Shown piece after piece: positions 1 through 64,000 of a DNA stretch of 64,000 bases. Position 1 is the first letter of the stretch; each line of letters begins with the position of its first letter. Location: NCBI RefSeq assembly GCF_900117415.1, contig NZ_FPEI01000002.1, forward strand, positions 62,001 through 126,000. The letters run 5' to 3'. A program made the translations under genes and the position numbers. Under the pieces are notes generated by a model. It was not told the DNA's origin and did no database searches. It saw only the letters and a program-made list of their open reading frames with translations. The DNA comes from Hyphomicrobium sp. CS1BSMeth3. GTDB taxonomy: Bacteria; Pseudomonadota; Alphaproteobacteria; Rhizobiales; Hyphomicrobiaceae.

Positions 1-234
1 ACCTACCAGAAGATCGACGCAGAGGGCCTGCACATTCTGGTCGGCGAGGAAGCGCGCGTGCTGCCCGTCGATACGATCGTCGTCTGTGCGGGCCAGGAGA
101 GCGAGCGCACGCTCGCCGACAAGCTCGTCGCCGCCGGCACGCCGCCGCACGTCATCGGCGGTGCCGATGTCGCTGCCGAGCTCGACGCCATGCGCGCGAT
201 CGACCAGGGCGTGCGGCTCGCCTACTCGTTCTAA
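1..234 (+). CDS. fadH: 2,4-dienoyl-CoA reductase (FadH-like), C-terminal end
   Basis: Only the last 77 residues lie in the window; the frame is open from base 1 to TAA at 232-234. The visible part has VVCAGQESE, then HVIGGADVAAELDA and a final AIDQGVRLAY segment. This matches the C-terminus of NADPH-dependent 2,4-dienoyl-CoA reductases of the old yellow enzyme family, where the GGxDxAxELDAxRAIxQG stretch belongs to the pyridine-nucleotide/FAD-binding half. The enzyme removes double bonds from unsaturated fatty acyl-CoA before beta-oxidation. A short-chain dehydrogenase follows 20 bp downstream on the same strand and may be cotranscribed. The family call is firm; the exact substrate cannot be judged from this fragment. 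Confidence 0.8.
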   Translation, partial: TYQKIDAEGLHILVGEEARVLPVDTIVVCAGQESERTLADKLVAAGTPPHVIGGADVAAELDAMRAIDQGVRLAYSF

Positions 235-254
235 TCATAAAAATGGAGGGAACG

Positions 255-1016
255 ATGATCCGTTACGATCTATCCGGCAAGACCGCGCTCGTGACCGGCG
301 GCGCATCCGGCATTGGTCTCGCCGCTGTCGAGCAACTCGCGCGTTCGGGCGCGAAGGTCGCGATCAACCATCTCGCGGATGATCCGCGCGGCGCGGAAGT
401 CGTGGCGCGGCTCTCGGGCGAAGGCATGGACGTGGTCGCCGCGCCGGGCAATGTCGGCGATGCCCTTGATGCCGTACGGATGGTGGAGAGCGCTGTCCAG
501 AAGCTCGGGCGCCTGGATTTGCTCGTCGCCAACGCCGGCACACCGGGCACGCGGCGCAAGATCGATCCGCCCGAGCTCGACCTCATCACGGAAGAGCTCT
601 GGCAGACCGTCATTCAGGTGAACCTGCTCGGCGTGTTTCGTTGCGCCAAAGCGGCGGCACCGGCGCTCAAAGCCTCGCGCGGCGCCATCGTCAGCACAGC
701 CTCCATCGCCGGCCTCGGCTTTCCCGGCAGCAGCCTCGCCTATGGCGCGACAAAGGCGGGCGTCGTCAGCCTCACGCAGAACCTCGCGCGAGCACTCGCG
801 CCGGAGGTGCGGGTCAATGCCGTCGCGCCCGGATCGGTCGACAGTCCCTGGATGGTCGAGTGGACGAACGCGCAGGTCGCGGCCATGAGCGACGGCGCGC
901 TGCTCAAGCGCCGCTGCACGCCGGATGATATTGCCGAGGTGATCGTGTTCCTCGGCTTCGGCGCGTCCATGGTGACGGGGCAGACAGTGACGGTGGATGG
1001 TGGATTGACGTTGTAG
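255..1016 (+). CDS. SDR family NAD(P)-dependent oxidoreductase
   Basis: A classical short-chain dehydrogenase of 253 residues. The Rossmann glycine motif TGGASGIG is at residues 14-21, NAG follows beta-4, and the catalytic Ser and YGATK (Tyr/Lys) are in place. The C-terminus has the usual GQTVTVDGG ending. An ATG at 243 is in frame, but GGAGGG at 245-250 overlaps it and is correctly spaced for ATG 255, so 255 is taken as the start. It follows the fadH-like gene closely, which suggests a role in fatty-acid or related carbonyl metabolism. The substrate cannot be read from the sequence. Confidence 0.9.
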   Translation: MIRYDLSGKTALVTGGASGIGLAAVEQLARSGAKVAINHLADDPRGAEVVARLSGEGMDVVAAPGNVGDALDAVRMVESAVQKLGRLDLLVANAGTPGTRRKIDPPELDLITEELWQTVIQVNLLGVFRCAKAAAPALKASRGAIVSTASIAGLGFPGSSLAYGATKAGVVSLTQNLARALAPEVRVNAVAPGSVDSPWMVEWTNAQVAAMSDGALLKRRCTPDDIAEVIVFLGFGASMVTGQTVTVDGGLTL

Positions 1017-1023
1017 TTAGTGA

Positions 1024-1581
1024 TCAGCCCATCAGCTCGGCCTCGGTCCATCCGAGCGCCGTCATCTCGGGGACACGCGCATTCGTGTCCGCGGGACCGT
1101 CGAGGATGAATTCGTCGAGTTGCGGCGGCTTGACGGACGTTCCGGCGAGCATGGCGTGCACTTGTCCGCGGTGATGCACCTGATGCAGGAAGAGATGCGC
1201 CAGAAGGTCGTCGGTGCGCGTCACCTGGATGCGTTTCGCACGATGCACCCGGCTGAGCCCCACGAGCCGGTCCGGCGTCAGATTGCAACAGAAGGCCAAC
1301 AGGCGCTTATCGACGGCGGTCTGCGCGTCCGCCAGCGGTCCGATGGCATCGAACGGCTCCTCCGGATCCCACGCCTTCGGTCCGAGCGTGCCGCCTTCGA
1401 GCGCATCCACATAGAACCAATCGATCGTGAGATTATGGTTGAGTGTCGCCTTGATGGATGGAAAGAAGCTCGTGCGCTTTGCCTCGAACTCGCCGGGCTG
1501 AAGCTGCTTGCAGGCATTCATCAGGCGGAGATTTGCAAGGCGGTTGGCCTGGGCGAGTTTGCGGAAATGACGAACGCTCAT
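1024..1581 (-). CDS. DinB family protein
   Basis: A 185-residue four-helix-bundle protein of the DinB/DfsB superfamily. The metal-ligand histidines are visible: NHNL near residue 48, and the HLFLHQVHHRGQVHAML region near residue 135, where H-x3-H is typical. The N-terminus (LAQANRLANLRL) is the common DinB opening helix. Members bind a divalent metal and some are thiol-dependent S-transferases or damage-inducible proteins; the reaction here is unknown. It converges with the upstream SDR gene (7 bp between stops), so it is its own transcription unit, with its promoter in the 1582-1690 gap shared divergently with rsmE. Confidence 0.85.
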   Translation of the reverse strand: MSVRHFRKLAQANRLANLRLMNACKQLQPGEFEAKRTSFFPSIKATLNHNLTIDWFYVDALEGGTLGPKAWDPEEPFDAIGPLADAQTAVDKRLLAFCCNLTPDRLVGLSRVHRAKRIQVTRTDDLLAHLFLHQVHHRGQVHAMLAGTSVKPPQLDEFILDGPADTNARVPEMTALGWTEAELMG

Positions 1582-1693
1582 GGGACATCCTCCCGTTTTG
1601 ATGGAGCCATCTTACAAAACCGCACAGGCATGTGTTAGGCGGAGAGCATGAAAGCGTTCCCCGCCGGATCGTGCCCAGCATCGCGTGTCCGTC

Positions 1694-2437
1694 ATGCCTG
1701 AGCCCTATGACTTCCGCAGCCCACGCCTTTATGTCGAGGCCGATCTCGGCAATGGCGCGATCGTGCCGCTCGCGCGCGAGCAGGCGAACTATCTCCTGAA
1801 CGTGCTGCGGCTTGGCAATGGCGACGGCGTGCTCGTCTTCAACGGGCGCGACGGCGAGTGGTATGCGGGGATCGAGGTCGCGGGAAAGCGGAGCGCGAAC
1901 CTCGTCCTCGAAAAGCAAATGCGCCCGCAGACGGGCGGCCCAGATCTCCACTATCTCTTTGCGCCGCTGAAGCGCGCGCGCCTCGACTACATGGTGCAGA
2001 AGGCGACGGAGATGGGCGTCGCACGCCTTCAGCCCGTGCTGACGCGGTACACGGTCGCCGAGCGCGTGAACGGCGAGCGCATGCGCGCCAACGTGATCGA
2101 AGCCGCCGAGCAGTGCGGCATCCTGCGCGTGCCCGAGGTTGCAGCGCCCGAGCGGTTGGAGAAGGTGCTCGCTTCTTGGGATGCCGGGCGGCGCCTCATA
2201 TTTTGCGATGAAGGCGCACCGATTGCCGATCCGATCGCGGTGCTGCGCGGAATCGGACCAGGCCCACTCGCCGTGCTCATCGGCCCCGAAGGCGGATTCG
2301 CACCCGAGGAGCGCGAGGCGCTGGTCGCGCAGCCCTATGTCGTGCGTATCGCCATGGGACCGCGCATCATGCGCGCGGACACGGCGGCCGTCGCCGCGCT
2401 GACGCTGGTCAATGCCGTGTTGGGTGACTGGCGCTGA
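1694..2437 (+). CDS. rsmE: 16S rRNA (uracil(1498)-N(3))-methyltransferase RsmE
   Basis: A SPOUT-fold methyltransferase that methylates N3 of U1498 in helix 44 of 16S rRNA, using S-adenosylmethionine. The N-terminal PUA-like part (YDFRSPRLYVEA, NYLLNVLRLGNGD) is followed by the SPOUT knot with VLIGPEGGF near residue 195 and MGPRIMRADTAA near the end; both form the SAM-binding knot. The 247-residue length is normal. A GTG at 1685 is in frame, but ATG 1694 gives the expected MPEPYDFRSPR start and is preferred. No strong Shine-Dalgarno is visible. The gene runs tail to tail with ruvA, with 4 bp between stops. Confidence 0.95.
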   Translation: MPEPYDFRSPRLYVEADLGNGAIVPLAREQANYLLNVLRLGNGDGVLVFNGRDGEWYAGIEVAGKRSANLVLEKQMRPQTGGPDLHYLFAPLKRARLDYMVQKATEMGVARLQPVLTRYTVAERVNGERMRANVIEAAEQCGILRVPEVAAPERLEKVLASWDAGRRLIFCDEGAPIADPIAVLRGIGPGPLAVLIGPEGGFAPEEREALVAQPYVVRIAMGPRIMRADTAAVAALTLVNAVLGDWR

Positions 2438-2441
2438 GCAG

Positions 2442-3077
2442 CTACCGCGCCAGCTCTCTCAACCCACGCCGGATGAGCTTCGCGGTATCCGCCTCGGCGC
2501 CGAGATCGCGTGCGGCAATCGCAATGGCCTGCGAGGCCTGGGCCGGGTTGTAGCCGAGATTGGTCAATGCGGAGATGGCCTCGGCGGTCGCGTGCCCGTC
2601 GCCGGATGCCGAAGCCTCGCGTGCGCCCTTGCCGGCACCGTTGACCGCAGCGGGCACATGGAGCCCGGCAACGGCCAGCGCCGGCGCCTTGTCCTTCAGC
2701 TCGGCGACAATGCGCAGCGCGAGCTTCTTGCCGACACCCGGTGTCTGCTCGACGGAGGCCCAGTCCCCGAGCGCGATCGCGTTCGAGAGATCATGCGGCG
2801 AGAGCGTACCGAGCACCGCGAGCGCCACCTTCGAGCCGACACCCTGTACATTCTGCAGCGTGCGGAACCAGCTTCGCTCGACCTCGCTCGTGAACCCGAA
2901 GAGCCGGATCGCATCCTCGCGCACGTGCGTGTCGATCACGAGCGTCACCGGCTGGCCGATCTCCATGTTCCTGAGCGTGCGCGCAGAGGCTTGCACCTCG
3001 TAGCCGACGCCGTTCACGTCGATGATGCAGTGGCTCTCGCCGATCGCGTCCACAAGTCCCTTGAGCTTGCCGATCAT
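2442..3077 (-). CDS. ruvA: Holliday junction branch migration protein RuvA
   Basis: RuvA binds four-way DNA junctions as a tetramer and loads the RuvB motor. The 211-residue product starts [16 protein letters not shown] with the OB-fold domain I, continues with two helix-hairpin-helix segments ([16 protein letters not shown] and [17 protein letters not shown]) and ends with domain III ([16 protein letters not shown]), which contacts RuvB. Its ATG overlaps the ruvC stop as ATGA, so the two are translationally coupled. The usual third member, ruvB, does not follow; rsmE lies there in the opposite orientation. Confidence 0.97.
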
Positions 3078-3601
3078 TTCGCGGCCTCCCGCAAGGCCCG
3101 CGCCGCGCGCGCGGCCGGGCTCGTGCGATGGTTGGCATGGCAGATGGCGATCGCGAGCGCGTCGGCTTCATCGGCGCTCTCGAAGCGCGCCTTGGGCAGC
3201 AGGAAGCCGATCATGGCCTGGATCTGGCGCTTCTCGGCGTGGCCGGCGCCGACGACGGACTTCTTGACGAGGTTCGGCGTGTACTCGGCGATCGCGAGGC
3301 CCTTCACGGCCGGGGCGAGCAGCGCCATGCCGCGCGCCTGTCCGAGCTTCAGCGTGGCGCGCGCGTTGTCGTTGACGAACGTCTCCTCGATCGCGGCCTC
3401 GTGCGGCTTGAAGGACGCGATGACGCTCGAAAGCCCCTCGAAGATCGCGCGCAGGCGATAGGCGAGATCGTCCTCGGCGTCGGACGTCACATGCCCGCTC
3501 GCGATATAGACGAGCCGCACGCCGTCGCTGTCGACCACGCCCCAGCCGGTGCGCCTAAGGCCCGGATCAATGCCGATGATGCGAATCAGTCGCCCCGTCA
3601 T
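3074..3601 (-). CDS. ruvC: Crossover junction endodeoxyribonuclease RuvC
   Basis: RuvC resolves Holliday junctions by symmetrical nicking. The 175-residue protein has the RNase-H-fold start [18 protein letters not shown] with the first catalytic Asp, then EETFVNDN with the second acidic residue, and [10 protein letters not shown] near the C-terminus with the third acidic cluster. The length is typical. It sits 35 bp downstream of a DUF2064 gene on the same strand and overlaps ruvA by 4 bp, so it is probably expressed from a promoter further upstream in that run. Confidence 0.97.
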
Positions 3602-3636
3602 GTCTTCGGCGATAGCACAAGCGAACGCGACGGTCG

Positions 3637-4311
3637 TTAGCAGGAGGGCAACGGCGGGACGCGGCGTGCGTAGCGCCCCCTGTTGCGGGCGAGATCGGCA
3701 GCGGAATCAACATCGTGGTGGCGCTTGGTAAAACCCGCGCGGAACCCCGAAAGGTTCGCCAGTGTCCGCTCGAGCGTGTCGGGGCGCGACCAGGGAACGC
3801 GCCCGCGGTAGGGATCGATCACGCGCGGCCTGCGCTTGAGGCCGACCAGCCAGAAACCGCCATCCTCCGCCGGGCCGAAGACCGCATCATGATCGCCGAG
3901 CTGCCGAAAAGCGCGGCGCACGTCCGCAACTGAAATATCCGGCACGTCGGTGCCGATGAGGCAGACCGGCCCGGGCGGCAGTATCCGCATCGGCCGCTGC
4001 ATGCGGACGCCGAGATCGCCGCGTCCCTGGCCGGCGCGCGTCACTCCGCCGGGAAGCATCCGGCTCGAAACCCCGCTGTCGGGATCGATGACGAGAACCG
4101 TGCGCCAGAAGGGCTGGCGCGCCAGGTGCGCGATCACACCGCGCATGGCATGGCGGTAGAACATCGTCGCGCCGACGATGCCGACCTCGCGCGCGAGCCG
4201 CGTCTTGACCCGGCCGGCGACAGGCACCTTCGCCATGATCACAAGGCGGCACGCGAAAGGCGCCGCCCGTTTGGGCAGCGCCTCGCAATGTGTGTGTCGG
4301 CGAAGGCGCAT
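3637..4311 (-). CDS. DUF2064 / TIGR04282 glycosyltransferase-like protein
   Basis: A 224-residue protein of the DUF2064 group, which has a nucleotide-diphospho-sugar transferase (GT-A) fold. The diagnostic start [19 protein letters not shown] is present, followed by [20 protein letters not shown] and [12 protein letters not shown], which line the nucleotide/metal pocket. ATG 4311 is chosen; the frame extends upstream to 4446, but that part overlaps the preceding gene and lacks similarity. In many genomes this family is paired with the TIGR04283 glycosyltransferase, found here two genes upstream (5444-6133). The pair has been linked by annotation to arsenosugar-type biosynthesis; that link is inference here. 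Confidence 0.85.
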
Positions 4312-4330
4312 CGCGCGCCACGCCGGTCGA

Positions 4331-5329
4331 TCAGACCGCCGCGGGCACGAGGGCGTAGCCGTTGCCATCCTTCTGGATGGTGCCGGCACCCGGCAAGCCC
4401 CAATGGTAGCCGGTGATGACCGACTTGTCGGCGACCACCTGATCATAGAGCTTGCGGCGGTTCTCCTCGGCCAATGTCGGGTTGCTGTCGAAGACCAGAT
4501 GCCAGCCCGGATTGGCGAGATTGAGCGCGGCGATGTTCGTCACGTCGCCACCGACGATGAGCGAGTCGCTACCCGAGGACACGACATAGGATGTGTGTCC
4601 TGGCGTATGGCCGTACGTCGCCATCGAGCGCACGCCGGACATCACCTCGGTGCCCGCCGCCGCCTGCTTGATGTTCTTCCACGTCGGCAGCGTCGCCTGG
4701 ATGCGCCGAATAGCGCCGCGGGCCCCTTCCGGCACCTTCTCGATCAGCTCCGGCGCTGTCCAGTGCTTGTACTCGGCCTCCGGCACGATGATCTCGGCGT
4801 TCGGGTAGACTTGCGCGTTCGTTTCCTTGGCCATGAGGCCCCAGATGTGATCCGCGTGGAAATGCGTGACGACGATGCTGGAGATGTCGCTGGGCTGAAC
4901 GCCGGCAGCAGCGAGATTCTTGGCGACGAAACTGCCCGCGGTCGGGGCCAATTGACCGCCCGTGCTCGAGTCGAACATGATGGTCCGCCCGCCGACGCGC
5001 ACAACGGTGACGGTGAAGGAGATCGGCACGAAGGCGTCGGTGAGACCGGCCTTCTTCAGCGCCGCCTTGGTCTCGTCGAGCGAGGCATTGCGGACGAAGC
5101 CCGGATCATGCGCCTTCTCCCAATGGCCATCATAAACCTGGATGACCTCGATCGAGCCGACCTTGAACTTGGCGAAACCTTGATCGACCAACGCCTGCGG
5201 CGCGCCGATCGGATTGCTTCCCTGCGCATGCGCTGCGGAACTGAAAACTTCGAGAGGGCCATCGAGCCCGAGCGCAGCTCCGGCAGCCGCAGCCGAAATG
5301 ACGAAGCTGCGACGTGTTAGGTCATACAT
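4331..5329 (-). CDS. Tat-exported MBL-fold metallo-hydrolase
   Basis: A 332-residue metallo-beta-lactamase-fold protein. The N-terminus has a twin-arginine signal (LTRRSFVISAAAAGAALG), so export folded to the periplasm is expected. The zinc-site motif HFHADH is near residue 155, and GHTPGHTSY and GGDVTN supply the later ligands. A strong GGAGG at 5337-5341 precedes ATG 5329. It lies between two glycosyltransferase-like genes on the same strand, 20 bp before the DUF2064 gene. Similar exported MBL proteins include quorum-quenching lactonases and other hydrolases; the substrate is not known. Confidence 0.88.
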   Translation of the reverse strand: MYDLTRRSFVISAAAAGAALGLDGPLEVFSSAAHAQGSNPIGAPQALVDQGFAKFKVGSIEVIQVYDGHWEKAHDPGFVRNASLDETKAALKKAGLTDAFVPISFTVTVVRVGGRTIMFDSSTGGQLAPTAGSFVAKNLAAAGVQPSDISSIVVTHFHADHIWGLMAKETNAQVYPNAEIIVPEAEYKHWTAPELIEKVPEGARGAIRRIQATLPTWKNIKQAAAGTEVMSGVRSMATYGHTPGHTSYVVSSGSDSLIVGGDVTNIAALNLANPGWHLVFDSNPTLAEENRRKLYDQVVADKSVITGYHWGLPGAGTIQKDGNGYALVPAAV

Positions 5330-5443
5330 TAGCCAGTCCTCCCAATGAGATTTGAAGCCCGCCCGGCTCTATCATCATGCTAAGCGCGCTTCCGCACAAT
5401 TAGATGACCAATGGCCCTCACGCAGTGTTGAAGGCGCAGCACA

Positions 5444-6133
5444 CTATCCGTACAGGCGCGCAATAATTCGCGTCGGCACACGGAGGAAATAGAGCGCGAG
5501 GCACGAGAGATTGCGCACGCTGCGCCGCACATACCCATCCTGCTGATATCGCGCCGCACTCGTCACGGCGTGCGTCCGCAGCAAGGTCATGCGGCGCCGG
5601 CCGATGCGTCGGACGAGATCCACGTCCTCCATGAGCGGCAGGCGGTTGTAACCACCCACCTGCTGATAGAGCTGCCTCGGAATGAGCAGGCCCTGGTCGC
5701 CATAAGGGAGACGGAAAAGGGCACAGCGCAGCGCAACGCCCATCTCGATCGTGCGCGGACGAAAACCGTCATCGTCGAGCGCGAAGCGGAACGCCGCCGC
5801 CGTCGGACGCCGTCTCCCGCTGTCGATCCGCTCCATGAGCGCCGACACCTCGCGCTCCCATCCCGGCTCGAGGACGGTATCGGCATGGAGGAAAAGCAGC
5901 CAGGGCCCGCGCGCCCGCGCCGCGCCCGCCGCAAGCTGCTCGCCTCGTCCAGGGCCCGAGCGCACGAGCTCGGCGCCCGACTGCTCGATGATCTTGAGCG
6001 TCCGGTCGCTCGACCCGCCATCGACGACGATGACCTCGCGCACCATCCCCTCGACGGCCGCCGGAACGATCGCCGTCAGGCAGGCTGCAAGCCCGCCTTC
6101 GGCATTGAGCGTTGGAATGACGACCGAAATCAT
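5444..6133 (-). CDS. TIGR04283 family glycosyltransferase
   Basis: A 229-residue family-2 (GT-A) glycosyltransferase. It begins MISVVIPTLNAEGGL, has VVDGGSSDRT for nucleotide binding, LFLHADT as the metal-binding DxD-like motif, and YGDQGLLIPR and LMEDVDLVRR in the acceptor half. This set is diagnostic for the TIGR04283 group. A partner DUF2064 (TIGR04282) gene lies two genes downstream on the same strand, separated by an exported MBL-fold hydrolase. The product and acceptor are unknown. The 114-bp gap downstream (5330-5443) holds only the ribosome-binding site of the MBL gene. Confidence 0.9.
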   Translation of the reverse strand: MISVVIPTLNAEGGLAACLTAIVPAAVEGMVREVIVVDGGSSDRTLKIIEQSGAELVRSGPGRGEQLAAGAARARGPWLLFLHADTVLEPGWEREVSALMERIDSGRRRPTAAAFRFALDDDGFRPRTIEMGVALRCALFRLPYGDQGLLIPRQLYQQVGGYNRLPLMEDVDLVRRIGRRRMTLLRTHAVTSAARYQQDGYVRRSVRNLSCLALYFLRVPTRIIARLYG

Positions 6134-6198
6134 CGACAGCAGTTCCGAGCACGAGCCCTGCCTTGCTGGGCGCCGGTGCCATTGGTACAGCTCGCGGC

Positions 6199-6705
6199 AT
6201 GTCCGTTGAACCAGATTTTTCGCTCCATCCGGACCCGGCGCTCGCTAGCGCGGCGGCGCAGGATCTCTTCGAGCGAATGGAGGCGATGTTGCGATCGCTG
6301 CTCCCCGCCTCGGCAGACATCCGCCACATCGGCGCGACCGCCATCCCCGGATGCCTCACAAAGGGCGATCTCGACATCGTCGTGCGCGTGGAGGCCGCTG
6401 ATTTTGCGGGCGCGGACGCGGCTCTTGCCGCGCATTTTGACCGGAACACGGGCTCAACGCATTCGGACACCTTCTCGAGCTTCGAGAGCGACAGCACGAG
6501 CCCGCGTCTCGGCGTGCAATTGACGGTCATCAGGGCTCCGGGCGACTTCTTCCACACGTTCGCCGAGGCGCTGGCGCGCGATCCCGACCTGCTGACCCGC
6601 TACAATGCCTTGAAACGTCAGTTCGACGGCCATCCGATGGACGACTATCGCGCCGCCAAGAACGCGTTCATCACGAGCGTGCTGCACGGCGCCGAATGTT
6701 CTTGA
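6199..6705 (+). CDS. GrpB family (UPF0157) nucleotidyltransferase-like protein
   Basis: A 168-residue protein of the GrpB/UPF0157 family, which has a minimal nucleotidyltransferase fold. HIGATAIPGCLTKGDLDIVV matches the family signature HxGSTAVPGxxxKxxIDI, with the two Asp of the catalytic pair in DLDIVV. YNALKRQFDG and YRAAKNAFITSVL are the typical C-terminal helices. ATG 6199 is preferred over an in-frame TTG at 6163, which would extend into the start region of the divergent glycosyltransferase. The physiological target of GrpB proteins is not established. Confidence 0.87.
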   Translation: MSVEPDFSLHPDPALASAAAQDLFERMEAMLRSLLPASADIRHIGATAIPGCLTKGDLDIVVRVEAADFAGADAALAAHFDRNTGSTHSDTFSSFESDSTSPRLGVQLTVIRAPGDFFHTFAEALARDPDLLTRYNALKRQFDGHPMDDYRAAKNAFITSVLHGAECS

Positions 6706-6763
6706 TATGTTCTCATCCTGCTGGTACGGTCCTCTGTAGGTTGCGTGTCCAAGAGGACGTGCC

Positions 6764-7894
6764 ATGCGGGACGATCGCGAGCACATTATCGAGACCGAGT
6801 TGGCGCCTGCAGAGGGAGCGGATCTGAAGCCCGATGCCGAGCGGCGGCGCGGCCGTGGCGCGCGCTCGAACCGTTCGAGCCGCTATGACGAGGGCAAGCG
6901 CGAGGCCTTTGACGACGGCTGGGAGACGCTGGCAACGCTCGACGCTTTCCGTACGGACGTGATGGACGAGCACGCCAAGAGCATCATCGCGACCAACGAC
7001 AGCCCCGATCTGAGCTTCGACCAGTCGATCAATCCCTATCGCGGCTGCGAGCACGGCTGCATCTACTGCTATGCCCGCCCGACGCACGCCTATCTCGGCC
7101 ACTCCCCCGGCCTCGACTTCGAGACCAAGATCTACGCCAAGGTCAACGCGCCGGAGCTCCTCGAGCAGGAGCTCGCGCGGCGCAACTATGTGCCGAAGAC
7201 CATCGCGCTCGGCGCCGTCACCGATCCCTACCAACCCGCCGAGCGCGAACGCGGCATCTCGCGGCGCATTCTTGAGGTTCTCGACCGCACCTCACATCCG
7301 GTCGGCATCGTGACCAAATCGGCGGGCATCGTGCGCGACATCGACATTCTCGCCCGCATGGCCGAGCGCGGTCTGGCGAGGGTAGCAATCTCGATCACGA
7401 CGCTCGATCGCCAGCTCGCGCGCAGCATGGAGCCGCGCGCCGCGACGCCGCCGAAACGCCTCGAGGCCGTCCGGCGCTTGAGCGAAGCCGGCATCCCCGT
7501 CGCAGTCCTGACGGCGCCGATCATCCCCGCCCTCAATGACAACGAGATCGAGAGCATTCTCGAAGCAGCTTACGAAGCGGGCGCGCGCGAAGCCGGTTTT
7601 GTCGTGCTCCGCCTGCCGCTGGAGCTGAAGGAGCTCTTCCGCGAGTGGCTCGAGACGGATCACCCCAATCGCGCCGCGCGCGTGATCTCGATCCTGCGCT
7701 CCATGCACGGCGGGCGCGACTATGTCTCCGAATTCGGCATTCGCCAGCGCGGGACAGGGCCCTACGCCCAGCAGATCGGGCTGCGCTTCCGCCTCGCGTG
7801 CCAGCGCCTGGGGCTCAACAAGCGCTCACTGAAGCTGCGGACGGACCTGTTTACGCCGCCCGTCCCCAAGGGAGGGCAGATGCGCCTTTTCTGA
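6764..7894 (+). CDS. PA0069 family radical SAM protein (spore photoproduct lyase-like)
   Basis: A 376-residue radical SAM enzyme. The cluster-binding motif C95-x3-C99-x2-C102 lies in YRGCEHGCIYCYARPTH, the hallmark of the PA0069 subfamily related to spore photoproduct lyase. Downstream are ALGAVTDPYQPAER and VGIVTKSAGIVRD, which form the SAM-binding barrel, and a C-terminal GTGPYAQQI segment. The N-terminal 80 residues are charged and low in complexity, as is usual for this group. The family is widespread but its substrate is unproven; a DNA-repair role is often suggested by analogy. It converges with the truncated cimA gene, with 2 bp between stops. Confidence 0.92.
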   Translation: MRDDREHIIETELAPAEGADLKPDAERRRGRGARSNRSSRYDEGKREAFDDGWETLATLDAFRTDVMDEHAKSIIATNDSPDLSFDQSINPYRGCEHGCIYCYARPTHAYLGHSPGLDFETKIYAKVNAPELLEQELARRNYVPKTIALGAVTDPYQPAERERGISRRILEVLDRTSHPVGIVTKSAGIVRDIDILARMAERGLARVAISITTLDRQLARSMEPRAATPPKRLEAVRRLSEAGIPVAVLTAPIIPALNDNEIESILEAAYEAGAREAGFVVLRLPLELKELFREWLETDHPNRAARVISILRSMHGGRDYVSEFGIRQRGTGPYAQQIGLRFRLACQRLGLNKRSLKLRTDLFTPPVPKGGQMRLF

Positions 7895-7896
7895 GA

Positions 7897-8589
7897 TCAG
7901 CTCGCAAGTGCGTGTGCGACCTCGGCGTTGCTCTTGAGGAGCTTGTAGTTGATGGCGTCGACCAGCGCCTCGAAGATGGCATCGACGATGTTGGCAGAGA
8001 CGCCGACCGTGAACCAATGCTCGCCGGTCGTACGGTCACGGCTCTCCACATGGACGCGCGTTACAGGCCCGGGACTGCCCCTCAGGAGACGAACCTTGTA
8101 GTCGACGAGCTCGAAATCCCTGATGTGCGGCTGATAGGGACCGAGGTTCTCGCGCAAGGCCTGATCGAGCGCGCAGACCGGCCCGGGGCCTTCCGCGACG
8201 GACCATACGGGCTCGTGGTCTCCATGGATGAGCACGCGCACCGAGGCCTCGGACACGGTCGTCGGGCGCCCATGATCCGTGCAGCACTTCTCGATCACAT
8301 GAAAACTGTCGACGGAGAAATACTGCGGCACCTGCCCCATCAGGCCGCGCGCAAGCAGCTCGAAGGACGCATCGCCTCCCTCGTACGCATAGCCGCGCGC
8401 CTCGCGCATCCTGAGCTCTTCGCCGATGTGCACGACGCGCGGATCGTCCTTTTCGAGACTGATGTCCAGGCGCTCGAGCTCGGAATGAATGTCGAGCCGC
8501 TTGCGGTGACGACTGAGCTTGGCTGCAACGCGCCGCCCCCACATCTGCAGCTCGTCAACCGCGCCAGCGGCGCGTTTCTCCGTGGACAT
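7897..8589 (-). CDS. Free-standing C-terminal (LeuA_dimer) half of citramalate synthase
   Basis: The 230-residue product matches only the C-terminal part of citramalate synthase (CimA): REARGYAYEGGDASFELL (linker subdomain), YFSVDSFHVIEK, EGPGPVCALDQALRENL, FELVDYKVRLL and TVGVSANIVDAIFEALVDAI. The catalytic HMGL-like TIM barrel, normally about 330 residues before this part, is absent, and upstream DNA encodes unrelated genes. The first ~35 residues are not recognisable. The frame is intact, begins with ATG 5 bp after the stop of a 40-residue gene, and sits in a cysS-led operon; cysS and cimA are neighbours in many Rhizobiales. It is either a decayed cimA remnant or a stand-alone regulatory domain. 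The domain match is firm; function is open. Confidence 0.75.
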   Translation of the reverse strand: MSTEKRAAGAVDELQMWGRRVAAKLSRHRKRLDIHSELERLDISLEKDDPRVVHIGEELRMREARGYAYEGGDASFELLARGLMGQVPQYFSVDSFHVIEKCCTDHGRPTTVSEASVRVLIHGDHEPVWSVAEGPGPVCALDQALRENLGPYQPHIRDFELVDYKVRLLRGSPGPVTRVHVESRDRTTGEHWFTVGVSANIVDAIFEALVDAINYKLLKSNAEVAHALAS

Positions 8590-8594
8590 GGCGC

Positions 8595-8717
8595 TCAGAG
8601 AACTCCGAAGATGCGCAGAGCGAAATAGATACCGCAGGCAAGCACAACGATCTTGATGAATGGATAATAGAGCGGATGCTTGCGGAAGGGCGGCCGTTCA
8701 GGATGCTTGTCGTTCAT
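8595..8717 (-). CDS. Small single-pass membrane protein (40 aa)
   Basis: An open frame of 40 codons starting MNDKHPERPPFRKHPLYYP, followed by a hydrophobic segment (residues ~19-37, FIKIVVLACGIYFALRIF) and a short end. Its ATG overlaps the stop codon of the GFA gene as ATGA, and its stop is 5 bp before the cimA-like start, so it is placed exactly like a member of the operon. The predicted topology is a basic, proline-rich N-terminal tail with one transmembrane helix. No family is recognised. The position and the coherent amphipathic layout make it probably real, though such a short frame could be chance. Confidence 0.6.
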   Translation of the reverse strand: MNDKHPERPPFRKHPLYYPFIKIVVLACGIYFALRIFGVL

Positions 8718-9199
8718 TGATGCGGCTCCGTCGCAGCGCGGGTGCGCGCTTCCCATGCATCCGTGTCGTGATCAGGATGCTGATATGAGACGACGCGCGC
8801 ATAGCGCTCGGCCATTGCGGGGCTCTCGGGTCGCGGCGGCAGCGCATTGAGATGGTCACCCCACGGAATGCGCGCCTCGGCAGCGAGCTGGATTGTCGGC
8901 GGCACGTCGGCAGGGCGGTCGAAGGCCACGATCGAGAGATCGACGGCGCCTCCGCTCTCGAATGTCAGCGGCGTACCGCAGTCGCCGCAGAAACCCCGCC
9001 GCGCGACATCGGAGCTGACGAAATATTTCGGCGCGCCGCGCGTCCATGCGAACTCTTCGGCCGTGATCAGCAGACCGCCGAGGCCGGCCGTCGCCTTCTG
9101 GCACATGCGGCAGAAGCAGATCGAGCCGCGGCCGAGCTTCGTCACGCGAAAGCGCACGGCCCCGCATTGGCATCCGCCGGTGTGGGCCTGATCGCTCAT
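8714..9199 (-). CDS. GFA family protein (CENP-V / Gfa-like zinc protein)
   Basis: A 161-residue protein with the complete GFA zinc-ligand set: GGCQCGAVRF at residues 8-17, CFCRMCQKAT near 35, and FCGDCGTPL near 75. The family is named after the glutathione-dependent formaldehyde-activating protein, but most members are of unknown activity and bind structural zinc. Its start overlaps the stop of the VOC gene as ATGA, and its own stop overlaps the start of the 40-residue gene in the same way. The context beside a glyoxalase-fold protein hints at small-electrophile metabolism, but that is inference. Confidence 0.9.
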   Translation of the reverse strand: MSDQAHTGGCQCGAVRFRVTKLGRGSICFCRMCQKATAGLGGLLITAEEFAWTRGAPKYFVSSDVARRGFCGDCGTPLTFESGGAVDLSIVAFDRPADVPPTIQLAAEARIPWGDHLNALPPRPESPAMAERYARVVSYQHPDHDTDAWEARTRAATEPHQ

Positions 9200-9636
9200 G
9201 GCGGCGCCGTCTTTCGATCGCGACCAACGCGATTGCCGAGCCCTGGCCCCAGCGGATCGGGGTTCAACACCTGCCCGAAGGCAATGACGTGCCCATCAGG
9301 ATCGTCGACGACGAACTCGCGGCAGTTGTAGACCCGCGTCTCGGGCGGATGCGGAAGCTCAACGCCCAGCGCCTCGTACTCGGCATAGAGCACATCGACA
9401 TCTTTCACGTAGAGGTAGGCAGCCCAATTGCGGCTGACTGCGACTTTGTCCTTCGGCATCAGCGCAAATGCGATCGAAGCCGTGCCGCGCTGCATGATCG
9501 CGAATGTAGGTGGCTCGCCCCAGGTCGCGCCGTCAAAGCCGAGCTTGTCGCGCCAGAAGACAATGGTCGCTGTCATGTCCGAGCAGTCCAGCACGGGCAT
9601 CGCACGCATGAAGGGGAAATCGGATGTGGTGGTCAT
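9196..9636 (-). CDS. VOC family (glyoxalase-superfamily) protein
   Basis: A 146-residue protein with the beta-alpha-beta-beta-beta fold of the vicinal oxygen chelate superfamily: [20 protein letters not shown], then [20 protein letters not shown] and [17 protein letters not shown], where the Asp-Pro-Asp-Gly-His turn and following residues are typical. It resembles bleomycin-resistance/glyoxalase-like proteins. ATG 9636 overlaps the cysS stop (ATGA), which fixes the start; an open frame continues upstream into cysS but is out of register with any homologue. The metal site is incomplete by eye, so enzymatic activity is uncertain. Confidence 0.85.
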
Positions 9637-11114
9637 CGCTTGACCTCCCACGTCGTGACCGGCTCTCCGGTAGCAGGGTCCTTGCCGTCCTTGAGCTGGA
9701 TGCCCATGGCGGCAAGCTCGTCGCGGATGCGGTCGCCCTCGGCCCAGTTCTTCGCCTTGCGCGCGGCGAGACGGGCGGCGATTAAGTCCTCCGCATGCTT
9801 GACGTCGATGTTGCCGGCCCGACTGTGCCAAGCGGCCCACTCGCTGGCAGTTGAGTTGAGGAGCCCTAGTAGGTTCGCACTGGCCTTCAATTCCTGATTT
9901 GGAAACCCATCTCCGCTATCCGGATTTGCATACGTTGCTTCATTGATGATCCAATGAACGGCCTCAGGCGTGTTCAGATCATTGAGAAGCGCGTCCTGGA
10001 ACCGGTATTCAGGCTTCGCCCACGGCTCCAAACGAGTCTCACCAAGCTTGCGATACAAATAATCCAGTGTTCTTGTGGCCTCCCTTAAGCTCTCTTCAGT
10101 GAAGTCTATTGGCTGACGGTAGTGTGTTCTGAGCATTGCCAATCGCAGCGCCTCTCCATGCCATCTCTGACCGCGCCATCCTGAGAGCAGCTCATTGATC
10201 GTCACGAAATTCCCGAGGCTCTTGGACATCTTCTCGCCCTCGACCTGCAGGAAGCCATTGTGCATCCACACATTGGCCATCACGCGCGTGCCGTGAGCGC
10301 AGCGCGACTGCGCGACCTCGTTCTCGTGATGCGGAAACACGAGATCGATGCCACCACCGTGGATATCGAAAACATGCGGCTGCTTCAGGCCCGCCTCGGA
10401 CAAAAGCCCGCGCACGCGCGGCTCCTCCCAGAGCCAGCGATCGGCCATGGCCGAGCACTCGATGTGCCAGCCGGGCCGTCCCGGCGTCGCAATGCCCGCA
10501 GGCGATGGCCAAGCCGGTTCGCCGGGCTTCGAGGGCTTCCAGAGCACGAAATCCATCGGCCCTTTCTTGTAGGGCGCGACATCCACGCGGGCGCCGGCCT
10601 CCATCTCCTCGAGCGAACGGCGCGCGAGACGGCCATAGTCCGGCATGGAGCTGACCGAGAACAGCACGTGATCCTCGGCGACATAGGCATGGCCGTTCGC
10701 AACCAGCGCGTCGCAGAGTGCGCGCATCTCGGCAATGTGCTCGGTCGCGCGCGGCTCGACGGTCGGCTCCAGCACGCCGAGCCCGGCAATGTCCTTGTGG
10801 AACTGCGCCGTCGTCTCCTCGGTGAGCTTGCGGATGGCTTCGGTCGGCGGCAGCTCGGGATAGCGCTCGACGGCGCGCGCGTTGATCTTGTCGTCGACGT
10901 CCGTGATGTTGCGCGCGTAGGTGACGTGCGCCTCGCCATAGAGATGGCGGAGCAGCCGGAAGAGCACGTCGAAAACGATGATGGGCCGCGCGTTGCCGAT
11001 GTGCGCGAGGTCGTAGACCGTCGGCCCGCAGACGTACATGCGTACGTTCTTGGGATCGATCGGCTGGAACGGCTCCTTGCGCCGCGTCAGGGTATTGTAG
11101 AGCGTGAGCGTCAT
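9633..11114 (-). CDS. cysS: Cysteine--tRNA ligase
   Basis: Class I cysteinyl-tRNA synthetase of 493 residues. [19 protein letters not shown] holds the zinc Cys and the HIGH-type motif; [19 protein letters not shown] and WHIECSAMA supply the other zinc ligands, and [10 protein letters not shown] is the KMSKS loop. The C-terminal anticodon-binding domain is present. ATG 11114 has GAGG at 11121-11124; an in-frame start at 11129 is less likely. Bases 9841-10200, which start right after the KMSKS coding region, are 52% GC by count (188 of 360), well below the flanking DNA. The gene heads a coupled operon, and its leader carries palindromic element copy 1. Confidence 0.97.
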
Positions 11115-11126
11115 ACCGCACCTCGG

Positions 11127-11294
11127 CATAGTGTAATGATCGAGAAATTCGCCCTATGAGGCGGCACGGTAGTGAGCGGATTTCTCGATCTGAATCACAC
11201 TAGCAAGACTATAATTCTGGTGTCCCTTTCGATTCCAAAGTTCGCTCGGAACACCAGCGCCGAGATCTGGCGAACTTCGGAATCGGGCCACCAG
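11127..11294 (-). repeat. Bipartite palindromic element, copy 1 (cysS leader)
   Basis: Two palindromes, B at 11126-11204 (79 bp) and A at 11217-11294 (78 bp), joined by the 12-bp spacer AAGACTATAATT. The order is reversed relative to the copies at 21666 and 45135. B begins 2 bp upstream of the cysS Shine-Dalgarno, so any cysS transcript starting beyond it carries the folded element as its 5' leader. Outer stem ends of A here are CTGGTG/CACCAG, while the other copies have CTAGTG/CACTAG and CCAGTG/CACTGG, so pairing is kept while the bases change. Short open frames inside it are by-products of the repeat. The rest of the gap (11295-11541) shows nothing beyond the ribosome-binding site of the next gene. 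Confidence 0.9.
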
Positions 11295-11541
11295 AAGGCT
11301 GGCGGGAAGGTCTCTGTGCTCGGGATTTCTGGCAAAGAAACGCGGCCGCGCCAGCGCGAATGCTAGCCCGTAATGTTCAGGATGCCGCAACAATTGTTGA
11401 CGGCGGGGTTTTGCGCGTACCGTTTCATGGGGCGCACCTTATCCGTGGTCGCAGCCATCGCGTCAAGTCACGTTGCGCGACAATGACAAATTCGACCGCC
11501 GCCGTCCTGCTGCCGCCATATCCGCCTGCAAGGGAGCGCCC

Positions 11542-12051
11542 ATGAAACTTCGCCCTGCCACGCTTGCCGACGTGCCTGCGCTCGAAGCCTGGGACCAGCA
11601 GGCGCACGTCATTGACGCGACGGGCAGCGACGATGGCATGTACGACTGGGCCGCGGAAATACCGCGTCAGGTCGACTGGCGCGAATTCTTGATCGCCGAG
11701 ATCGGCGACCGCCCGATCGGGATGCTGCAGATCATCGACCCGGCACGCGAGGAAAGCCACTACTGGGGTGATATCGCACCCGATCTACGCGCCATCGACA
11801 TCTGGATCGGCGATGCCGCGGACCTCGGGCGCGGCTACGGGACGGAGATGATGCATCTCGCCCTCGTGCGCTGCTTCGCGCCAGCGGAAGTCACAGCCGT
11901 CCTGATCGATCCGCTCGTCGCGAACACACGCGCGCACCGCTTCTACGAGCGCATGGGCTTCCGCCGCATCGAGCGGCGCCTGTTCGGCGAGGACGACTGC
12001 TACGTCTATCGCCTGGAGCGGGCAGATTGGCGCGCTCAGGGCAAGGGATAG
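11542..12051 (+). CDS. GNAT acetyltransferase, AAC(6')-like
   Basis: A 169-residue GCN5-related N-acetyltransferase. It starts MKLRPATLADVPALEAWD with AAGGGAG at 11530-11536 as ribosome-binding site. GDAADLGRGYGTEMMHLAL is the acetyl-CoA pyrophosphate loop (R/Q-x-x-G-x-G/A type), and VLIDPLVANTRAHRFYERMGF is the usual C-terminal signature. The pattern DIWIGDAADLGRGYGTE ... IDPxxxNxRAxRFYExMGF resembles the aminoglycoside 6'-N-acetyltransferase/AacA branch. Chromosomal members of that branch often have other substrates, so resistance should not be assumed. Its last 16 bp overlap the end of the convergent CPBP gene. Confidence 0.85.
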   Translation: MKLRPATLADVPALEAWDQQAHVIDATGSDDGMYDWAAEIPRQVDWREFLIAEIGDRPIGMLQIIDPAREESHYWGDIAPDLRAIDIWIGDAADLGRGYGTEMMHLALVRCFAPAEVTAVLIDPLVANTRAHRFYERMGFRRIERRLFGEDDCYVYRLERADWRAQGKG

Positions 12052-12791
12052 AGGGCAAGGACCGCCAGAAAGAAGATGTTCGTCGCGGCGTGCGCGATGA
12101 TCGGCATCCAGAGGTTGCCCGTCCGCCAGAGCAGCCACGACAGGTAAAGGCCGCCAACGAACACCTCGAGCACGCCCGCAATCGAGTAGCCGAAATGGAA
12201 GCTGGTCCATACGGCGTTCGCCAGGAGCGCTGCAGGCCAGAAGCCGCCGCGCCAGCGGGCGAGGGCCGAGAGCAGGAAGCCGCGGAACAGAAACTCCTCC
12301 GAAAGCGGCGCCCCGATGCCCACCGCGAGCATGGTCACGGGCCAGAGCGGCGCCTCGAGCATGGGCCGGAATGGCGCCACGTCGGACATGAAGAGGTCCG
12401 GGCGGATCAAGTAGACGAGGGCATTGTAAGTGCCCAGGACGAGTGCCAGCCCGACAAGAGCGGCGACGACATCGCGCACGCTGGGAGCACCACGCTGGAG
12501 TTGCAGCACGGCGCGCCGTTCGCCTCCGAAAAGGCCCGCCCCCCACCACGCGAATGCGACTACGCCCACCTGGGAGAGCGCCAGGAAGACGAGCACGGCG
12601 AGCAGCAACTGCTTCGCCGCCGGTATGCCGGATATGAGCTGAGCATCGCCGCCGCCCACGTAGGCCCCCAGCACGCCGCCGAGCAGTTGCAGCCCCGCCT
12701 GGGCGACAACTGCCGCGACCAAAGCGACCAGCGGCGGCCAGGCACTGTGTGCGGTATAGCGAGGCGGTCCCGCCAGCAGAGGGTTTGCCAA
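12036..12791 (-). CDS. CPBP family intramembrane glutamic endopeptidase
   Basis: A multi-pass membrane protein with the CAAX-protease (Abi/CPBP) signature: EEFLFRGFLLSAL supplies the catalytic Glu pair and Arg, SFHFGYSIAG the first His, and WMPIIAHAATNIFF the second His/Asn. About seven transmembrane segments are visible. The frame is open up to a GTG at 12869; the residues before 12791 are charged and not family-like. A TTG at 12791 has GGAG about 10 nt upstream and is chosen, with limited confidence in the start. Members cleave or process membrane-linked peptides; no substrate can be named. The 3' end overlaps the convergent acetyltransferase by 16 bp. Confidence 0.82.
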   Translation of the reverse strand: MANPLLAGPPRYTAHSAWPPLVALVAAVVAQAGLQLLGGVLGAYVGGGDAQLISGIPAAKQLLLAVLVFLALSQVGVVAFAWWGAGLFGGERRAVLQLQRGAPSVRDVVAALVGLALVLGTYNALVYLIRPDLFMSDVAPFRPMLEAPLWPVTMLAVGIGAPLSEEFLFRGFLLSALARWRGGFWPAALLANAVWTSFHFGYSIAGVLEVFVGGLYLSWLLWRTGNLWMPIIAHAATNIFFLAVLALYPLP

Positions 12792-12884
12792 AGTCGTGTT
12801 TCTCCGGTCACGGTGCCTGAGCGCTTTACCACGCGAATTTGAACGCGCGTCGTTGCGCGCCGTCCACACGTGTGGCTGAGCGCG

Positions 12885-12914
12885 CTTTCATTTGGTCAAA
12901 GGCCATCCTATATT
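12885..12914 (+). promoter_or_regulatory. Putative promoter of ssrA
   Basis: CTTTCA (12885-12890) and TATATT (12909-12914) are separated by 18 bp, about 10 bp before the expected 5' end of the tmRNA precursor. The -10-like hexamer is good and the -35 is weak. It lies just outside the divergent CPBP reading frame. This is a pattern match only. Confidence 0.4.
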
Positions 12915-12920
12915 GAGGGT

Positions 12921-13289
12921 GCCGGATTCGTCCGGCTATGGCGATAAATGGACATCGGAATAAGCCTTTCGGACCCGGGGGCGGTACCCGGCGCCTCCAC
13001 CATCAGCCCACGAAGGTTCAGGCCACGGCCGTGGCACCCGCCAGGGGAACCGAAGTGCCCGTGGTCTGTTGATGGGGGCGAAATAGGATCGACGAGGGTG
13101 TAAAGGGTGCTCTTTTGCCCGGCATGATACCGCCGTTATCGGGTCACCAGAATAGTTGCCAACGACAACTATGCTGAGGCTGCTCTCGCTGCGTAATGCG
13201 GCTGGAATAGTCTGAACTTGAAGCCCTGTCGTCTAGCAACGGCAGGCGCGGTTCGGAGGGCACCGGGCAACAGAAGCCCTCCACTTACT
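12921..13289 (+). ncRNA. ssrA: Two-piece (circularly permuted) tmRNA
   Basis: tmRNA rescues ribosomes stalled on broken mRNAs and adds a degradation tag. The gene is permuted, as in other alphaproteobacteria. The acceptor piece comes first (about 12921-13002) and ends in GGCGCCTCCACCA at 12990-13002. A removed linker follows, and the coding piece begins GGGGGCGAAATAGGATCGAC at 13074, whose first bases pair with the acceptor end. The tag frame at 13158-13196 reads A-N-D-N-Y-A-E-A-A-L-A-A-stop. The T-arm stem CCGGG/CCCGG encloses GGCGGTA rather than the standard TTCRANN loop, an alphaproteobacterial peculiarity. Outer ends are approximate. sspB follows directly. Confidence 0.93.
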
Positions 13290-13352
13290 TCTCGCCTCCA
13301 TGCGGGTGGCATGCAGGCACACTGTGCGGGCTCGTGCGAAGACTGATGTAGC

Positions 13353-14063
13353 ATGACGGCAGAGCATGACATCGATTACGACGCTCTGGCGCAAGAGGCC
13401 ATGCGTGGCGTCGTGCGCGCGGTGCTGTCGCGAGTACAGAAGACCGGGCTTCCCGGCAATCACCACTTCTATATCGCCTTCGACACCCGCCATCCGGGCG
13501 TGGTGCTCTCGAAGCGCCTCAAGAGTAAATACGCTGAGGAAATGACGATCGTGCTCCAGCATCGTTTCTGGGAGCTCATCGTCACCGACGCGCGTTTCGA
13601 GGTGAAGCTGACCTTCGACGGTATCCCCGAGCGGCTGGTCATCCCGTTCGATGCGATCAAGGTCTTCTTCGATCCGAGCGTGCCGTACGGCCTCCAGTTC
13701 GACGAGGCCGGCGCGACGCGCGAAGGAACGGGCAGCGTCGTTGGTCTCAACGAGGAGAGCGGCATTGCCGGCCAGATCACCGGTGTGCCGGGCCTCGGCC
13801 GCGCATCCGGGCGTCCGAGCCCGGGCGACCGCAAGCGCCCGCCGCGCCGTACCCGCTCCGACAAGGAAGACGAGGCCGTTCCGGTCGGCGACGAGCAGAT
13901 GACGGAAGGGGCACAGGGCCGACGCGCCGAGCCGGCTGCGCGCCCACACGCTGCGCTCGTACCCATTACGACGGGCGTGGATGGCGATGCCGATGCCCCG
14001 GACGACGGGACGCCGACACAGGACAACGTGATCAGCCTCGATCGCTTCCGCAAGAAGCCTTGA
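13353..14063 (+). CDS. sspB: SspB family ClpXP adaptor
   Basis: A 236-residue alpha-type SspB, which binds the SsrA tag and delivers tagged proteins to ClpXP. The folded tag-binding domain covers residues ~1-120 (GLPGNHHFYIAFDT, FWELIVTDARFEVKLTFDG, VIPFDAIKVFFDPSV, YGLQFD). A long, disordered, charged linker follows, ending in the short conserved tail NVISLDRFRKKP, the ClpX-docking motif. It lies 64 bp after the tmRNA gene, so substrate tag and adaptor are encoded side by side. A strong terminator follows at 14101. No clear Shine-Dalgarno precedes ATG 13353. Confidence 0.93.
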   Translation: MTAEHDIDYDALAQEAMRGVVRAVLSRVQKTGLPGNHHFYIAFDTRHPGVVLSKRLKSKYAEEMTIVLQHRFWELIVTDARFEVKLTFDGIPERLVIPFDAIKVFFDPSVPYGLQFDEAGATREGTGSVVGLNEESGIAGQITGVPGLGRASGRPSPGDRKRPPRRTRSDKEDEAVPVGDEQMTEGAQGRRAEPAARPHAALVPITTGVDGDADAPDDGTPTQDNVISLDRFRKKP

Positions 14064-14100
14064 GGCGCGTCTTTCGCGATGCGACCGGAGTGCAATTTCA

Positions 14101-14138
14101 GCCCGTTCGGCACATGAGCCGAGCGGGCTTAATTTTTT
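14101..14138 (+). terminator. Rho-independent terminator after sspB
   Basis: An 11-bp stem, GCCCGTTCGGC (14101-14111) with GCCGAGCGGGC (14118-14128), including one G-T pair and a 6-base loop, is followed by TTAATTTTTT. This is the clearest intrinsic terminator in the window. It ends the ssrA-sspB region before the next gene. Confidence 0.9.
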
Positions 14139-14189
14139 AGCTCTTGGAGCGCGTGTAGACACGGCGCGCCGAAGCGAATGGAGGCCAGC

Positions 14190-14960
14190 ATGGCACCGAT
14201 CGGGCTCTTCACCGGACAAAGCGCGCTCGTCACCGGCTCTGCTTCGAACATCGGCCGCGCCATTGCCGAGGCGCTCGCCGCGGAGGGCGCGAAGGTCCTG
14301 CTCGCGGATGTTGATGCCGAGCGCAATGCGGCGACGCTGGCGACGATCACGGCAGCAGGCGGGAAGGCGGAAGCCATCGCCACCGATCTTTCGACGCCGG
14401 ACGGCTGGCGTGATCTGCTGGACCGCATCGGCAATACGCCGCTCGACATGTTCGTGCATTCGGCCTGCCCGCCGCGCAAGGAGGTGGACGACGCTGCAGC
14501 CGTCAGCGAGGCGACGTGGGATGCCTTCCAGAACGTCAATGTGCGCTCGGGCTACTTCCTCGGCCGCGAGATTGCCGGTGCCATGCAGGCGCGCGGCACG
14601 AAGGGAAGGTTGCTCTTCATCACCTCGCTCCACGCCGAGACGCCCCGCAACCTGCCGCACTACTCCGCCGCCAAGGCCGGTCAGACCATGGTCGTACGCG
14701 AGCTTGCGCGCCACTTCGGGCCGGCCGGCATCCGCGTGAATGCGATCGCGCCGGGCGCCATCCCGGGCGGCGGCTTCAATGCGGCAGCTTATGATTTCAG
14801 CGGCAAGATCGCGCTCGGACGGCTCGGCACGGCGGCCGACCTCGCCGGCCCCGCGCTGGCGCTGCTCTCGGACCGCTTCGCGGGCTATGTGACGGGCACG
14901 ACGCTCGTCGTCGACGGCGGCATCGACCTCTTCAACTGGATCAAGCCGCCTTGGGGGTGA
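14190..14960 (+). CDS. SDR family oxidoreductase
   Basis: A 256-residue short-chain dehydrogenase. TGSASNIGRAIAEAL is the cofactor motif, LLADVDAERN the acidic end of beta-2 (favouring NAD+), and HYSAAKAGQ carries the catalytic Tyr/Lys; GTTLVVDGGIDLF closes the protein. The motif after NIG is TDLSTPDGW, and the usual NNAG is replaced by HSACPP, a less common variant. An in-frame ATG at 14178 overlaps GGAGG (14180-14184), which is correctly spaced for ATG 14190. The substrate is unknown. It converges with the class II aldolase gene, with 7 bp between stops. Confidence 0.88.
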   Translation: MAPIGLFTGQSALVTGSASNIGRAIAEALAAEGAKVLLADVDAERNAATLATITAAGGKAEAIATDLSTPDGWRDLLDRIGNTPLDMFVHSACPPRKEVDDAAAVSEATWDAFQNVNVRSGYFLGREIAGAMQARGTKGRLLFITSLHAETPRNLPHYSAAKAGQTMVVRELARHFGPAGIRVNAIAPGAIPGGGFNAAAYDFSGKIALGRLGTAADLAGPALALLSDRFAGYVTGTTLVVDGGIDLFNWIKPPWG

Positions 14961-14967
14961 GGCCCAG

Positions 14968-15672
14968 TCATGCTTTCCCGTTCCGGCCGTAGGTGGAGAA
15001 GCGCTCGAGCACGCGCGCCATCTCATCCCGGGCAAGGACGTGCGGCGTCCCGAGCATGAGCACTTTCACGTACTGCTCAGCCAGCACCTCGACCTCTTCG
15101 GCGAGCGCCAAGGCCTCGGGACCGTTCGCCGCGACGGCAATCTGGCCGTGATTGGCCATCAGGCAGGCATTGCGGTGAGCGAGGCCGTCGGCCACGTGAC
15201 GGGCGAGCTCCTCGCTGCCGAAGGTCGCATAGGGCACCAGCGGGATGTCATCGCCACCGGCCACGGCCACCATGTAGTGAAATGCCGGGATCGGCCGGCG
15301 CGCGCAGGCGAGCACCGTCGCGTGCATCGAATGGCAGTGGACGACCGCACCGACATCAGGCCGGGACCGGTAGACGGCCAGATGAAAAAGCAGCTCGCTC
15401 GACGGCGCCTGCTGTCCGGGCGGGACATGGCCATCGAGCCTGACGCGCACGATGTCGGCCGGTGTGATGAGGTCATAGGGGAGGCCGCTCGGCGTGATCA
15501 GCAAACTATCCTCGAAGCGCGCCGAGACATTGCCCGAACGGCCGGGCGACAATCCCCCGCGGCTCATGGCCAGGGCGGTATCGACGACCCCGCGGCGCGC
15601 GACCAGCTCGGCCGTCCCGCGCTGCGGGGCCCGCCTGCCCGCCCCGACCGCTCTCCCGATCTCACGCGCCAT
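14968..15672 (-). CDS. Class II aldolase/adducin family protein
   Basis: A 234-residue class II (zinc) aldolase-type protein. GNVSARFEDSLLITPSGLPYD is the substrate phosphate-binding start, VVHCHSMHATVLA carries the two zinc His, and NHGQIAVAANGPEALALAE gives the third ligand region. The family includes L-fuculose-phosphate aldolase, ribulose-5-phosphate 4-epimerase and decarboxylase-like members; the exact reaction is not clear. ATG 15672 (MAREIGRAVGAG) is preferred over the longer frame to 15726. It is divergent from cobW with about 65 bp between starts. Confidence 0.87.
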   Translation of the reverse strand: MAREIGRAVGAGRRAPQRGTAELVARRGVVDTALAMSRGGLSPGRSGNVSARFEDSLLITPSGLPYDLITPADIVRVRLDGHVPPGQQAPSSELLFHLAVYRSRPDVGAVVHCHSMHATVLACARRPIPAFHYMVAVAGGDDIPLVPYATFGSEELARHVADGLAHRNACLMANHGQIAVAANGPEALALAEEVEVLAEQYVKVLMLGTPHVLARDEMARVLERFSTYGRNGKA

Positions 15673-15737
15673 GATGCGACTCCCAATCCTGACCGCGACC
15701 CGATAGCCTGCCACGCGAGGCAACAACGAGGGCCGAC

Positions 15738-16889
15738 ATGAGCATGACCCCCAACCCCGCCATCCCGATCACCGTCCTCACCGGCTTTCTCGGCTCGGGC
15801 AAGACGACGCTCCTGAAGCGCCTGCTCGACGACCCGGCGATGGCGGGCACTGCCGTCATCATCAACGAGTTCGGCGAGGTCGGCCTCGACGATGCGCTCG
15901 TCGAGAAGATCGACGAAGATGCCGTCCTGCTTCCCTCGGGATGCGTGTGCTGCGCCGTGCGCGGCGATCTCGTGCAGGCACTCGAGCGGATGCACACCAA
16001 ATCGCTCTGGGGCGACATCCCGCCGATGCAGCGCGTTGTCCTCGAGACCACCGGCCTCGCAGATCCAACGCCGATCGTTCACACGCTGATGACGGAAGAA
16101 AGCCTCTACCGCATCTATCAGCTCGACGCCGTCGTTACGACTGTCGATGCTCAGCACGGATTACACCAGATCGATGCGCATTTCGAGCCCGCAAAGCAGA
16201 TCGCGATCGCAGATCGACTGATTGTGACTAAGAGCGACCTAACAGAGCCCGACGCTGTCGATGCACTGGAGCGGCGCCTGCGCGCATTGAACCCCGCCGG
16301 ACAAATCAGACGCGCCGTGAAAGGTGATATCGCGCCGTCGGAGCTGATCGGCCTCGGTGCGCACGAGCCCGCGCTGACGGGCGTCGATCCGGAGCGCTGG
16401 CTCGCGGCCGAGCGCTATCACGAGGATCACGGACATCACGAGCACGGTGCAAATTGCGGCCCCGACTGCAGCCATGATCACGAGCACGATCATGAGGGCC
16501 ACCACCATCACCACCACGCGCACGACGAGGCCTGTGCCGATCCGCATTGCGCGCACCCTGCGCACGAGCATCTGCATGGCATTCGCTCGTTCTGCCTGAG
16601 GTTCTCGGAGCCGCTCGACGGGCGCGAGCTGTCGAATGCCATGCAGCTTCTCGCGCAGCTCTACGGCGAGCGTCTCCTGCGCGTGAAAGGCATTCTCAAC
16701 GTAAAGGATCAAACGAAGCCGTTCGTCGTGCACGGCGTGCAGCACATTTTCTATCCGCCGGAAACGCTCGCCCGCTGGCCGGGCGAGGACCATCGCTCGC
16801 GGCTCGTTTTCATCACGAAGGACCTGCCGGAGGAGAGCATCCGCAAGCACTTCCGCCCGTTCGTCGGCGAGGCGGAAGGGGCGGTGTAA
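15738..16889 (+). CDS. CobW/CobW-C family GTP-binding metallochaperone
   Basis: A 383-residue COG0523 G3E GTPase. Walker A is GFLGSGKT at residues 16-23. The metal-binding motif C69-V-C71-C72 lies in SGCVCCAVRGDL, and NEFGEVGLDD and TKSD are the other G motifs. A His-rich stretch (about residues 230-285, with a run of six His and several HxH and Cys) precedes the CobW C-terminal domain, ending HFRPFVGEAEGAV. Members deliver zinc or cobalt to client enzymes or act in metal homeostasis. No Zur-like box or client gene is evident nearby, so the metal is inferred only from the His-rich loop (zinc likely). Confidence 0.9.
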   Translation: MSMTPNPAIPITVLTGFLGSGKTTLLKRLLDDPAMAGTAVIINEFGEVGLDDALVEKIDEDAVLLPSGCVCCAVRGDLVQALERMHTKSLWGDIPPMQRVVLETTGLADPTPIVHTLMTEESLYRIYQLDAVVTTVDAQHGLHQIDAHFEPAKQIAIADRLIVTKSDLTEPDAVDALERRLRALNPAGQIRRAVKGDIAPSELIGLGAHEPALTGVDPERWLAAERYHEDHGHHEHGANCGPDCSHDHEHDHEGHHHHHHAHDEACADPHCAHPAHEHLHGIRSFCLRFSEPLDGRELSNAMQLLAQLYGERLLRVKGILNVKDQTKPFVVHGVQHIFYPPETLARWPGEDHRSRLVFITKDLPEESIRKHFRPFVGEAEGAV

Positions 16890-16896
16890 ATCCGCC

Positions 16897-16920
16897 CTCC
16901 CCATTGAAGACAATGGGGAG
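16897..16920. repeat. CTCCCC-type hairpin after cobW
   Basis: CTCCCCATTG-aaga-CAATGGGGAG is a perfect 10-bp stem with a 4-base loop, 8 bp after the cobW stop. It belongs to the CTCCCC...GGGGAG hairpins seen at 45360, 49705 and 57653. It could act as a 3' stabiliser or weak terminator, but no T-tract follows. Confidence 0.75.
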
Positions 16921-16959
16921 ATGGGGAAGTGGGGCGCGTCATACACCGCGCTCTCGCGA

Positions 16960-17023
16960 CCGCGGGCATGGCACCACCGCAGAATGCGATAGCCCCCCTT
17001 CCCAGCAGCCCGCGGCAAACAAA
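16960..17023 (-). repeat. GGCTGCTGGGAAG palindromic repeat, single copy
   Basis: Read on the minus strand, the unit starts directly after the TAG stop of the GNAT gene (17024-17026) as TTTGTTTGCCGCGGG, then CTGCTGGGAAG and GCTATCGC, and closes with GCCATGCCCGCGG. Its ends pair (CCGCGGGC at 16960-16967 with GCCCGCGG at 17008-17015). It matches the tandem units at 57310-57610, including the immediate position after a TAG. Confidence 0.85.
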
Positions 17024-17467
17024 CTAACGCCGATACTGCAGGAAGGGCGACTTCGTCGCGAGCTTGTCGTAGAGGCCGCGCGCCCGATAGTTGAACTCCT
17101 GCGTCGCCCAGTAGGTGCGCGTCGCACCACTCGCGTCGGCCTCGGCATAGACCTGCTCGATCAAAGCACGGCCGATGTCCTTTCCGCGCACCTTTGGATC
17201 GACGAACAGATCCTCAAGGTAGCAGTACCATGTCGGTGACCACGTCGAGCGGTGGAACAGGACGTGCGCGATGCCGACCGGCACATCATCGTCGCCGACC
17301 GCAACGAGGCCGATGTGAAAGCCTTCCTTGCCGCTCAGCAGGCGCTCCCACGTGGTCTCGATGACCTCCTCGGGGATCGTGGCCTTGTAGAACTCGATGT
17401 AGCCCTTGAAGAGCGGCAGCCAGGCCGGCTTGTCCTTGGCTTCGAGGCGACGGACGCGGATGCTCAT
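17024..17467 (-). CDS. GNAT family N-acetyltransferase
   Basis: A 147-residue GCN5-related acetyltransferase. YLEDLFVDPKVRGKDIGRALIEQV is the acetyl-CoA binding beta4-alpha3 region with R-G-K-D-I-G, and NYRARGLYDKLATKSPFLQY is the C-terminal segment. It resembles diamine/spermidine-type or uncharacterised acetyltransferases that begin IRVRRLEAKDKPAWLPLF. Its TAG stop directly abuts the palindromic repeat at 16960-17023, which may supply that stop codon. The substrate is unknown. The upstream gap 17468-17632 shows nothing recognisable. Confidence 0.88.
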   Translation of the reverse strand: MSIRVRRLEAKDKPAWLPLFKGYIEFYKATIPEEVIETTWERLLSGKEGFHIGLVAVGDDDVPVGIAHVLFHRSTWSPTWYCYLEDLFVDPKVRGKDIGRALIEQVYAEADASGATRTYWATQEFNYRARGLYDKLATKSPFLQYRR

Positions 17468-17632
17468 GTCTGATGATCCTGTAGTTGGGCGCTGGACTTG
17501 CCGCCAGGGTAGCGAAGCCTAACCCAACGTCCGCATCGGATACCAGACGCACGACCGCTCCGACCGTCGCACGCGTCGTGCGACCCGATCGAAGCGATCA
17601 TGCTCTAGGGGTAGAGTGAGGCCTTGTCGCCG

Positions 17633-19540
17633 TCAGCCGCGCAGACGCGTGCGGACGATGCGAGGGAATTCATCGCTCGTGAACTCGTCGGCCGTTCGCG
17701 GCTGCGCGGGAACACCCCCGCGCGCCGGATCCGACGCCATGCCCCCTTGGGGTGGCTGATACGGCGCCGCCGTCTGGGCGGCAGCACGCTGCCCTGCAGC
17801 ACCGGCCGGGGCACCATTGCCGACGAACCACGCTTCGATGAGATCGAGCTCATCGGCCGAGAGCTTGAGGCCCTGGCCCCGGCAGCGCGCAACCACGAAG
17901 TTGCGGAACCGGCCAGCGAACAGGTTCGCCGAGGCGCCCTGCTCGAACCACGGATCGGCCTCGCTCACGACATCCATCACGAACCGCACATCATCCCGGC
18001 GCAGCTCGAGCCCGTGCTCCTGCGCGCGGCGGAGGACGTTCTGGATGGTCTGGGCGCCGAGCAGATTGTTCTCGTTGATCTCGAGCGCCATGACCTCGAA
18101 GAGCGTGCGGTACTCAGGCGGCGCGAGCGGCGGCGCCTGGCAAGCCTCGTGAATGCGCGCAATCGACTGCTGGATCGTCGAAGTCGCTTCCTTCGGCCGT
18201 GCCTGCGACGCTGCAGCGGGCTGCATTCCCTGAGAGGCAGAGGCGGTGTGCGTCGGTGCGGCAGGCTTCGGGGCCTGGGCCGGCACCAGCGGCGCCGAAA
18301 CCGTCGACGGGCGGAGCGAGGGCTCGCGCGCGGGAATGTCGTGCTGTGCGTAGCGCGGCGTCCCGCCGAGCGAACGCGTGTCCTGCGTCGCTGCGGCAGG
18401 CGGCGGCAGCGAGCGCTCGGGACGGAAATCCTCGTCATGATGATCGAATGCGGGCTGCTGCGGGCGACGCTGCAAACCGCCCATGCTCCCGAGCTGGCTG
18501 CCGGTCTGATCCGCGAACCCACCGCGCGTGCTGGTGTGAGCGGCGGCTGACGACGGCGGCGCGATCGCCCGCGACGGCGACATCTCGCGCATTTCAGGCA
18601 TCTCGGGCAGTGGGGCGGCGCGCTTCGTCTGCAGATGACGGCGCGTGTCGATGACGAGATAGGGCGGCTGCTCCGAAAGCCTGAGATCATCGGGCAGGGA
18701 CTGCGCGAGAAGCTCGCGGAAGCCGCCGGCTCCGGCCCAGGACGTCGCGACCGTGCGATCGTGCCCGATCGAGCGCACGGCCCGATCGGCCAGCACTTCG
18801 AGGGGCACCGGCGTCGGCGAAGCCTGCACGGCCTGGACGACATCAGCGATGATCTCGTGACGAAGCGCCTCGCGATCCACCTCCGGCAGCACCATCGGCT
18901 TCGTCTGCGGCGCAGCCAACTGCGCTGGTGCGGACGTGCCGATCTCGCCCTGCTGCTCAAGCAGCAAGGCGATCAGATCCGATTCGCGCACCTCGCCGTC
19001 GCTGATCGCCGTGTAAGGTGCGGCCGTGTAGTCATTGGCGAAGATCACCGTGCGCCGGGCGTGCGCGCGCAGGCGATGCAGGACAGGCGTGAAGTCCGCG
19101 TCGCCCGAGAGAATGACGAACTCGTCGAAGTGCGTGCCGTGCGCGAGATAGTCGACGACATCCATGACCATACGGATGTCGGAGGAGTTCTTGAGCTGAG
19201 CGGTGAGGGGCGGGCAGTCGACGATCTCGAACCCGGCGCGCAGGAAATGGTGGCGCACGAACGGGAAGGAGTTCATGTCCGTCGAGTTGTCGCTCTGATT
19301 GCGCCGCGGGACGGGGTTGCCGTAGCAGCGATTCATGACGATGCGGCGCGGCTCCGCCGAGAACGATCCATTGGTGGAAGTGATCAGCGCGCCACTCTCG
19401 ATGGCCTTGATCCACGACGCGGCGTCACGGGCAAAGCGCTTGGCAGCCTCTTCGTTCTTGCGCTTCAACGACAAATAAATGTTGTCGTAGTCGACGAAGA
19501 CGGCGCTCAAGAACGCACGCCCAGCTTCACGCCTGATCAT
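17633..19540 (-). CDS. NYN domain protein with OST-HTH-like segment
   Basis: A 635-residue protein. Residues ~10-190 are a NYN (LabA/DUF88-type PIN-like) nuclease domain: FVDYDNIYLSL with D17 and D19, NSSDIRMVMDVVDYL with D121 and D127, and LSGDADFTPVL with D147 and D149 form the acidic metal site. Residues ~222-305 (REALRHEIIADVV, FRELLAQSLPDDLRLS, PPYLVIDTRRH) look like an OST-HTH/LOTUS winged helix. A Pro/Ala/Gln-rich linker follows, then a conserved helical C-terminus (about 490-590). NYN proteins are predicted RNases; the OST-HTH is thought to bind RNA. Start ATG 19540 has AGGGGG upstream. RNA targets are unknown; the gap upstream (19541-19832) holds no evident gene. Confidence 0.85.
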   Translation of the reverse strand: MIRREAGRAFLSAVFVDYDNIYLSLKRKNEEAAKRFARDAASWIKAIESGALITSTNGSFSAEPRRIVMNRCYGNPVPRRNQSDNSTDMNSFPFVRHHFLRAGFEIVDCPPLTAQLKNSSDIRMVMDVVDYLAHGTHFDEFVILSGDADFTPVLHRLRAHARRTVIFANDYTAAPYTAISDGEVRESDLIALLLEQQGEIGTSAPAQLAAPQTKPMVLPEVDREALRHEIIADVVQAVQASPTPVPLEVLADRAVRSIGHDRTVATSWAGAGGFRELLAQSLPDDLRLSEQPPYLVIDTRRHLQTKRAAPLPEMPEMREMSPSRAIAPPSSAAAHTSTRGGFADQTGSQLGSMGGLQRRPQQPAFDHHDEDFRPERSLPPPAAATQDTRSLGGTPRYAQHDIPAREPSLRPSTVSAPLVPAQAPKPAAPTHTASASQGMQPAAASQARPKEATSTIQQSIARIHEACQAPPLAPPEYRTLFEVMALEINENNLLGAQTIQNVLRRAQEHGLELRRDDVRFVMDVVSEADPWFEQGASANLFAGRFRNFVVARCRGQGLKLSADELDLIEAWFVGNGAPAGAAGQRAAAQTAAPYQPPQGGMASDPARGGVPAQPRTADEFTSDEFPRIVRTRLRG

Positions 19541-19832
19541 CCAACGCCCCCTGAATATTCACGGACAAGCACCGCCGCCCCGGGGTCACTGTTTATGAGT
19601 CGCATAGCGGGGGCAAGGTCCGGGCCCCTGGCAAGCGAATCAAGCCAGTGGATTTGCTGTTGATTCGGCCGGAGCGCGGCGCGCGAGCCGCATATCCGAT
19701 GTTGCGCGCCTACCACAGGCTGCCCGCGCCACCCGTCCAACTCCCGCACGGCGCTTAGCGCTCCATTAACCCTGTTCTCTCATAGTCCTGGGCGTCAGTG
19801 CCTGTTGCTTCCGTGCGTGAAAGGCGTTCGTG

Positions 19833-20258
19833 ATGTTTCCCAAGCGTTGTGGCCGCGCGCCGCACTTCATCCGGCTGAGCGCCGCCCGCACAGGCCTGAT
19901 CGGCCTGCTTGCCGTCCTTGCCGGCTGCGCGAACGAGCGAGGCGCCACCACCACCTCATCCACTTCCGCAGCCACGCCGATGCACATGGCCGGCGTGCGC
20001 ACCGTCATCGAGGCCGATGGCCTGCCGGCCCAGCTCGCGCCGCGCGACTACAAGCCCGGCGCCGACGACCCGCGCGAGCCGTGGAGCCCCAACTACGGAT
20101 CCGCGCGCCCGGCAAGGACAACCGAAGCCGAGCCGGCGCCCGTCGCGCCTGCGTCACCGGCGCGCGTTATTCCCGTCCGCTACACCCAGCCGATCGATGC
20201 CGAAGACGTTATCCGCCGCGCCGTTGCCGCGCATGAAATGCGACAGGGGGACCAATGA
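19833..20258 (+). CDS. Hypothetical lipoprotein
   Basis: A 141-residue protein with a lipoprotein signal: after a basic start, GLIGLLAVLAGC places the lipobox Cys at residue 32. The mature part is short, Pro/Ala-rich and apparently unstructured (EPWSPNYGSARPAR, RVIPVRYTQPIDAEDVIRRAVAAHE). A GTG one codon upstream (19830) is an alternative start. No family is recognised. It lies head-on against bamB, with 53 bp between the two stop codons. An overlapping short frame from 20255 (ATGA) runs into bamB and was not accepted. Confidence 0.65.
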   Translation: MFPKRCGRAPHFIRLSAARTGLIGLLAVLAGCANERGATTTSSTSAATPMHMAGVRTVIEADGLPAQLAPRDYKPGADDPREPWSPNYGSARPARTTEAEPAPVAPASPARVIPVRYTQPIDAEDVIRRAVAAHEMRQGDQ

Positions 20259-20311
20259 ACGACTACACCCGCGCGCCCGCTCCGGGCTCGGTCAAGCCGC
20301 TCTCGAGCCCG

Positions 20312-21658
20312 TCAGTGAAGGGCGATGAGACGCGCCTTGTCGGTGAGCACGTACATGCGGCCGTTGGCGACGACTGGCGGGATAAATACAGGCGCGCCGA
20401 GATCGAGCTGCGTCTCCACCTTGCCGCCAGCCGCATTGATGCCGATGAGCTTGCCCGAGTCGGAGGCGAGCCAGAGACGGTCGCCGGCTAGCACCGGGCC
20501 TGCCCAGCTCTTGCCGCCAGCAACGCGCGTCGTCCACAGCGCCTTGCCGTCGCGCCGGCTCATGGCGATGAGCTGGCCGCCGGTGTCCACGACATAGACG
20601 GCGTCGCCGGCAACATAGGGCCGGTTGATGCCCGCCACGTTCGCCGACCAGACCCGCTCGCCCGTGCGCGCCTCGGTCGCGACCATGCGACCGGCATGGC
20701 CGATCGCAAACACGGTGCCGCCATCAATGGCCGGGCTCGCGGCATCGCTCATGGAGCCGAGCGAGGAAGCCGCGCGCGTGCGCGCCAGCGATTCCTGCCA
20801 GGCCACCGTGCCATCCGCTATCCTGATGGCAACGACGTCACCCGAAGGATAGGGAACGACCGCGACATCGCCATTGAGCGCTGGGCTCGCGCTGATCAGC
20901 AGGCTCGCACGCTCGGGGAGTCCGCGGAAAGCCCAGAGCTCGGCGCCGTCGTGGCCTGCGAGCGCGACCGTGCGCCCGTCGGTCGTGAGGACGATCACAC
21001 GTCCGCTGGCGACGGTCGGCGCCGCGCGCACCGGCGAGCCGACGTTCTTGTCCCAAAGCTTCTTGCCGCCCTGCATGTCGAGGGCCGTAACAATGCCGTG
21101 CCCGGTGGCGACGAACAGCCGTCCGCCCTCCGCCGCAAGGCCACCACCATAGGCATTCGTATCGGTTGCCTTCTCCGGCACCAGCGACGTCCGCCAGGAC
21201 ACCGAGCCCGAGGCACTGAGCGCGGTTACGCGACCTGCGGCATCGAGCGTGAAGATGCGGCCGTCGGCGACGATGGGGCTTGCGGTCAGCCGCCCATACT
21301 TGCTGGAGCCCTGCCCGACGTCGGCGCTCCATGCGGTGCGGATGGAAGCTGGAAGCGCGAGATGGCCGGGTGCATTCGACGGCGCGCCGCCCGGGTACGC
21401 CCAGGCATCGTTCTGGCGTGCCGGCGGAACCGAGATCGGCCGGTCCGCGCTCGCGAGCTCGACGCTGCCCGTGGTGCCCTCGGTGAGCACGACGGGGACG
21501 CGCGTGCCAGGAAGCGGCACCTGCTTTTCTGCGAATGGGTTGAGTGCCGCGATATCCGAAACACTCGGCATTCCGCCCGAGCAGCCCGCCAGGCCCGAAA
21601 GCGCCAATGCGCTCGCGATGGCCGCCAACCGCCCTGTGCGCAAGAGGTCCACGATCAA
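20312..21658 (-). CDS. bamB: Outer membrane protein assembly factor BamB
   Basis: A 448-residue PQQ-like beta-propeller lipoprotein, a subunit of the BAM complex that inserts beta-barrel proteins into the outer membrane. The lipobox is SGLAGC with Cys at residue 26. Repeated propeller blades are visible, such as RIFTLDAAGRVTALSASG, RLFVATGHGIVTALD and AVYVVDTGGQLIAMSR, each with the A-x-D-x-x-G-x-x-x-W style ending. The YfgM-like gene lies upstream, as is conserved, but palindromic element copy 2 is placed between them, and the usual downstream der gene is missing. Confidence 0.93.
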   Translation of the reverse strand: MIVDLLRTGRLAAIASALALSGLAGCSGGMPSVSDIAALNPFAEKQVPLPGTRVPVVLTEGTTGSVELASADRPISVPPARQNDAWAYPGGAPSNAPGHLALPASIRTAWSADVGQGSSKYGRLTASPIVADGRIFTLDAAGRVTALSASGSVSWRTSLVPEKATDTNAYGGGLAAEGGRLFVATGHGIVTALDMQGGKKLWDKNVGSPVRAAPTVASGRVIVLTTDGRTVALAGHDGAELWAFRGLPERASLLISASPALNGDVAVVPYPSGDVVAIRIADGTVAWQESLARTRAASSLGSMSDAASPAIDGGTVFAIGHAGRMVATEARTGERVWSANVAGINRPYVAGDAVYVVDTGGQLIAMSRRDGKALWTTRVAGGKSWAGPVLAGDRLWLASDSGKLIGINAAGGKVETQLDLGAPVFIPPVVANGRMYVLTDKARLIALH

Positions 21659-21665
21659 CTCCCCC

Positions 21666-21833
21666 CTAGTGTCCCGTTTCCGAAGTTCGCTTAACCTCGA
21701 TGCTGGCGTCCCGAGCGAGCTTCGGAAACAAAAGGGACACTAGAAGCATAGTCTTGCTCGTGTGATTCAGGTCGAGAAATTCGCTCCATACCGTGCCGCG
21801 AGATCTGGCGAATTTCTCGATCATCACACGAGC
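21666..21833 (+). repeat. Bipartite palindromic element, copy 2 (yfgM-bamB gap)
   Basis: Palindrome A at 21666-21743 has outer arms CTAGTGTCCC and GGGACACTAG, and inner arms TTTCCGAAG and CTTCGGAAA. Palindrome B at 21756-21833 has outer arms GCTCGTGTGA and TCACACGAGC, and inner arms TCGAGAAATTCGC and GCGAATTTCTCGA. Both are 78 bp, joined by the 12-bp AAGCATAGTCTT. The element fills nearly all of the space between two minus-strand genes (bamB start 21658, YfgM-like stop 21842), so it would be transcribed within the operon. It is the same element as at 11127 and 45135. Confidence 0.92.
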
Positions 21834-21841
21834 CGCCACCC

Positions 21842-22567
21842 CTATTTCGTCGCCGAGCCTTCGCCCGGTTTCGCCCCCGCGCCCCCCGGCTGGGCAGCCT
21901 TCGATAGTGCTGCCTCGGTCAGGATCGTCATCAGGATCCGCGCCCGCTCGGTAGTCGACGGCGGCGCCGCGCTGTCGGCCAGGATCTGCTCGAAGGCCTT
22001 GCGCGCTTCATCCTGATTTCCGGCCTTCATGGCCGCAAGCCCAAGCACCTCGCGCGCGGGCGCACGCCAAGCATTGGTATCATTTGTGAGATCTTTGAGG
22101 CGATTCTGCATCTCGGTCCAGTCGGCCTCGTCCACCCTCAACAGGGCTGCCTGGAGCGTGGCGTAGTCCCGGAGCAGCGGATCGGCGCTCGTGTCCTTCG
22201 AAACCGCGTCGTAAGCGGCGACCGCGTCGGCGCGCTTGCCCTCGGCGGCGTATGCGCCGGCATTTCTGAGGCGCGCCAGCGTGCCGTAGCCGGGCGGCGC
22301 GTTCTTGACCATCGCATCGAACGCCTGGTGCGCTTCCTGCGCCTTGCCCCCGGCAGCGAGCCGGGCCGCGGCCTCGAACTCCTGCCCCGCGGCCTGACGT
22401 GCACTGAGGCTGCGATGCTCGGCGAACTGATAGCCGCCCACGCCAAGCACGAGCAGCACAGCGGCAGCGACGATGAAAACGCCATACCGATCCCAGGTCC
22501 TCGCGAGACGCTCCTTGCGCATCTCGTCCTGGACTTCACGCATAAAGTGGTCGGTCTGGTCGGCCAT
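21842..22567 (-). CDS. YfgM-like tetratricopeptide protein (DUF2659/TPR)
   Basis: A 241-residue inner-membrane protein. The first ~25 residues are cytosolic (FMREVQDEMRKERLARTWDRYG), followed by one transmembrane helix (VFIVAAAVLLVLGVGGYQF) and a [11 protein letters not shown] TPR-like helical repeat region (AAGGKAQEAHQAFDAM, LARLRNAGAYAAEGK, LLRDYATLQAALLRV, AAMKAGNQDEARKAF). The C-terminus is Gly/Ala-rich. It is the usual upstream neighbour of bamB and resembles E. coli YfgM, which associates with the SecYEG translocon and [11 protein letters not shown] chaperones. The 171-bp region upstream (22568-22738) holds no recognisable gene. Confidence 0.88.
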   Translation of the reverse strand: MADQTDHFMREVQDEMRKERLARTWDRYGVFIVAAAVLLVLGVGGYQFAEHRSLSARQAAGQEFEAAARLAAGGKAQEAHQAFDAMVKNAPPGYGTLARLRNAGAYAAEGKRADAVAAYDAVSKDTSADPLLRDYATLQAALLRVDEADWTEMQNRLKDLTNDTNAWRAPAREVLGLAAMKAGNQDEARKAFEQILADSAAPPSTTERARILMTILTEAALSKAAQPGGAGAKPGEGSATK

Positions 22568-22738
22568 GCTGATCCTTGCTTCCTCGCCACCGGCTATAGG
22601 GCGTCGGCCACTCTATAACCCGCGACGCCGCCACGCGGAAGGTGGCAGGCATCGCCGTCGATGAACGGCGTTTCCGGCGATTTCGTGGCCCCCACAATCA
22701 CGCTCGATGTCAGCATGTTCCATGCCCGCCGGGGGACC

Positions 22739-23179
22739 TCAGAGCAGCCCGAGCTCGGCGAGCTCGCGGCGCAGCTTGGCGGGCATCGCATCGAGATCAT
22801 CCGCGCGGCCGCCCGCGAGGTCCTTGGGCGCATCCTCCACGGCGAGATAACGCCACCCCTGGAAAGCCCGGCGCGGCACCGGCCGCACGGCCACGAGCTT
22901 ACGGTCGAGGATGAGCAAGGTGCAGGGCGTGCCATCGGGCCTCGTGCCTTCCTTCAGATCGAGGAGGCGCTGGCGAGCCTGGATGATGCCTTTGATGACC
23001 CAATAGATGGACCCGCCGTCGAGCAGCTCCTCGCGCCGCTTCGGCATCTGGAAGGTCCGGTGGAAAAGCTCGGGCTTCTGCTTCTCGGCCTTCATCTGCT
23101 TGAGGCGTTCGACCTGCCAGCCAGCCAGATCCTCGATCGATTCGGTGCCGACGCTCAGCTTCACGAGATGAATCGTCAC
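22739..23179 (-). CDS. DUF1489 family protein
   Basis: A 146-residue protein of DUF1489, nearly confined to Alphaproteobacteria. It starts MTIHLVKLSVGTESI and includes HRTFQMPKRREELLDGGSIYWVIKG and DRKLVAVRPVPRRAFQGWRYL, the conserved core. Function is unknown; the fold looks like a small alpha/beta protein. Its ATG overlaps the stop of the carboxylase subunit gene as ATGA, so the two are translationally coupled. Confidence 0.9.
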   Translation of the reverse strand: MTIHLVKLSVGTESIEDLAGWQVERLKQMKAEKQKPELFHRTFQMPKRREELLDGGSIYWVIKGIIQARQRLLDLKEGTRPDGTPCTLLILDRKLVAVRPVPRRAFQGWRYLAVEDAPKDLAGGRADDLDAMPAKLRRELAELGLL

Positions 23180-25125
23180 GACTGGGCTTCCTCCTCGAGG
23201 CTGACGAGCAATGCGCCCTGATTCACCTGCTGTCCCTCGCTGGCCGCCACGCTCGCCACCACGCCGTCACGCGCGGCCGCGAGCACGTGCTCCATCTTCA
23301 TGGCTTCGACGACCGCCAGCCGGTCCCCCTTCGCGACGGTATCGCCGGCCTTGACGAAAATGCGCGCGACTTTGCCATTGATCGGCGCGCGCACGGCATC
23401 GCCCGCATGGCCATTATCGACGTCATCGGCATCGTAGGTCGGCCAGCGCACCTCGACCTGCTCGCCCTCGAAGAGGGCATAGAGACCATCATGCGCCGTG
23501 ACGCATGCCGTCGGCGCCCGCGCCTCGGAGCCTGCCGCGGCGGCGCCGGCGGCAACAACGTGCGGCGTCGTCTCACCACGCGGCCACGTCGCCGCAAATG
23601 TCCGCGCCTCACCGTTCACGACCAGCGGCACGGTAAGCGTGCGCGGCGCGCCGAGCTGAAAGCCATCACCGGCACTCCAGGGATCTGAAGCCGCGCCCTC
23701 CGCTGGAGCGAGCAGCCGGGCGACCGCGGACATGACCTCGGAGTTGCCGATGTGCGTCCGCGTGAGCGCCGCGAGGTCGCGTCCGATAAGGCCGGTGTCC
23801 ATGCGTCCGACGCGGACATCGGCGTGCTCGAGAAGTGCACGCAGGAACGCCGCATTCACGCGCGGGCCCGCAACGACGAGTTGCTTGAGAACGGCCACCA
23901 TCGCATCGGCCGCCTCGTCGCGCGTCGCACCGTGCGTGATGAGCTTGGCGATCATGCTGTCATAGAAGGGCGAGATCACATCGCCCGCACGCACGGCCGT
24001 CTCGAGGCGCACGTCCTCGGCACTATCAGGCAGCGCGAACGCCGCAATCCGCCCGATGCTCGGCAGGAAGCCCTGCGCCGGATCCTCCGCGCAAAGCCGC
24101 ACCTCGATGGCGTGACCGTGCATGGTGATGGCGCCTTGCTCGAGCGGCAGTGGCTCGCCGGACGCCACGCGAAGTTGCCACTCGACGAGATCGAGCCCGG
24201 TGATCGCTTCCGTCACCGGATGCTCGACCTGGAGGCGCGTGTTCATCTCGATGAAGTACCACGGCGCTTCGGGCCCGAGGCTGCCGTCCTCGACAAGGAA
24301 CTCGACGGTGCCCGCGCCCTCATAGCCGACAGCGCGCGCGAGGCTGACGGCCGCCCCGCACATCTTCTCACGCAGCGCCGCGCTCATGCCCGGAGCCGGC
24401 GCCTCCTCGATGACTTTCTGGTTGCGCCGCTGGAGCGAGCAGTCGCGCTCGAAAATGTGCACGACATTGCCGTGGCGATCGCCGAACACCTGCACCTCGA
24501 CGTGGCGCGGCTGCTGCACGACCTTCTCGATCAGGACGGCGGCATCACCGAACGACGAGAGGGCTTCGCGCTGCGCGCTCTCCAGCGCCGCTGCGAACTG
24601 TTCGCCGCTTTCGACGAGCCGCATGCCGCGACCACCGCCACCCGCCACGGCCTTGATCATCACCGGATAGCCAATGCGGTCGGCTTCGCGCCGGAGCAGC
24701 GCGGGTGTCTGGTCGGCGCCATCATATCCCGGCACGACGGGCACACCGGCCGCGCGCGCGACGGCCTTGGCGGCCGCCTTGCCGCCGAGCTGGCGCATGG
24801 ATGCGCCCGAGGGGCCGATGAAAACGAGGCCCGCTGCTTTGCAGGCATCGGCAAAGTCGGCGTTCTCGGCGAGGAAGCCGTACCCCGGATGGATCGCCTC
24901 CGCGCCCGTCGCCCGCGCGGCGGCGATGACGCGATCAATGCGCAGATAGCTTTCCGTCGAGGGTGAGGGACCAATGTGCACGGCCTCATCGGCCGTCGCA
25001 ACGTGAAGAGCCTCGCGGTCGGCATCCGAGTAGACGGCCACGGTCGCCACGCCGAGCCGGCGCGCCGTTCGCATGATCCGGCACGCGATCTCACCGCGGT
25101 TGGCGATCAGGATCTTTTTCAGCAT
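23176..25125 (-). CDS. Acetyl/propionyl/methylcrotonyl-CoA carboxylase biotin-containing alpha subunit
   Basis: A 649-residue biotin carboxylase-BCCP fusion. It starts MLKKILIANRGEIACRI, has the ATP-grasp loop AVAGGGGRGMRLV, the FIEMNTRLQVEHPVTE catalytic segment, and a C-terminal biotinyl domain with EAMKMEH, whose Lys (about 610) carries biotin. The length and the single BCCP suit 3-methylcrotonyl-CoA carboxylase alpha (leucine breakdown) best, with propionyl-CoA carboxylase as alternative; no carboxyltransferase beta gene lies beside it to decide. The frame is open to 25257, but ATG 25125 has AAGGG at the right distance and gives the family N-terminus. Confidence 0.9.
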   Translation of the reverse strand: MLKKILIANRGEIACRIMRTARRLGVATVAVYSDADREALHVATADEAVHIGPSPSTESYLRIDRVIAAARATGAEAIHPGYGFLAENADFADACKAAGLVFIGPSGASMRQLGGKAAAKAVARAAGVPVVPGYDGADQTPALLRREADRIGYPVMIKAVAGGGGRGMRLVESGEQFAAALESAQREALSSFGDAAVLIEKVVQQPRHVEVQVFGDRHGNVVHIFERDCSLQRRNQKVIEEAPAPGMSAALREKMCGAAVSLARAVGYEGAGTVEFLVEDGSLGPEAPWYFIEMNTRLQVEHPVTEAITGLDLVEWQLRVASGEPLPLEQGAITMHGHAIEVRLCAEDPAQGFLPSIGRIAAFALPDSAEDVRLETAVRAGDVISPFYDSMIAKLITHGATRDEAADAMVAVLKQLVVAGPRVNAAFLRALLEHADVRVGRMDTGLIGRDLAALTRTHIGNSEVMSAVARLLAPAEGAASDPWSAGDGFQLGAPRTLTVPLVVNGEARTFAATWPRGETTPHVVAAGAAAAGSEARAPTACVTAHDGLYALFEGEQVEVRWPTYDADDVDNGHAGDAVRAPINGKVARIFVKAGDTVAKGDRLAVVEAMKMEHVLAAARDGVVASVAASEGQQVNQGALLVSLEEEAQS

Positions 25126-25284
25126 CGGCACACCCTTCGTCCGGGCGGCAGGTTGGACGCCCGCGGCCTGGCCGCGACGGGACTGCCACTGGGCCGCCAC
25201 CGGGCCACGAGGGAAATGTGTCGGACGTTTTCGGGGGCCATTCAAGGGGGAACACACAAGGCTCCCCCGGTCCTTGCGGCGGGA

Positions 25285-27774
25285 TCAGTTGCTGGGCTGG
25301 TTCTCGGCGCCGACACCGCCGGCAACGTTCGAGTTCAGCGCGAACTGACCGAGGTGCTTGAACTCGAGCCGCAGCATGACGGCCTTGTCCGGCTCGATGC
25401 CGAGCGTCGGGTTCGCAATGAACGATTCCGTGTACGACGCCGTCAGCACGAAGCAATCGTCGGCGTAGCGAAGCTGGATCGTGTCCTGAAGCCGCTCGCG
25501 GGTGTCGATGTCGTAGCGAATGCCGCCGAGCAGCGTCCAACGATCGGTCAGGCGCAGGGCGCCGCCGAACTGGACTTCCTGCTCAGGCTTGTCGGTGGGC
25601 TGATCCGGGTTGAAGCGCATATAAGAGTACTGAACCTGCGCAGTGAGCGGACCGGCTGTGAATGAGGTGTACGTGTCGTTGCGGCGCAGCGACAGATCCT
25701 TGTCGTCGAAACGCGCCTGGGACACGAGACGGAAGCCATCAGCCGGCGCAAGGTAGGCGCCGAGGACATAGTCCGAACGCGTCGTCTCGAGACCACTCTT
25801 CGAATTGAAGATGAACGGGTCGGACGGACTCGGGGGCTGGCCTGGCGCAGGAAGCTGGCCTGGATTGTTGAAGGCGTTCACCCCGGCGACCTGATAGCTC
25901 TGGCCGAGGATGAAGCGCGCGTACGCACCACCGGTCGCCTGATAGGTATATTGCACACCGACGTTGGCGCGCGTGCCGGTCTCGACGCGATCCCATCCCG
26001 AGAACTTGTCGACGTCGAAGAGAAGCGTGTCGTCCCAGACAAGGCTCTTCGCGTCCTCATCCGGCAGGCGGCGCTGAGAGGCGACGGCTGTACGCGTCAC
26101 GACCTGGCCGATCGGCTCGACGATGTGGCTGCCAGCCCCAGTATGCTTCACGAAGGGATAGGCATAGGTGAGCGCGGCCGTACCCAAGGCGCGCGTCATG
26201 CTGCCGTCTTCCCACGTGTTGTTGTTCGGATCCCAGGCATTCTGGAACGAGGTCACGTCGCCCCGCGCGGAGACGTACGGCGTCCACACCTGTCCGAGTC
26301 CGTCGACGACTTTGCTCCGCCAGCGGCCATCGAAGGACGCGCGGTGCATATCCGTGGCGGCGGAGTTCGAACGCGTGAGGGACACGGCATTCATATTGAA
26401 GGCCAGCTCGCCACCCGCCACCGGCCGATCGACGACGTAGTTGTAGTCGATCACGGGCAGCACGCGACTCGCAGCATCGGCACCGCCGTCGACCAGCAGA
26501 CTGCCGAAGTGATAGAGCGTCGCGGCGAAGTAATTGCGCTCGCTCATACCCTGCAAATAGACCGTATTGATGCGGTCGGTCTGCAGAAGACTGTCGAGCT
26601 TGTAGAAGCGGCGGAAGGCGTCGTCACTCTCGACCGTGACATCCCAGCCGAAGCGCCACCACGTCGAGAGAGAGAACAGACCGCGCGTCTGCACGCTGCC
26701 GCGCCAGCCGTCGAGCTTCGGATCCGGCGTGCCAGGGAGCGTGTTCACGTCCTGATCGATACCCGCGACCTTGATATTGTACGTGCCGCGGATGTCGCCC
26801 CAGTTCACCCTATGCCGCCACTCACCCTGCCAGAGCATGCCCTGGCGCGAGGTGTACATGGGGTTGAACGTGAAGTCGTAGTTCGGCGCGAGCGCGAAAT
26901 AGTAGGGAACGCTAAGCGTCGTGCCGAGGGTATTGGTGTGGCCATACTCCGGCGAGAGGAAGCCCGTGCGCCGCTTCACCGACGGATCGGCGTGCGAGAA
27001 CCACGGCATATAGAGAACCGGGACGCCGAAGAACTCGAACGCCGCATCCTGATAGGTGATCGTGCCGGCCTGCTGGTCGTGCGTGACGCGGGCGGCGCTG
27101 ATGCACCAGAGCGGCGGGCTGCTGCCGTCAGTCCGGCACGGTGTGAACCGGCCCTGCTCGAACTCGGTGACATTGCCCTCGCGACGTACGGCGCGGCGCG
27201 CCGTGATACGGGTGTCGTCACGTGCCGTCACGCTCAGCGCCTGGACGAAAGCCTCGCGGAAGTCATCCGTCGCGGTGAGCTTGTCCGCGCGCACGATGTT
27301 GCCGTTCGGCTCCTGCAGCTGCGCGTTACCTTCTGCGGTGAGCGTCTGCGCACCCTGGTCGTAGACGACGCGATCGGCTGTTAGAATGTAGTTGTTGAAC
27401 ACGATCTCGACGTTGCCGATCGCGATGACGCGATTGTTGGCCGTGTCATAGATGAGCTCATCGCCCTGCAGATAGAGGGGCGCTGCGCGATCCACCTTGG
27501 CGGGCGTCCCGCCGAAGATGCCGCCTTTGGACTTCTTGAACTGCTGCTTCTGCGAAGTCAGGTTGCGAACCGGATCGTCGATGCGAATTCCGGTGCCGCG
27601 CGTGAGCGGATCGGTGGCATCGCGCGCGGCACCCGGCGAAGGTGCAAGGAGCACGACCGCGGTTGCGCAAAGCCCGATCAGGGACAGTGCAGACAAGATC
27701 AGGCGCGCGCGCAGCCGAAACGGCTTGCGCGGAGCTCCCCCTCCCGCCTGAAACGCATGCCCCGTTACTTCCAC
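25285..27774 (-). CDS. lptD: LPS assembly outer membrane protein LptD
   Basis: An 829-residue outer-membrane translocon that inserts lipopolysaccharide in the outer leaflet. A signal anchor (LILSALSLIGLCATAVVLL, about residues 27-45) leads to the [11 protein letters not shown] OstA/jellyroll domain (residues ~90-230: DELIYDTANNRVIAIGNVEI, TLTAEGNAQLQEPNG) and then the large LptD C-terminal beta-barrel rich in alternating aromatic strands. It starts 1 bp after lptG ends and is the third gene of lptF-lptG-lptD. In many alphaproteobacteria surA, pdxA and rsmA follow; here the carboxylase gene does. Confidence 0.94.
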   Translation of the reverse strand: MEVTGHAFQAGGGAPRKPFRLRARLILSALSLIGLCATAVVLLAPSPGAARDATDPLTRGTGIRIDDPVRNLTSQKQQFKKSKGGIFGGTPAKVDRAAPLYLQGDELIYDTANNRVIAIGNVEIVFNNYILTADRVVYDQGAQTLTAEGNAQLQEPNGNIVRADKLTATDDFREAFVQALSVTARDDTRITARRAVRREGNVTEFEQGRFTPCRTDGSSPPLWCISAARVTHDQQAGTITYQDAAFEFFGVPVLYMPWFSHADPSVKRRTGFLSPEYGHTNTLGTTLSVPYYFALAPNYDFTFNPMYTSRQGMLWQGEWRHRVNWGDIRGTYNIKVAGIDQDVNTLPGTPDPKLDGWRGSVQTRGLFSLSTWWRFGWDVTVESDDAFRRFYKLDSLLQTDRINTVYLQGMSERNYFAATLYHFGSLLVDGGADAASRVLPVIDYNYVVDRPVAGGELAFNMNAVSLTRSNSAATDMHRASFDGRWRSKVVDGLGQVWTPYVSARGDVTSFQNAWDPNNNTWEDGSMTRALGTAALTYAYPFVKHTGAGSHIVEPIGQVVTRTAVASQRRLPDEDAKSLVWDDTLLFDVDKFSGWDRVETGTRANVGVQYTYQATGGAYARFILGQSYQVAGVNAFNNPGQLPAPGQPPSPSDPFIFNSKSGLETTRSDYVLGAYLAPADGFRLVSQARFDDKDLSLRRNDTYTSFTAGPLTAQVQYSYMRFNPDQPTDKPEQEVQFGGALRLTDRWTLLGGIRYDIDTRERLQDTIQLRYADDCFVLTASYTESFIANPTLGIEPDKAVMLRLEFKHLGQFALNSNVAGGVGAENQPSN

Positions 27775-27775
27775 C

Positions 27776-28876
27776 TCAGCCGTCCTCCTGGTGCAACAGC
27801 ACCGTCAACGACCCGCACAACGCCACGAGGACCGGGACCCATACCGCCATCATGGACGGCGTAAGTCCAGCCACCCCAACCTGCCGAGAAACTTCGGAGA
27901 AAAGGAGAAATCCTAAGCCCCCGATCGCCCCCATTCCCACCATAGTCTGTAAGCCACCTGAGCGGAATGACCGCAAAGACACAGACGCCGCCAAAAGGAC
28001 CATCACCGCCAGCAACATAGGCCGGCTCAGATGGAGATCATACTGGACTTGGAATCGGGCCGCAGAGAGGCCTGCACGCTCAGTTTCATTGATAATTCCA
28101 GGGAGTTGCCAAAATGACAACGAAATGGCCGAACCGAGTGCATCGCTGATACGGTCCGGCGTCAGATACGTGCTGACCGTGAACGTCTCGAACTGTTCCG
28201 GCTCGCGTCCCGGCCGGGCGACCTTCGCCTGCTCGAACTGCCAATAGCCGTCACGCAGGAGCGCCCTTACCCCTTCGACGCGCTCGATGAACCGCCCCTC
28301 GGCGTCGAACTGGAGCACCGTCGGGTTGTAGATCGTGAGCCCATCGCGGGACGCCGCGCTCGCACTCAGAACGGATGATCCGTCCACACTCTGCTGACGG
28401 AGCCAAGCGCCGCTCGCCCCTCCGCCGAACGCCGGCGTGGCCTCGCGGCCATATAGCTCCGCTAAGAGACGATCCGCCTCCGCCCTAGTGACCGCGGCGA
28501 GCGGATTGAAGGCCGCTGTCGCAAGCACGCCGAGCACGATCGCGACCAGAATCCCGGGGCCAATGAACTGCCAAGCCGACATCCCGGCCGCCCGCATCAC
28601 GGCGAGCTCCGAGCGCCGGTTGAGCTGGATCAGCGCCACGCCACTCCCGACCAGCACGCAGAACGGCAGCAGAACCTCGATGTAGCTCGCCAGCCGGAGC
28701 ACGACGATCAGCGCAACGGAGGCAACCGGAATACTGCCCGTACGGCCCGTCATGCGCAGGAGCTCGACGAGATCGATCATGATGATCAGCGAGGCGCAGA
28801 CCGCCAGCGTACCCATCATGGCAACCACGAAGCGGCCACCGACATAGCGACTGAGAGTTCCGAAGGCGCCACTCAT
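27776..28876 (-). CDS. lptG: LPS export ABC transporter permease LptG
   Basis: A 366-residue permease of the YjgP/YjgQ family that, with LptF and LptB, extracts LPS from the inner membrane. Three N-terminal transmembrane helices (FVVAMMGTLAVCASLIIMIDLVELL onwards) are followed by a [11 protein letters not shown] beta-jellyroll (about residues 130-265) and three C-terminal helices (MLLAVMVLLAASVSL, MVGMGAIGGLGFLLFSEV, SMMAVWVPVLVALCG). Its ATG overlaps the lptF stop (ATGA). The 3' third (27841-28140) is about 55% GC (166 of 300 bases), lower than the neighbouring DNA. Confidence 0.94.
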   Translation of the reverse strand: MSGAFGTLSRYVGGRFVVAMMGTLAVCASLIIMIDLVELLRMTGRTGSIPVASVALIVVLRLASYIEVLLPFCVLVGSGVALIQLNRRSELAVMRAAGMSAWQFIGPGILVAIVLGVLATAAFNPLAAVTRAEADRLLAELYGREATPAFGGGASGAWLRQQSVDGSSVLSASAASRDGLTIYNPTVLQFDAEGRFIERVEGVRALLRDGYWQFEQAKVARPGREPEQFETFTVSTYLTPDRISDALGSAISLSFWQLPGIINETERAGLSAARFQVQYDLHLSRPMLLAVMVLLAASVSLRSFRSGGLQTMVGMGAIGGLGFLLFSEVSRQVGVAGLTPSMMAVWVPVLVALCGSLTVLLHQEDG

Positions 28877-30105
28877 CGGCTGGGCACTCCCACGCCGTGG
28901 GCTCCCGATGTGGGCCGCCGCTGCGCCGCCGCGCGCCGGGCACGCCGGCGCTCGCCAAATCGATCGAACAGCTCGCCGATCGCTGCCGCCGCGCGGGCCA
29001 GAGGCGTATTCGTGCGGCGCGGGCGCATTCCGGCATGGGCGTGCGTCGCTGCCAGCAGGGCTGTGCCGAGAGGGATTGCGTAGACCAGCGGGATGGCCGT
29101 GGGAGTGACGCTGATGAGATTGGTCACGGTCAGACCGCCGACGCGGGCAGCCGTGGCCAGAACGAACGCGAGGATGAGCGCCTGCCCGCGTCCCTGGCGC
29201 GTCGTCCGCGCCTGGCCGAGCAGGGCGACGGCGATCATCACGAACGTGAGCGGATAGAGCGGGCTCGAGAAGCGCTCGTGCAGCTCCTCGACGATCAGGT
29301 TGCGGGCACGCGCCGTCGCGACATCCTGAGGCGCCGGGTTCAGCAGTTCGCTCAAGTAGCGCTCGCGTGGGCGCAGCCCCCGCTGCTCGGTCTTGGCCTC
29401 GAAGTGAGCAAGATCAACGCCGTAGCTCTCGAAGGCAATGATCTGAGTCGGCTCGCCCGGTGCCGCCCGGCGCAGGATGTGACCGGTCTGCATGAGCATG
29501 AAGGTCTCGCCGCTCTGCTTCACGATTCGTGCGCGCTCGGCGAGGAAGGTCGTCGTCTGCTTGCCATCGCGGGCATCGTGGAGCACGAGGCCGAGGAGCT
29601 CACCCGAGTGCGCACGGTCGCGCACGTGGAAAGTGAGCCCGCGTTCCGGGCTCGTGAAGCGGCCCGGCTGGATGACCTGCGTGATGAGGTCCGTGCGGAC
29701 CGCGATGATGGCATCACGCAGCTCGCGGCTCGCCCAGGGCATCACGACAAAGTTGAACAGCAGGACGACGAGGCTCACCAGCACGGCCAGCAAGAGCAGC
29801 GGCCGCGCTGGCGCCCATACCCTGGCACCGGCCGCCGTCATCACGATCAGCTCGCTGTCGGCGCTCAGTCGATTGAGAAGCTGAATGGACGCAATGAGCA
29901 GCGCCACCGGCGCAATGACCGCCATCAGGCTCGGCAGGCCGAGCAGCGTGATCTTCAGGAAGGCGAATGCGTCCTGGCCCTGTGCGGTGACGAGGTTGAG
30001 CTGGCGGAGCGCCAGCGCGATCCACACGAGGGAGGTCAGGGAGATGACGATCATGACCGTCGTCGTCGCTGCCTGACGGAAAATGTAGCGTGAGAGCGTG
30101 CTCAT
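28873..30105 (-). CDS. lptF: LPS export ABC transporter permease LptF
   Basis: A 410-residue YjgP/YjgQ family permease and first gene of the lptF-lptG-lptD run. It begins MSTLSRYIFRQAATTTVMIV, with further helices LLGLPSLMAVIAPVALLIASI and LLLLAVLVSLVVLLFNFVVM, then a [11 protein letters not shown] domain (RFTSPERGLTFHVRDR, GHILRRAAPGEP) and C-terminal helices. A basic, Ala/Arg-rich tail of ~50 residues is longer than usual. Overlap with lptG is 4 bp. The upstream gap 30106-30278 must hold its promoter, but no clear hexamers stand out. Confidence 0.94.
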   Translation of the reverse strand: MSTLSRYIFRQAATTTVMIVISLTSLVWIALALRQLNLVTAQGQDAFAFLKITLLGLPSLMAVIAPVALLIASIQLLNRLSADSELIVMTAAGARVWAPARPLLLLAVLVSLVVLLFNFVVMPWASRELRDAIIAVRTDLITQVIQPGRFTSPERGLTFHVRDRAHSGELLGLVLHDARDGKQTTTFLAERARIVKQSGETFMLMQTGHILRRAAPGEPTQIIAFESYGVDLAHFEAKTEQRGLRPRERYLSELLNPAPQDVATARARNLIVEELHERFSSPLYPLTFVMIAVALLGQARTTRQGRGQALILAFVLATAARVGGLTVTNLISVTPTAIPLVYAIPLGTALLAATHAHAGMRPRRTNTPLARAAAAIGELFDRFGERRRARRAAAQRRPTSGAHGVGVPSR

Positions 30106-30278
30106 GCCTGATCCGTCACGGCACCCGGCGTTCGGCCCGACCGAAACCCGGCACGTGCACTCTTTCCCCCCTTCATGCGCTGCGGCCCCCCGGCGTCACA
30201 TTCATGAATCACCGGCCACGCTCGAGGATGGTTGCGCGAGCAAGGTGGCGGAAATTCGGCTCTCCACAGCCTGCGATT

Positions 30279-31031
30279 TCACGGGCGCCGCCCCAGGAAC
30301 GCGAGCACCCCGTCCTTGTAGATTCGGTCGCCGACCGCCTTCATGTGGTCGCGGCCCTCGATCACCAGCGCCTCGGCCCCCGGGATGATGGCGGCAAGCT
30401 CCTCCGCCGAGCCGCCGATCACATCCTCGCTGCCGACGGCGACCAGCACGGGGCAGGTCAGCGTCGCCAGCGCCTCCGGGCGGATCGGATCGCGCGCGCC
30501 GCGGATGCAGGCGGCCAAGGCCTTGAGATCGCTACGCGTTTGCTCAGCGAAGGCGCGAAAGGTGCGAGCCGTCTGGCTCGTCACGTCGTCGATCGTCGGC
30601 GCCTCGAGCGCGTGCGCAATCGGACCGGTCCCCGCCATCGGACGCACCATATTGACGCCGAGGCCGCCGAAGATGGCCGAGCGGACGCGATCCGGGTGCG
30701 CCATGGCGAGGAAGGCCGTGATCCGCGCGCCCATGGAGTAGCCCATGACGTCGGCGCGGGCGATGCCGAGGTGATCGAGGAGCGCGCGGGCATCCTCGGC
30801 CATGGCCGGCGCGGTATAGGCTGCCGGATCATAGAGTTTCGCGCTCTGGCCGTGCCCGCGGTTATCGATTGCGATCACCCGGCGACCATCGGCCTTGAGC
30901 GTCCTGACCCAGCCGGTATCCACCCAGTTGACGGTCCGGTTGGAGGCAAAGCCGTGGATCAGCAGGATCGGGTCGCCTGTTCCCTCATCGAGGTAGGCGA
31001 TCTCGATTCCGTCGTGGATGAACGTCGCCAT
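30279..31031 (-). CDS. Alpha/beta hydrolase
   Basis: A 250-residue alpha/beta-hydrolase-fold enzyme. ILLIHGFASNRTVNW is the oxyanion loop, DVMGYSMGARI carries the nucleophile Ser99 in G-x-S-x-G, CPVLVAVGSEDVI the Asp region, and IEGRDHMKAV the catalytic His. Length and motif spacing are close to haloperoxidase/esterase or carboxyesterase-like lipases of the same size. The substrate is unknown. It is divergent from the zinc-finger gene, with 145 bp between starts. Confidence 0.9.
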   Translation of the reverse strand: MATFIHDGIEIAYLDEGTGDPILLIHGFASNRTVNWVDTGWVRTLKADGRRVIAIDNRGHGQSAKLYDPAAYTAPAMAEDARALLDHLGIARADVMGYSMGARITAFLAMAHPDRVRSAIFGGLGVNMVRPMAGTGPIAHALEAPTIDDVTSQTARTFRAFAEQTRSDLKALAACIRGARDPIRPEALATLTCPVLVAVGSEDVIGGSAEELAAIIPGAEALVIEGRDHMKAVGDRIYKDGVLAFLGRRP

Positions 31032-31176
31032 GGGCCTCCTTTACCTCGCGGGCGCCGCCTGCGCTTCCGGCTCCCCTACCATTTCGGGAGGCAAGCCGCT
31101 ATGGTGCGCCCCGCTTCATCCGCAGGCACGATCCGCTAGCGTACAGCGCGGCGCGCCAAAGCTCAGGGAACTTCCG

Positions 31177-31428
31177 ATGGCCGCGAGCGTCGTGCCGCAT
31201 TTCGCCAATGACCTCGGCGTCGAGAAAATCTACATCGGCGCCAAGGAACTTCAGTGCATGGGCGCACGCGCGCCCTACGATCATCCCCATGTTTATCTCG
31301 ACATGGGTGCCGACAGCCAGATCCTGTGCCCCTACTGCTCGACACTCTATGTCTACGATCCGCGGCTCGGCGCCGGCGAATCGGAGCCGAAGGGCTGCCT
31401 GGTCGTGGCGGAGGCCGAAGGGGTCTGA
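31177..31428 (+). CDS. Zinc-finger (zf-CHCC) domain protein
   Basis: An 83-residue protein with the CHCC zinc-binding pattern of the zf-CHCC family: ELQCMGA, DHPHVYLDMG and ILCPYCSTLYVYD supply Cys, His, Cys, Cys. This family is related to the complex I accessory subunit NDUFS6, and in alphaproteobacteria is often annotated simply as a zinc-finger protein. AGGGAA at 31165-31170 precedes ATG 31177. The frame extends upstream to 31018, but only the part from 31177 is family-like. It is followed after 9 bp by a flavin monooxygenase gene, so both may share a transcript. Confidence 0.88.
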   Translation: MAASVVPHFANDLGVEKIYIGAKELQCMGARAPYDHPHVYLDMGADSQILCPYCSTLYVYDPRLGAGESEPKGCLVVAEAEGV

Positions 31429-31437
31429 GCCCCCAGC

Positions 31438-32619
31438 ATGGCACACACTGAGCCCGTCCTGATTGCCGGCGGCGGCATCGCCGGGCTCGCAACGTCATTG
31501 GCGCTCGCGCAGCACGGCATCTCCTCGCGCATTTTCGAGCAGCGTGAGATCTTCTCCGAGGCCGGAGCCGGCATCCAGATCGGCCCCAATGGCGTCCGTG
31601 CGCTCAGCGCGCTCGGCGTCGCGCCGCTTCTCGCCCGGCACGTGAGCGTACCCGAGGAAATCGTCGTTCATCAGGGCGCGAACGGCCGCATTCTCACGCG
31701 GATGCCGCTCGGGGGCTGGATTGCCGATCGCCACGGGGCTCCCTATTGGGTCGTCCATCGCCGCGACCTGCAGACCGCTCTGCTCGAGCGCGTGCGCGCG
31801 ACGCCAGGCATTGCGGTCGAGACGGGCTTTGCCATCGCGGAGGCAGCCGACCATGGCGATCATGTGAGCGTTCGCAGCTCCACAGGCACGACGGTCCGCG
31901 GTCCCGTGCTTGTCGGCGCCGATGGCATCCGCTCACGCATCCGAACGGCCGTGGCTCCCGGCACGCAGCTCCGCTTTTCCGGCAAGGCGGCTTCGCGCGC
32001 GCTTCTTTCTCCTGATGCTGCCGCCAGTCTTGGCGATGCCGCGAGCATGGGCGTGTGGCTCGCGCCCGGCGCCCATGTGGTGCACTACCCCATCGCGGCC
32101 GGCGCGCAGATTGCCGTCGTCGCCATCGTGCCCGATGACCGCATGACCGACGACTGGGCCGCCCCGAACGACTGGAGCGCGCTCGCCCCCCACCTCGCAA
32201 GCTTCGCGCCCGAGCTGCGCCAGGTCCTCGCTAGCGCGCCCGAATGGCGCCGCTGGGCCCTCTTCGAGACCGCGCCGCTCGCGAATCTTGCAAATGGCCG
32301 TATCGCACTTGCGGGCGACGCAGCTCATCCCGTGTTTCCGTTCCTCGCACAGGGCGGCGTGATGGCTCTCGAGGATGCCCTTGTGCTCGCCAGTGCCCTG
32401 GCCAACCAGCCTGAAGATCCCGCAGGCGCGCTGAAGGCCTACGAGGCCGCGCGACGGCCCCGCGTCAATGCGATCGTTGCAACTTCGCGGCAGAACGGCC
32501 GTATCTTCCACCTTTCCGGTCCGGCTGCGTTTGCGCGCAATCTGGCGATGGCCACAGTGCCCGCCGCGCGCCTCATGGCCCGCTATGACTGGGTCTACGG
32601 CTGGCAGCCGCCGGCTTAA
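31438..32619 (+). CDS. FAD-dependent monooxygenase (salicylate/3-hydroxybenzoate hydroxylase type)
   Basis: A 393-residue group A flavoprotein monooxygenase. [17 protein letters not shown] is the FAD Rossmann motif, [11 protein letters not shown] the DG motif for NAD(P)H, and [18 protein letters not shown] the GD motif that binds the FAD ribityl chain. The [17 protein letters not shown] stretch is typical of salicylate-, 3-hydroxybenzoate- and related aromatic hydroxylases. No other aromatic degradation gene is adjacent, so the substrate is not fixed. It lies between the zf-CHCC and ppa genes on the same strand. Confidence 0.87.
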
Positions 32620-32638
32620 TCGAAGGAGATTGATTGTC

Positions 32639-33169
32639 ATGCGCCTCGATGCCGTGCCGACAGGCAAGAACCCACCCGAGGACATCAACGTCATTATCGA
32701 GGTGCCGGTCGGCGGCGAGCCGATCAAATATGAGATGGACAAGGCCTCGGGCACGCTGTTCGTCGATCGCTTCCTCTACACGCCCATGCGCTATCCCGGG
32801 AACTACGGCTTCGTCCCGCATACGCTTTCGGCCGATGGCGATCCGATCGACGTGCTCGTCTGCAATACGCGCGCGATCGTCCCCGGTGCGGTCATCAACT
32901 GCCGGCCGGTCGGTGTGCTCGTCATGGAGGACGATGGCGGCGGCGACGAGAAGGTGATCGCGGTCCCGTCCGCCAAGCTGACGCGCCGCTATGAGCGCGT
33001 GCGCAACTACACCGATCTCCCCGACATCACCCTCCAGCAGATCCAGCACTTCTTCGAGCACTACAAGGATCTGGAACCCGGCAAATGGGTGAAGATCCAC
33101 CACTGGGGCGACGCCGACGAGGCCAAGCGCCTGATCAGCGAGGCCATGGAACGGGCGCGCGGCGAATAA
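32639..33169 (+). CDS. ppa: Inorganic diphosphatase
   Basis: A 176-residue family I soluble pyrophosphatase that hydrolyses PPi and drives biosynthetic reactions. [23 protein letters not shown] includes the substrate-binding Arg/Tyr residues, and [11 protein letters not shown] is the metal-binding D-x-D-x-x-D-x-like motif; [10 protein letters not shown] closes the active site. ATG 32639 has AAGGAGAT at 32623-32630. The gene is 19 bp after the flavin monooxygenase stop on the same strand. Confidence 0.96.
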
Positions 33170-33195
33170 ACCAGCCGCCGCGCGCTTCACACTGG

Positions 33196-34794
33196 CTACT
33201 TGTCGAGCCAGACGTTCTCGAAGCGCCAGTTGTTGTAGATCGAGTTCTGGTGCAGCACGTGGCCCTTCACGTGCGGGTGCCAGCAGGTGCCGGCGAAGCC
33301 GTGATAGATGATCGGGCGCGCCTGGTCGTCGATCAGGATCTTCTCGATCTGCCAGACGAGCTGCTTGCGCTTGGCAACATCGATCTCACGCGACTGCGCG
33401 TCGATCAGGCGATCGACCTCCTTGTTGCAGTACTTCGTGTAGTTGCGCTCCGAGCCGCACGAGTAGCTTTCCACCATGGTCACATCCGGCTCGTCGACAC
33501 CCGAGCCGGTGAGGTTCAGCACCACGGCGTAGTCCCCGCGCGTCACGCGGCCGTAGTAGAGCGTCGACTCGATGATCTCCAGCTCGGCGTCGAAGTAGAT
33601 CCGGTTGAGCTGATCGACCAGCAGCACCGCCGGGTCCTTGAAGGCCTGGAAGTCGCGCGTGCCGACCTTGATCTTGAGCTTGTTGCTCGGGCCATAGCCG
33701 AGCTCCTGCATGATCTTGCGCGCCTTCTCGCGGCGTTCGGCGGGCGTGCCGGCATACTCGGCGAACTGTTCGAGCATAGCTTTCGGCATACCCCAGTTGC
33801 CTTCGGGCTCGGCCATCATGGCACCCGAGATGCTGGCCTTGCCCGCCGTCACGATCTTGACCATGGCATCGCGATCGAGCGCCAGCGTCATGGCCTCGCG
33901 CAGCTTCGGATTGTCGAAGGGCGGCTTCTCGCGATTGACGAGCAGATTCGTGCTGACGCCCGAGGGCACCAGCTCACAGGTTGCCTGCGGCGAGCGGGCT
34001 TTCACATCGCCGACCAGCGGCGCCGTCACGTCGGCGACGAACGTGATGTCGAACTCATTGGCGGAGAAGGCGAGGAGGCGCGTCGAGCGGTTGCCGATGA
34101 TGCGGACCTCGATGCCATCGACGTAGGGCCGGCCTTCCCGCCAGTAGTCCTTGTTGCGCTCCATGCGGATCACGTTGTTCGCCTCGAAGGAAACGAACTT
34201 GAAAGGGCCCGTGCCGACCGGCTTCGTGCGCATGTCGCGCGTCGGCACGTGGCACGAGTAGACCGGAGACATGTTGGAGGCGAGCAGGCTCAGGAACGAC
34301 GCCTGGGGGCGCTCGAGCACGAAGGTGAACTCGTGATCGCCCTTGATCTCGATCTCCTTGATGTTCGTCCACCAGAGCTTGCGCGGATTCTTGCGGAACG
34401 CGTCCGGGTCCTTGCCGAGAATACGGTCCCAGGTGCACTTGACGTCCGCCGAGGTGAACGGCTTGCCATCATGCCACTTCACGCCCTGGCGCAGCTTCAT
34501 GGTGAGGCGCGTGTTGGCCGCGTCCCAGGCCCAGCTCTCCGCCAGCTCGGGGCGAATGACCTCGGGTTTGTTGATCGGCTCGGCCTGGTCGAAAATGACG
34601 AGGTTGTTGAAGATCGGCGCGAAGGCAAAGGCCGTCGCGATCGTCGCCTCCTCGATGATCGAGGCACTCGGCGGGTTCGAGCTGTTGTACGTTCTCAGGA
34701 TGCCGCCGGACTTCTGAGCAAAGGCGGCAGATGGCGCAAGCGCGCACGCTGCAATGACAAAAGCAGCAGCACCGCGGGTCACGCGGTTGGTCAT
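33196..34794 (-). CDS. ABC transporter substrate-binding protein, family 5 (DppA/OppA type), copy 1
   Basis: A 532-residue [11 protein letters not shown] solute-binding protein. A signal peptide (AAFVIAACALAPSAAFAQ) is followed by the family-5 pattern: ILRTYNSSNPPS, LAESWAWDAANTRLTMKLRQGVKWHDG, LREAMTLALDRDAMVKIV, and a C-terminus ending NNWRFENVWLDK. The ligand is likely a peptide, opine or nickel-like compound but cannot be fixed. A close paralogue lies 191 bp upstream (34986-36587). No permease or ATPase gene is next to either, so this is an orphan binding protein. Confidence 0.9.
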   Translation of the reverse strand: MTNRVTRGAAAFVIAACALAPSAAFAQKSGGILRTYNSSNPPSASIIEEATIATAFAFAPIFNNLVIFDQAEPINKPEVIRPELAESWAWDAANTRLTMKLRQGVKWHDGKPFTSADVKCTWDRILGKDPDAFRKNPRKLWWTNIKEIEIKGDHEFTFVLERPQASFLSLLASNMSPVYSCHVPTRDMRTKPVGTGPFKFVSFEANNVIRMERNKDYWREGRPYVDGIEVRIIGNRSTRLLAFSANEFDITFVADVTAPLVGDVKARSPQATCELVPSGVSTNLLVNREKPPFDNPKLREAMTLALDRDAMVKIVTAGKASISGAMMAEPEGNWGMPKAMLEQFAEYAGTPAERREKARKIMQELGYGPSNKLKIKVGTRDFQAFKDPAVLLVDQLNRIYFDAELEIIESTLYYGRVTRGDYAVVLNLTGSGVDEPDVTMVESYSCGSERNYTKYCNKEVDRLIDAQSREIDVAKRKQLVWQIEKILIDDQARPIIYHGFAGTCWHPHVKGHVLHQNSIYNNWRFENVWLDK

Positions 34795-34927
34795 CGTATC
34801 CTCCCGGATGTAGTTCTTGTTCTATCCGCGCCCGTTCGTTGACGGGCACAGGGGCAGTGTTTCATCCAATGCGCGACACATCAAGGCGAATGCACTGCAG
34901 CAGGTCCTCAGAGGCCTGAGAAAGCAT

Positions 34928-34959
34928 GAGGGCGGCAGGTGCCTGGCACCGCCGCCCTC
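34928..34959 (-). terminator. Hairpin between tandem binding-protein genes
   Basis: GAGGGCGGC (34928-34936) pairs with GCCGCCCTC (34951-34959) around a 14-base loop, in the gap downstream of the copy 2 gene and upstream of the copy 1 gene. On the minus strand only ATGCTTTCTC follows, so termination strength is uncertain. Confidence 0.6.
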
Positions 34960-34985
34960 ACGTCATCGACGATCAGGAACGTGGC

Positions 34986-36587
34986 TTACTTGTCGAGCCA
35001 GACATCCTCGAAGCGCCAGCTATTGTAGATCGAGTTCTGGTGCAGCACGTAGCCCTTCACATGCGGATGCCAGCACGACGCGGAGCGATTCTGGAAGATG
35101 ATCGGCCGCGCCACGTCCTCGGCGAGGATCTTCTCGATCTGCCAGACGAGCTCCTTGCGCTTCGCCGTATCCAGCTCGGCCGACTGCGCGTGGATGAGGC
35201 GGTCGACTTCCTTGTTGCAGTAGTTCGTGTAGTTGCGGCTGGATCCGCAGAGATAGCCTTCGAACATCGTCACGTCGGGATCATCGACGCCCGTACCCGT
35301 CAGGTTGAGCGCAACCTGATAGTCACCGCGCGTGATGCGCCCGTAGTAGAGCGACGTCTCGATGATCTCGAGCTCGGCATCGAAGTTGATCTGGTTCAGA
35401 TGGTCGACGAGCAGCACGGCCGGGTCCTTGTAGGACTGGTAGTCGCGCGTGCCCACCTTGATCTTGAGCTTGTTGTTCGGGCCGTAGCCCAGCTCTTCCA
35501 TAATCTTGCGCGCCTTCTGCCGGCGCTCCTCGATGGTGCCGGCATACGACGGGAGCTTCATGAACTCCTCGACGGAGTTGCTCCACACACCTGCCGGCGG
35601 CGGCAGCATGGCGCCACCGATCAACGCTTCACCACCCGAGACGATCTTCACCATCGCGTCGCGATCGAGCGTCAGCATCATCGCTTCGCGGAGCTTGGGA
35701 TTGTCGAAGGGCGGCTTGTCGCGATTGACGAGGAGGTTGGCGCTCACGCCCGTCGCGGCGAACTCGCAGGTCGCATTCGGCGAGCGCGACTTCACGTCGG
35801 GGAGCAGAGGCCGCGTGACATCCGACACGAACGTCAGGTCGATCTCACCCGCGGCGAACGCCAGGAGGCGCGTGCCACGGCTGCCCATGATCTGGAACTC
35901 GAGGCCATCGAGGTAGGGCCGGTCCTTGCGCCAGTAGTTCGGGTTCTTCTCGAGGCGGACGAACTTGTTGGCCTCGAAAGCCACGACGCGGAAGGGACCG
36001 GTGCCGATCGGCTTCGTGCGCATGATGCGGGCCGGCACGTGGCACGGATAGACCGGCGACATGCCCGAGGCCATGAGCGTCAGCAGCGAGGCTTGGGGCC
36101 GGTTCAGCTCGAAGGTGACCTCGTGGTCGCCGTTGACCGTGATCTCCTTGATATTGTCCCACCAGAGCTTGCGCGGGTTCTTGCGGAAGCCGCTCTTCGG
36201 ATCGGCTTCGCGGCTCCAGTCCCAGGTGCACTTCACGTCCTTGGCCGTGAAGGGCTTGCCGTCGTGCCAGGTCACGCCCTGGCGCAGCTTGAAGGTCAGC
36301 TTCGTTTGGGCGGCATCCCAGGCCCAGCTCTCGGCCAGCTCCGGGCGGATGACCTCGGGCTTGTTGACCGGCTCGGCCTGGTCGAAGATCACGAGATTGT
36401 TGAAGACGGCCATGAACGGGTGCGTCGTCCCGCTGGTCGCCTCTTCGAGAATGGAAGCACTCGGCGGATTGGCCACCTCGTAGGATCGCAGAGTTCCGCC
36501 GGACTTCTGGGCTAACGCGAGGGAGGGTTGGAGGGCGCACACCCCGGCAAGCGCCGCGATGAGGCCAAGGGACTTCGTAGAGCTCAA
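34986..36587 (-). CDS. ABC transporter substrate-binding protein, family 5 (DppA/OppA type), copy 2
   Basis: A 533-residue [11 protein letters not shown] solute-binding protein, clearly a duplicate of the gene at 33196. Long identical or near-identical blocks occur throughout (NPPSASI, LAESWAWDAA, PVGTGPF/PIGTGPF, KLREAM, HVKG.VLHQNSIYN.WRFE.VWLDK). The signal peptide is SLGLIAALAGVCALQPSLALAQ. Both encode the same type of receptor but differ around the binding pocket, so ligands may differ. The hairpin at 34928 lies between them, and the region upstream (36588-36873) shows only a small inverted repeat, GCCCGC/GCGGGC. Confidence 0.9.
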   Translation of the reverse strand: MSSTKSLGLIAALAGVCALQPSLALAQKSGGTLRSYEVANPPSASILEEATSGTTHPFMAVFNNLVIFDQAEPVNKPEVIRPELAESWAWDAAQTKLTFKLRQGVTWHDGKPFTAKDVKCTWDWSREADPKSGFRKNPRKLWWDNIKEITVNGDHEVTFELNRPQASLLTLMASGMSPVYPCHVPARIMRTKPIGTGPFRVVAFEANKFVRLEKNPNYWRKDRPYLDGLEFQIMGSRGTRLLAFAAGEIDLTFVSDVTRPLLPDVKSRSPNATCEFAATGVSANLLVNRDKPPFDNPKLREAMMLTLDRDAMVKIVSGGEALIGGAMLPPPAGVWSNSVEEFMKLPSYAGTIEERRQKARKIMEELGYGPNNKLKIKVGTRDYQSYKDPAVLLVDHLNQINFDAELEIIETSLYYGRITRGDYQVALNLTGTGVDDPDVTMFEGYLCGSSRNYTNYCNKEVDRLIHAQSAELDTAKRKELVWQIEKILAEDVARPIIFQNRSASCWHPHVKGYVLHQNSIYNSWRFEDVWLDK

Positions 36588-36873
36588 TATTTCCTCCTAG
36601 ATTGGTCAGATCCGGTGCCCATCGGGCAGGGCGCCGCGCTCGAGTGCGAGGAAGCCAAGCCGTGTCGGCAGAACCCTCCTTGTCCCTGCCGACTTCAGCC
36701 GAAACCCCCGCGTACGGGGCCTCGCGGCCCGGCAGACGCGCGATCGCATATGTCCGGACGTGAGGGCCCGCCGTCTTTTAGCGGGCGATGACCGGCTTGT
36801 CTCCCTTGGCAAGCACAGATCATCCATGCAGCGTGCTGACGAGGAAGCGACTTGATCCCCGATGGAGGAAAAA

Positions 36874-37233
36874 ATGGCCGCCAACGATCACGAGGTGCTC
36901 CACGCGCTCAACGCGAACTATGTCCGCTCGGTCGCCGAATCCGACGTGCGCTGGTTCGATGAGAACCTTTCCAGGGACTTCCTGAATACGAACCCGGACT
37001 GCACGATCATCGACCGGGCGGGCTTCCTGAAGCGGATTTCGAACCCGGTTGGCGTCACGGGCCTGCACCCCGAGGACGTGAACATCCGCCTCTTCGGCGA
37101 CTTCGCGATCATCCACGCCCGGACCGTCTACACGAAACCCGACGGCAGCCCCGGCGCCGGCCGCTACACCGACATCTGGGCGCGCCAGGGCGGGCGCTGG
37201 CTCTGTGTCGCGGCCCACGTCGCGCGGGGCTGA
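36874..37233 (+). CDS. Nuclear transport factor 2 (SnoaL-like / DUF4440) family protein
   Basis: A 119-residue cystatin-like/NTF2-fold protein: [55 protein letters not shown] and [19 protein letters not shown] are the typical beta-sheet cone pattern. An upstream ATG at 36862 is in frame, but GGAGG at 36864-36868 lies over it and is spaced for ATG 36874, which is taken. Members serve as isomerases, polyketide cyclases or calcium/calmodulin-kinase association domains; no role can be assigned. The 98-bp gap to dapB shows nothing clear. Confidence 0.85.
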
Positions 37234-37331
37234 AGCCCCGGGGTGAGGAGAGCGCCCCTTCCAAGCCGGCGGGACCGGGTGCTATAGGGCCTCAGCACAT
37301 TCAATTCGGACGGGTAATCAGGACAAATCCG

Positions 37332-38156
37332 ATGAGCGCGATGAAGCTGGCCGTGATGGGCGCCGCGGGCCGCATGGGGCGCGAGCTGATCCGTGCCGTT
37401 CATGCGACCGGCGGCGACGCCGTAGTCGCCGGCGCGGTCGTTGCCGGCGCCATCGAGCGGCCCGGCTCGAACGCCATTGGCCAGGACGCGGGCGAGCTCG
37501 CCGGCATCGGCAGGATCGGCGTGCCGGTCACGGCCGATCCGCTCGACATCATCGCCAAGGTGGATGGCATCCTCGACTTCACGGTGCCCGAAGTCAGCGT
37601 CGAGATTGCTGGCCTCGCCGCCAACGCCCGCATCGTCCACGTAGTCGGCACGACCGGCCTCACAGCAGAGAACGATGCCGCGATCAAGGCCGCGGGCCGC
37701 CACGCGACGATCATCAAGGCTGGCAACATGAGCCTCGGCGTAAACCTGCTCGTTGCCGTGACGCGCAAGGTCGCGCAGGCTCTCGATGCCGACTTCGACA
37801 TCGAGGTGCTGGAAATGCACCACAAGCACAAGGTCGATGCGCCTTCCGGCACGGCACTGATGCTCGGCGAAGCCGCAGCCGAGGGGCGTGCCGTATCTCT
37901 TGCCGAGACGAGCGTCCGCTCCCGCGATGGCCATACGGGCGCGAGAAAGCGCGGCGACATCGGCTTTGCGACGCTGCGCGGCGGCAATGTGGTCGGCGAG
38001 CACAGCGTCATTTTCGCTGCCGAGGGCGAGCGCATCGTGCTGAGCCACATCGCGACCGACCGCGGCATTTTCGCCCGCGGTGCCGTCAAAGCCGCACTCT
38101 GGGGCCGCGGCAAGGGGCCGGGCCTCTTCACCATGGCCGACGTTCTCGGGATCTGA
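37332..38156 (+). CDS. dapB: 4-hydroxy-tetrahydrodipicolinate reductase
   Basis: DapB reduces dihydrodipicolinate in the lysine/diaminopimelate pathway, using NAD(P)H. The 274-residue protein has the dinucleotide motif [14 protein letters not shown], then [33 protein letters not shown], the catalytic [14 protein letters not shown] segment ([14 protein letters not shown]), and [21 protein letters not shown]. The protein is the normal size. Start 37332 is used; 37341 ([10 protein letters not shown]) is an equally good ATG. It is followed 57 bp later by gpmA on the same strand. Confidence 0.96.
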
Positions 38157-38213
38157 GCGGCGCTTCAGCCGTTAGAAGACTGTGCACACCAACCAACGGA
38201 ACTGCTCGCGATC

Positions 38214-38834
38214 ATGACCCACCTCCTCGTCCTCGTGCGCCACGGCGAAAGCGAGTGGAACAAGCTCAATCTCTTCACCGGCTGGAAAGACCCCGACCTC
38301 ACGGAGAAGGGCGTCGAGGAGGCCAAGCGCGCCGGCAAGCTGCTGAAAGAGGCCGGCCACCACTTCGACATCGCGTACACGAGCGACCTCACCCGCGCCC
38401 AGCACACGCTGCGCCTCATCCTCGCAGGGCTCGGCCAGTCGAATCTGGAAACGATCCGGGACCAGCGCCTCAACGAGCGCGACTACGGCGATCTCTCGGG
38501 CCTCAACAAGGACGATGCGAGGAAGCGCTGGGGCGAGGACCAGGTGCTCATCTGGCGCCGCAGCTATGACGTCCCCCCGCCGGGCGGCGAGAGCCTCAAG
38601 GACACGGCCGTTCGCGTGCTCCCCTACTACGAAGCCGAGATCTGGCCGAAGCTCAAGAGCGGCAAGAAAGTGATCGTCGCCGCGCACGGCAATTCACTGC
38701 GCGCGCTCATCATGCAGCTCGAAGGGCTTTCGGGCGAAGAAATCATCAAGCGCGAGCTCGCGACGGGCGCCCCGATCGTCTATGAGCTCGATGACGCCGG
38801 CAAGGTCGTGAGCCGCCGCGATCTGGTGGCGTAG
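38214..38834 (+). CDS. gpmA: 2,3-bisphosphoglycerate-dependent phosphoglycerate mutase
   Basis: A 206-residue histidine phosphatase-fold mutase that interconverts 3- and 2-phosphoglycerate in glycolysis/gluconeogenesis. The phospho-acceptor His10 lies in [12 protein letters not shown], with [15 protein letters not shown] next, then [15 protein letters not shown] and the second His region [17 protein letters not shown]. The short form is typical of alphaproteobacteria. Its last 55 bp overlap the end of the convergent flavin monooxygenase gene. Confidence 0.95.
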
Positions 38835-40060
38835 CGCTCACTCCAGTCGCCGGGATCGAGCTCGCTGAAGGGGCCGGTCTTGATGCCGGCGAGCGTGCGC
38901 AGCATTTGCCCCTCGGCGAATGGGACCATCGACGCGAGCCCGAAAGTTGCATCGCGCACGAGCCCCAGCACGCGGCTGTCCGACTGGAAGAACGGCGTGA
39001 GCCAGCGGCTCGCGAGCTGGTAGAAGGCGACATGGCGGCGGCGCGCGGCCTGGTATTCCCCGAGTGCCGCTTCGATCGTGTCTTCGCGCGAGAGCGCACC
39101 TGCAAGCGTCATTGCATCCATGAGCGCGAGGTTTGCGCCCTGACCGAGCTGCGGGCTCGTGCCGTGGGCGCCATCGCCAATCACGGCGAGGCTCAGATCC
39201 GGGCAGTAGGGCTGCTCGACCACCACATCCGCATAGGACACGAACGAGAGATCGCCCGACGCACGCACACCATCGAGGATCGGCGCGATGGCCGGCCAGA
39301 GCGTCGCGACGCGCGTCTTCCACGCATCGAGCCCCGCTGCCATCCACGCCTCGCGCTGATCCACGCGCACGCTCCAGAAAAAGGCGCAGCGCGGCGTCGG
39401 ATCCTCCGGCAGGCGCCCGATGGGAAGAACGCCGATCATGACCGGCGCGCCGTCATAGCGTTGCATAAGTGTTGCGCGATGCGGCCAGCCGTCCGTGATC
39501 GGCAACGCGGCCCAGATTGCACCGTACTTGAACTGGCGATCGCGGATGCGGCCACCAAGCGTCCGGCGCAGTGGCGAGCGCATACCGCTCGCATCCATGA
39601 CGAAATCGTACGGACCATGATGGCGGCCGAGCTTGTCGATCACGACCGTGCGCTGGCGCGCGTGCGGCTCGACGCGGACAGCCTCGACGCCCGTCGTGAT
39701 CGGCACACCAAGGCGGGCGACCTCGTCGTGCAGCAGCGCAAACAGGCTCCCGCGGTGAATGCCGAGCCCAAAGAGGTGCGGTTGTAAGCGCCGGTAGTCC
39801 ATGGCGAGCACGCGCCGGCCGCCGACCGTGCGCCCTTCCAGATCATGGATGACCGCACCGAGCGATCGCGCGCGCGCATCGAGGCCGAGCTGCGCGAGGC
39901 AGGCGAGACCTGTCGGCTGCAGCAGGAGCCCGGCGCCGACCGGACGCGCTTCGGCGAAGCGTTCAAGCAGGTGAACTTCGTGGCCATCGCGCGCGAGGAA
40001 AGCCGCTGCCGCAAGCCCGCCTGTGCCGGCCCCCACGATGCCTATGCGCAGGTTCCGCAT
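38780..40060 (-). CDS. FAD-dependent monooxygenase (PHBH-like)
   Basis: A 426-residue group A flavoprotein monooxygenase. [24 protein letters not shown] is the FAD motif, [18 protein letters not shown] is the DG motif, and [26 protein letters not shown] is the GD motif with its ribityl-binding Asp. Conserved sequence appears to end near SELDPGDW; the last ~15 residues (ending [12 protein letters not shown]) read through gpmA antisense. The substrate is unknown. The other flavin monooxygenase in the window (31438) is only distantly similar. Confidence 0.85.
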
Positions 40061-40127
40061 CCGACGATCCCAGTCTACGGGCCCAGTCTTGGGGTGAAAG
40101 ATATCAGCCGAGGTGACCAGCCGTGGC

Positions 40128-40637
40128 CTAGGTCACCGGCCCCGGCGCGCGCCGCGATGCAGCCGCCGCTTTGGCCGCGGCACTCTGAGCGGCGGCCTCG
40201 GCTTCGACAGCGCGCCGCCGCTCTGCTGCGCTCCGTCCAGCGACCAGCCAATAGACCATTCCGGCGACGAAGCCGCCCGTCATGAAGGCCGTGAAGGCGT
40301 AATTGTTGACGATGGTCGGTGCGCCCTGCAGCTCGCTCACGTACTGCGCCAGAAACCCGACGCCAGCTATGAGCAGGCCGACCAGCGCGTAGTAGATCCA
40401 CTCATTGATCCCGCGCCATTCGGCCATGGCCGCTGCGAAGAACGCCAGCGGTGCAGCAAAGATCAGGACCTGTATGAAGCTCGCGAGGAGCTGGAAGCCC
40501 GCCATGGAAAAGCGGCCCGATCCGGCGCCGGTACTCACAAGCTCCGCCGGTGTGAACACGAAGGCCACCAACGCGAGGGCAAAGGCCACGCACGCCAGGA
40601 CATAGCCGGCCAATATCCAAAGTACGCGCAACAACAT
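40128..40637 (-). CDS. Hypothetical integral membrane protein
   Basis: A 169-residue protein with about four transmembrane helices: LRVLWILAGYVLACVAFALALVAFVF, LLASFIQVLIFAAPLAFFAAAM, WIYYALVGLLIAGVGFLAQYV and NYAFTAFMTGGFVAGMVYWLVAG. A hydrophilic Ala/Arg tail (about residues 135-169) follows. An open frame continues upstream to 42509, but that part is the antisense of the thiolase genes; the start at ATG 40637 fits the first helix. No family or partner is recognised. It is divergent from the thiolase gene. Confidence 0.65.
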   Translation of the reverse strand: MLLRVLWILAGYVLACVAFALALVAFVFTPAELVSTGAGSGRFSMAGFQLLASFIQVLIFAAPLAFFAAAMAEWRGINEWIYYALVGLLIAGVGFLAQYVSELQGAPTIVNNYAFTAFMTGGFVAGMVYWLVAGRSAAERRRAVEAEAAAQSAAAKAAAASRRAPGPVT

Positions 40638-40871
40638 GCTAGCCCCACCGATCCCCGCGGCCTGGGTCGAGATTACAGGGATCGCAAGGGGTGCAGCAAT
40701 TGCTTTCACGGCACACCGAGAACCCGCCGTTTGCCGACGACCCAACGCGCAGCGCGCGCCCACTGCATAGGCCCTTGCCCATGCCGGACTTGACGCCGCC
40801 AATCTGAGGCGTAGACGTTCAACCCCATCCAACTGAATGAAATGACGGGAGTTCTGGGAGAGCATGGCCGG

Positions 40872-42047
40872 ATGAGCACCAAGGGCAAAGCGTATATTGT
40901 CGGGGCCTATGAGCACCCGACGCGCAAGGCGCCGGACAAGTCCCTGGCGCAGCTTCACGCCGAGGTCGCCAAGGGCGCGATCGAGGACGCGGGGCTCAGC
41001 AAGGACGACATCGACGGCTATTTCTGCGCAGCCGGCGACACCCCCGGCCTCGGCGGCAACTCGTTCGCCGACTACATGGGCCTCCGCCTCAAGCACATCG
41101 ACACGACGGACACGGGCGGCTCGTCCTACCTCCTCCACGTCGGCCATGCCGCTCAGGCAATCGCCGCGGGCAAGTGCAATATCGCGCTCGTCACGCTGGC
41201 CGGCCGTCCGCGCTCGGAGGGCGTGCAGACCGGCACGAACCCGCGCCTCGGCAATACCAACCAGCCGGATCTCCAGTTCGAGTTCCCCTACGGACCGGCG
41301 ACCGCGAACATGTACGCCATGTGCGCGATGCGCCACATGCACCAGTACGGCACCACAGCTGAGCAGCTCGCCTGGGTGAAGGTCGCGGCCTCGCATCACG
41401 CGCAGTACAATCCGCACGCCATGCTGCCGAAGGTCGTGACCGTCGAGGACGTCGTCAACTCGCCGATGGTGGCCGACCCGCTGCACCGTCTCGACTGCTG
41501 CGTCATCTCCGACGGCGGCGGCGCGCTGATCATCACCAAGCCCGAGATCGCCAAGAGCCTGAAGCGGCCGCTGGTCAAGGTCATCGGCACGGGCGAGGCC
41601 GTGAAGCACCAGATGGGCGGCCAGGATCTCGACCTCACGTTCTCGGCCGGCCGTTGGTCGGGCAAGCGCGCGTTCGAGGAAGCCGGCGTCAAGCACAAGG
41701 ACATCAAGTACGCCTCGATCTACGACAGCTTCACGATCACGGTCGTGATGCAGCTCGAGGATCTCGGCTTCTGCGAGGTCGGCCAGGGCGGCAAGTTCGT
41801 CTCGGACGGCAATCTCATCTCGGGCGTCGGCAAGCTCCCCTTCAACACCGACGGCGGCGGCCTCTGCAATAACCACCCGGGCAACCGCGGCGGCATGACG
41901 AAGGTCATCGAGGCCGTGCGTCAGCTCCGCGGCGAGGCTCATCCGAAGGTACAGGTTCCGAACTGCGACATCGCGCTGGCGCACGGCACGGGCGGCTCGC
42001 TCGGCACGCGGCACGTGGGCGCGACGGTCATCATGGAGCGGGAGTAA
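40872..42047 (+). CDS. Thiolase family protein (SCP-x / acetyl-CoA acetyltransferase-like)
   Basis: A 391-residue thiolase-fold protein of the non-specific lipid-transfer (SCP-x) type: VGAYEHPTRKAPDKSLAQLHAEVA, TTDTGGSSYLLHVGHAAQAI, DPLHRLDCCVISDGGGALII, KLPFNTDGGGLCNNHPGNRGG and CDIALAHGTGGSLGTRHVGATV. The classical active-site Cys of degradative thiolases is replaced by Ser (TGGSS), as in many of this subgroup. It is followed 6 bp later by a DUF35 protein, its usual partner. The pair probably acts in cleavage or condensation of acyl-CoA (side chain, sterol-like or aromatic); the substrate is unknown. Confidence 0.87.
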   Translation: MSTKGKAYIVGAYEHPTRKAPDKSLAQLHAEVAKGAIEDAGLSKDDIDGYFCAAGDTPGLGGNSFADYMGLRLKHIDTTDTGGSSYLLHVGHAAQAIAAGKCNIALVTLAGRPRSEGVQTGTNPRLGNTNQPDLQFEFPYGPATANMYAMCAMRHMHQYGTTAEQLAWVKVAASHHAQYNPHAMLPKVVTVEDVVNSPMVADPLHRLDCCVISDGGGALIITKPEIAKSLKRPLVKVIGTGEAVKHQMGGQDLDLTFSAGRWSGKRAFEEAGVKHKDIKYASIYDSFTITVVMQLEDLGFCEVGQGGKFVSDGNLISGVGKLPFNTDGGGLCNNHPGNRGGMTKVIEAVRQLRGEAHPKVQVPNCDIALAHGTGGSLGTRHVGATVIMERE

Positions 42048-42053
42048 GCGACT

Positions 42054-42446
42054 ATGGCAGGTGAAGAGAGAATTTATCCGGTCGTCCCGCCGACCCCAGG
42101 CTCCGAGCCCTATTGGGAAGGTGCCAATGCCGGCAAGCTGATGCTCAGCCACTGCAAGTCGTGCAACAAGTCCTTCTACTATCCGCGCGGCGCTTGCCCC
42201 ATGTGCCTCTCGACCGACGTTGAGTGGCGCGAGGCCAAGGGCACGGGCACGATCTACACCTACTCGGTCATGCGCCCGGCGAAGCCCGTGTACGTCATTG
42301 CCTACGTGACGCTCGACGAGGGCCCCTCGATGATGACGAATATCGTCGATTGCGATCCGGCAGCCGTGAAGATCGGCCAGAAGGTGAAGGTCGTCTTCAA
42401 GCCGCGCGAGGACGGCACCAAGATCGCCTGCTTCACGCCCGCCTGA
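42054..42446 (+). CDS. Zn-ribbon / OB-fold (DUF35) acyl-CoA associated protein
   Basis: A 130-residue DUF35-type protein: a rubredoxin-like zinc ribbon (CKSCNKSFYYPRGACPMC, four Cys) followed by an OB-fold domain (VEWREAKGTGTIYTYSVM, YVIAYVTLDEGPSMMTNIVD, GQKVKVVFKPRED). Such proteins form complexes with SCP-x thiolases or related enzymes and help bind acyl-CoA substrates. It is placed 6 bp after the thiolase, the typical arrangement. A terminator follows at 42488. Confidence 0.93.
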   Translation: MAGEERIYPVVPPTPGSEPYWEGANAGKLMLSHCKSCNKSFYYPRGACPMCLSTDVEWREAKGTGTIYTYSVMRPAKPVYVIAYVTLDEGPSMMTNIVDCDPAAVKIGQKVKVVFKPREDGTKIACFTPA

Positions 42447-42487
42447 GGAGCGGACTGAAGCGCGCCACTCCTGCCGACAAAAGACCG

Positions 42488-42526
42488 CCCTGATGGCGCA
42501 CCCCTCCATCAGGGCATTTTCTTTGC
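42488..42526 (+). terminator. Terminator after thiolase-DUF35 pair
   Basis: GCCCTGATGG (42488-42497) and CCATCAGGGC (42507-42516) form a perfect 10-bp stem with a 9-base loop, followed by ATTTTCTTT. It ends the thiolase transcript and may act in both directions for the convergent hydrolase gene. Confidence 0.85.
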
Positions 42527-42530
42527 GGCG

Positions 42531-43517
42531 TCAGAACCTGAAGCGCTTGCCGACGGCGAGCGGCACGAGCTTGCTGTCGCCGAACGCATTGGCGAGCGCG
42601 GTCATGGCGCGCCACCCTGTGCAATGTCCGGCCGCGATCACGCCGAGATCGAACTCCTTCATCGCTTCGACCGTCTGCGGGATCACGCGCTCGTTCGTCC
42701 CCGAGAGATGCAGCCCGCCCATCACCGCGTGTAGCGGCACATCCGGGAAGCTTGCGCGCGCGTGCTTCAGAACGTTGACGACGCCCGCGTGCGAGCACGC
42801 CGAGAGCACCACGAGCCCCTTGCCCGCGACGTGCACAGCCAGATAGCGCTCGTCCATGAGCAGCTCGTCGGGCTCCCAGCCCTTGCCGTCGAGCGTGCGG
42901 CGGTGCTGCCCCGGCAGCCCGGTCTCGAAGGGCGTGACACGTGGGATCTCACCGCTGACAAAGGCGAGACCATCCAGCGGGAAATGCGGCTCCCCTGAGC
43001 TGATGACGCGCGCACCATAGGCCGTCAGAGCGCCGATGCTCGGCACATCCTGCATGAGACGCATGGAGCCATCAGGAAGCTTCGCGGCGCGCGCACGGAA
43101 CATGTCCGGGTGCGCGTAGTAGGGCACCTCGCGTCCGCCATTGCGGTCGCGCACGATCTGCAGCGCACGCAGCATGGCGCCGCCGTGATCCCAGTGGCCA
43201 TGCGAGAGCACCATTGTCTCCACAGCGCCGAGGTCGGCCCCGAGACGCGAGACATTCTGCTCGAAGGTGCGATCTTCCGGCCCCGCGTCGAAGAGCAGCG
43301 TTCGCCGCTGCCCGTCCTTTATCACCGTGACGAGGCAGGCGAGGCCGTGCGCGGCACAGCAGAGGCAATCCCCCGCAAGGACCCAGGCCCCGCGTCGGCG
43401 ACGCCCGAGTGCTGCGATCTCCGTTTCGACGAAGGCGGGCGTCGACGAGAGGTTGTCCGTCACGTTATCGACGAGGATGAGGATCTCGACCTCGTCGACG
43501 CTCTCCAGTCCCAGCAT
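42531..43517 (-). CDS. MBL-fold metallo-hydrolase (COG1237 type)
   Basis: A 328-residue metallo-beta-lactamase-fold protein: VLSHGHWDHGGAML is the zinc motif, SACSHAGVVNVL and GGLHLSGTNER supply later residues, and AAGHCTGWRAM is near the end. The order is that of COG1237, which includes 7,8-dihydropterin-6-methyl-4-aminobenzene 5'-phosphate synthase (archaeal) and many uncharacterised bacterial hydrolases. A Cys-rich insert (GDCLCCAAHGLACLV) after the first strand is notable. ATG 43517 with GGAGG is chosen; the longer frame to 43706 is not family-like. It is divergent from urtA; the 316-bp gap holds the sigma-54 promoter. Confidence 0.87.
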   Translation of the reverse strand: MLGLESVDEVEILILVDNVTDNLSSTPAFVETEIAALGRRRRGAWVLAGDCLCCAAHGLACLVTVIKDGQRRTLLFDAGPEDRTFEQNVSRLGADLGAVETMVLSHGHWDHGGAMLRALQIVRDRNGGREVPYYAHPDMFRARAAKLPDGSMRLMQDVPSIGALTAYGARVISSGEPHFPLDGLAFVSGEIPRVTPFETGLPGQHRRTLDGKGWEPDELLMDERYLAVHVAGKGLVVLSACSHAGVVNVLKHARASFPDVPLHAVMGGLHLSGTNERVIPQTVEAMKEFDLGVIAAGHCTGWRAMTALANAFGDSKLVPLAVGKRFRF

Positions 43518-43775
43518 TGCCGCCTCCCCCAGTTGGGCTCGCCCAAAGCGAGCGCGGATCATCAGGCAATGCACAGCGCCTTGGCAATTCGCCCCCCCTT
43601 GTTCCGTCGATTGCCGGGGTTCAGAGCACATTTCCCAATCGGTCGATGAAATTGCGGGCAGCCCGCATTCATTGCCTGATTTTTCATCAGAGAAGCCTGC
43701 CTCCAAAACCCGCCACTGCCCTGCCTCCTCAGATCAAGCGCCTGAAATGAATTGATATTTCACGCTGGCCGCGGG

Positions 43776-43791
43776 TTGGCACACGGCTTGC
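43776..43791 (+). promoter_or_regulatory. Sigma-54 (RpoN) promoter for urtABCDE
   Basis: TTGGCACACGGCTTGC matches the -24/-12 consensus YTGGCACN5TTGCW: GG at 43778-43779 and GC at 43790-43791 are exactly 10 bp apart. It is 42 bp before urtA. The expected start of transcription is near 43803. This fits nitrogen-limited control through NtrC, which would need binding sites further upstream in 43518-43775; no unambiguous palindrome for it was found by eye. Confidence 0.85.
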
Positions 43792-43833
43792 GACCAGCGT
43801 TAACCGTCAGTTCACCCGTCACAGGAGGAAGGC

Positions 43834-45129
43834 ATGCTGAAACGTCGGAACGTGCTCGCGGGACTTGCCGCGACGGCACTGGCGGGAGGCGCACTGCTTG
43901 CGGGCACCCCGCTCGCTCAAGCCCAAGACACGATCAAGATCGGCGTGCTCCACTCGCTCTCCGGCACCATGGCCATCAGCGAGACGACGCTCAAAGACGT
44001 CATGCTGATGCTCATCGACGAGCAGAACAAGAAAGGCGGCGTGCTCGGCAAGAAGCTCGAAGCCGTCGTCGTCGATCCTGCTTCGAACTGGCCGCTCTTC
44101 GCCGAGAAGGCACGCGAGCTCATCACGCAGCACAAGGTCGCCGCCACGTTTGGCTGCTGGACGAGCGTCAGCCGCAAGTCCGTGCTGCCGGTCTTCAAGG
44201 AGCTGAACAACATCCTCTTCTACCCCGTGCAGTACGAGGGCGAGGAGAGCGAGCGCAACGTGTTCTACACGGGCGCGGCGCCGAACCAGCAGGCCATTCC
44301 CGCCGTCGACTATCTCATGAGCAAGGACGGTGGCGAGGTGAAGCGCTGGGTGCTCGCCGGCACCGACTACGTCTATCCGCGCACGACCAACAAGATCCTC
44401 GAAGCCTACCTCCTCGCGAAAGGCGTCGCGAAGGAGGACATCATGATCAACTACACCCCGTTCGGCCATTCCGACTGGCAGACGATCGTGTCCGAGATCG
44501 TGAAGTTCGGCAGCGGCGGCAAGAAGACGGCCGTCGTCTCGACGATCAACGGCGATGCCAACGTGCCCTTCTACAAGGAGCTCGCCAACAAGGGCGTGAA
44601 GGCAACCGACATTCCGGTCATCGCCTTCTCGGTCGGCGAGGAAGAGCTCGCCGGCATCGACACGAAGGACCTCGTCGGCCATCTCGCGGCGTGGAACTAC
44701 TTCCAGTCGGTGAGCAATCCCGGCAATGCCGAGTTCATCAAGAAGTGGCAGGCCTTCACCAAGAACCCGAAGCGCGTGACCAACGATCCCATGGAAGCGC
44801 ATGTCGTCGGCTTTGCCATGTGGGTGAAGGCCGTCGAGAAGGCCGGTTCCTTCGATCCCGACAAGGTCATCGACGCGCTCCCCGGCATCGAAGCGCCGAA
44901 CCTGACGGGCGGCATCTCGAAGATGCTTCCGAACCACCACATCACCAAGCCGGTGCTCATCGGTGAGATCCGCGCCGATGGACAGTTCGACGTCGTCTGG
45001 CAGACGAAGGATCTCGTCCCCGGCGACGCCTGGACCGACTTCCTCGACGGCTCGAAAGATCTCGAGGCCGACTGGGTCGGCAAGAAGTGCGGCAACTTCA
45101 ACATGAAGACAGGAAAGTGCGGCTCCTGA
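43834..45129 (+). CDS. urtA: Urea ABC transporter substrate-binding protein UrtA
   Basis: A 431-residue [11 protein letters not shown] binding protein of the Leu/Ile/Val type (type I) specific for urea and short-chain amides. A Tat-like signal (LKRRNVLAGLAATALAGGALLAG...AQAQD) precedes IKIGVLHSLSGTMAISETTLKD. VFGCWTSVSRKSVLPVF-like (ATFGCWTSVSRKS), NNILFYPVQYEGEE and FTKNPKRVTNDPMEA are specific for UrtA/AmiC-like proteins, and the C-terminus (CGNFNMKTGKC) is typical. AGGAGGAA at 43823-43830 is the ribosome-binding site. The operon is behind the sigma-54 promoter; palindromic element copy 3 follows its stop after 5 bp. Confidence 0.96.
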   Translation: MLKRRNVLAGLAATALAGGALLAGTPLAQAQDTIKIGVLHSLSGTMAISETTLKDVMLMLIDEQNKKGGVLGKKLEAVVVDPASNWPLFAEKARELITQHKVAATFGCWTSVSRKSVLPVFKELNNILFYPVQYEGEESERNVFYTGAAPNQQAIPAVDYLMSKDGGEVKRWVLAGTDYVYPRTTNKILEAYLLAKGVAKEDIMINYTPFGHSDWQTIVSEIVKFGSGGKKTAVVSTINGDANVPFYKELANKGVKATDIPVIAFSVGEEELAGIDTKDLVGHLAAWNYFQSVSNPGNAEFIKKWQAFTKNPKRVTNDPMEAHVVGFAMWVKAVEKAGSFDPDKVIDALPGIEAPNLTGGISKMLPNHHITKPVLIGEIRADGQFDVVWQTKDLVPGDAWTDFLDGSKDLEADWVGKKCGNFNMKTGKCGS

Positions 45130-45134
45130 CCGTG

Positions 45135-45304
45135 CCAGTGTCCCGATTCCGAAGTTCGCCATCCCTCGATGCTGGTGGCGCGAGCGAACATCGGAATCAA
45201 AAGGGACACTGGGAAATATTCCCTTGGCTAGTGTGATTCAGATCGAGAAATTCGCTCCGTACGGTGCCGCGAAATCAGGCGAATTTCTCGATCATCACGC
45301 TAGC
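45135..45304 (+). repeat. Bipartite palindromic element, copy 3 (urtA-urtB gap)
   Basis: Palindrome A at 45135-45212 has outer arms CCAGTGTCCC and GGGACACTGG and inner ATTCCGA/TCGGAAT. Palindrome B at 45227-45304 has outer GCTAGTGTGA and TCACGCTAGC and inner TCGAGAAATTCGC/GCGAATTTCTCGA. The spacer is 14 bp and differs from the other copies. A starts 5 bp after the urtA stop. Compared with copies 1 and 2, stem positions have changed on both arms together (CTAG/CTAG becomes CCAG/CTGG; TTTCCG/CGGAAA becomes ATTCCG/CGGAAT). Within the 302-bp gap a further hairpin lies at 45360. Confidence 0.92.
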
Positions 45305-45359
45305 AGGGCGGCGCCTCCTCCTCCACGTCGCCCTCATGCAGCAAGCGTGCGTGCACTAC

Positions 45360-45386
45360 GTCTCCCCGCCACCTCGGCGGGGAGAC
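45360..45386. repeat. CTCCCC-type hairpin before urtB
   Basis: GTCTCCCCGCC (45360-45370) and GGCGGGGAGAC (45376-45386) make an 11-bp perfect stem with loop ACCTC. It belongs to the CTCCCC...GGGGAG hairpins of this window. It lies 45 bp before the urtB start and would be on the urt transcript. Confidence 0.8.
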
Positions 45387-45431
45387 CGTCTCGGAAGCCC
45401 GCATTGATCGCGATAAATTGGAGCTGACGGC

Positions 45432-47048
45432 ATGGGCCGCCTCATCCGCCTCCTCCTGCTCATGGGTAGCCTGCTGGTGGCCGGCGCCGGTGCACCTCAA
45501 CAGGCCGCGGCCGCACCCGAGGATCTGGCCGCCGGCCTCGCGCTGATCGCCAAGGACAGCTTCAACGACACGATCACCGGCATCTATGCGATCGCGCGCT
45601 CCGGCGCGCCGCATTCCGCCGCTCTCGTCGAAGCCCTGCACGATCGCCGCCTGCTCATCGACACGGCGAACCAGAAAGTCTTCTACCGCGATACCGCCGG
45701 CGCCGTGCGCGACGCCCAGAGCAACGACGTCGTCGCCACGCCGCCCGCCAATCTCACGGCCGTGCGCCTGAACAATCGCGTGCGCAGTGCCGCCAGCGCC
45801 GCACTTGGCGCGCTGAGCCTCATGAATCCCGATCCGGCGCGCCGCATCCAGTCCGCGCAGGCCGTCATGAAGTCGCGCGACCCCGCCGCGCTTCCCGTTC
45901 TGGAAGCCGCGATCGCCGCTGAAAAGCTGCCGAATGTGCGCAAGGAGCTCCAGCTCGCCTGGGCCGCCGTGACCTTCAGCAAATCCGACGCCCCGCTCGA
46001 CAAGCGCCAGGAAGCCGTCGCGCTCTTGCGCGATGCCGGCACGCGCGACGCCGTATCCGTTCTCCGCTCGCTGCCCGCCGATACCGCCGCCCCCTTGCGC
46101 GAGGCGACCACGAGCGCCATCACCTCCATCGAGCAGCGCCTCGCGCTCTGGGGCTACGCCCAGAACATCTGGTACGGCATCTCGCTCGGCTCGGTGCTTC
46201 TGATTGCCGCGATCGGTCTCGCCATCACCTTCGGCGTCATGGGCGTGATCAACATGGCGCACGGCGAGATGGTCATGCTCGGCGCCTACACGACCTTCGT
46301 CGTGCAGGAGTTCTTCCGCACGAGCGCGCCCGGCCTCTTCGACTATTCGCTGGCCGTCGCCATCCCGCTCGCCTTTCTCGTTGCCGGCGGCATCGGCGTC
46401 GCCATCGAGCGCGGCGTCATACGCCACCTTTACGGCCGCCCGCTCGAGACGCTTCTCGCGACGTGGGGCATCAGCCTCATTCTGCAGCAGGCCGTGCGCA
46501 CGACGTTCGGCCCGACCAACCGTGAGGTCGGCACGCCGCAGTTCATGTCCGGCGCGATGGAGATCGGCGGGCTCGTCATCACCTGGAACCGGCTCTACAT
46601 CGTGATCTTCGCAGGGCTGATCTTCGTCGGGCTGCTGCTGGCGCTCCGCTACACGCCGCTCGGCCTGCACATGCGCGCCGTCACGCAGAACCGGCGCATG
46701 GCCTCATCCATGGGCATCCGCACAGGCCGCGTCGATGCGCTCACCTTCGGTCTCGGCTCGGGCATTGCCGGGCTCGCCGGCGTCGCGCTCTCGCAGATCG
46801 ACAACGTGAGCCCGAACCTCGGCCAGTCCTACATCATCGACAGCTTCCTCGTCGTCGTGTTCGGCGGCGTCGGCAATCTCTGGGGCACGCTCGTCGGCGC
46901 GCTTTCGATCGGCATGGCGAACAAGCTGCTCGAGCCCTATGCGGGCGCCGTGCTCGGCAAGATCATCCTGCTCGTCGCCATCATCTTCTTCATTCAGAAG
47001 CGGCCGCGCGGCCTGTTCGCACTCAAGGGAAGGGCCGTCGAGGCATGA
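45432..47048 (+). CDS. urtB: Urea ABC transporter permease UrtB
   Basis: A 538-residue LivH-type permease with a long N-terminal extension. A signal-like helix at the start (LIRLLLLMGSLLVAGAG) is followed by ~220 residues of alanine-rich helical repeats (LPVLEAAIAAEKLPNVRKELQLAWA, HEAT-like), predicted [11 protein letters not shown], then the permease from about residue 245 (SVLLIAAIGLAITFGVMGVINMAHGEMVMLGAY). The extension is known in many UrtB proteins; its function is unclear. The start has only weak GGAG pairing. The stop overlaps the urtC ATG (ATGA). Confidence 0.95.
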   Translation: MGRLIRLLLLMGSLLVAGAGAPQQAAAAPEDLAAGLALIAKDSFNDTITGIYAIARSGAPHSAALVEALHDRRLLIDTANQKVFYRDTAGAVRDAQSNDVVATPPANLTAVRLNNRVRSAASAALGALSLMNPDPARRIQSAQAVMKSRDPAALPVLEAAIAAEKLPNVRKELQLAWAAVTFSKSDAPLDKRQEAVALLRDAGTRDAVSVLRSLPADTAAPLREATTSAITSIEQRLALWGYAQNIWYGISLGSVLLIAAIGLAITFGVMGVINMAHGEMVMLGAYTTFVVQEFFRTSAPGLFDYSLAVAIPLAFLVAGGIGVAIERGVIRHLYGRPLETLLATWGISLILQQAVRTTFGPTNREVGTPQFMSGAMEIGGLVITWNRLYIVIFAGLIFVGLLLALRYTPLGLHMRAVTQNRRMASSMGIRTGRVDALTFGLGSGIAGLAGVALSQIDNVSPNLGQSYIIDSFLVVVFGGVGNLWGTLVGALSIGMANKLLEPYAGAVLGKIILLVAIIFFIQKRPRGLFALKGRAVEA

Positions 47049-48190
47049 TCACCCGCGCCCTCCTCACTGACGATCGCACGGGCAAGTGGTTCCTTGCCAT
47101 CGTGCTCGGCCTGGCCGTGGTCGTGCCGCTGCTGCATCTCGCTGTGCCGCCATCCTCGCCCTTCCACATCTCGACGGCGACGCTGGCGCTGCTCGGAAAA
47201 TACCTCTGCTTTGCGCTGCTCGCGCTTTCGCTCGATCTCGTGTGGGGCTACTGCGGCATACTTTCGCTCGGCCATGGTGCCTTCTTCGCACTAGGCGGCT
47301 ACGCCATGGGCATGTACCTCATGCGGCAGATCGGGACGCGCGGCGTCTATGCCCACCCCGTGCTCCCCGACTTCATGGTCTTCCTCAACTGGAAAGAGTT
47401 GCCATGGTACTGGTACGGTTTCGAGAACGCCTGGTTTGCCTTCCTCATGGTGATGGCGGTCCCCGGCCTGCTCGCGTTCGTGTTCGGCTGGTTCGCCTTC
47501 CGAAGCCGCGTGACGGGCGTGTACCTCTCGATCATCACGCAGGCGCTGACCTACGCGCTGATGCTGGCGTTCTTCCGCAACGACATGGGCTTCGGCGGCA
47601 ACAACGGCCTGACCGACTTCAAGGACATCCTGGGCTTTCCGGTTCAGGCGAACGCGACACGAGCCGCGCTTTTCGCAGCATCGGCAGTGGCGCTGGCTCT
47701 CGGATACCTCGTGGCGCGGGCGATCGTCGCGTCCCGGCTCGGTAAGGTCCTCGTCTCCATTCGCGATGCGGAGAGCCGCACGCGCTTCCTCGGCTACCGC
47801 GTCGAGCACTACAAGACCTTCGTCTTCACAGTGTCGGCCATCATGGCCGGCATTGCCGGCGCTCTCTACGTGCCGCAGGTCGGCATCATCAATCCGAGCG
47901 AGTTCACGCCGGCAAATTCCATCGAGGTCGTGATCTGGGTCGCAGTCGGCGGGCGCGGGACGCTGGCCGGCGCTGCGCTCGGCGCCGTGCTCGTGAACTT
48001 CGCCAAGACGACCTTCACTACAGGTTTCCTCGCTCCCTACTGGCTCTTCATGCTCGGCGCGCTCTTCGTGCTCGTCACGATCTGGCTGCCGAAGGGCATT
48101 CTCGGCACGCTCTACGACTTCTGGGCGCGCCGTCGGCCTGCCGAAAAGTCGGCGGCCAAGTCCGAAACCGTCCCACAGCCAGCCGAATAG
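47045..48190 (+). CDS. urtC: Urea ABC transporter permease UrtC
   Basis: A 381-residue LivM-type permease, second membrane subunit of the urea transporter. Several transmembrane helices are visible: FLAIVLGLAVVVPLLHLAV, LGKYLCFALLALSLDLVWGYCG, AFLMVMAVPGLLAFVFGWFAF, VFTVSAIMAGIAGALYVPQVGI and SIEVVIWVAVGGRGTLAGAALGAV. GILSLGHGAFFALGGYAMGMYL is the conserved coupling segment. The C-terminal tail is polar. It overlaps urtB by 4 bp and precedes urtD by 10 bp. Confidence 0.95.
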   Translation: MITRALLTDDRTGKWFLAIVLGLAVVVPLLHLAVPPSSPFHISTATLALLGKYLCFALLALSLDLVWGYCGILSLGHGAFFALGGYAMGMYLMRQIGTRGVYAHPVLPDFMVFLNWKELPWYWYGFENAWFAFLMVMAVPGLLAFVFGWFAFRSRVTGVYLSIITQALTYALMLAFFRNDMGFGGNNGLTDFKDILGFPVQANATRAALFAASAVALALGYLVARAIVASRLGKVLVSIRDAESRTRFLGYRVEHYKTFVFTVSAIMAGIAGALYVPQVGIINPSEFTPANSIEVVIWVAVGGRGTLAGAALGAVLVNFAKTTFTTGFLAPYWLFMLGALFVLVTIWLPKGILGTLYDFWARRRPAEKSAAKSETVPQPAE

Positions 48191-48200
48191 GACGCGCGCC

Positions 48201-48980
48201 ATGACAACGCTGGTTCCAACGGACGCCCCTGCACCGCTCACGCCGAGCCTTCTCTATCTCGACGGCGTGACCGTTTCCTTCGATGGCTTCCGCGCGCTCA
48301 ACGAGCTGTCGCTGCAGATCGCGCCCGGCGAGATGCGCGCGATCATCGGCCCGAACGGCGCCGGCAAGACGACCATGATGGACGTGATCACGGGGAAGAC
48401 ACGCCCCGACACGGGCGAGGTGCTCTTCGATCGCGGCGTCGATCTCACGCGCCTCGACGAGGCGGCGATCGCCAACCTCGGCATTGGGCGCAAGTTCCAG
48501 AAGCCGACCGTCTTCGAGAGCCACACCGTCGAGGACAACATCCTCCTCGCGCTCAAAGGCGACCGCCGCGCGCGCCACGTGCTCATGGCGCGCACAAGCG
48601 CAGAGGAAGCGCGTCGCCTCGAAGAGATTCTGGAGATCGCCGGGCTCAGTGCCCAGCGCGAGCGCCTCGCGGGCCTGCTGAGCCACGGCCAGAAGCAGTG
48701 GCTGGAGATCGGGATGCTGCTCGCGCAGGATCCCAAGTTGCTGCTCGTCGATGAGCCCGTCGCCGGCATGACGGACGCAGAGACCGAAGCAACTGCCGCG
48801 CTGCTGAAACGTATCTCGGCGGCGGATCATTCCGTCGTCGTCGTCGAGCACGACATGGCCTTCGTGCGCGCGCTCGGTGTGAAGGTGACGTGCCTGCACG
48901 AAGGCTCGGTGCTGGCCGAAGGCGCGATCGATACGGTATCGGAGAACCCGCGCGTGATCGAAGTTTATCTCGGGCGCTGA
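48201..48980 (+). CDS. urtD: Urea ABC transporter ATP-binding protein UrtD
   Basis: A 259-residue LivG-type ATPase. Walker A is GPNGAGKTT, signature LSHGQKQWLEIGMLL, Walker B LLLVDEPVAGM, and VVVVEHDMAFV is the switch His region. The order of motifs, the FQKPTVFESHTVEDN stretch and the gene position identify UrtD rather than a generic LivG. It energises urea uptake together with UrtE. The ribosome-binding site is poor (AGGACGCGCGCC), 10 bp after urtC. Confidence 0.95.
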   Translation: MTTLVPTDAPAPLTPSLLYLDGVTVSFDGFRALNELSLQIAPGEMRAIIGPNGAGKTTMMDVITGKTRPDTGEVLFDRGVDLTRLDEAAIANLGIGRKFQKPTVFESHTVEDNILLALKGDRRARHVLMARTSAEEARRLEEILEIAGLSAQRERLAGLLSHGQKQWLEIGMLLAQDPKLLLVDEPVAGMTDAETEATAALLKRISAADHSVVVVEHDMAFVRALGVKVTCLHEGSVLAEGAIDTVSENPRVIEVYLGR

Positions 48981-48999
48981 ACAACAAGGAGAGAGCGCC

Positions 49000-49695
49000 A
49001 TGCTGAAGGTCGAGGACGTCGACCTGCACTACGGGGCCGCGCAAGTCCTGCGCGGGGTAAACCTCGAGGTGCGCAAGGGCGAGGTGACCTCGCTCATGGG
49101 CCGCAACGGCGTCGGCAAGACCACGCTGCTCCGCGCAATCGCCGGCCACCATCCGGTGAGTGCCGGGCTCATCGAGTGGGATGGTCAGACGCTGAACGGC
49201 CTGCCGCCCTACGAGCGCGCGCGCCGCGGCATTGCACTCGTGCCGCAAGGTCGCGAGATCTTTCCCTTGCTCACGGTCGCGGAAAACCTGCAGACAGGGC
49301 TCGCGCCTCTCAAGGGCGCCGAGCGCCAGATCGACGACGAGATCTTCACGCTCTTTCCGGTGCTGAAGTCCATGCTGCGGCGGCGCGGCGGTGATCTTTC
49401 CGGCGGCCAGCAGCAGCAGCTCGCCATCGGCCGCGCGCTCGCCATGCGCCCGAACCTGCTCGTGCTCGACGAGCCGACCGAAGGCATCCAGCCTTCGATC
49501 ATCAAGGACATCGGCCGCGCCATCGACTACCTGCGCAAGAAGGGCGAGATGGCCATCCTGCTCGTGGAGCAGTATTTCGAGTTCGCCCGCGACCTCGCCG
49601 ATCGCTATGCGGTCATGGAGCGCGGGCAGGTCGTGCTTTCCGGCAAACGTGCCGACATGGTCGAGGCCGACGTCCGCCGCCGGCTGTCGGTTTGA
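49000..49695 (+). CDS. urtE: Urea ABC transporter ATP-binding protein UrtE
   Basis: A 231-residue LivF-type ATPase and last gene of the operon. Walker A is GRNGVGKTT, the signature is LSGGQQQQLAIGRAL, Walker B LLVLDEPTEGIQPS, and LLVEQYFEFA holds the switch region. GLPPYERARRGIALVPQGREIFPLLTV is typical of UrtE. AAGGAGAG precedes the ATG. No urease gene follows; instead a repeat block (49705 onward) and a small secreted protein. Confidence 0.95.
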   Translation: MLKVEDVDLHYGAAQVLRGVNLEVRKGEVTSLMGRNGVGKTTLLRAIAGHHPVSAGLIEWDGQTLNGLPPYERARRGIALVPQGREIFPLLTVAENLQTGLAPLKGAERQIDDEIFTLFPVLKSMLRRRGGDLSGGQQQQLAIGRALAMRPNLLVLDEPTEGIQPSIIKDIGRAIDYLRKKGEMAILLVEQYFEFARDLADRYAVMERGQVVLSGKRADMVEADVRRRLSV

Positions 49696-49704
49696 CCTTC
49701 TTCC

Positions 49705-49863
49705 CCCTCTCCCCGCGCGCGGGGAGAGGGTCGGGGTGAGGGGCGGCGGCACTTACCGACGTTTGCGTTTGCCGCCGCCCCTCATCCTAGCCTTCTCGTC
49801 GCGCCAGAGGCGCGCTTCCAGCGCGACAAGGACGGGGAGAAGGGACAAGTGGTGCCCGCTACT
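49705..49863. repeat. Composite hairpin repeat after urtE
   Basis: A perfect 26-bp palindrome, CCCTCTCCCCGCG and CGCGGGGAGAGGG (49705-49730), is followed by TCGGGGTGAGGGGCGGCGGC. GAGGGGCGGCGGC (from about 49739) pairs with GCCGCCGCCCCTC near 49772-49784. The block ends GTGCCCGCTACT at about 49852-49863. The block at 57653-57775 shares the hairpin, GGTCGGGRTGAGGGGCGGC and the GTGCCCGCTACT end. It is probably a dispersed intergenic repeat and may also terminate the urt transcript. Confidence 0.8.
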
Positions 49864-49914
49864 GCCGCAGTGCTATGCTCAGAGTTCCCAGCAACTGCGG
49901 GAAAGGTCCGAGCC

Positions 49915-50406
49915 ATGCGCGTCGTGCGCCTTCTTTCCGGTATTGCACTCATCTGCGCCGTCTCGGCGCTCGCACTCTCATTGCAACGCGCCTCGGCCCA
50001 TCCCCCCGCCATCGTCAGCGAGGCCCAGCGCAAGCTGATCAGCGAGGAGGTCGCCGCTTTCCGCAGGGACGTCGCTGCCGCCATCAAGGCCAAGGACGCC
50101 AAGCGCCTTCAGCGGATGTACGCGCCGTCCTTCGTGCACACGCACACATCCGGCAAAGTCGATGGCAAGGACGCGCGCATTGCGACGCTGCTGAAAGGCG
50201 ATCCCGTCATCGAGACCGCGCCGGTGAGCGATCTCGTCATCCGCATTCCGAACGACTGGGTCGGCATCGCGACCGGCGTCTCGCCTATCAAGTCCGACGA
50301 CGGCAAGACCTACGACGTCCGCTGGACGGCCGTATATACGCGCGAGGGCCAGAGCTGGAACGTCGCCGCGAGCCACGCGACGCGGCTCGGCGAGACAAAG
50401 CGCTGA
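49915..50406 (+). CDS. Secreted NTF2-like (DUF4440-type) protein
   Basis: A 163-residue protein with a signal peptide (RLLSGIALICAVSALALSLQRASA). The mature part is NTF2/SnoaL-like: EEVAAFRRDVAAAIKAKDAKRLQRMYAPSFVHTHTSGKVDGKDARIATLLKG (helices and the entry of the cone), WVGIATGVSPIKSDD and VRWTAVYTREGQSWNVAASHAT. Its fold is shared with the small protein at 36874, but similarity is distant. Its role is unknown; being secreted, it probably acts in the periplasm. It is not part of urt by spacing (219 bp). Confidence 0.82.
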   Translation: MRVVRLLSGIALICAVSALALSLQRASAHPPAIVSEAQRKLISEEVAAFRRDVAAAIKAKDAKRLQRMYAPSFVHTHTSGKVDGKDARIATLLKGDPVIETAPVSDLVIRIPNDWVGIATGVSPIKSDDGKTYDVRWTAVYTREGQSWNVAASHATRLGETKR

Positions 50407-50422
50407 GCGGACCTGCTCTCGA

Positions 50423-51058
50423 TCAGTAGATCGTCTGCTTGATGCGCTCGGGATAGGCGATGTCGTACGCCGCGCCGTCAAAGCCTTCCGTGGTGGCAGC
50501 GACCATCTGTCCGGCACTCGGGACCGAGGCCCTCGGCACTTGCGATGCGGGATCCCAGAGCTTCGAGCGCACGAGCGCCTTGGTGCACTGGAAGTAGACC
50601 CGGTCGATCTCGACGACGATGAGGCTCTTCGGGATCTGGCGCTGCATCTCGAACGTCGCGCAGAGCGCGGGATCGGTCGTGATGTGCGCACGGCCATTGA
50701 CGCGCAGTGTCTCGCCGACGCCCGGGATCAGGAACAGCAGCCCGACGCGCCCGGTCTCGACGATATTGCGGAGCGTATCAATGCGGTTGTTGCCGCGCCG
50801 GTCAGGGATGAGGAGCGTGCGCTCATCGACGATGCGCACGAAGCCGGCCGGATCGCCGCGCGGCGTGCAGTCGAGACCTCCCTCGCCCGCCGAGGCAATG
50901 GCGACGAACGGCGCCTTCTCGATGAACGTCCGATACGGACCGTTGAGATGATCGATCTCCTTGGTCACGGCGGCGCCCGCCGGCTTCCCGTAGAGCGCCT
51001 CCAGCTCGGCGATCGAAGTGATGCGATGGGTATCGGTGACCACAGGTGCGTCGTTCAT
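50423..51058 (-). CDS. Pyridoxamine 5'-phosphate oxidase family (MSMEG_1061-type FMN-binding) protein
   Basis: A 211-residue split-barrel FMN-binding protein. APFVAIASAGEGGLDCTPRGDPAGFVRIVDERTLLIPDRRGNNRIDTLRNI is the conserved FMN/phosphate-binding core, and VGLLFLIPGVGETLRVNGRAHI the second barrel strand set; EIDRVYFQCTKALVRSKLWDP is the C-terminal signature. This pattern is typical of the MSMEG_1061 subfamily of PNPOx-like proteins, whose reaction is not known. ATG 51058 (MNDAPVVTDTHR) is chosen; the longer upstream frame overlaps malate synthase. Confidence 0.9.
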   Translation of the reverse strand: MNDAPVVTDTHRITSIAELEALYGKPAGAAVTKEIDHLNGPYRTFIEKAPFVAIASAGEGGLDCTPRGDPAGFVRIVDERTLLIPDRRGNNRIDTLRNIVETGRVGLLFLIPGVGETLRVNGRAHITTDPALCATFEMQRQIPKSLIVVEIDRVYFQCTKALVRSKLWDPASQVPRASVPSAGQMVAATTEGFDGAAYDIAYPERIKQTIY

Positions 51059-51128
51059 GCGCGTCCGCCTTCCTCGAAGTCCTAGAACGCTCCGACCATA
51101 GGCATGTCCGCCGCCCAAGTCCATCCGC

Positions 51129-53327
51129 TCAGCCGGCAGCGCTGTCCCGCGCTTTGGCCTCGATCCGGCGCGCGTGCAGGATCGGCTCGGTATAGCCATT
51201 GGGCTGCTCCCGCCCCTTGAGCACGAGGTCGAGCGCCGCGGCAAAGGCAATGGAGCTGTCGAAGTCGAGCGCCATCGGCCGATAGGCGGGATCACCGGCA
51301 TTCTGCTGATCCACGACCGCCGCCATGCGTTGCATGGTCTCGATGATCTGCGCCTCGCTGACGACGCCGTGATGCAGCCAGTTGGCCATGTGCTGGCTCG
51401 AGATGCGCAGCGTCGCCCGATCCTCCATGAGCCCGATATTGTTGATATCGGGCACCTTGGAGCAGCCAATACCCTGATCGATCCAGCGCACGACATAGCC
51501 GAGAATGCCCTGGGCGTTGTTCTCGAGCTCGCGCTGGATGTCCTCGGACGACCAGTTGGGCCGATCGGCCAGCGGCGGGGTCAAGAGATCGTCGAGCGAT
51601 GCCCGCTGGCGGCCGGCGATGGCTGCCTGCCGCGCACCGACATCCACGAGATGATAATGCACTGCGTGCAAGGTCGCGGCGATCGGCGAAGGCACCCAGG
51701 CCGTGCTCGCGCCGGCTTCTGGGTGCGCGATCTTCTCCGCGAGCATGGCCGCCATCATGTCCGGCTTGGCCCACATGCCCTTGCCGATCTGCGCACGGCC
51801 CGGCAGTCCGCAGGCAATGCCGATATCCACATTTCGGTTCTCGTAAGCCTTGATCCAGCGCGTCGCCGGCATCTCCGCCTTGCGGATCACCGGGCCCGCT
51901 TCCATGCTCGTGTGGATCTCGTCGCCTGTGCGATCGAGGAAACCCGTATTGATGAAGAACACGCGCGACTTCGCGGCCCTGATACACTCCTTGAGGTTGG
52001 CGCTTGTGCGGCGCTCCTCGTCCATGAGGCCCATCTTGAGCGTGTTGCGCGGCAGGCCGAGCACATCCTCGGTCATCGCGAAGAGCTTGTCCGCGAAAGC
52101 GACCTCCTCGGGGCCATGCATCTTCGGCTTGACGATGTAGATAGCTTTCTCGCGGCTGTTGCGGAGCGCCCCCGTCTCCTTGAGATCGTGCAGTCCAATG
52201 AGGCTCGTGACGAGCGCGTCGAGAATGCCCTCAGGCGCGGGCGCGCTCGAACTGTCGAGCACGCTCGCATCGCTCATGAGATGCCCGACATTGCGCACGA
52301 GCATCAGGCTGCGCCCCGGCACTGACGCCTCTCCCGCATCGGGAAGCCGATAGACGCGATCCTCGGCGAGCCGCCTGACCTTCGAACCACGCGCCGTCTC
52401 GATCGTCGCTTCGAGCGTGCCCTTCATCAGGCCGAGCCAGTTGCGATAGCAGGCAACCTTGTCCTCGGGATCGACGGCCGCTGTCGCATCCTCGAAATCG
52501 ATGATCGTCGTCAGCGCCGCCTCGACATGCACGTCCGACAGACCGGCAGCGTGCGCCGCACCGACCGGATTGTTGCGATCGAAGCGCAGCTCGATGCCGA
52601 GGCCGTTGTGCTCGAGGAGAATGGCGCTCGGGTTCAGCGGATCGCCCTGATAGCCGAGGAACTGGGCGCTGTCGGAGAGATAGGCGCGCGGCTCGGTGTC
52701 GCCGACATCGAAAATGAGCGTGCCGACCTCGATCGTGTAGGCAAGCACCTCGCCGTGCGAGCGCGGTCCTTTGAGGTTCTCGATCGGCAGGAAGGCATCG
52801 AGCCACTCGCGGACCTGCGTCACGACCCTGGCGCCGCGAACCGGGTTGTATGCCGCCCCGCGCGCCGCGCCGCCATCCTCGGGAATGGCATCCGACACGT
52901 AGAGGGCATCGTAGAGGGAGCCCCAACGCGCGTTTGCAGCATTGAGCGCCATGCGCGCATTGCTCACGGGCACGACGAGCTGCGGCCCGGCCATGCTCGC
53001 GATCTCATCGTCGACGCCCGTAGTATCGATGGTGAAATCCGGGCCTTCCGGCACCAGATAGCCGATGCCTTCGAGAAAGGCCCGATAGGCCACGGGATCG
53101 TGCGGCTTTCCGCGATTGGCGCGATGCCAGGCATCGATTTCGGCCTGGAGTGCGTCGCGCTTCGCGAGGAGCGCGCGGTTCTCCGGCCCAAGTACGTCCA
53201 CTATGCGTTCGAGGCCTGACCAGAAAGCCGCGCCATCAACGCCCGTACCAGGCAATGCTTCCTGATCGACGAAGTCGGCGAGGATTTTTGCAACGCTCAG
53301 CCGGCCCTTCGAGACGTAGTCGATCAT
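51129..53327 (-). CDS. glcB: Malate synthase G
   Basis: A 732-residue malate synthase of the G type, which condenses glyoxylate and acetyl-CoA to malate (glyoxylate assimilation). It starts [21 protein letters not shown], and has [77 protein letters not shown] with the catalytic Asp/Glu region, and [22 protein letters not shown]. The length is normal for GlcB. No isocitrate lyase or glycolate oxidase gene lies next to it. Confidence 0.97.
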
Positions 53328-53421
53328 GGTCGCGCAACACCCTGCTTTTGATGGAAAACCATGCCACAGGCTCCAAGGGCCGCGGCGGTCGCAGGGGTTG
53401 TTCGCCGAATGCGGCTCGGGG

Positions 53422-54015
53422 TCAACCCCCGGCGACCACTTTCGGGCATTCCTCGCGGATGAATTTATTCACGGCCTTGATCATCCGGCGATGAAAGAGG
53501 CCGACGGAGTCCTCGAGCTGCGCTGCCGACCACACGACCCCTTTGATCACGCCCGGCGCCTTGATGTCGGTGACGTTGACCCAGATCTTCTTGGCTTTGC
53601 CGTCCTTCAGCTCGATGATGGGCGCGAGCGTGATCTGCGCCTTGTCGACGCTGTTCTCGCGCTCGACCTCGCAGTCCACGGTATGGGGCGGCAGCGTGAC
53701 CTTGATCTCGGCCGCGGAAAGCGCTCCGACGATCGTCTCGCGCGGCACCTTGAGATCCACCTCGCATTTGGCCGCGCCAAAGCCCCAGCGCAGCTTGCTG
53801 CCCGAGCCTTCCTTCATGGTCTTCTTGGACCAGGCTTTGCTCAGGGGGCACTGCAGGTCGCCCTTCACGGGCTTCTTCGCGACAATGAGCGTGCAGAGGG
53901 ACTTCTCACAGGCCTTGAGCCGGTCTTTCTCGTCCTTGCGCGGCTCGATGGCCGAAGCAGGCGCAGCTAGGCTCCAAATGAGCGCGATGAGCCCGGCCAG
54001 CCGGACATGATGCAT
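53422..54015 (-). CDS. Hypothetical secreted protein
   Basis: A 197-residue protein with a signal peptide ([17 protein letters not shown]) and three Cys in the N-terminal mature part ([26 protein letters not shown]). The rest is lysine-rich and beta-like ([43 protein letters not shown]) and ends in a helical segment [22 protein letters not shown] 54015 is preferred; a GTG at 54036 is possible. The family is not recognised with certainty. The gap upstream (54037-54314) shows nothing clear. Confidence 0.7.
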
Positions 54016-54314
54016 CCAGTGTTGCACGTTCACCACCTTGGCCCCCCTTGGCGGGCTGAGCTGTGCGGCCCACCGCCTTCACTGCACTGGGCCGAGCCGT
54101 TAACCAGCTCTCGGCCTGGGCGCCACGCCGAAAAATCCGGCTCGCCCTCTGCCTGCTGTCGGGGCGCATTGCGGCATCAGCGTGACAGCTAAAGCCCAAA
54201 ATTCAGCATTTTGACATTAGATACACAACGTGATCGGCGCTTCGGTGTAAGCTCTCGCGGAACCACGTGATTCGTCGCCCGGGAGGGCGGCGCGCCCGCC
54301 TGAGGAGACCGACG

Positions 54315-54695
54315 ATGCGCTGGACAATGCCATTGCTGGGGCTTGCCGCCGTAGCTGCTTTCGGGGCCGTGCCGCTGCAGCAGGCTGCCGCGGACGGCAT
54401 GAAGGACCGCGGCAAGGTGAAGGTCACCCGGAAGTACGCTCACCACGATCACCGCTACGTCTTCGACGTGGATCCGTACGCCTACCGCTACAAGCCGCGT
54501 GGCTACTACCCCTATTACAATTCAGACTACTGGTCTCCCGGGCGCTATGTCCGCGCACGCCAGCTGGCTCACTACTACCACTGGATCCAGGAGCGGCCGC
54601 CGTACTTCCAGTCGTGGGGTCATCCGCGCAAGGACTGGAACCAACGCGAGTGGCACGCGCGCCATCACGGCTACATCCGCCGCAACCACTGGTGA
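54315..54695 (+). CDS. Hypothetical secreted Tyr/Arg/His-rich protein
   Basis: A 126-residue protein: a signal peptide (PLLGLAAVAAFGAVPLQQAAA) then a strongly basic and aromatic mature part (KYAHHDHRYVFDVDPYAYRYKPRGYYPYYNSDYWSPGRYVRARQ and WHARHHGYIRRNHW), with only a few aliphatic residues. TGAGGAGA lies before the ATG 54315. No domain is recognised. Small Tyr-rich exported proteins of this kind are common in Rhizobiales and may bind the cell surface or polyanions. A terminator follows at 54703. Confidence 0.75.
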   Translation: MRWTMPLLGLAAVAAFGAVPLQQAAADGMKDRGKVKVTRKYAHHDHRYVFDVDPYAYRYKPRGYYPYYNSDYWSPGRYVRARQLAHYYHWIQERPPYFQSWGHPRKDWNQREWHARHHGYIRRNHW

Positions 54696-54702
54696 GAGCT
54701 TC

Positions 54703-54727
54703 AGGGGGCCGCGCGTAGCGGCCCTCT
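54703..54727. terminator. Hairpin terminator between convergent genes
   Basis: GGCCGC (54707-54712) and GCGGCC (54718-54723) pair around GCGTA, extended by flanking AGGG/CTCT. It is followed by CAGTTTAG. It sits between the stop codons of the Tyr-rich protein and the SGNH hydrolase and may serve both. Confidence 0.65.
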
Positions 54728-54731
54728 CAGT

Positions 54732-55607
54732 TTAGTGAGCCGATGACGGCGACCATCCAGAAATCGGCGTTCTGGACGCGACGCCGGCCGACATGACGGC
54801 CCCCGGCGTGCGCTTGAGGTCCGCCTCGACGGCCTCAGCCATCAGCTCGGCGAGGCAGCCGTACGCTACGTCGCTGAGGTGGAACTTATCCTTCCACAGT
54901 AGCTCTTCTACCGGGTGCTGGCCGCTCGAGATGAGGTGCTGCATGATCGCGTAGCGGCGGAAGACCGGCACGCCTTGCTCATGCGCGACATTCCGCATGA
55001 CCGCGACATAGTCCTCGTACCGGGCTACCCCCGCCGAGCGCGGATAGAATTGCGGGTCGACCAGCACGACGTCGATGTTGGCGGCCTTGAGCGCACTGAC
55101 CCCACTCAGCAACGTCTTCCGGAATGTCTCCACGTCGACGCCCGAGATGGCGTCGTTGACCCCGGTCTGCCACAGCACCAGCGCCGGCCGCGTGGGAATC
55201 ACATCGCGAACGAGGCGCGTCAGCATGGCATCCGCCAGCTCACCGCCCTTGCCGAGATTGGCGACCTGAAAATCCTTGCCCGGGAAGCGCCGGTCCATCT
55301 CCCGGTCGAAGCGCGCCGGATAGGCGGCCTGCTTGCTGGATGCCCCTGTCCCTTCAGTCGAGGACGAGCCGAGCGCTACGACGCGGATCTCATGGCTGCG
55401 CTCGACGACGCGCGCAAGCCCCCGCAGAGGTGCATCGAACGTGTTGAGAACGCCCGGCGCGTCGCAGGCGACAAGCTCGCTGGCATTTGCAGTCGGGACA
55501 AAATGAAAAACGGCGGTCAAGCCGATGGCCGCCAGAGCCATGCGTCCGCACGAACCAAACCTCGGGGGAGTCGAGTCCGACCCCACCGCACTTCTGGAGT
55601 GCCACAT
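54732..55607 (-). CDS. SGNH/GDSL hydrolase family protein
   Basis: A 291-residue exported SGNH-type hydrolase. A signal segment (ALAAIGLTAVFHFVPTANA) is followed by block I VVALGSSSTEGTGASS (nucleophile Ser within SSSTEG), QVANLGKGGELADAML (block II Gly), WQTGVNDAISGVD (block III Asn), and DKFHLSDVAYG with the C-terminal D-x-x-H. The canonical GDS is GSS here, as in several esterase-like members. A role in cell-wall or exopolysaccharide acyl metabolism is possible but not shown. It diverges from the L,D-transpeptidase gene. Confidence 0.88.
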   Translation of the reverse strand: MWHSRSAVGSDSTPPRFGSCGRMALAAIGLTAVFHFVPTANASELVACDAPGVLNTFDAPLRGLARVVERSHEIRVVALGSSSTEGTGASSKQAAYPARFDREMDRRFPGKDFQVANLGKGGELADAMLTRLVRDVIPTRPALVLWQTGVNDAISGVDVETFRKTLLSGVSALKAANIDVVLVDPQFYPRSAGVARYEDYVAVMRNVAHEQGVPVFRRYAIMQHLISSGQHPVEELLWKDKFHLSDVAYGCLAELMAEAVEADLKRTPGAVMSAGVASRTPISGWSPSSAH

Positions 55608-55926
55608 GGCCCGTCCTTACGCCAGCCGTTCACAGCGGCGTGATATTACGCGAAGCCTTTGGTCATTGTCGAGGTTTACCGGAGCGGCCAGTTACCACAG
55701 TGTTGCCGTCGGGAAACCCCTGCGCGAAACCGAACGTTACTCACGCGAGCGTGAAGGGGGCGGTTTGGCCCGGTCTCCGGAAATCAGCTATAGGTCCGGC
55801 AAGAGATGAACGCGCAACCTTGCTGTTGCCGCAAAGCACAACTAAGCGGGCAGATGGGGCTACGCTGATGCGGGCGTAGCGTCCGGCGGATCGGCCGGCT
55901 CAGAGAACACCGATCGTGAGCAGACG

Positions 55927-57309
55927 ATGACAAATGAACGGGGTAAGAAGTCTGCCTCCCACAAGGGGGTGGGGGAGCGAACCAATCTGACGCGCCGGCA
56001 GGCACTTGCTGGGGGTCTCGGCCTCGCGGCTGGCCTCGTTGGTGCTCAAGCCCAGGCCCAGGAATGGTGGCAGCAGCTTCCGGGCTTTGCGTCGTTCACC
56101 GACCCGGGGCGTGATCGCCGCCCGCGCCAGCAAACCCCGTCCGACGTGCTGGACGATCTGCGCCAAGGCGCCGTGCCGCTCAGGTCGCAGGAGATGCTCG
56201 GCGCCATGGGCGACGCCATCGAGCGCGTCGAGCGTGTCGTCGCCGAAGGTGGCTGGCCGAACATTCCGGGCAACCGCATGATCCGCCCGGGCGACGAGGA
56301 CGAGCGCATCCCGATGGTCCGCCGCGTCCTCGTGCTGTGGGGCGATATGCGGCCGCAGCGCGGCTTCAGCTCATTCTCGCTCGATGGGGAGATGGAAGCC
56401 GGCATCCGGCGCTTCCAGAGCCGCCACGGGCTTCGCGTCAGCGGTCGCGTCGACCGCCCGACCCTCCAGGCCCTGAACGTGCCGCCGGCAGCGCGCCTCG
56501 CGCAGTTGCGCATGAACTACAATCGCGTTCGCGACCTGCTCTCGCTCAAGATCGACGAGCGCTATGTCCTGGTCAACGTGCCGGGCTTCCAGGCCGAAGC
56601 CGTATGGCGGCACACCGTGGAGCGGCGCCACCGCGTGATCGCCGGCAAGCCGGATCGCCAGACGCCGGTCGTCACGGCCAACATCCGCGCGCTCAACTTC
56701 TTCCCCTTCTGGCGCGTGCCGGAGAGCATCGCCAACCTCGATGTGATCCCGCGTCTCGCCAAGGAGCCGGACTACCTCCAGAAGGAGCACATCCGCGTCC
56801 TCACGGGCAGCTTCGTCGGCCCGGAAATCGATGTGAGCAACGTCGATTGGCGCTCGGTGGACGCCAAGAACCTGCGCTTCCGCCAGGATCCGGGGCCGCA
56901 CAACGCGCTTGGCCTCGTGCGCATCGACATGCCGAACGAGCATGGCGTCTACATGCACGACACGCCGATGAAGCCGCTCTTCGAGCAGCGCTCGCGCGCC
57001 TTCAGTGCCGGCTGCGTGCGCGTGCAGGATGTGTTCGATCTCGCCGCCTGGATCGGGCGTGACGAGCTCGGCATGAGCCGCGAGCGCATTGAGGACATTC
57101 TCCAGGGCGGCCAGGCGGTCGACATCAACCTGTCGCGCCCCTTGCCGGTCGCCTTCGTCTACGTCACGGCGTGGGTCGAGGAGGATGGCCGCATCGTCTA
57201 CCGTCCCGACATCTACGGCAAGGATCAGGTCCGCGAGCTTGCGAGCGACCGCGAGCGTGAGCACGATCCCGACGCGCCGCCGATGCCGCGCGAGACACTG
57301 GCGCCTTAG
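55927..57309 (+). CDS. L,D-transpeptidase family protein
   Basis: A 460-residue YkuD-type enzyme (YcbB/LdtD-like). A Tat-type signal (LTRRQALAGGLGLAAGLVGAQAQAQ) leads to a peptidoglycan-binding PG_binding_1 region (IRRFQSRHGLRVSGRVDRPTLQALN, about residues 155-185), then the catalytic YkuD domain with YMHDTPMKPLFEQRSRAFSAGCVRV, whose SxGCxR motif contains the nucleophile Cys. Such enzymes form 3-3 cross-links in peptidoglycan or attach proteins to it. The 319-bp gap upstream (55608-55926) showed no clear promoter or small gene. Its TAG stop abuts the palindromic repeat array. Confidence 0.93.
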   Translation: MTNERGKKSASHKGVGERTNLTRRQALAGGLGLAAGLVGAQAQAQEWWQQLPGFASFTDPGRDRRPRQQTPSDVLDDLRQGAVPLRSQEMLGAMGDAIERVERVVAEGGWPNIPGNRMIRPGDEDERIPMVRRVLVLWGDMRPQRGFSSFSLDGEMEAGIRRFQSRHGLRVSGRVDRPTLQALNVPPAARLAQLRMNYNRVRDLLSLKIDERYVLVNVPGFQAEAVWRHTVERRHRVIAGKPDRQTPVVTANIRALNFFPFWRVPESIANLDVIPRLAKEPDYLQKEHIRVLTGSFVGPEIDVSNVDWRSVDAKNLRFRQDPGPHNALGLVRIDMPNEHGVYMHDTPMKPLFEQRSRAFSAGCVRVQDVFDLAAWIGRDELGMSRERIEDILQGGQAVDINLSRPLPVAFVYVTAWVEEDGRIVYRPDIYGKDQVRELASDREREHDPDAPPMPRETLAP

Positions 57310-57610
57310 TTTACTTGCCGCGGGCTGCTGGGAAGAGGTGCTATCGCCTCTTTCCGTCGTGCTATGCCCGCGGCGGGCTTTGTTTACTTGCCGCCGGCTG
57401 CTGGGAAGGGGTGCTATCGCCTACCGGCGTCGTGCCAGGCCGGCGGTGGCAATTTCCACACCGGCGAGTGATGCGGCGGGCTGCTGGGAAGAGGTGCTGT
57501 CGCCTCTTTCCGCTCTGCCATGCCCGCGGCGGGCTTTGTTTACTTGCCGCCGGCTGCTGGGAAGGGGTGCTATCGCCTACCGGCGTCGTGCTAGGCCGGC
57601 GGTGGCAATA
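57310..57610 (+). repeat. Tandem palindromic repeat array (GGCTGCTGGGAAG family)
   Basis: Four related units: 57310-57380, 57381-57455, 57474-57536 and 57537-57610. Units 2 and 4 are nearly identical with a 156-bp period, so a two-unit block has been duplicated. Each has GGCTGCTGGGAAG, GGTGCTATCGCC (GTGCTGTCGCC in unit 3) and paired GCC-rich ends (GCCGCGGGC/GCCCGCGGC or GCCGCCGGC/GCCGGCGGTGGC). TTTACTTGCCGC opens units 1, 2 and 4. The first unit starts right after the L,D-transpeptidase TAG. A fifth copy is at 16960. Confidence 0.9.
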
Positions 57611-57652
57611 GCGACAGCTTGGAGTTTGACGCGGCGGGACTGACAGCTCTTC

Positions 57653-57775
57653 CCCTTCTCCCCGTTCTTACGGGGAGAGAAGGTCGGGATGAGGGGCGGC
57701 ACAATCGCTGACGTTGGCGCACGCCCTCCCCGCACGCGGAGAGAGGGGAAAGTAGTGCCGAATAGTGCCCGCTAC
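57653..57775. repeat. Composite hairpin repeat before the acyl-CoA dehydrogenase stop
   Basis: CCTTCTCCCCG-ttctta-CGGGGAGAGAAGG is followed by TCGGGATGAGGGGCGGC, then a second hairpin-like CCCTCCCCGC/GCGGAGAGAGGGG near 57724, and ends GTGCCCGCTACT at 57764-57775. The block at 49705-49863 has the same start and end. Its last bases (CTA at 57772-57774) are the TAG stop of the acyl-CoA dehydrogenase on the minus strand, so the repeat runs into that gene's 3' end. Confidence 0.8.
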
Positions 57776-58944
57776 TCCTTCTTCCGCGTATTCGCCGTGC
57801 CGGGCAGCGTGCCCATGTACTTCGCCAGAATCGTCAGCATGATCTCGTCGGCGCCGCCGCCGATCGAGGAAAGGCGCGTGTCGCGATAGGCGCGGCTGAC
57901 GACCGTCTCGTTCATGAAGCCCATGCCGCCCCAGTACTGCAGGCATGAGTCGCTCACCTCGCGGCTCAAGCGCCCCGCCTTGAGCTTGGCCATGGACGCA
58001 AGCTTGGTCACATCCTGGCCCGCGAGATAAAGCTCGCAACAGCGATAGACGTGGCTTCGTAGCAGCTCGATCTCCGTCTGCAGCTCGGCAAGGCGGAAGT
58101 GCACGACCTGATTGTCGAGGATCGGCCGACCGAAGGCGATGCGCCCCCGCGTGTAGTCGATCGTCGCATTGATGATGCGCTCATTCCCCTTGAGCGCGCG
58201 CGCCGCCGCCCACAGGCGCTCCTCCTGGAACTGCAGCATCTGGTAGGTGAAGCCCTTCCCTTCCTCGCCGATGCGGTTCTTCTGCGGCACGCGCACGTCG
58301 TCGAAGAAGATCTGTGCGGTATCCGAGGCGTGCATCCCCATCTTGTCGAGCTTGCGTGCGACCTGGACGCCCTTCGTCTTCATGGGCACGCAGATGAGCG
58401 TCTTGTTGAGATGCACCGGCCCGTCGGACGTGTTGGCGAGCAAACAGATCCAGTCGGCCTGCGTGCCGTTCGTCGTCCACATCTTGCCGCCGTTGATGAC
58501 GTAGTCATCGCCATCCTTGCGCGCGGTCGTCTTGATCGAGGCCACATCCGAGCCGGCGCCGACCTCCGACACGCCGAGACAGGCCACGTAATCCCCCGCG
58601 ATCGAGGGCGCGAGGAACTCCCGACGCAATTCGTCCGAGCCGAAGCGGGCGAGCGCCGGCGTCGCCATGTCGGTCTGCACGCCGATCGCCATGGGAATGC
58701 CACCGCAGTTGATGGCGCCGAGCTCCTCCGCCATCACGATCGCGTAGGAGTAGTCGAGCCCCTGGCCGCCGAATTCGACCGGCTTGTTGAGCCCGAGAAA
58801 ACCGAGATCGCCCATCTTCTTGAACAGCGCGTGGGCCGGGAAGGTCTGCTCCCTCTCCCATTGGTCCACATGCGGATTGATCTCGGCGGCGATGAACTTC
58901 TGCAGGCTGCGCCGCAGCTCCTCGTGCTCGTGCGTGAACTGCAT
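57772..58944 (-). CDS. Acyl-CoA dehydrogenase
   Basis: A 390-residue flavoprotein that oxidises acyl-CoA at the alpha-beta bond. ACLGVSEVGAGSDVASIKTTA and WTTNGTQADWICLLAN bind FAD and the CoA thioester, and the C-terminal SCLQYWGGMGFMNETVVSRAYRD holds the catalytic-base region. The N-terminus (FTHEHEELRRSLQKFIAAEINPHVDQWE) resembles citronellyl-CoA dehydrogenases and related branched-chain enzymes. It is the last gene of the minus-strand block behind the solute-binding protein gene. Its TAG stop is within the repeat at 57653-57775. Confidence 0.93.
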   Translation of the reverse strand: MQFTHEHEELRRSLQKFIAAEINPHVDQWEREQTFPAHALFKKMGDLGFLGLNKPVEFGGQGLDYSYAIVMAEELGAINCGGIPMAIGVQTDMATPALARFGSDELRREFLAPSIAGDYVACLGVSEVGAGSDVASIKTTARKDGDDYVINGGKMWTTNGTQADWICLLANTSDGPVHLNKTLICVPMKTKGVQVARKLDKMGMHASDTAQIFFDDVRVPQKNRIGEEGKGFTYQMLQFQEERLWAAARALKGNERIINATIDYTRGRIAFGRPILDNQVVHFRLAELQTEIELLRSHVYRCCELYLAGQDVTKLASMAKLKAGRLSREVSDSCLQYWGGMGFMNETVVSRAYRDTRLSSIGGGADEIMLTILAKYMGTLPGTANTRKKE

Positions 58945-59015
58945 GGGCGTCTTCTCATGGCGCGAACGCCCGCGCCTTGCGGCACGGGCGCGCGTCGATC
59001 TCAGAACTTAGACGG

Positions 59016-60215
59016 TCAGAACGAGAGGCCGTCCTTCACCGTCTTCCAGCGGCCGTTCTCGATCACGCTGATCTGCGTGATCGTCGAGGCGAGGTGGTTC
59101 GTGTTCGAGAACTTCGTCGGCGGAGAGGCGAAGATGTCCTGGAACACATCGCCCGACTCGAGCGCCGTCAGCAGCTTCTGCCCAGTGAGATCCTTGCCGG
59201 CGAGGTTCGCATAGTGAGCGAACGTCATGATCGTATTGTAGCCGATGACGGCCTGCGTGTTCGGCTCGGCGTTGTACATCTTGAAGTACGCCTCGGCCCA
59301 CTCCTTGACCTTGCCCTTGGCCGTGTCGCGATAGGGCACCTCGAAGCCGCAACCCGAGTAGAGACCTTCGACCACGCCCTTGCCGAGCGCCGGCACCTCG
59401 AGCACGCACACCGGGGTCGCGCCGAGCCATACGGGCTCGAAGCCGATCTTCTTGGCTTCCGCGACCACGCCGATGGTCTCGCGGATGATGGTGCCGAGCA
59501 CGACCATGTCGCAACCGTCAGCCTTCAGCTTCGCCGCCTGGGCCGAGAAGTCGGAGGCGCCGCGCTTGTAGGTCGTGATGGAGGCGGGCTTCATCTTCAT
59601 GGCCTCGACCTGCTGCGTGAAGCCGTCGAGGACGTTCTTGCCGTACTCGTCATCCTGCGACATGACGCACGGCTTCTGGATCTTCTTCTCGGGGATCATG
59701 TACTTCACGATCGCCCGCGTGCTCTCGACATAGGGCAGCAGGTTGTTGAACTTCAGTCGCTCCTGCGGCTTCGAGGCGTCGAACTTGTAGGTGAACTCGG
59801 CCGCCGTCAGCGGGAAGAGCTGCGGAATGCCGGCCTCGAAGAGAATGTCTTGCGCGGCGAGCACGGTCGGCGAGCCCATGGGCCCGATCATCGCGAAGAT
59901 CTTGTCGCGCTCGACCATCTTCTGCGTCGCGAGCACGGCCTTGCGCGGCTCATAGGCGCTGTCCTCGGCGATGAGCTTCAGCAGCCGACCGTGAATACCG
60001 CCCTTCGCGTTCACCTCCTCGACGGCGAGCTTCATGCCGTTGAGAACAGGCACGCCCCAGACCTTGATCGGGCCGGAGAGATCCTGGTGCGTGCCAATCA
60101 CGATCTCCTTGGCGCTGATGCCCTGGTTCGTCACCTTGGTCTGCGCCAGCGCCGGCCCTGCCACAACCGCGAGCGCGGCGCCGAGCAGACTCATTTTCAG
60201 CATGTGAAGGCTCAT
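59016..60215 (-). CDS. ABC transporter substrate-binding protein (LivJ/LivK type)
   Basis: A 399-residue type I [11 protein letters not shown] binding protein. A signal peptide (LLGAALAVVAGPALAQ) is followed by EIVIGTHQDLSGPIKVWGVPVLNG, VNAKGGIHGRLLKLIAEDSAYEP and ALESGDVFQDIFASPPTKFS. The overall pattern suits the family that binds branched-chain amino acids, aromatic acids or other carboxylates. It belongs with the LivFGM-type genes upstream; acyl-CoA ligase and dehydrogenase in the same run suggest that its ligand is an organic acid. GGAGGA precedes ATG 60215. Confidence 0.92.
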   Translation of the reverse strand: MSLHMLKMSLLGAALAVVAGPALAQTKVTNQGISAKEIVIGTHQDLSGPIKVWGVPVLNGMKLAVEEVNAKGGIHGRLLKLIAEDSAYEPRKAVLATQKMVERDKIFAMIGPMGSPTVLAAQDILFEAGIPQLFPLTAAEFTYKFDASKPQERLKFNNLLPYVESTRAIVKYMIPEKKIQKPCVMSQDDEYGKNVLDGFTQQVEAMKMKPASITTYKRGASDFSAQAAKLKADGCDMVVLGTIIRETIGVVAEAKKIGFEPVWLGATPVCVLEVPALGKGVVEGLYSGCGFEVPYRDTAKGKVKEWAEAYFKMYNAEPNTQAVIGYNTIMTFAHYANLAGKDLTGQKLLTALESGDVFQDIFASPPTKFSNTNHLASTITQISVIENGRWKTVKDGLSF

Positions 60216-60310
60216 TCGTTTCCTCCTCCAAACACCACGCATCGCCCTGTTGTTCTGGGTCCGAAAGCCGGGCGATCCTGGCCTTCGGCAATTGATCGGA
60301 GAAACCGCGC

Positions 60311-62149
60311 TCAAGCCGCAGCTCTCTCCTTGTACATCGCCTCGATCTCGGGCGCATATTTCCTGTTCACGAACGCGCGCTTGAGCTTCATCGTCGGCGT
60401 CAGCTCCTCGTCCTCGGGCGTGAGCTGCTGCTCGATGAGATGGAAGCGGCGGATGGTCTCGACGCGCGCGAACTTGGCGTTCACCTTCTCGATCTCGGCC
60501 GCGATCAGGTCGCGCACCTCCTGCGCGCGACAGAGGCTCGCGTAGTTCGTGAAGGGGACATTGTGGTCCTGCGCGAACTTCTCGACGTTCTCCTGATCGA
60601 TCATCACGAGGCAGGTCAGATAAGGCCGCTTGTCGCCGATCACGACGGCATCGGAGATGTAGGGCGAGAACTTGAGCTGGTTCTCGATCTCCGAGGGCGT
60701 GACGTTCTTGCCGCCCGCCGTGATGATGATGTCCTTCATGCGGTCCGTGATCTTCACGAAGCCATCCTCGTCGATGAAGCCGACATCGCCCGTATGCAGC
60801 CAGCCTTCCTTGTCGATCGTCTCAGCCGTCTTCTCGGGGTGGTTGAGATAGCCGGACATGAGGAAGTCGCCGCGCAGCAGGATCTCGCCTTCCGGCGAGA
60901 CTTTGGCCTCGGCCCAGGGCACGGACTTGCCGACCGTGCCGAGCTTGATGTGATCGGGCGGCATGACGGTCGCAACGCCGCAGTTCTCGGTCTGGCCATA
61001 GACCTCGTACATGTCGAGGCCGAGTGCCAGATACCAGCGGATGAGATCCGGCGAGATCGGCGCAGCGCCCGTAAACATCACGCGGCAGTTGTCGACGCCC
61101 ATCATGCGCCGCACATTGCGCAGCACGGCCCAGTAGCCGACCGCATTGAGCGCCTTCAGCAGAGCCGAGGGTTTCTTGCCCACAAGGCGCGCGTCCGCAA
61201 TGCGATAGCCGACGCCGATGGCCTTCTCATAGGCCCATTTCTCGAGCCCCGTCGCATCCTTGAGCGCGATCATGGTGCCCGAATAGAATTTCTCCCACAC
61301 GCGCGGCACGGCGAGGAAGGTCGCCGGCTGCACCTCGCGGATGTTGTCCGGCACGGTCTCCGGGCTCTCGGCGAAGTTCATCACCGGTCCCATGCCGATC
61401 GACATGTAGTAACCGCCGACCCGCTCGGCGACGTGGCAGAGCGGCAGGAAGAGCAGCTTGGGCTCACCCGGCTTGGAACCGAAGATATCCGACGCATGGC
61501 GCATCTGTGCGAGCACCGAGCGGTGCGGATGCATGGCGCCTTTCGGCGGGCCGGTCGTGCCGGAGGTGTAGACGAGGATGGCGAGATCCTCGGGTCCGCG
61601 CGAGGCGAGCATCTCGTCGATGAGGCCCGGGCGACCGACCATGTGGGCGCGGCCTTCCTCGATGAAGTCGTCGAACGAGATCACCATGGGGTCGCTGAAG
61701 CGCGTCAGGCCTTCCATATCGAAGACGACGATCTTCACGAGCGTCGGGCAGCGGCCGCGCACCTCCAGTGCCTTGTCGAGTTGCTCGTCATCCTCGACGA
61801 AGAGCACGCGCGTCCTGCTGTCGTTCACCAGATACTCGACCTGGCGCGGCGAATCCGTCGGATAGATGCCCGACGAAACACCGCCCGCGAGCAGCACGCC
61901 CATATCGGCGTAGACCCACTCGGGCTTGGTGTTGCAGAGGATCGACGCGACGTCGCCGGGCTTGAAATCCATGGCGTCGAGCGCGTAGGCGACGGCCTTG
62001 GAGCGCTCGAGCCATTCGGCCCACGTCACCGTCTTCCACACGCCCATATGCTTCTCGCGGATGGCGGGCTCGTTATGCCAGCGCTCGACGGCGCGCATGA
62101 AGCTCTTGGGGATCGTGTCGGAAATGATCGCATCGATGTCGCTGGCCAT
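60311..62149 (-). CDS. Long-chain acyl-CoA synthetase (AMP-dependent ligase)
   Basis: A 612-residue adenylate-forming enzyme. The P-loop-like AMP motif ILVYTSGTTGPPKGAMHPHRS, then VYGQTENCGVATVMPPDHI, TGDVGFIDEDGFVKITDRMKD and the C-terminal Lys region (GGKNVTPSEIENQLK) are in order. The size and the FAA1/long-chain pattern suit fatty acyl or arylalkanoate substrates, which are activated to acyl-CoA. It is placed between the LivF-type ATPase and the binding-protein gene in one strand run, typical of organic-acid uptake and activation loci in Rhizobiales. Confidence 0.93.
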   Translation of the reverse strand: MASDIDAIISDTIPKSFMRAVERWHNEPAIREKHMGVWKTVTWAEWLERSKAVAYALDAMDFKPGDVASILCNTKPEWVYADMGVLLAGGVSSGIYPTDSPRQVEYLVNDSRTRVLFVEDDEQLDKALEVRGRCPTLVKIVVFDMEGLTRFSDPMVISFDDFIEEGRAHMVGRPGLIDEMLASRGPEDLAILVYTSGTTGPPKGAMHPHRSVLAQMRHASDIFGSKPGEPKLLFLPLCHVAERVGGYYMSIGMGPVMNFAESPETVPDNIREVQPATFLAVPRVWEKFYSGTMIALKDATGLEKWAYEKAIGVGYRIADARLVGKKPSALLKALNAVGYWAVLRNVRRMMGVDNCRVMFTGAAPISPDLIRWYLALGLDMYEVYGQTENCGVATVMPPDHIKLGTVGKSVPWAEAKVSPEGEILLRGDFLMSGYLNHPEKTAETIDKEGWLHTGDVGFIDEDGFVKITDRMKDIIITAGGKNVTPSEIENQLKFSPYISDAVVIGDKRPYLTCLVMIDQENVEKFAQDHNVPFTNYASLCRAQEVRDLIAAEIEKVNAKFARVETIRRFHLIEQQLTPEDEELTPTMKLKRAFVNRKYAPEIEAMYKERAAA

Positions 62150-62167
62150 CTGCTGCGCCTCCAGACT

Positions 62168-63004
62168 TCAACGCCACGTTTTCTTGCGCTTCCACCGCCG
62201 CTCGCCGCGCTCGCCGTGGTCGCGCGCGCCAAGATAGAACTCCTGAATGTCCTTGCTCTCGCGCAGACGCTCGCAGGTATCGGCCATGACGATGCGCCCG
62301 ACCTCCAGCACGTAGCCGTGATGCGCCGTCTCGAGCGCCATGCGCGCATTCTGCTCCACGAGCAGCATGGAGACGCCCTCCTCGGCATTCACGCGCCGGA
62401 TGATGCCGAAAATCTCCTTCACCAGGATCGGCGACAGGCCGAGCGAGGGCTCGTCGAGGAGCAGGAGCCGCGGCCTGTTCATCAGCGCGCGCGAGATCGC
62501 GAGCATCTGCTGCTCGCCGCCCGAGAGATGACCCGCGGGTTGGTCGAGACGCTCCTTCAGGCGCGGGAAATAGCCGTAAATGCGCTCCAGATCCTCCGCG
62601 ATGCCGGCGCGATCGCTGCGGATGTACGCGCCCATCATGAGGTTCTCGCGCACCGTCAGGAAGGGGAACACCTCTCGCCCCTCGGGCACATGGCCGAGCC
62701 CGAGGCGGACAATGCGGTCAGGATCGAGGCGCTGGATCTGCTTGCCCTCGAACTCGACAGTGCCCTTGAGCGGATCGAGCACGCCCGAGATGGTCTTCAG
62801 GATGGTCGTCTTGCCTGCGCCGTTCGCGCCCAGCACCGTGACGATCGAGCCGCGCGGCACTTCAAGGCTCACGCCGCGGATGGCCATGATCGGCCCGTAA
62901 TAGCTCTCGATGTTCGAGACCTTCAGGATCGGCTCCGCGGAAGGCGCGGCGGCAACCGGCGCGTCCGCCACCGACTTCATCTCGCTCTCGGCGGTCATCG
63001 TCAT
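62168..63004 (-). CDS. ABC transporter ATP-binding protein (LivF type)
   Basis: A 278-residue ATPase of the branched-chain amino acid/organic acid transporter family. Walker A is GANGAGKTT, the signature is LSGGEQQMLAISRAL, Walker B LLLLDEPSLGLSPI, and LVEQNARMALE holds the switch region. A short N-terminal Ala/Ser/Pro-rich tail (ESEMKSVADAPVAAAPSAEP) precedes the domain and a basic tail (RRWKRKKTWR) ends it. ATG 63004 has GGAG upstream and lies 4 bp after the LivG-type stop. Confidence 0.93.
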   Translation of the reverse strand: MTMTAESEMKSVADAPVAAAPSAEPILKVSNIESYYGPIMAIRGVSLEVPRGSIVTVLGANGAGKTTILKTISGVLDPLKGTVEFEGKQIQRLDPDRIVRLGLGHVPEGREVFPFLTVRENLMMGAYIRSDRAGIAEDLERIYGYFPRLKERLDQPAGHLSGGEQQMLAISRALMNRPRLLLLDEPSLGLSPILVKEIFGIIRRVNAEEGVSMLLVEQNARMALETAHHGYVLEVGRIVMADTCERLRESKDIQEFYLGARDHGERGERRWKRKKTWR

Positions 63005-63008
63005 TCGC

Positions 63009-63767
63009 TCAGGCTCCGAGATAGGCCGCAACGACGTCGGGATGACGCTGCACTTCGGCAGGCGTGCCCTGGGCGATCACGCGGCCATAGTTCAGCGCGA
63101 GGACGCGGTCCGACACGCGATTGACGAGGCTCATGTCGTGCTCGACCATCAGCACGGTGATGCCGAGCTCGCTCTTGATGTCGCGGATCCAGTACGACAT
63201 GTCGTCGGTCTCCTCGACATTGAGGCCCGATGACGGCTCGTCGAGAAGAATGAGCTTCGGCTCCGAGCAGAGCGCCCGCGCGAGCTCGACGACCTTGCGC
63301 ACGCCGTACGGCAGGCCGGCGATGATCTTCTCGCGATAAGCCTGCAGGTCGAGAAGCTCGATGACCTCCTCGACCTTGGCACGATGCGCCTTCTCGGCGC
63401 GCCGCACGTTGGGCATGAAGAGGATCTCCTGCCAGAGCTTCGTGCGTGAATGGCAATGGCGCCCGACCAGCAGGTTGCTGAGGACGCTGGCATTGTCGAA
63501 AAGCTCGATGTTCTGGAACGTCCGCGCGATGCCCATGCTGGCAATCTGGTGCGGCGGCACTTCCGTGATGTCCCTGTCCTCGAAGAAGAGATGCCCCGTT
63601 GTCGGCTCGTAGAGCCGCGAGATCATGTTGAAGATCGAGGTCTTGCCGGCGCCGTTGGGACCGATGATCGTGAAGATCTCGCCCTGGGGGATCTCGAAGC
63701 TCACGGCATCGACGGCCTTGAGGCCACCGAAGTGAAGCGAGAGATTGTCGACCCTGAGGTAGCTCAC
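63009..63767 (-). CDS. ABC transporter ATP-binding protein (LivG type)
   Basis: A 252-residue ATPase. Walker A GPNGAGKTS, Walker B LILLDEPSSGLN and the switch VLMVEHDMSLVNRVSD are normal. The signature loop is LPYGVRKVVELAR rather than LSYGQQR, a substitution seen in several LivG-like subunits. It begins with GTG at 63767, overlapping the LivM-type stop as GTGA, so translation is coupled to the permease gene. Confidence 0.93.
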   Translation of the reverse strand: MSYLRVDNLSLHFGGLKAVDAVSFEIPQGEIFTIIGPNGAGKTSIFNMISRLYEPTTGHLFFEDRDITEVPPHQIASMGIARTFQNIELFDNASVLSNLLVGRHCHSRTKLWQEILFMPNVRRAEKAHRAKVEEVIELLDLQAYREKIIAGLPYGVRKVVELARALCSEPKLILLDEPSSGLNVEETDDMSYWIRDIKSELGITVLMVEHDMSLVNRVSDRVLALNYGRVIAQGTPAEVQRHPDVVAAYLGA

Positions 63768-64000
63768 CGGTTGCGCTCCGACTTCACATAGGTCTTCTGC
63801 CGCCTGAAGGTCGCTTTCTTGTAGAGAGGGAAGAGCTGGAAATAGAGCTTGATCTTGAGCCAGCGACCGTAGAGGCCCATGGGCTCGAACAGCACGAACA
63901 TGATGATGATCAGGCCGTAGATCGCGCCTTTGAGGCCCGGCGCCGAGAAGATCGCATAGAGCCGATCCTGGACCGCTCGAGCGCCCTCCTCGCCGACGCC
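63764..64000 (-). CDS. Branched-chain-type ABC transporter permease (LivM), C-terminal end
   Basis: Only the last 78 residues are in the window; the frame is open from the right edge to TGA at 63764-63766. It contains one transmembrane helix (LKGAIYGLIIIMFVLFEPMGLY) followed by a basic, aromatic tail (RWLKIKLYFQLFPLYKKATF), the typical C-terminus of LivM-type permeases. Together with the LivG and LivF genes it forms the transporter of the downstream catabolic block. Confidence 0.85.
   Translation of the reverse strand, partial: GVGEEGARAVQDRLYAIFSAPGLKGAIYGLIIIMFVLFEPMGLYGRWLKIKLYFQLFPLYKKATFRRQKTYVKSERNR

Follow-up and report, generated by a model that had tools for sequence, protein, structure and literature searches.

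The window, by which we mean the whole 64,000-nt stretch analysed here, contains three copies of a dispersed element. Each copy is 167-169 bp long and consists of a hairpin A, a spacer of 13-15 nt and a hairpin B (Table 1). Copy 1 lies between a cysteinyl-tRNA synthetase gene and an acetyltransferase gene, copy 2 between a BamB-like gene and a TPR gene, which are 7 and 9 bp away, and copy 3 between the genes of a transporter binding protein and a permease. The initial annotation had reported three copies with this A-spacer-B build, which we confirm with slightly shifted borders. It had given hairpin B as 78-79 bp; the hairpin is present, but that border takes in one base pair outside the CTAG, and B of copy 2 comes to 76 nt. 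The window also carries an alphaproteobacterial tmRNA gene (12882-13285, 312 bits, tag ANDNYAEAALAA), the only feature that reaches threshold in an Rfam scan of the window. Matches of mir-3492 (27 bits, threshold 44) and MIR4239 (22.8 bits, threshold 100) to a window copy are below threshold and were taken as chance resemblances to a hairpin. At 20 other loci, no Rfam family was found at E <= 0.01.

An alignment of 32 copies from this genome, including the three of the window, defined the architecture. Hairpin A has a CTAG base, 10 + 15 bp, a 24-nt loop and an AAAA bulge, and hairpin B has 10 + 15 bp, a 23-nt loop and a TCA bulge. The bulge separates the 10-bp and 15-bp parts of each stem on one arm only; as both bulges are on the inner arms, both face the spacer. 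Hairpin A aligns with the reversed hairpin B through CTAGTGT, then GAT, then GAA, then TTCGC, indicating that the two are diverged versions of one hairpin and that the element is therefore an inverted pair. Standard pairs make up 98.0% of the stem cells across the 32 copies, and the B base of copy 1, with CTAG inside and CTAT outside, is an example of imperfect pairing. The sequence changes quoted earlier from the stems are present, namely the outer A pairs CTGG/CCAG, CTAG/CTAG and CCAG/CTGG, the inner change from GTTTCCG/CGGAAAC to GATTCCG/CGGAATC, and CTCG/CGAG against CTAG/CTAG in B. The predicted RNA fold of 21666-21833 has an energy of -89.8 kcal/mol versus -47.1 (sd 4.1) for shuffled sequences (z -10.4). 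The opposite strand also folds (z -7.5), as does the DNA (z -9.8), both against shuffles.

Table 1 Positions of the element copies in the window, and of copies with exchanged hairpins at other loci
Feature	Position	Strand	Details
Copy 1 (copy 11127), whole element	11128-11294	-	inverted
Copy 1 hairpin A	11217..11294	-	outer tetranucleotide CCAG at 11291-11294 on + strand
Copy 1 spacer	11204..11216	-	
Copy 1 hairpin B	11128..11203	-	outer tetranucleotide ATAG on + strand
Copy 2 (copy 21666, locus L001), whole element	21666-21832	+	borders revised
Copy 2 hairpin A	21666..21743	+	arm 21666-21690, loop 21691-21714, arm 21715-21729, bulge AAAA 21730-21733, arm 21734-21743
Copy 2 spacer	21744..21756	+	13 nt
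Copy 2 hairpin B	21757..21832	+	76 nt; arm 21757-21766, bulge TCA 21767-21769, arm 21770-21784, loop 21785-21807, arms 21808-21832
Copy 3 (copy 45135), whole element	45135-45303	+	
Copy 3 hairpin A	45135..45212	+	CCAG outside, CTGG inside
Copy 3 spacer	45213..45227	+	15 nt
Copy 3 hairpin B	45228..45303	+	
Copies with exchanged hairpins (types C/D)	L264:7208-7375, L205:2501-2668, L261:2501-2668, L270:5126-5294, L254:2501-2669		

The 6.02-Mb genome (G000) holds at least 97 copies at distinct places within the regions examined (E <= 1e-20). An initial blastn search, in which the best 40 of 149 candidates were scored, gave at least 41 full or nearly full copies. The 32 aligned copies served to build a covariance model, which returned 148 rows from the best 150 of 3943 candidates; 33 rows overlapping a better match on the other strand were left out, and the 115 used correspond to at least 111 distinct places, weak or partial ones included. 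Within the family Hyphomicrobiaceae, the architecture, at 165-170 bp, was found in 56 of 103 genomes, spread over 20 of 25 genera (E <= 1e-4). At the same threshold, 57 of the 397 genomes sampled in the order matched; they belong to 30 of 142 genera and, as read off the list, to 17 families. An exact 24-mer occurs in at least 88 stretches, and among the matches listed the labels are Hyphomicrobiaceae, Hyphomicrobium, Hyphomonadaceae, Rhizobiales, Hyphomicrobiales and one Pseudomonadota. Those labelled Hyphomonadaceae are many matches of one assembly (again among the matches listed). These JAIEQJ records (L079 and others) may be wrongly labelled and possibly belong to the same family as the present genome. 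No match was obtained by blastn in plasmids and phages, or with an exact 23-mer of the element in viral contigs. A search of the open-access literature yielded no description that we recognised as this element.

The sites of copies 1 and 2 are empty in the three congeners compared (G024, G026 and G027). A joined-flank search covered 39 further sites. One or more of the three congeners span 34 of these with no element in between (75 site-by-genome cases), and 5 have no empty relative among the three. Some copies are common to a relative: copy 3 has an orthologous copy in G027 (L306), the copy at L207 is likewise present in G027, and those at L236 and L251 and one of L178 are each present in a named relative. 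Site L265 was called empty in G024, yet it has CTAGTGTCCCG at the junction, with no model match. The orthologue of the L216 site in G027 (L366, G027:C408:6330-6640) has about 77 extra bases, also with no model match. A second dispersed repeat, about 180 bp long and containing a GGGGGAGG-rich palindrome, was noticed at L264:9273-9456 (G000:C5) and G000:C3:972669-972848; the two places are 88% identical, and the repeat is absent from the L264 place in three congeners.

The empty sites allowed the target to be read. We kept 30 of 86 junction comparisons, those with no gap within 8 bp, and left out the 56 with gaps at or near the junction. CTAG occurs at 6 of the 30 empty junctions versus 0 of 1376 shifted control positions, and NTAN at 12 of 30 versus 14 of 1376 (p = 6e-15); the middle of the other 18 lacks TA. 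When the letters were scored, one tetranucleotide fitted best in 40 of 52 empty-site comparisons of a first set (none in 7, two in 5; 3 of the 40 tied with two) and in 29 of 40 of a second set (none in 2, two in 9; 2 of the 29 tied with two); ties were counted for the smaller number, and one of the 29 is a filled site (L367). Wildcard scoring, a measure that rewards extra wildcards, favoured two tetranucleotides in 47 of 86 comparisons and one in 36, with 3 tied. Filled sites hold two tetranucleotides and empty sites mostly fit one, but within a copy the two end tetranucleotides agree no more often than expected by chance (Aout-Bout 2 versus 0.7 expected, 83 copies); a 4-bp duplication was not apparent from such comparisons of the ends, which gave no association. 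Both tetranucleotides may come from the target, as in a duplication, or one may be carried by the element. Head-to-tail tandem copies, nearly identical and with a single CTAG in common, were observed at L061:1501-1830 (G016), and the overlapping coordinates of another tandem at G032:C2:894924-895253 suggest one common CTAG.

According to our home-made gene caller, 68 of the 97 copies are between tandem genes, while the flanking genes are divergent for 25 copies and convergent for 4, and 1 copy is inside a called gene by a strict rule (3 by majority overlap). Of the 76 neighbouring 3' gene ends, 24 have the TAG of the element's CTAG as their stop codon. As a relative lacking the element already has CTAG at several such stop sites (L192, L189, L218, L223 and L204), the element used an existing site there. 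Outside the elements, the CTAG occurrences in the same DNA comprise 82 in intergenic positions, 46 within genes and 33 at stop codons. Effects on the host, namely the supply of TAG stops and longer gaps in tight operons, are seen as anatomy only. Annotators of Hyphomicrobiales gain from this a recognisable element that is able to supply stop codons and expand operon gaps.

The copies occupy sites that congeners have without the element, mostly intergenic, with a CTAG-like target and with CTAG or a variant at the bases of both end hairpins. The element is short, has many copies and terminal inverted repeats, contains no transposase gene, and has empty orthologous sites with a defined target, as MITEs do. 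We therefore consider it likely that it is a non-autonomous MITE-like mobile element of about 167 bp, directed to CTAG and moved in trans by an enzyme not found among the four transposase domain families searched. The suggestion of a selfish miniature element made from the window alone is supported by the many copies, the empty orthologous sites, the CTAG-like target and the tandem pair with one common CTAG. The ends would be the two long related hairpins, head to head across the short spacer. A transposase made elsewhere may act on both hairpin ends, with the bulge, the CTAG base and the fixed spacing as the putative features that it recognises. Such an enzyme would come from a family outside those searched, or may have been lost from the genome. 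If the element is mobile as we argue, about 100 non-autonomous copies with no match to the four usually suspected transposase domains turn the identification of the enzyme into a defined task.

MITEs such as RUP and the Correia type derive from IS630, IS5 or IS701 elements; IS630 prefers CTAG targets, and IS5 and IS701 prefer YTAR. Like them, the present element is short and intergenic, with terminal inverted repeats, a TA-containing target and a transposase that would act in trans. It could then be a MITE from a DDE insertion sequence of one of these types, with A and reversed B, which do align as terminal inverted repeats, being degenerate ones, and the CTAG-like target, often with TA in the middle, agrees with this. 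However, each end is itself a hairpin here, and the three transposase domains (DDE_3, DDE_Tnp_1 and DDE_5; PF13358, PF01609 and PF13546) have no match at E <= 0.001 in this genome. Some congeners have them, yet 14 congener loci with such DDE domains, scanned by motif and model, gave no clear element end (best 17 bits). We regard this origin as unlikely. One motif match among those loci, in L373, was read as chance. A motif scan of the examined loci, which was not exhaustive, gave lone halves, and no A-gene-B unit that would be a longer autonomous version was recognised among them.

A bolder form of the mobile-element reading would make these order-wide, double-hairpin miniature transposons of near-invariant geometry the substrates of an undescribed enzyme class. 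This class would recognise the folded ends and read CTAG by pairing with the hairpin base, so that the outer and inner bases coevolve. We hold this extension to be quite unlikely.

The initial annotation called the element unlike simple REP units, which is fair, but as an inverted pair of related hairpins it resembles a REPIN. REPIN/REP sequences of the GTAG and CGTC families are likewise high-copy, extragenic and non-autonomous inverted pairs of imperfect palindromes, as passages of PMC3116915 describe them, and one might suppose that the element is a REPIN family mobilised by a RAYT, the tyrosine transposase associated with REPs, whose gene was lost or missed here. The present units are 76-78 bp, in contrast to the 20-40 bp given for REP in part of PMC3733652, and are built into 165-170 bp with a bulge on the spacer side; the base is CTAG in the consensus, with no GTAG or CGTC tag. 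The element works like a REPIN or a MITE, and no RAYT, on which REPINs depend, is matched, since Y1_Tnp has no match at E <= 0.001 in this genome or its four congeners. Within the family, Y1_Tnp is present in 14 of 103 genomes, in 7 of 56 that bear the element versus 7 of 47 others, and thus shows no link with it. A RAYT-driven family is very unlikely on these grounds. The earlier statement that no transposase is nearby extends to the whole genome for four domain families (Y1/RAYT, IS630-, IS4/IS5- and IS701-type). IS200-type transposase genes adjoin element copies in two genomes (L168:2005-2173 and L170:1-92); as a source they were rejected, as the IS200 ends differ from those of the element. 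At L175:1179-1969 (G095), a Y1/RAYT-like gene is flanked by GGGGTCAGACC palindromes and ends at the gene end where the present genome (L199) has the element, so that two repeat systems use one site. Rhizobial RIME, the AB/C palindromes and Brucella Bru-RS are described, in the parts of PMC2573895 and PMC2267715 that bear on them, as dispersed intergenic palindromic elements of alphaproteobacteria. They are alike by description alone as repeats of related bacteria, and by the same description Bru-RS is 103-105 bp (PMC2267715) versus 165-170 here.

The end tetranucleotides of 83 copies covary only within a hairpin (Aout-Ain 6 versus 0.5 expected, Bin-Bout 23 versus 6.5). An IS200/IS605-type reading of the target would account for this, because the inner arm of A would be a guide that chose the host tetranucleotide by pairing, as IS608 chooses TTAC (PMC5934647, in the part concerned). 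The empty site of copy 1 is CCAG in G026, CCAA in G024 and CCGG in G027, and the A end fits; at L264:7905 the A end is CCAG, and two relatives have CCAG at the empty site. In both copies the inner arm of A is complementary to this end, as a guide would be. The B end fits the empty site better at the non-CTAG sites L220 and L257, however, and where the ends differ in fit the A end is favoured by the empty site in 12 comparisons and the B end in 15 (first-set count). Arm correction explains the pairing equally well, and no Y1 enzyme is matched in the genome, so we give a guide as little credit as a RAYT.

The changes in the stems had been called compensatory, and this proved real and order-wide. 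We aligned 39 copies with plain MAFFT, each taken from a different genome (38 are distinct). Two-sided changes affect 39 of the 50 pairs versus 18.0 in shuffles, and 213 cells versus 35.6, whereas slid structures used as a control give only 15-19 two-sided pairs. All 39 copies are 165-170 bp long, so the geometry is kept while the stem letters change. As the model search favours paired stems and relatedness makes shuffles easier to beat, the covariation supports selection but does not prove it. Hairpins of REPINs also show compensatory changes, according to passages of PMC3116915 and PMC3733652.

Strong covariation is often taken as a sign of functional RNA, and the element had been proposed as a folded transcript module between operon genes (an attenuator, stabiliser or terminator) in which compensatory substitutions preserve RNA pairing. 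The very stable folds, the many two-sided pairs and the number of copies between tandem genes are in line with it. Against it, both strands fold, and only the tmRNA attains an Rfam threshold in the window. A structural RNA that maintains its pairing is expected to have many more G.T than A.C cells on the transcribed strand. The first 32 copies alone gave G.T:A.C of 21:9 (p = 0.04), but the excess is gone in 83 canonical copies of the genome (43:52, binomial p 0.41). A further 82 copies from other genomes (L079-L158) gave 43:56 (p 0.23), and the 39-genome set gave 25:15, a weak lean to G.T (p 0.15), or 22:12 (p = 0.12) in a model-fitted alignment, so the strand-specific wobble tolerance of RNA, with G.U much above A.C, is not seen in the three larger sets, none of which is significantly unequal. 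One-sided changes to another standard pair number 23 cells in the 39-genome set versus the 213 two-sided ones. Placement in operon gaps does not speak for RNA, as the share between tandem genes is similar to the 226 of 340 for all gaps of at least 20 bp in the same regions. Between tandem genes, 27 copies point along and 41 against the gene direction (p = 0.11), which is no significant bias, and neither hairpin of copy 2 is followed by a T-run on either strand. An RNA module as the main reading was rejected on the mismatch balance, the orientation and the empty sites, and is highly improbable.

The co-change of the arms resembles an effect at the level of DNA rather than RNA. In keeping with this, covariation of the end tetranucleotides is confined to each hairpin and does not extend from one end of the element to the other. 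Among the 97 copies, the loop is inverted in 3 for hairpin A and in 1 for hairpin B (with the orientation unclear or no loop found in 12 and 20, respectively), and the bulge is lost in 2 for A and in 1 for B (unreadable in 8 and 6). At L199, the B bulge is filled in on the opposite arm. At the B base, one member of the orthologous pair L251/L159 has CTCG/CGAG where its counterpart has CTAG/CTAG. Template switching leaves homogenised arms and inverted spacers as its marks, as set out in sections of PMC8604942 and PMC8794818, and the inverted loops, together with the bulges that are lost or filled, point to the copying of DNA from one arm to the other. We believe that it is chiefly in the DNA that the arms would be kept complementary, as one arm may be copied from the other by quasi-palindrome template switching during replication or repair. 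Selection by the enzyme for the hairpin geometry would add to this, and an RNA role need not be assumed. The likeness to quasi-palindrome switching lies in arm homogenisation with spacer inversion; unlike the cases in those sections, the events here occur in a mobile element family, with about 100 copies in one genome as replicates. As the covariation is strong and order-wide with no clear wobble preference, the family lends itself to testing how arm correction in the DNA can mimic RNA covariation.

Hairpins are also exchanged between copies. A third type, C, (GTGTGGT...AAGTCCGCC) is found with B or with a fourth type D at the loci given in Table 1. The type D hairpin was observed in 38 of 42 examined JAIEQJ loci, and hairpin A in 33 of 46 other named loci.
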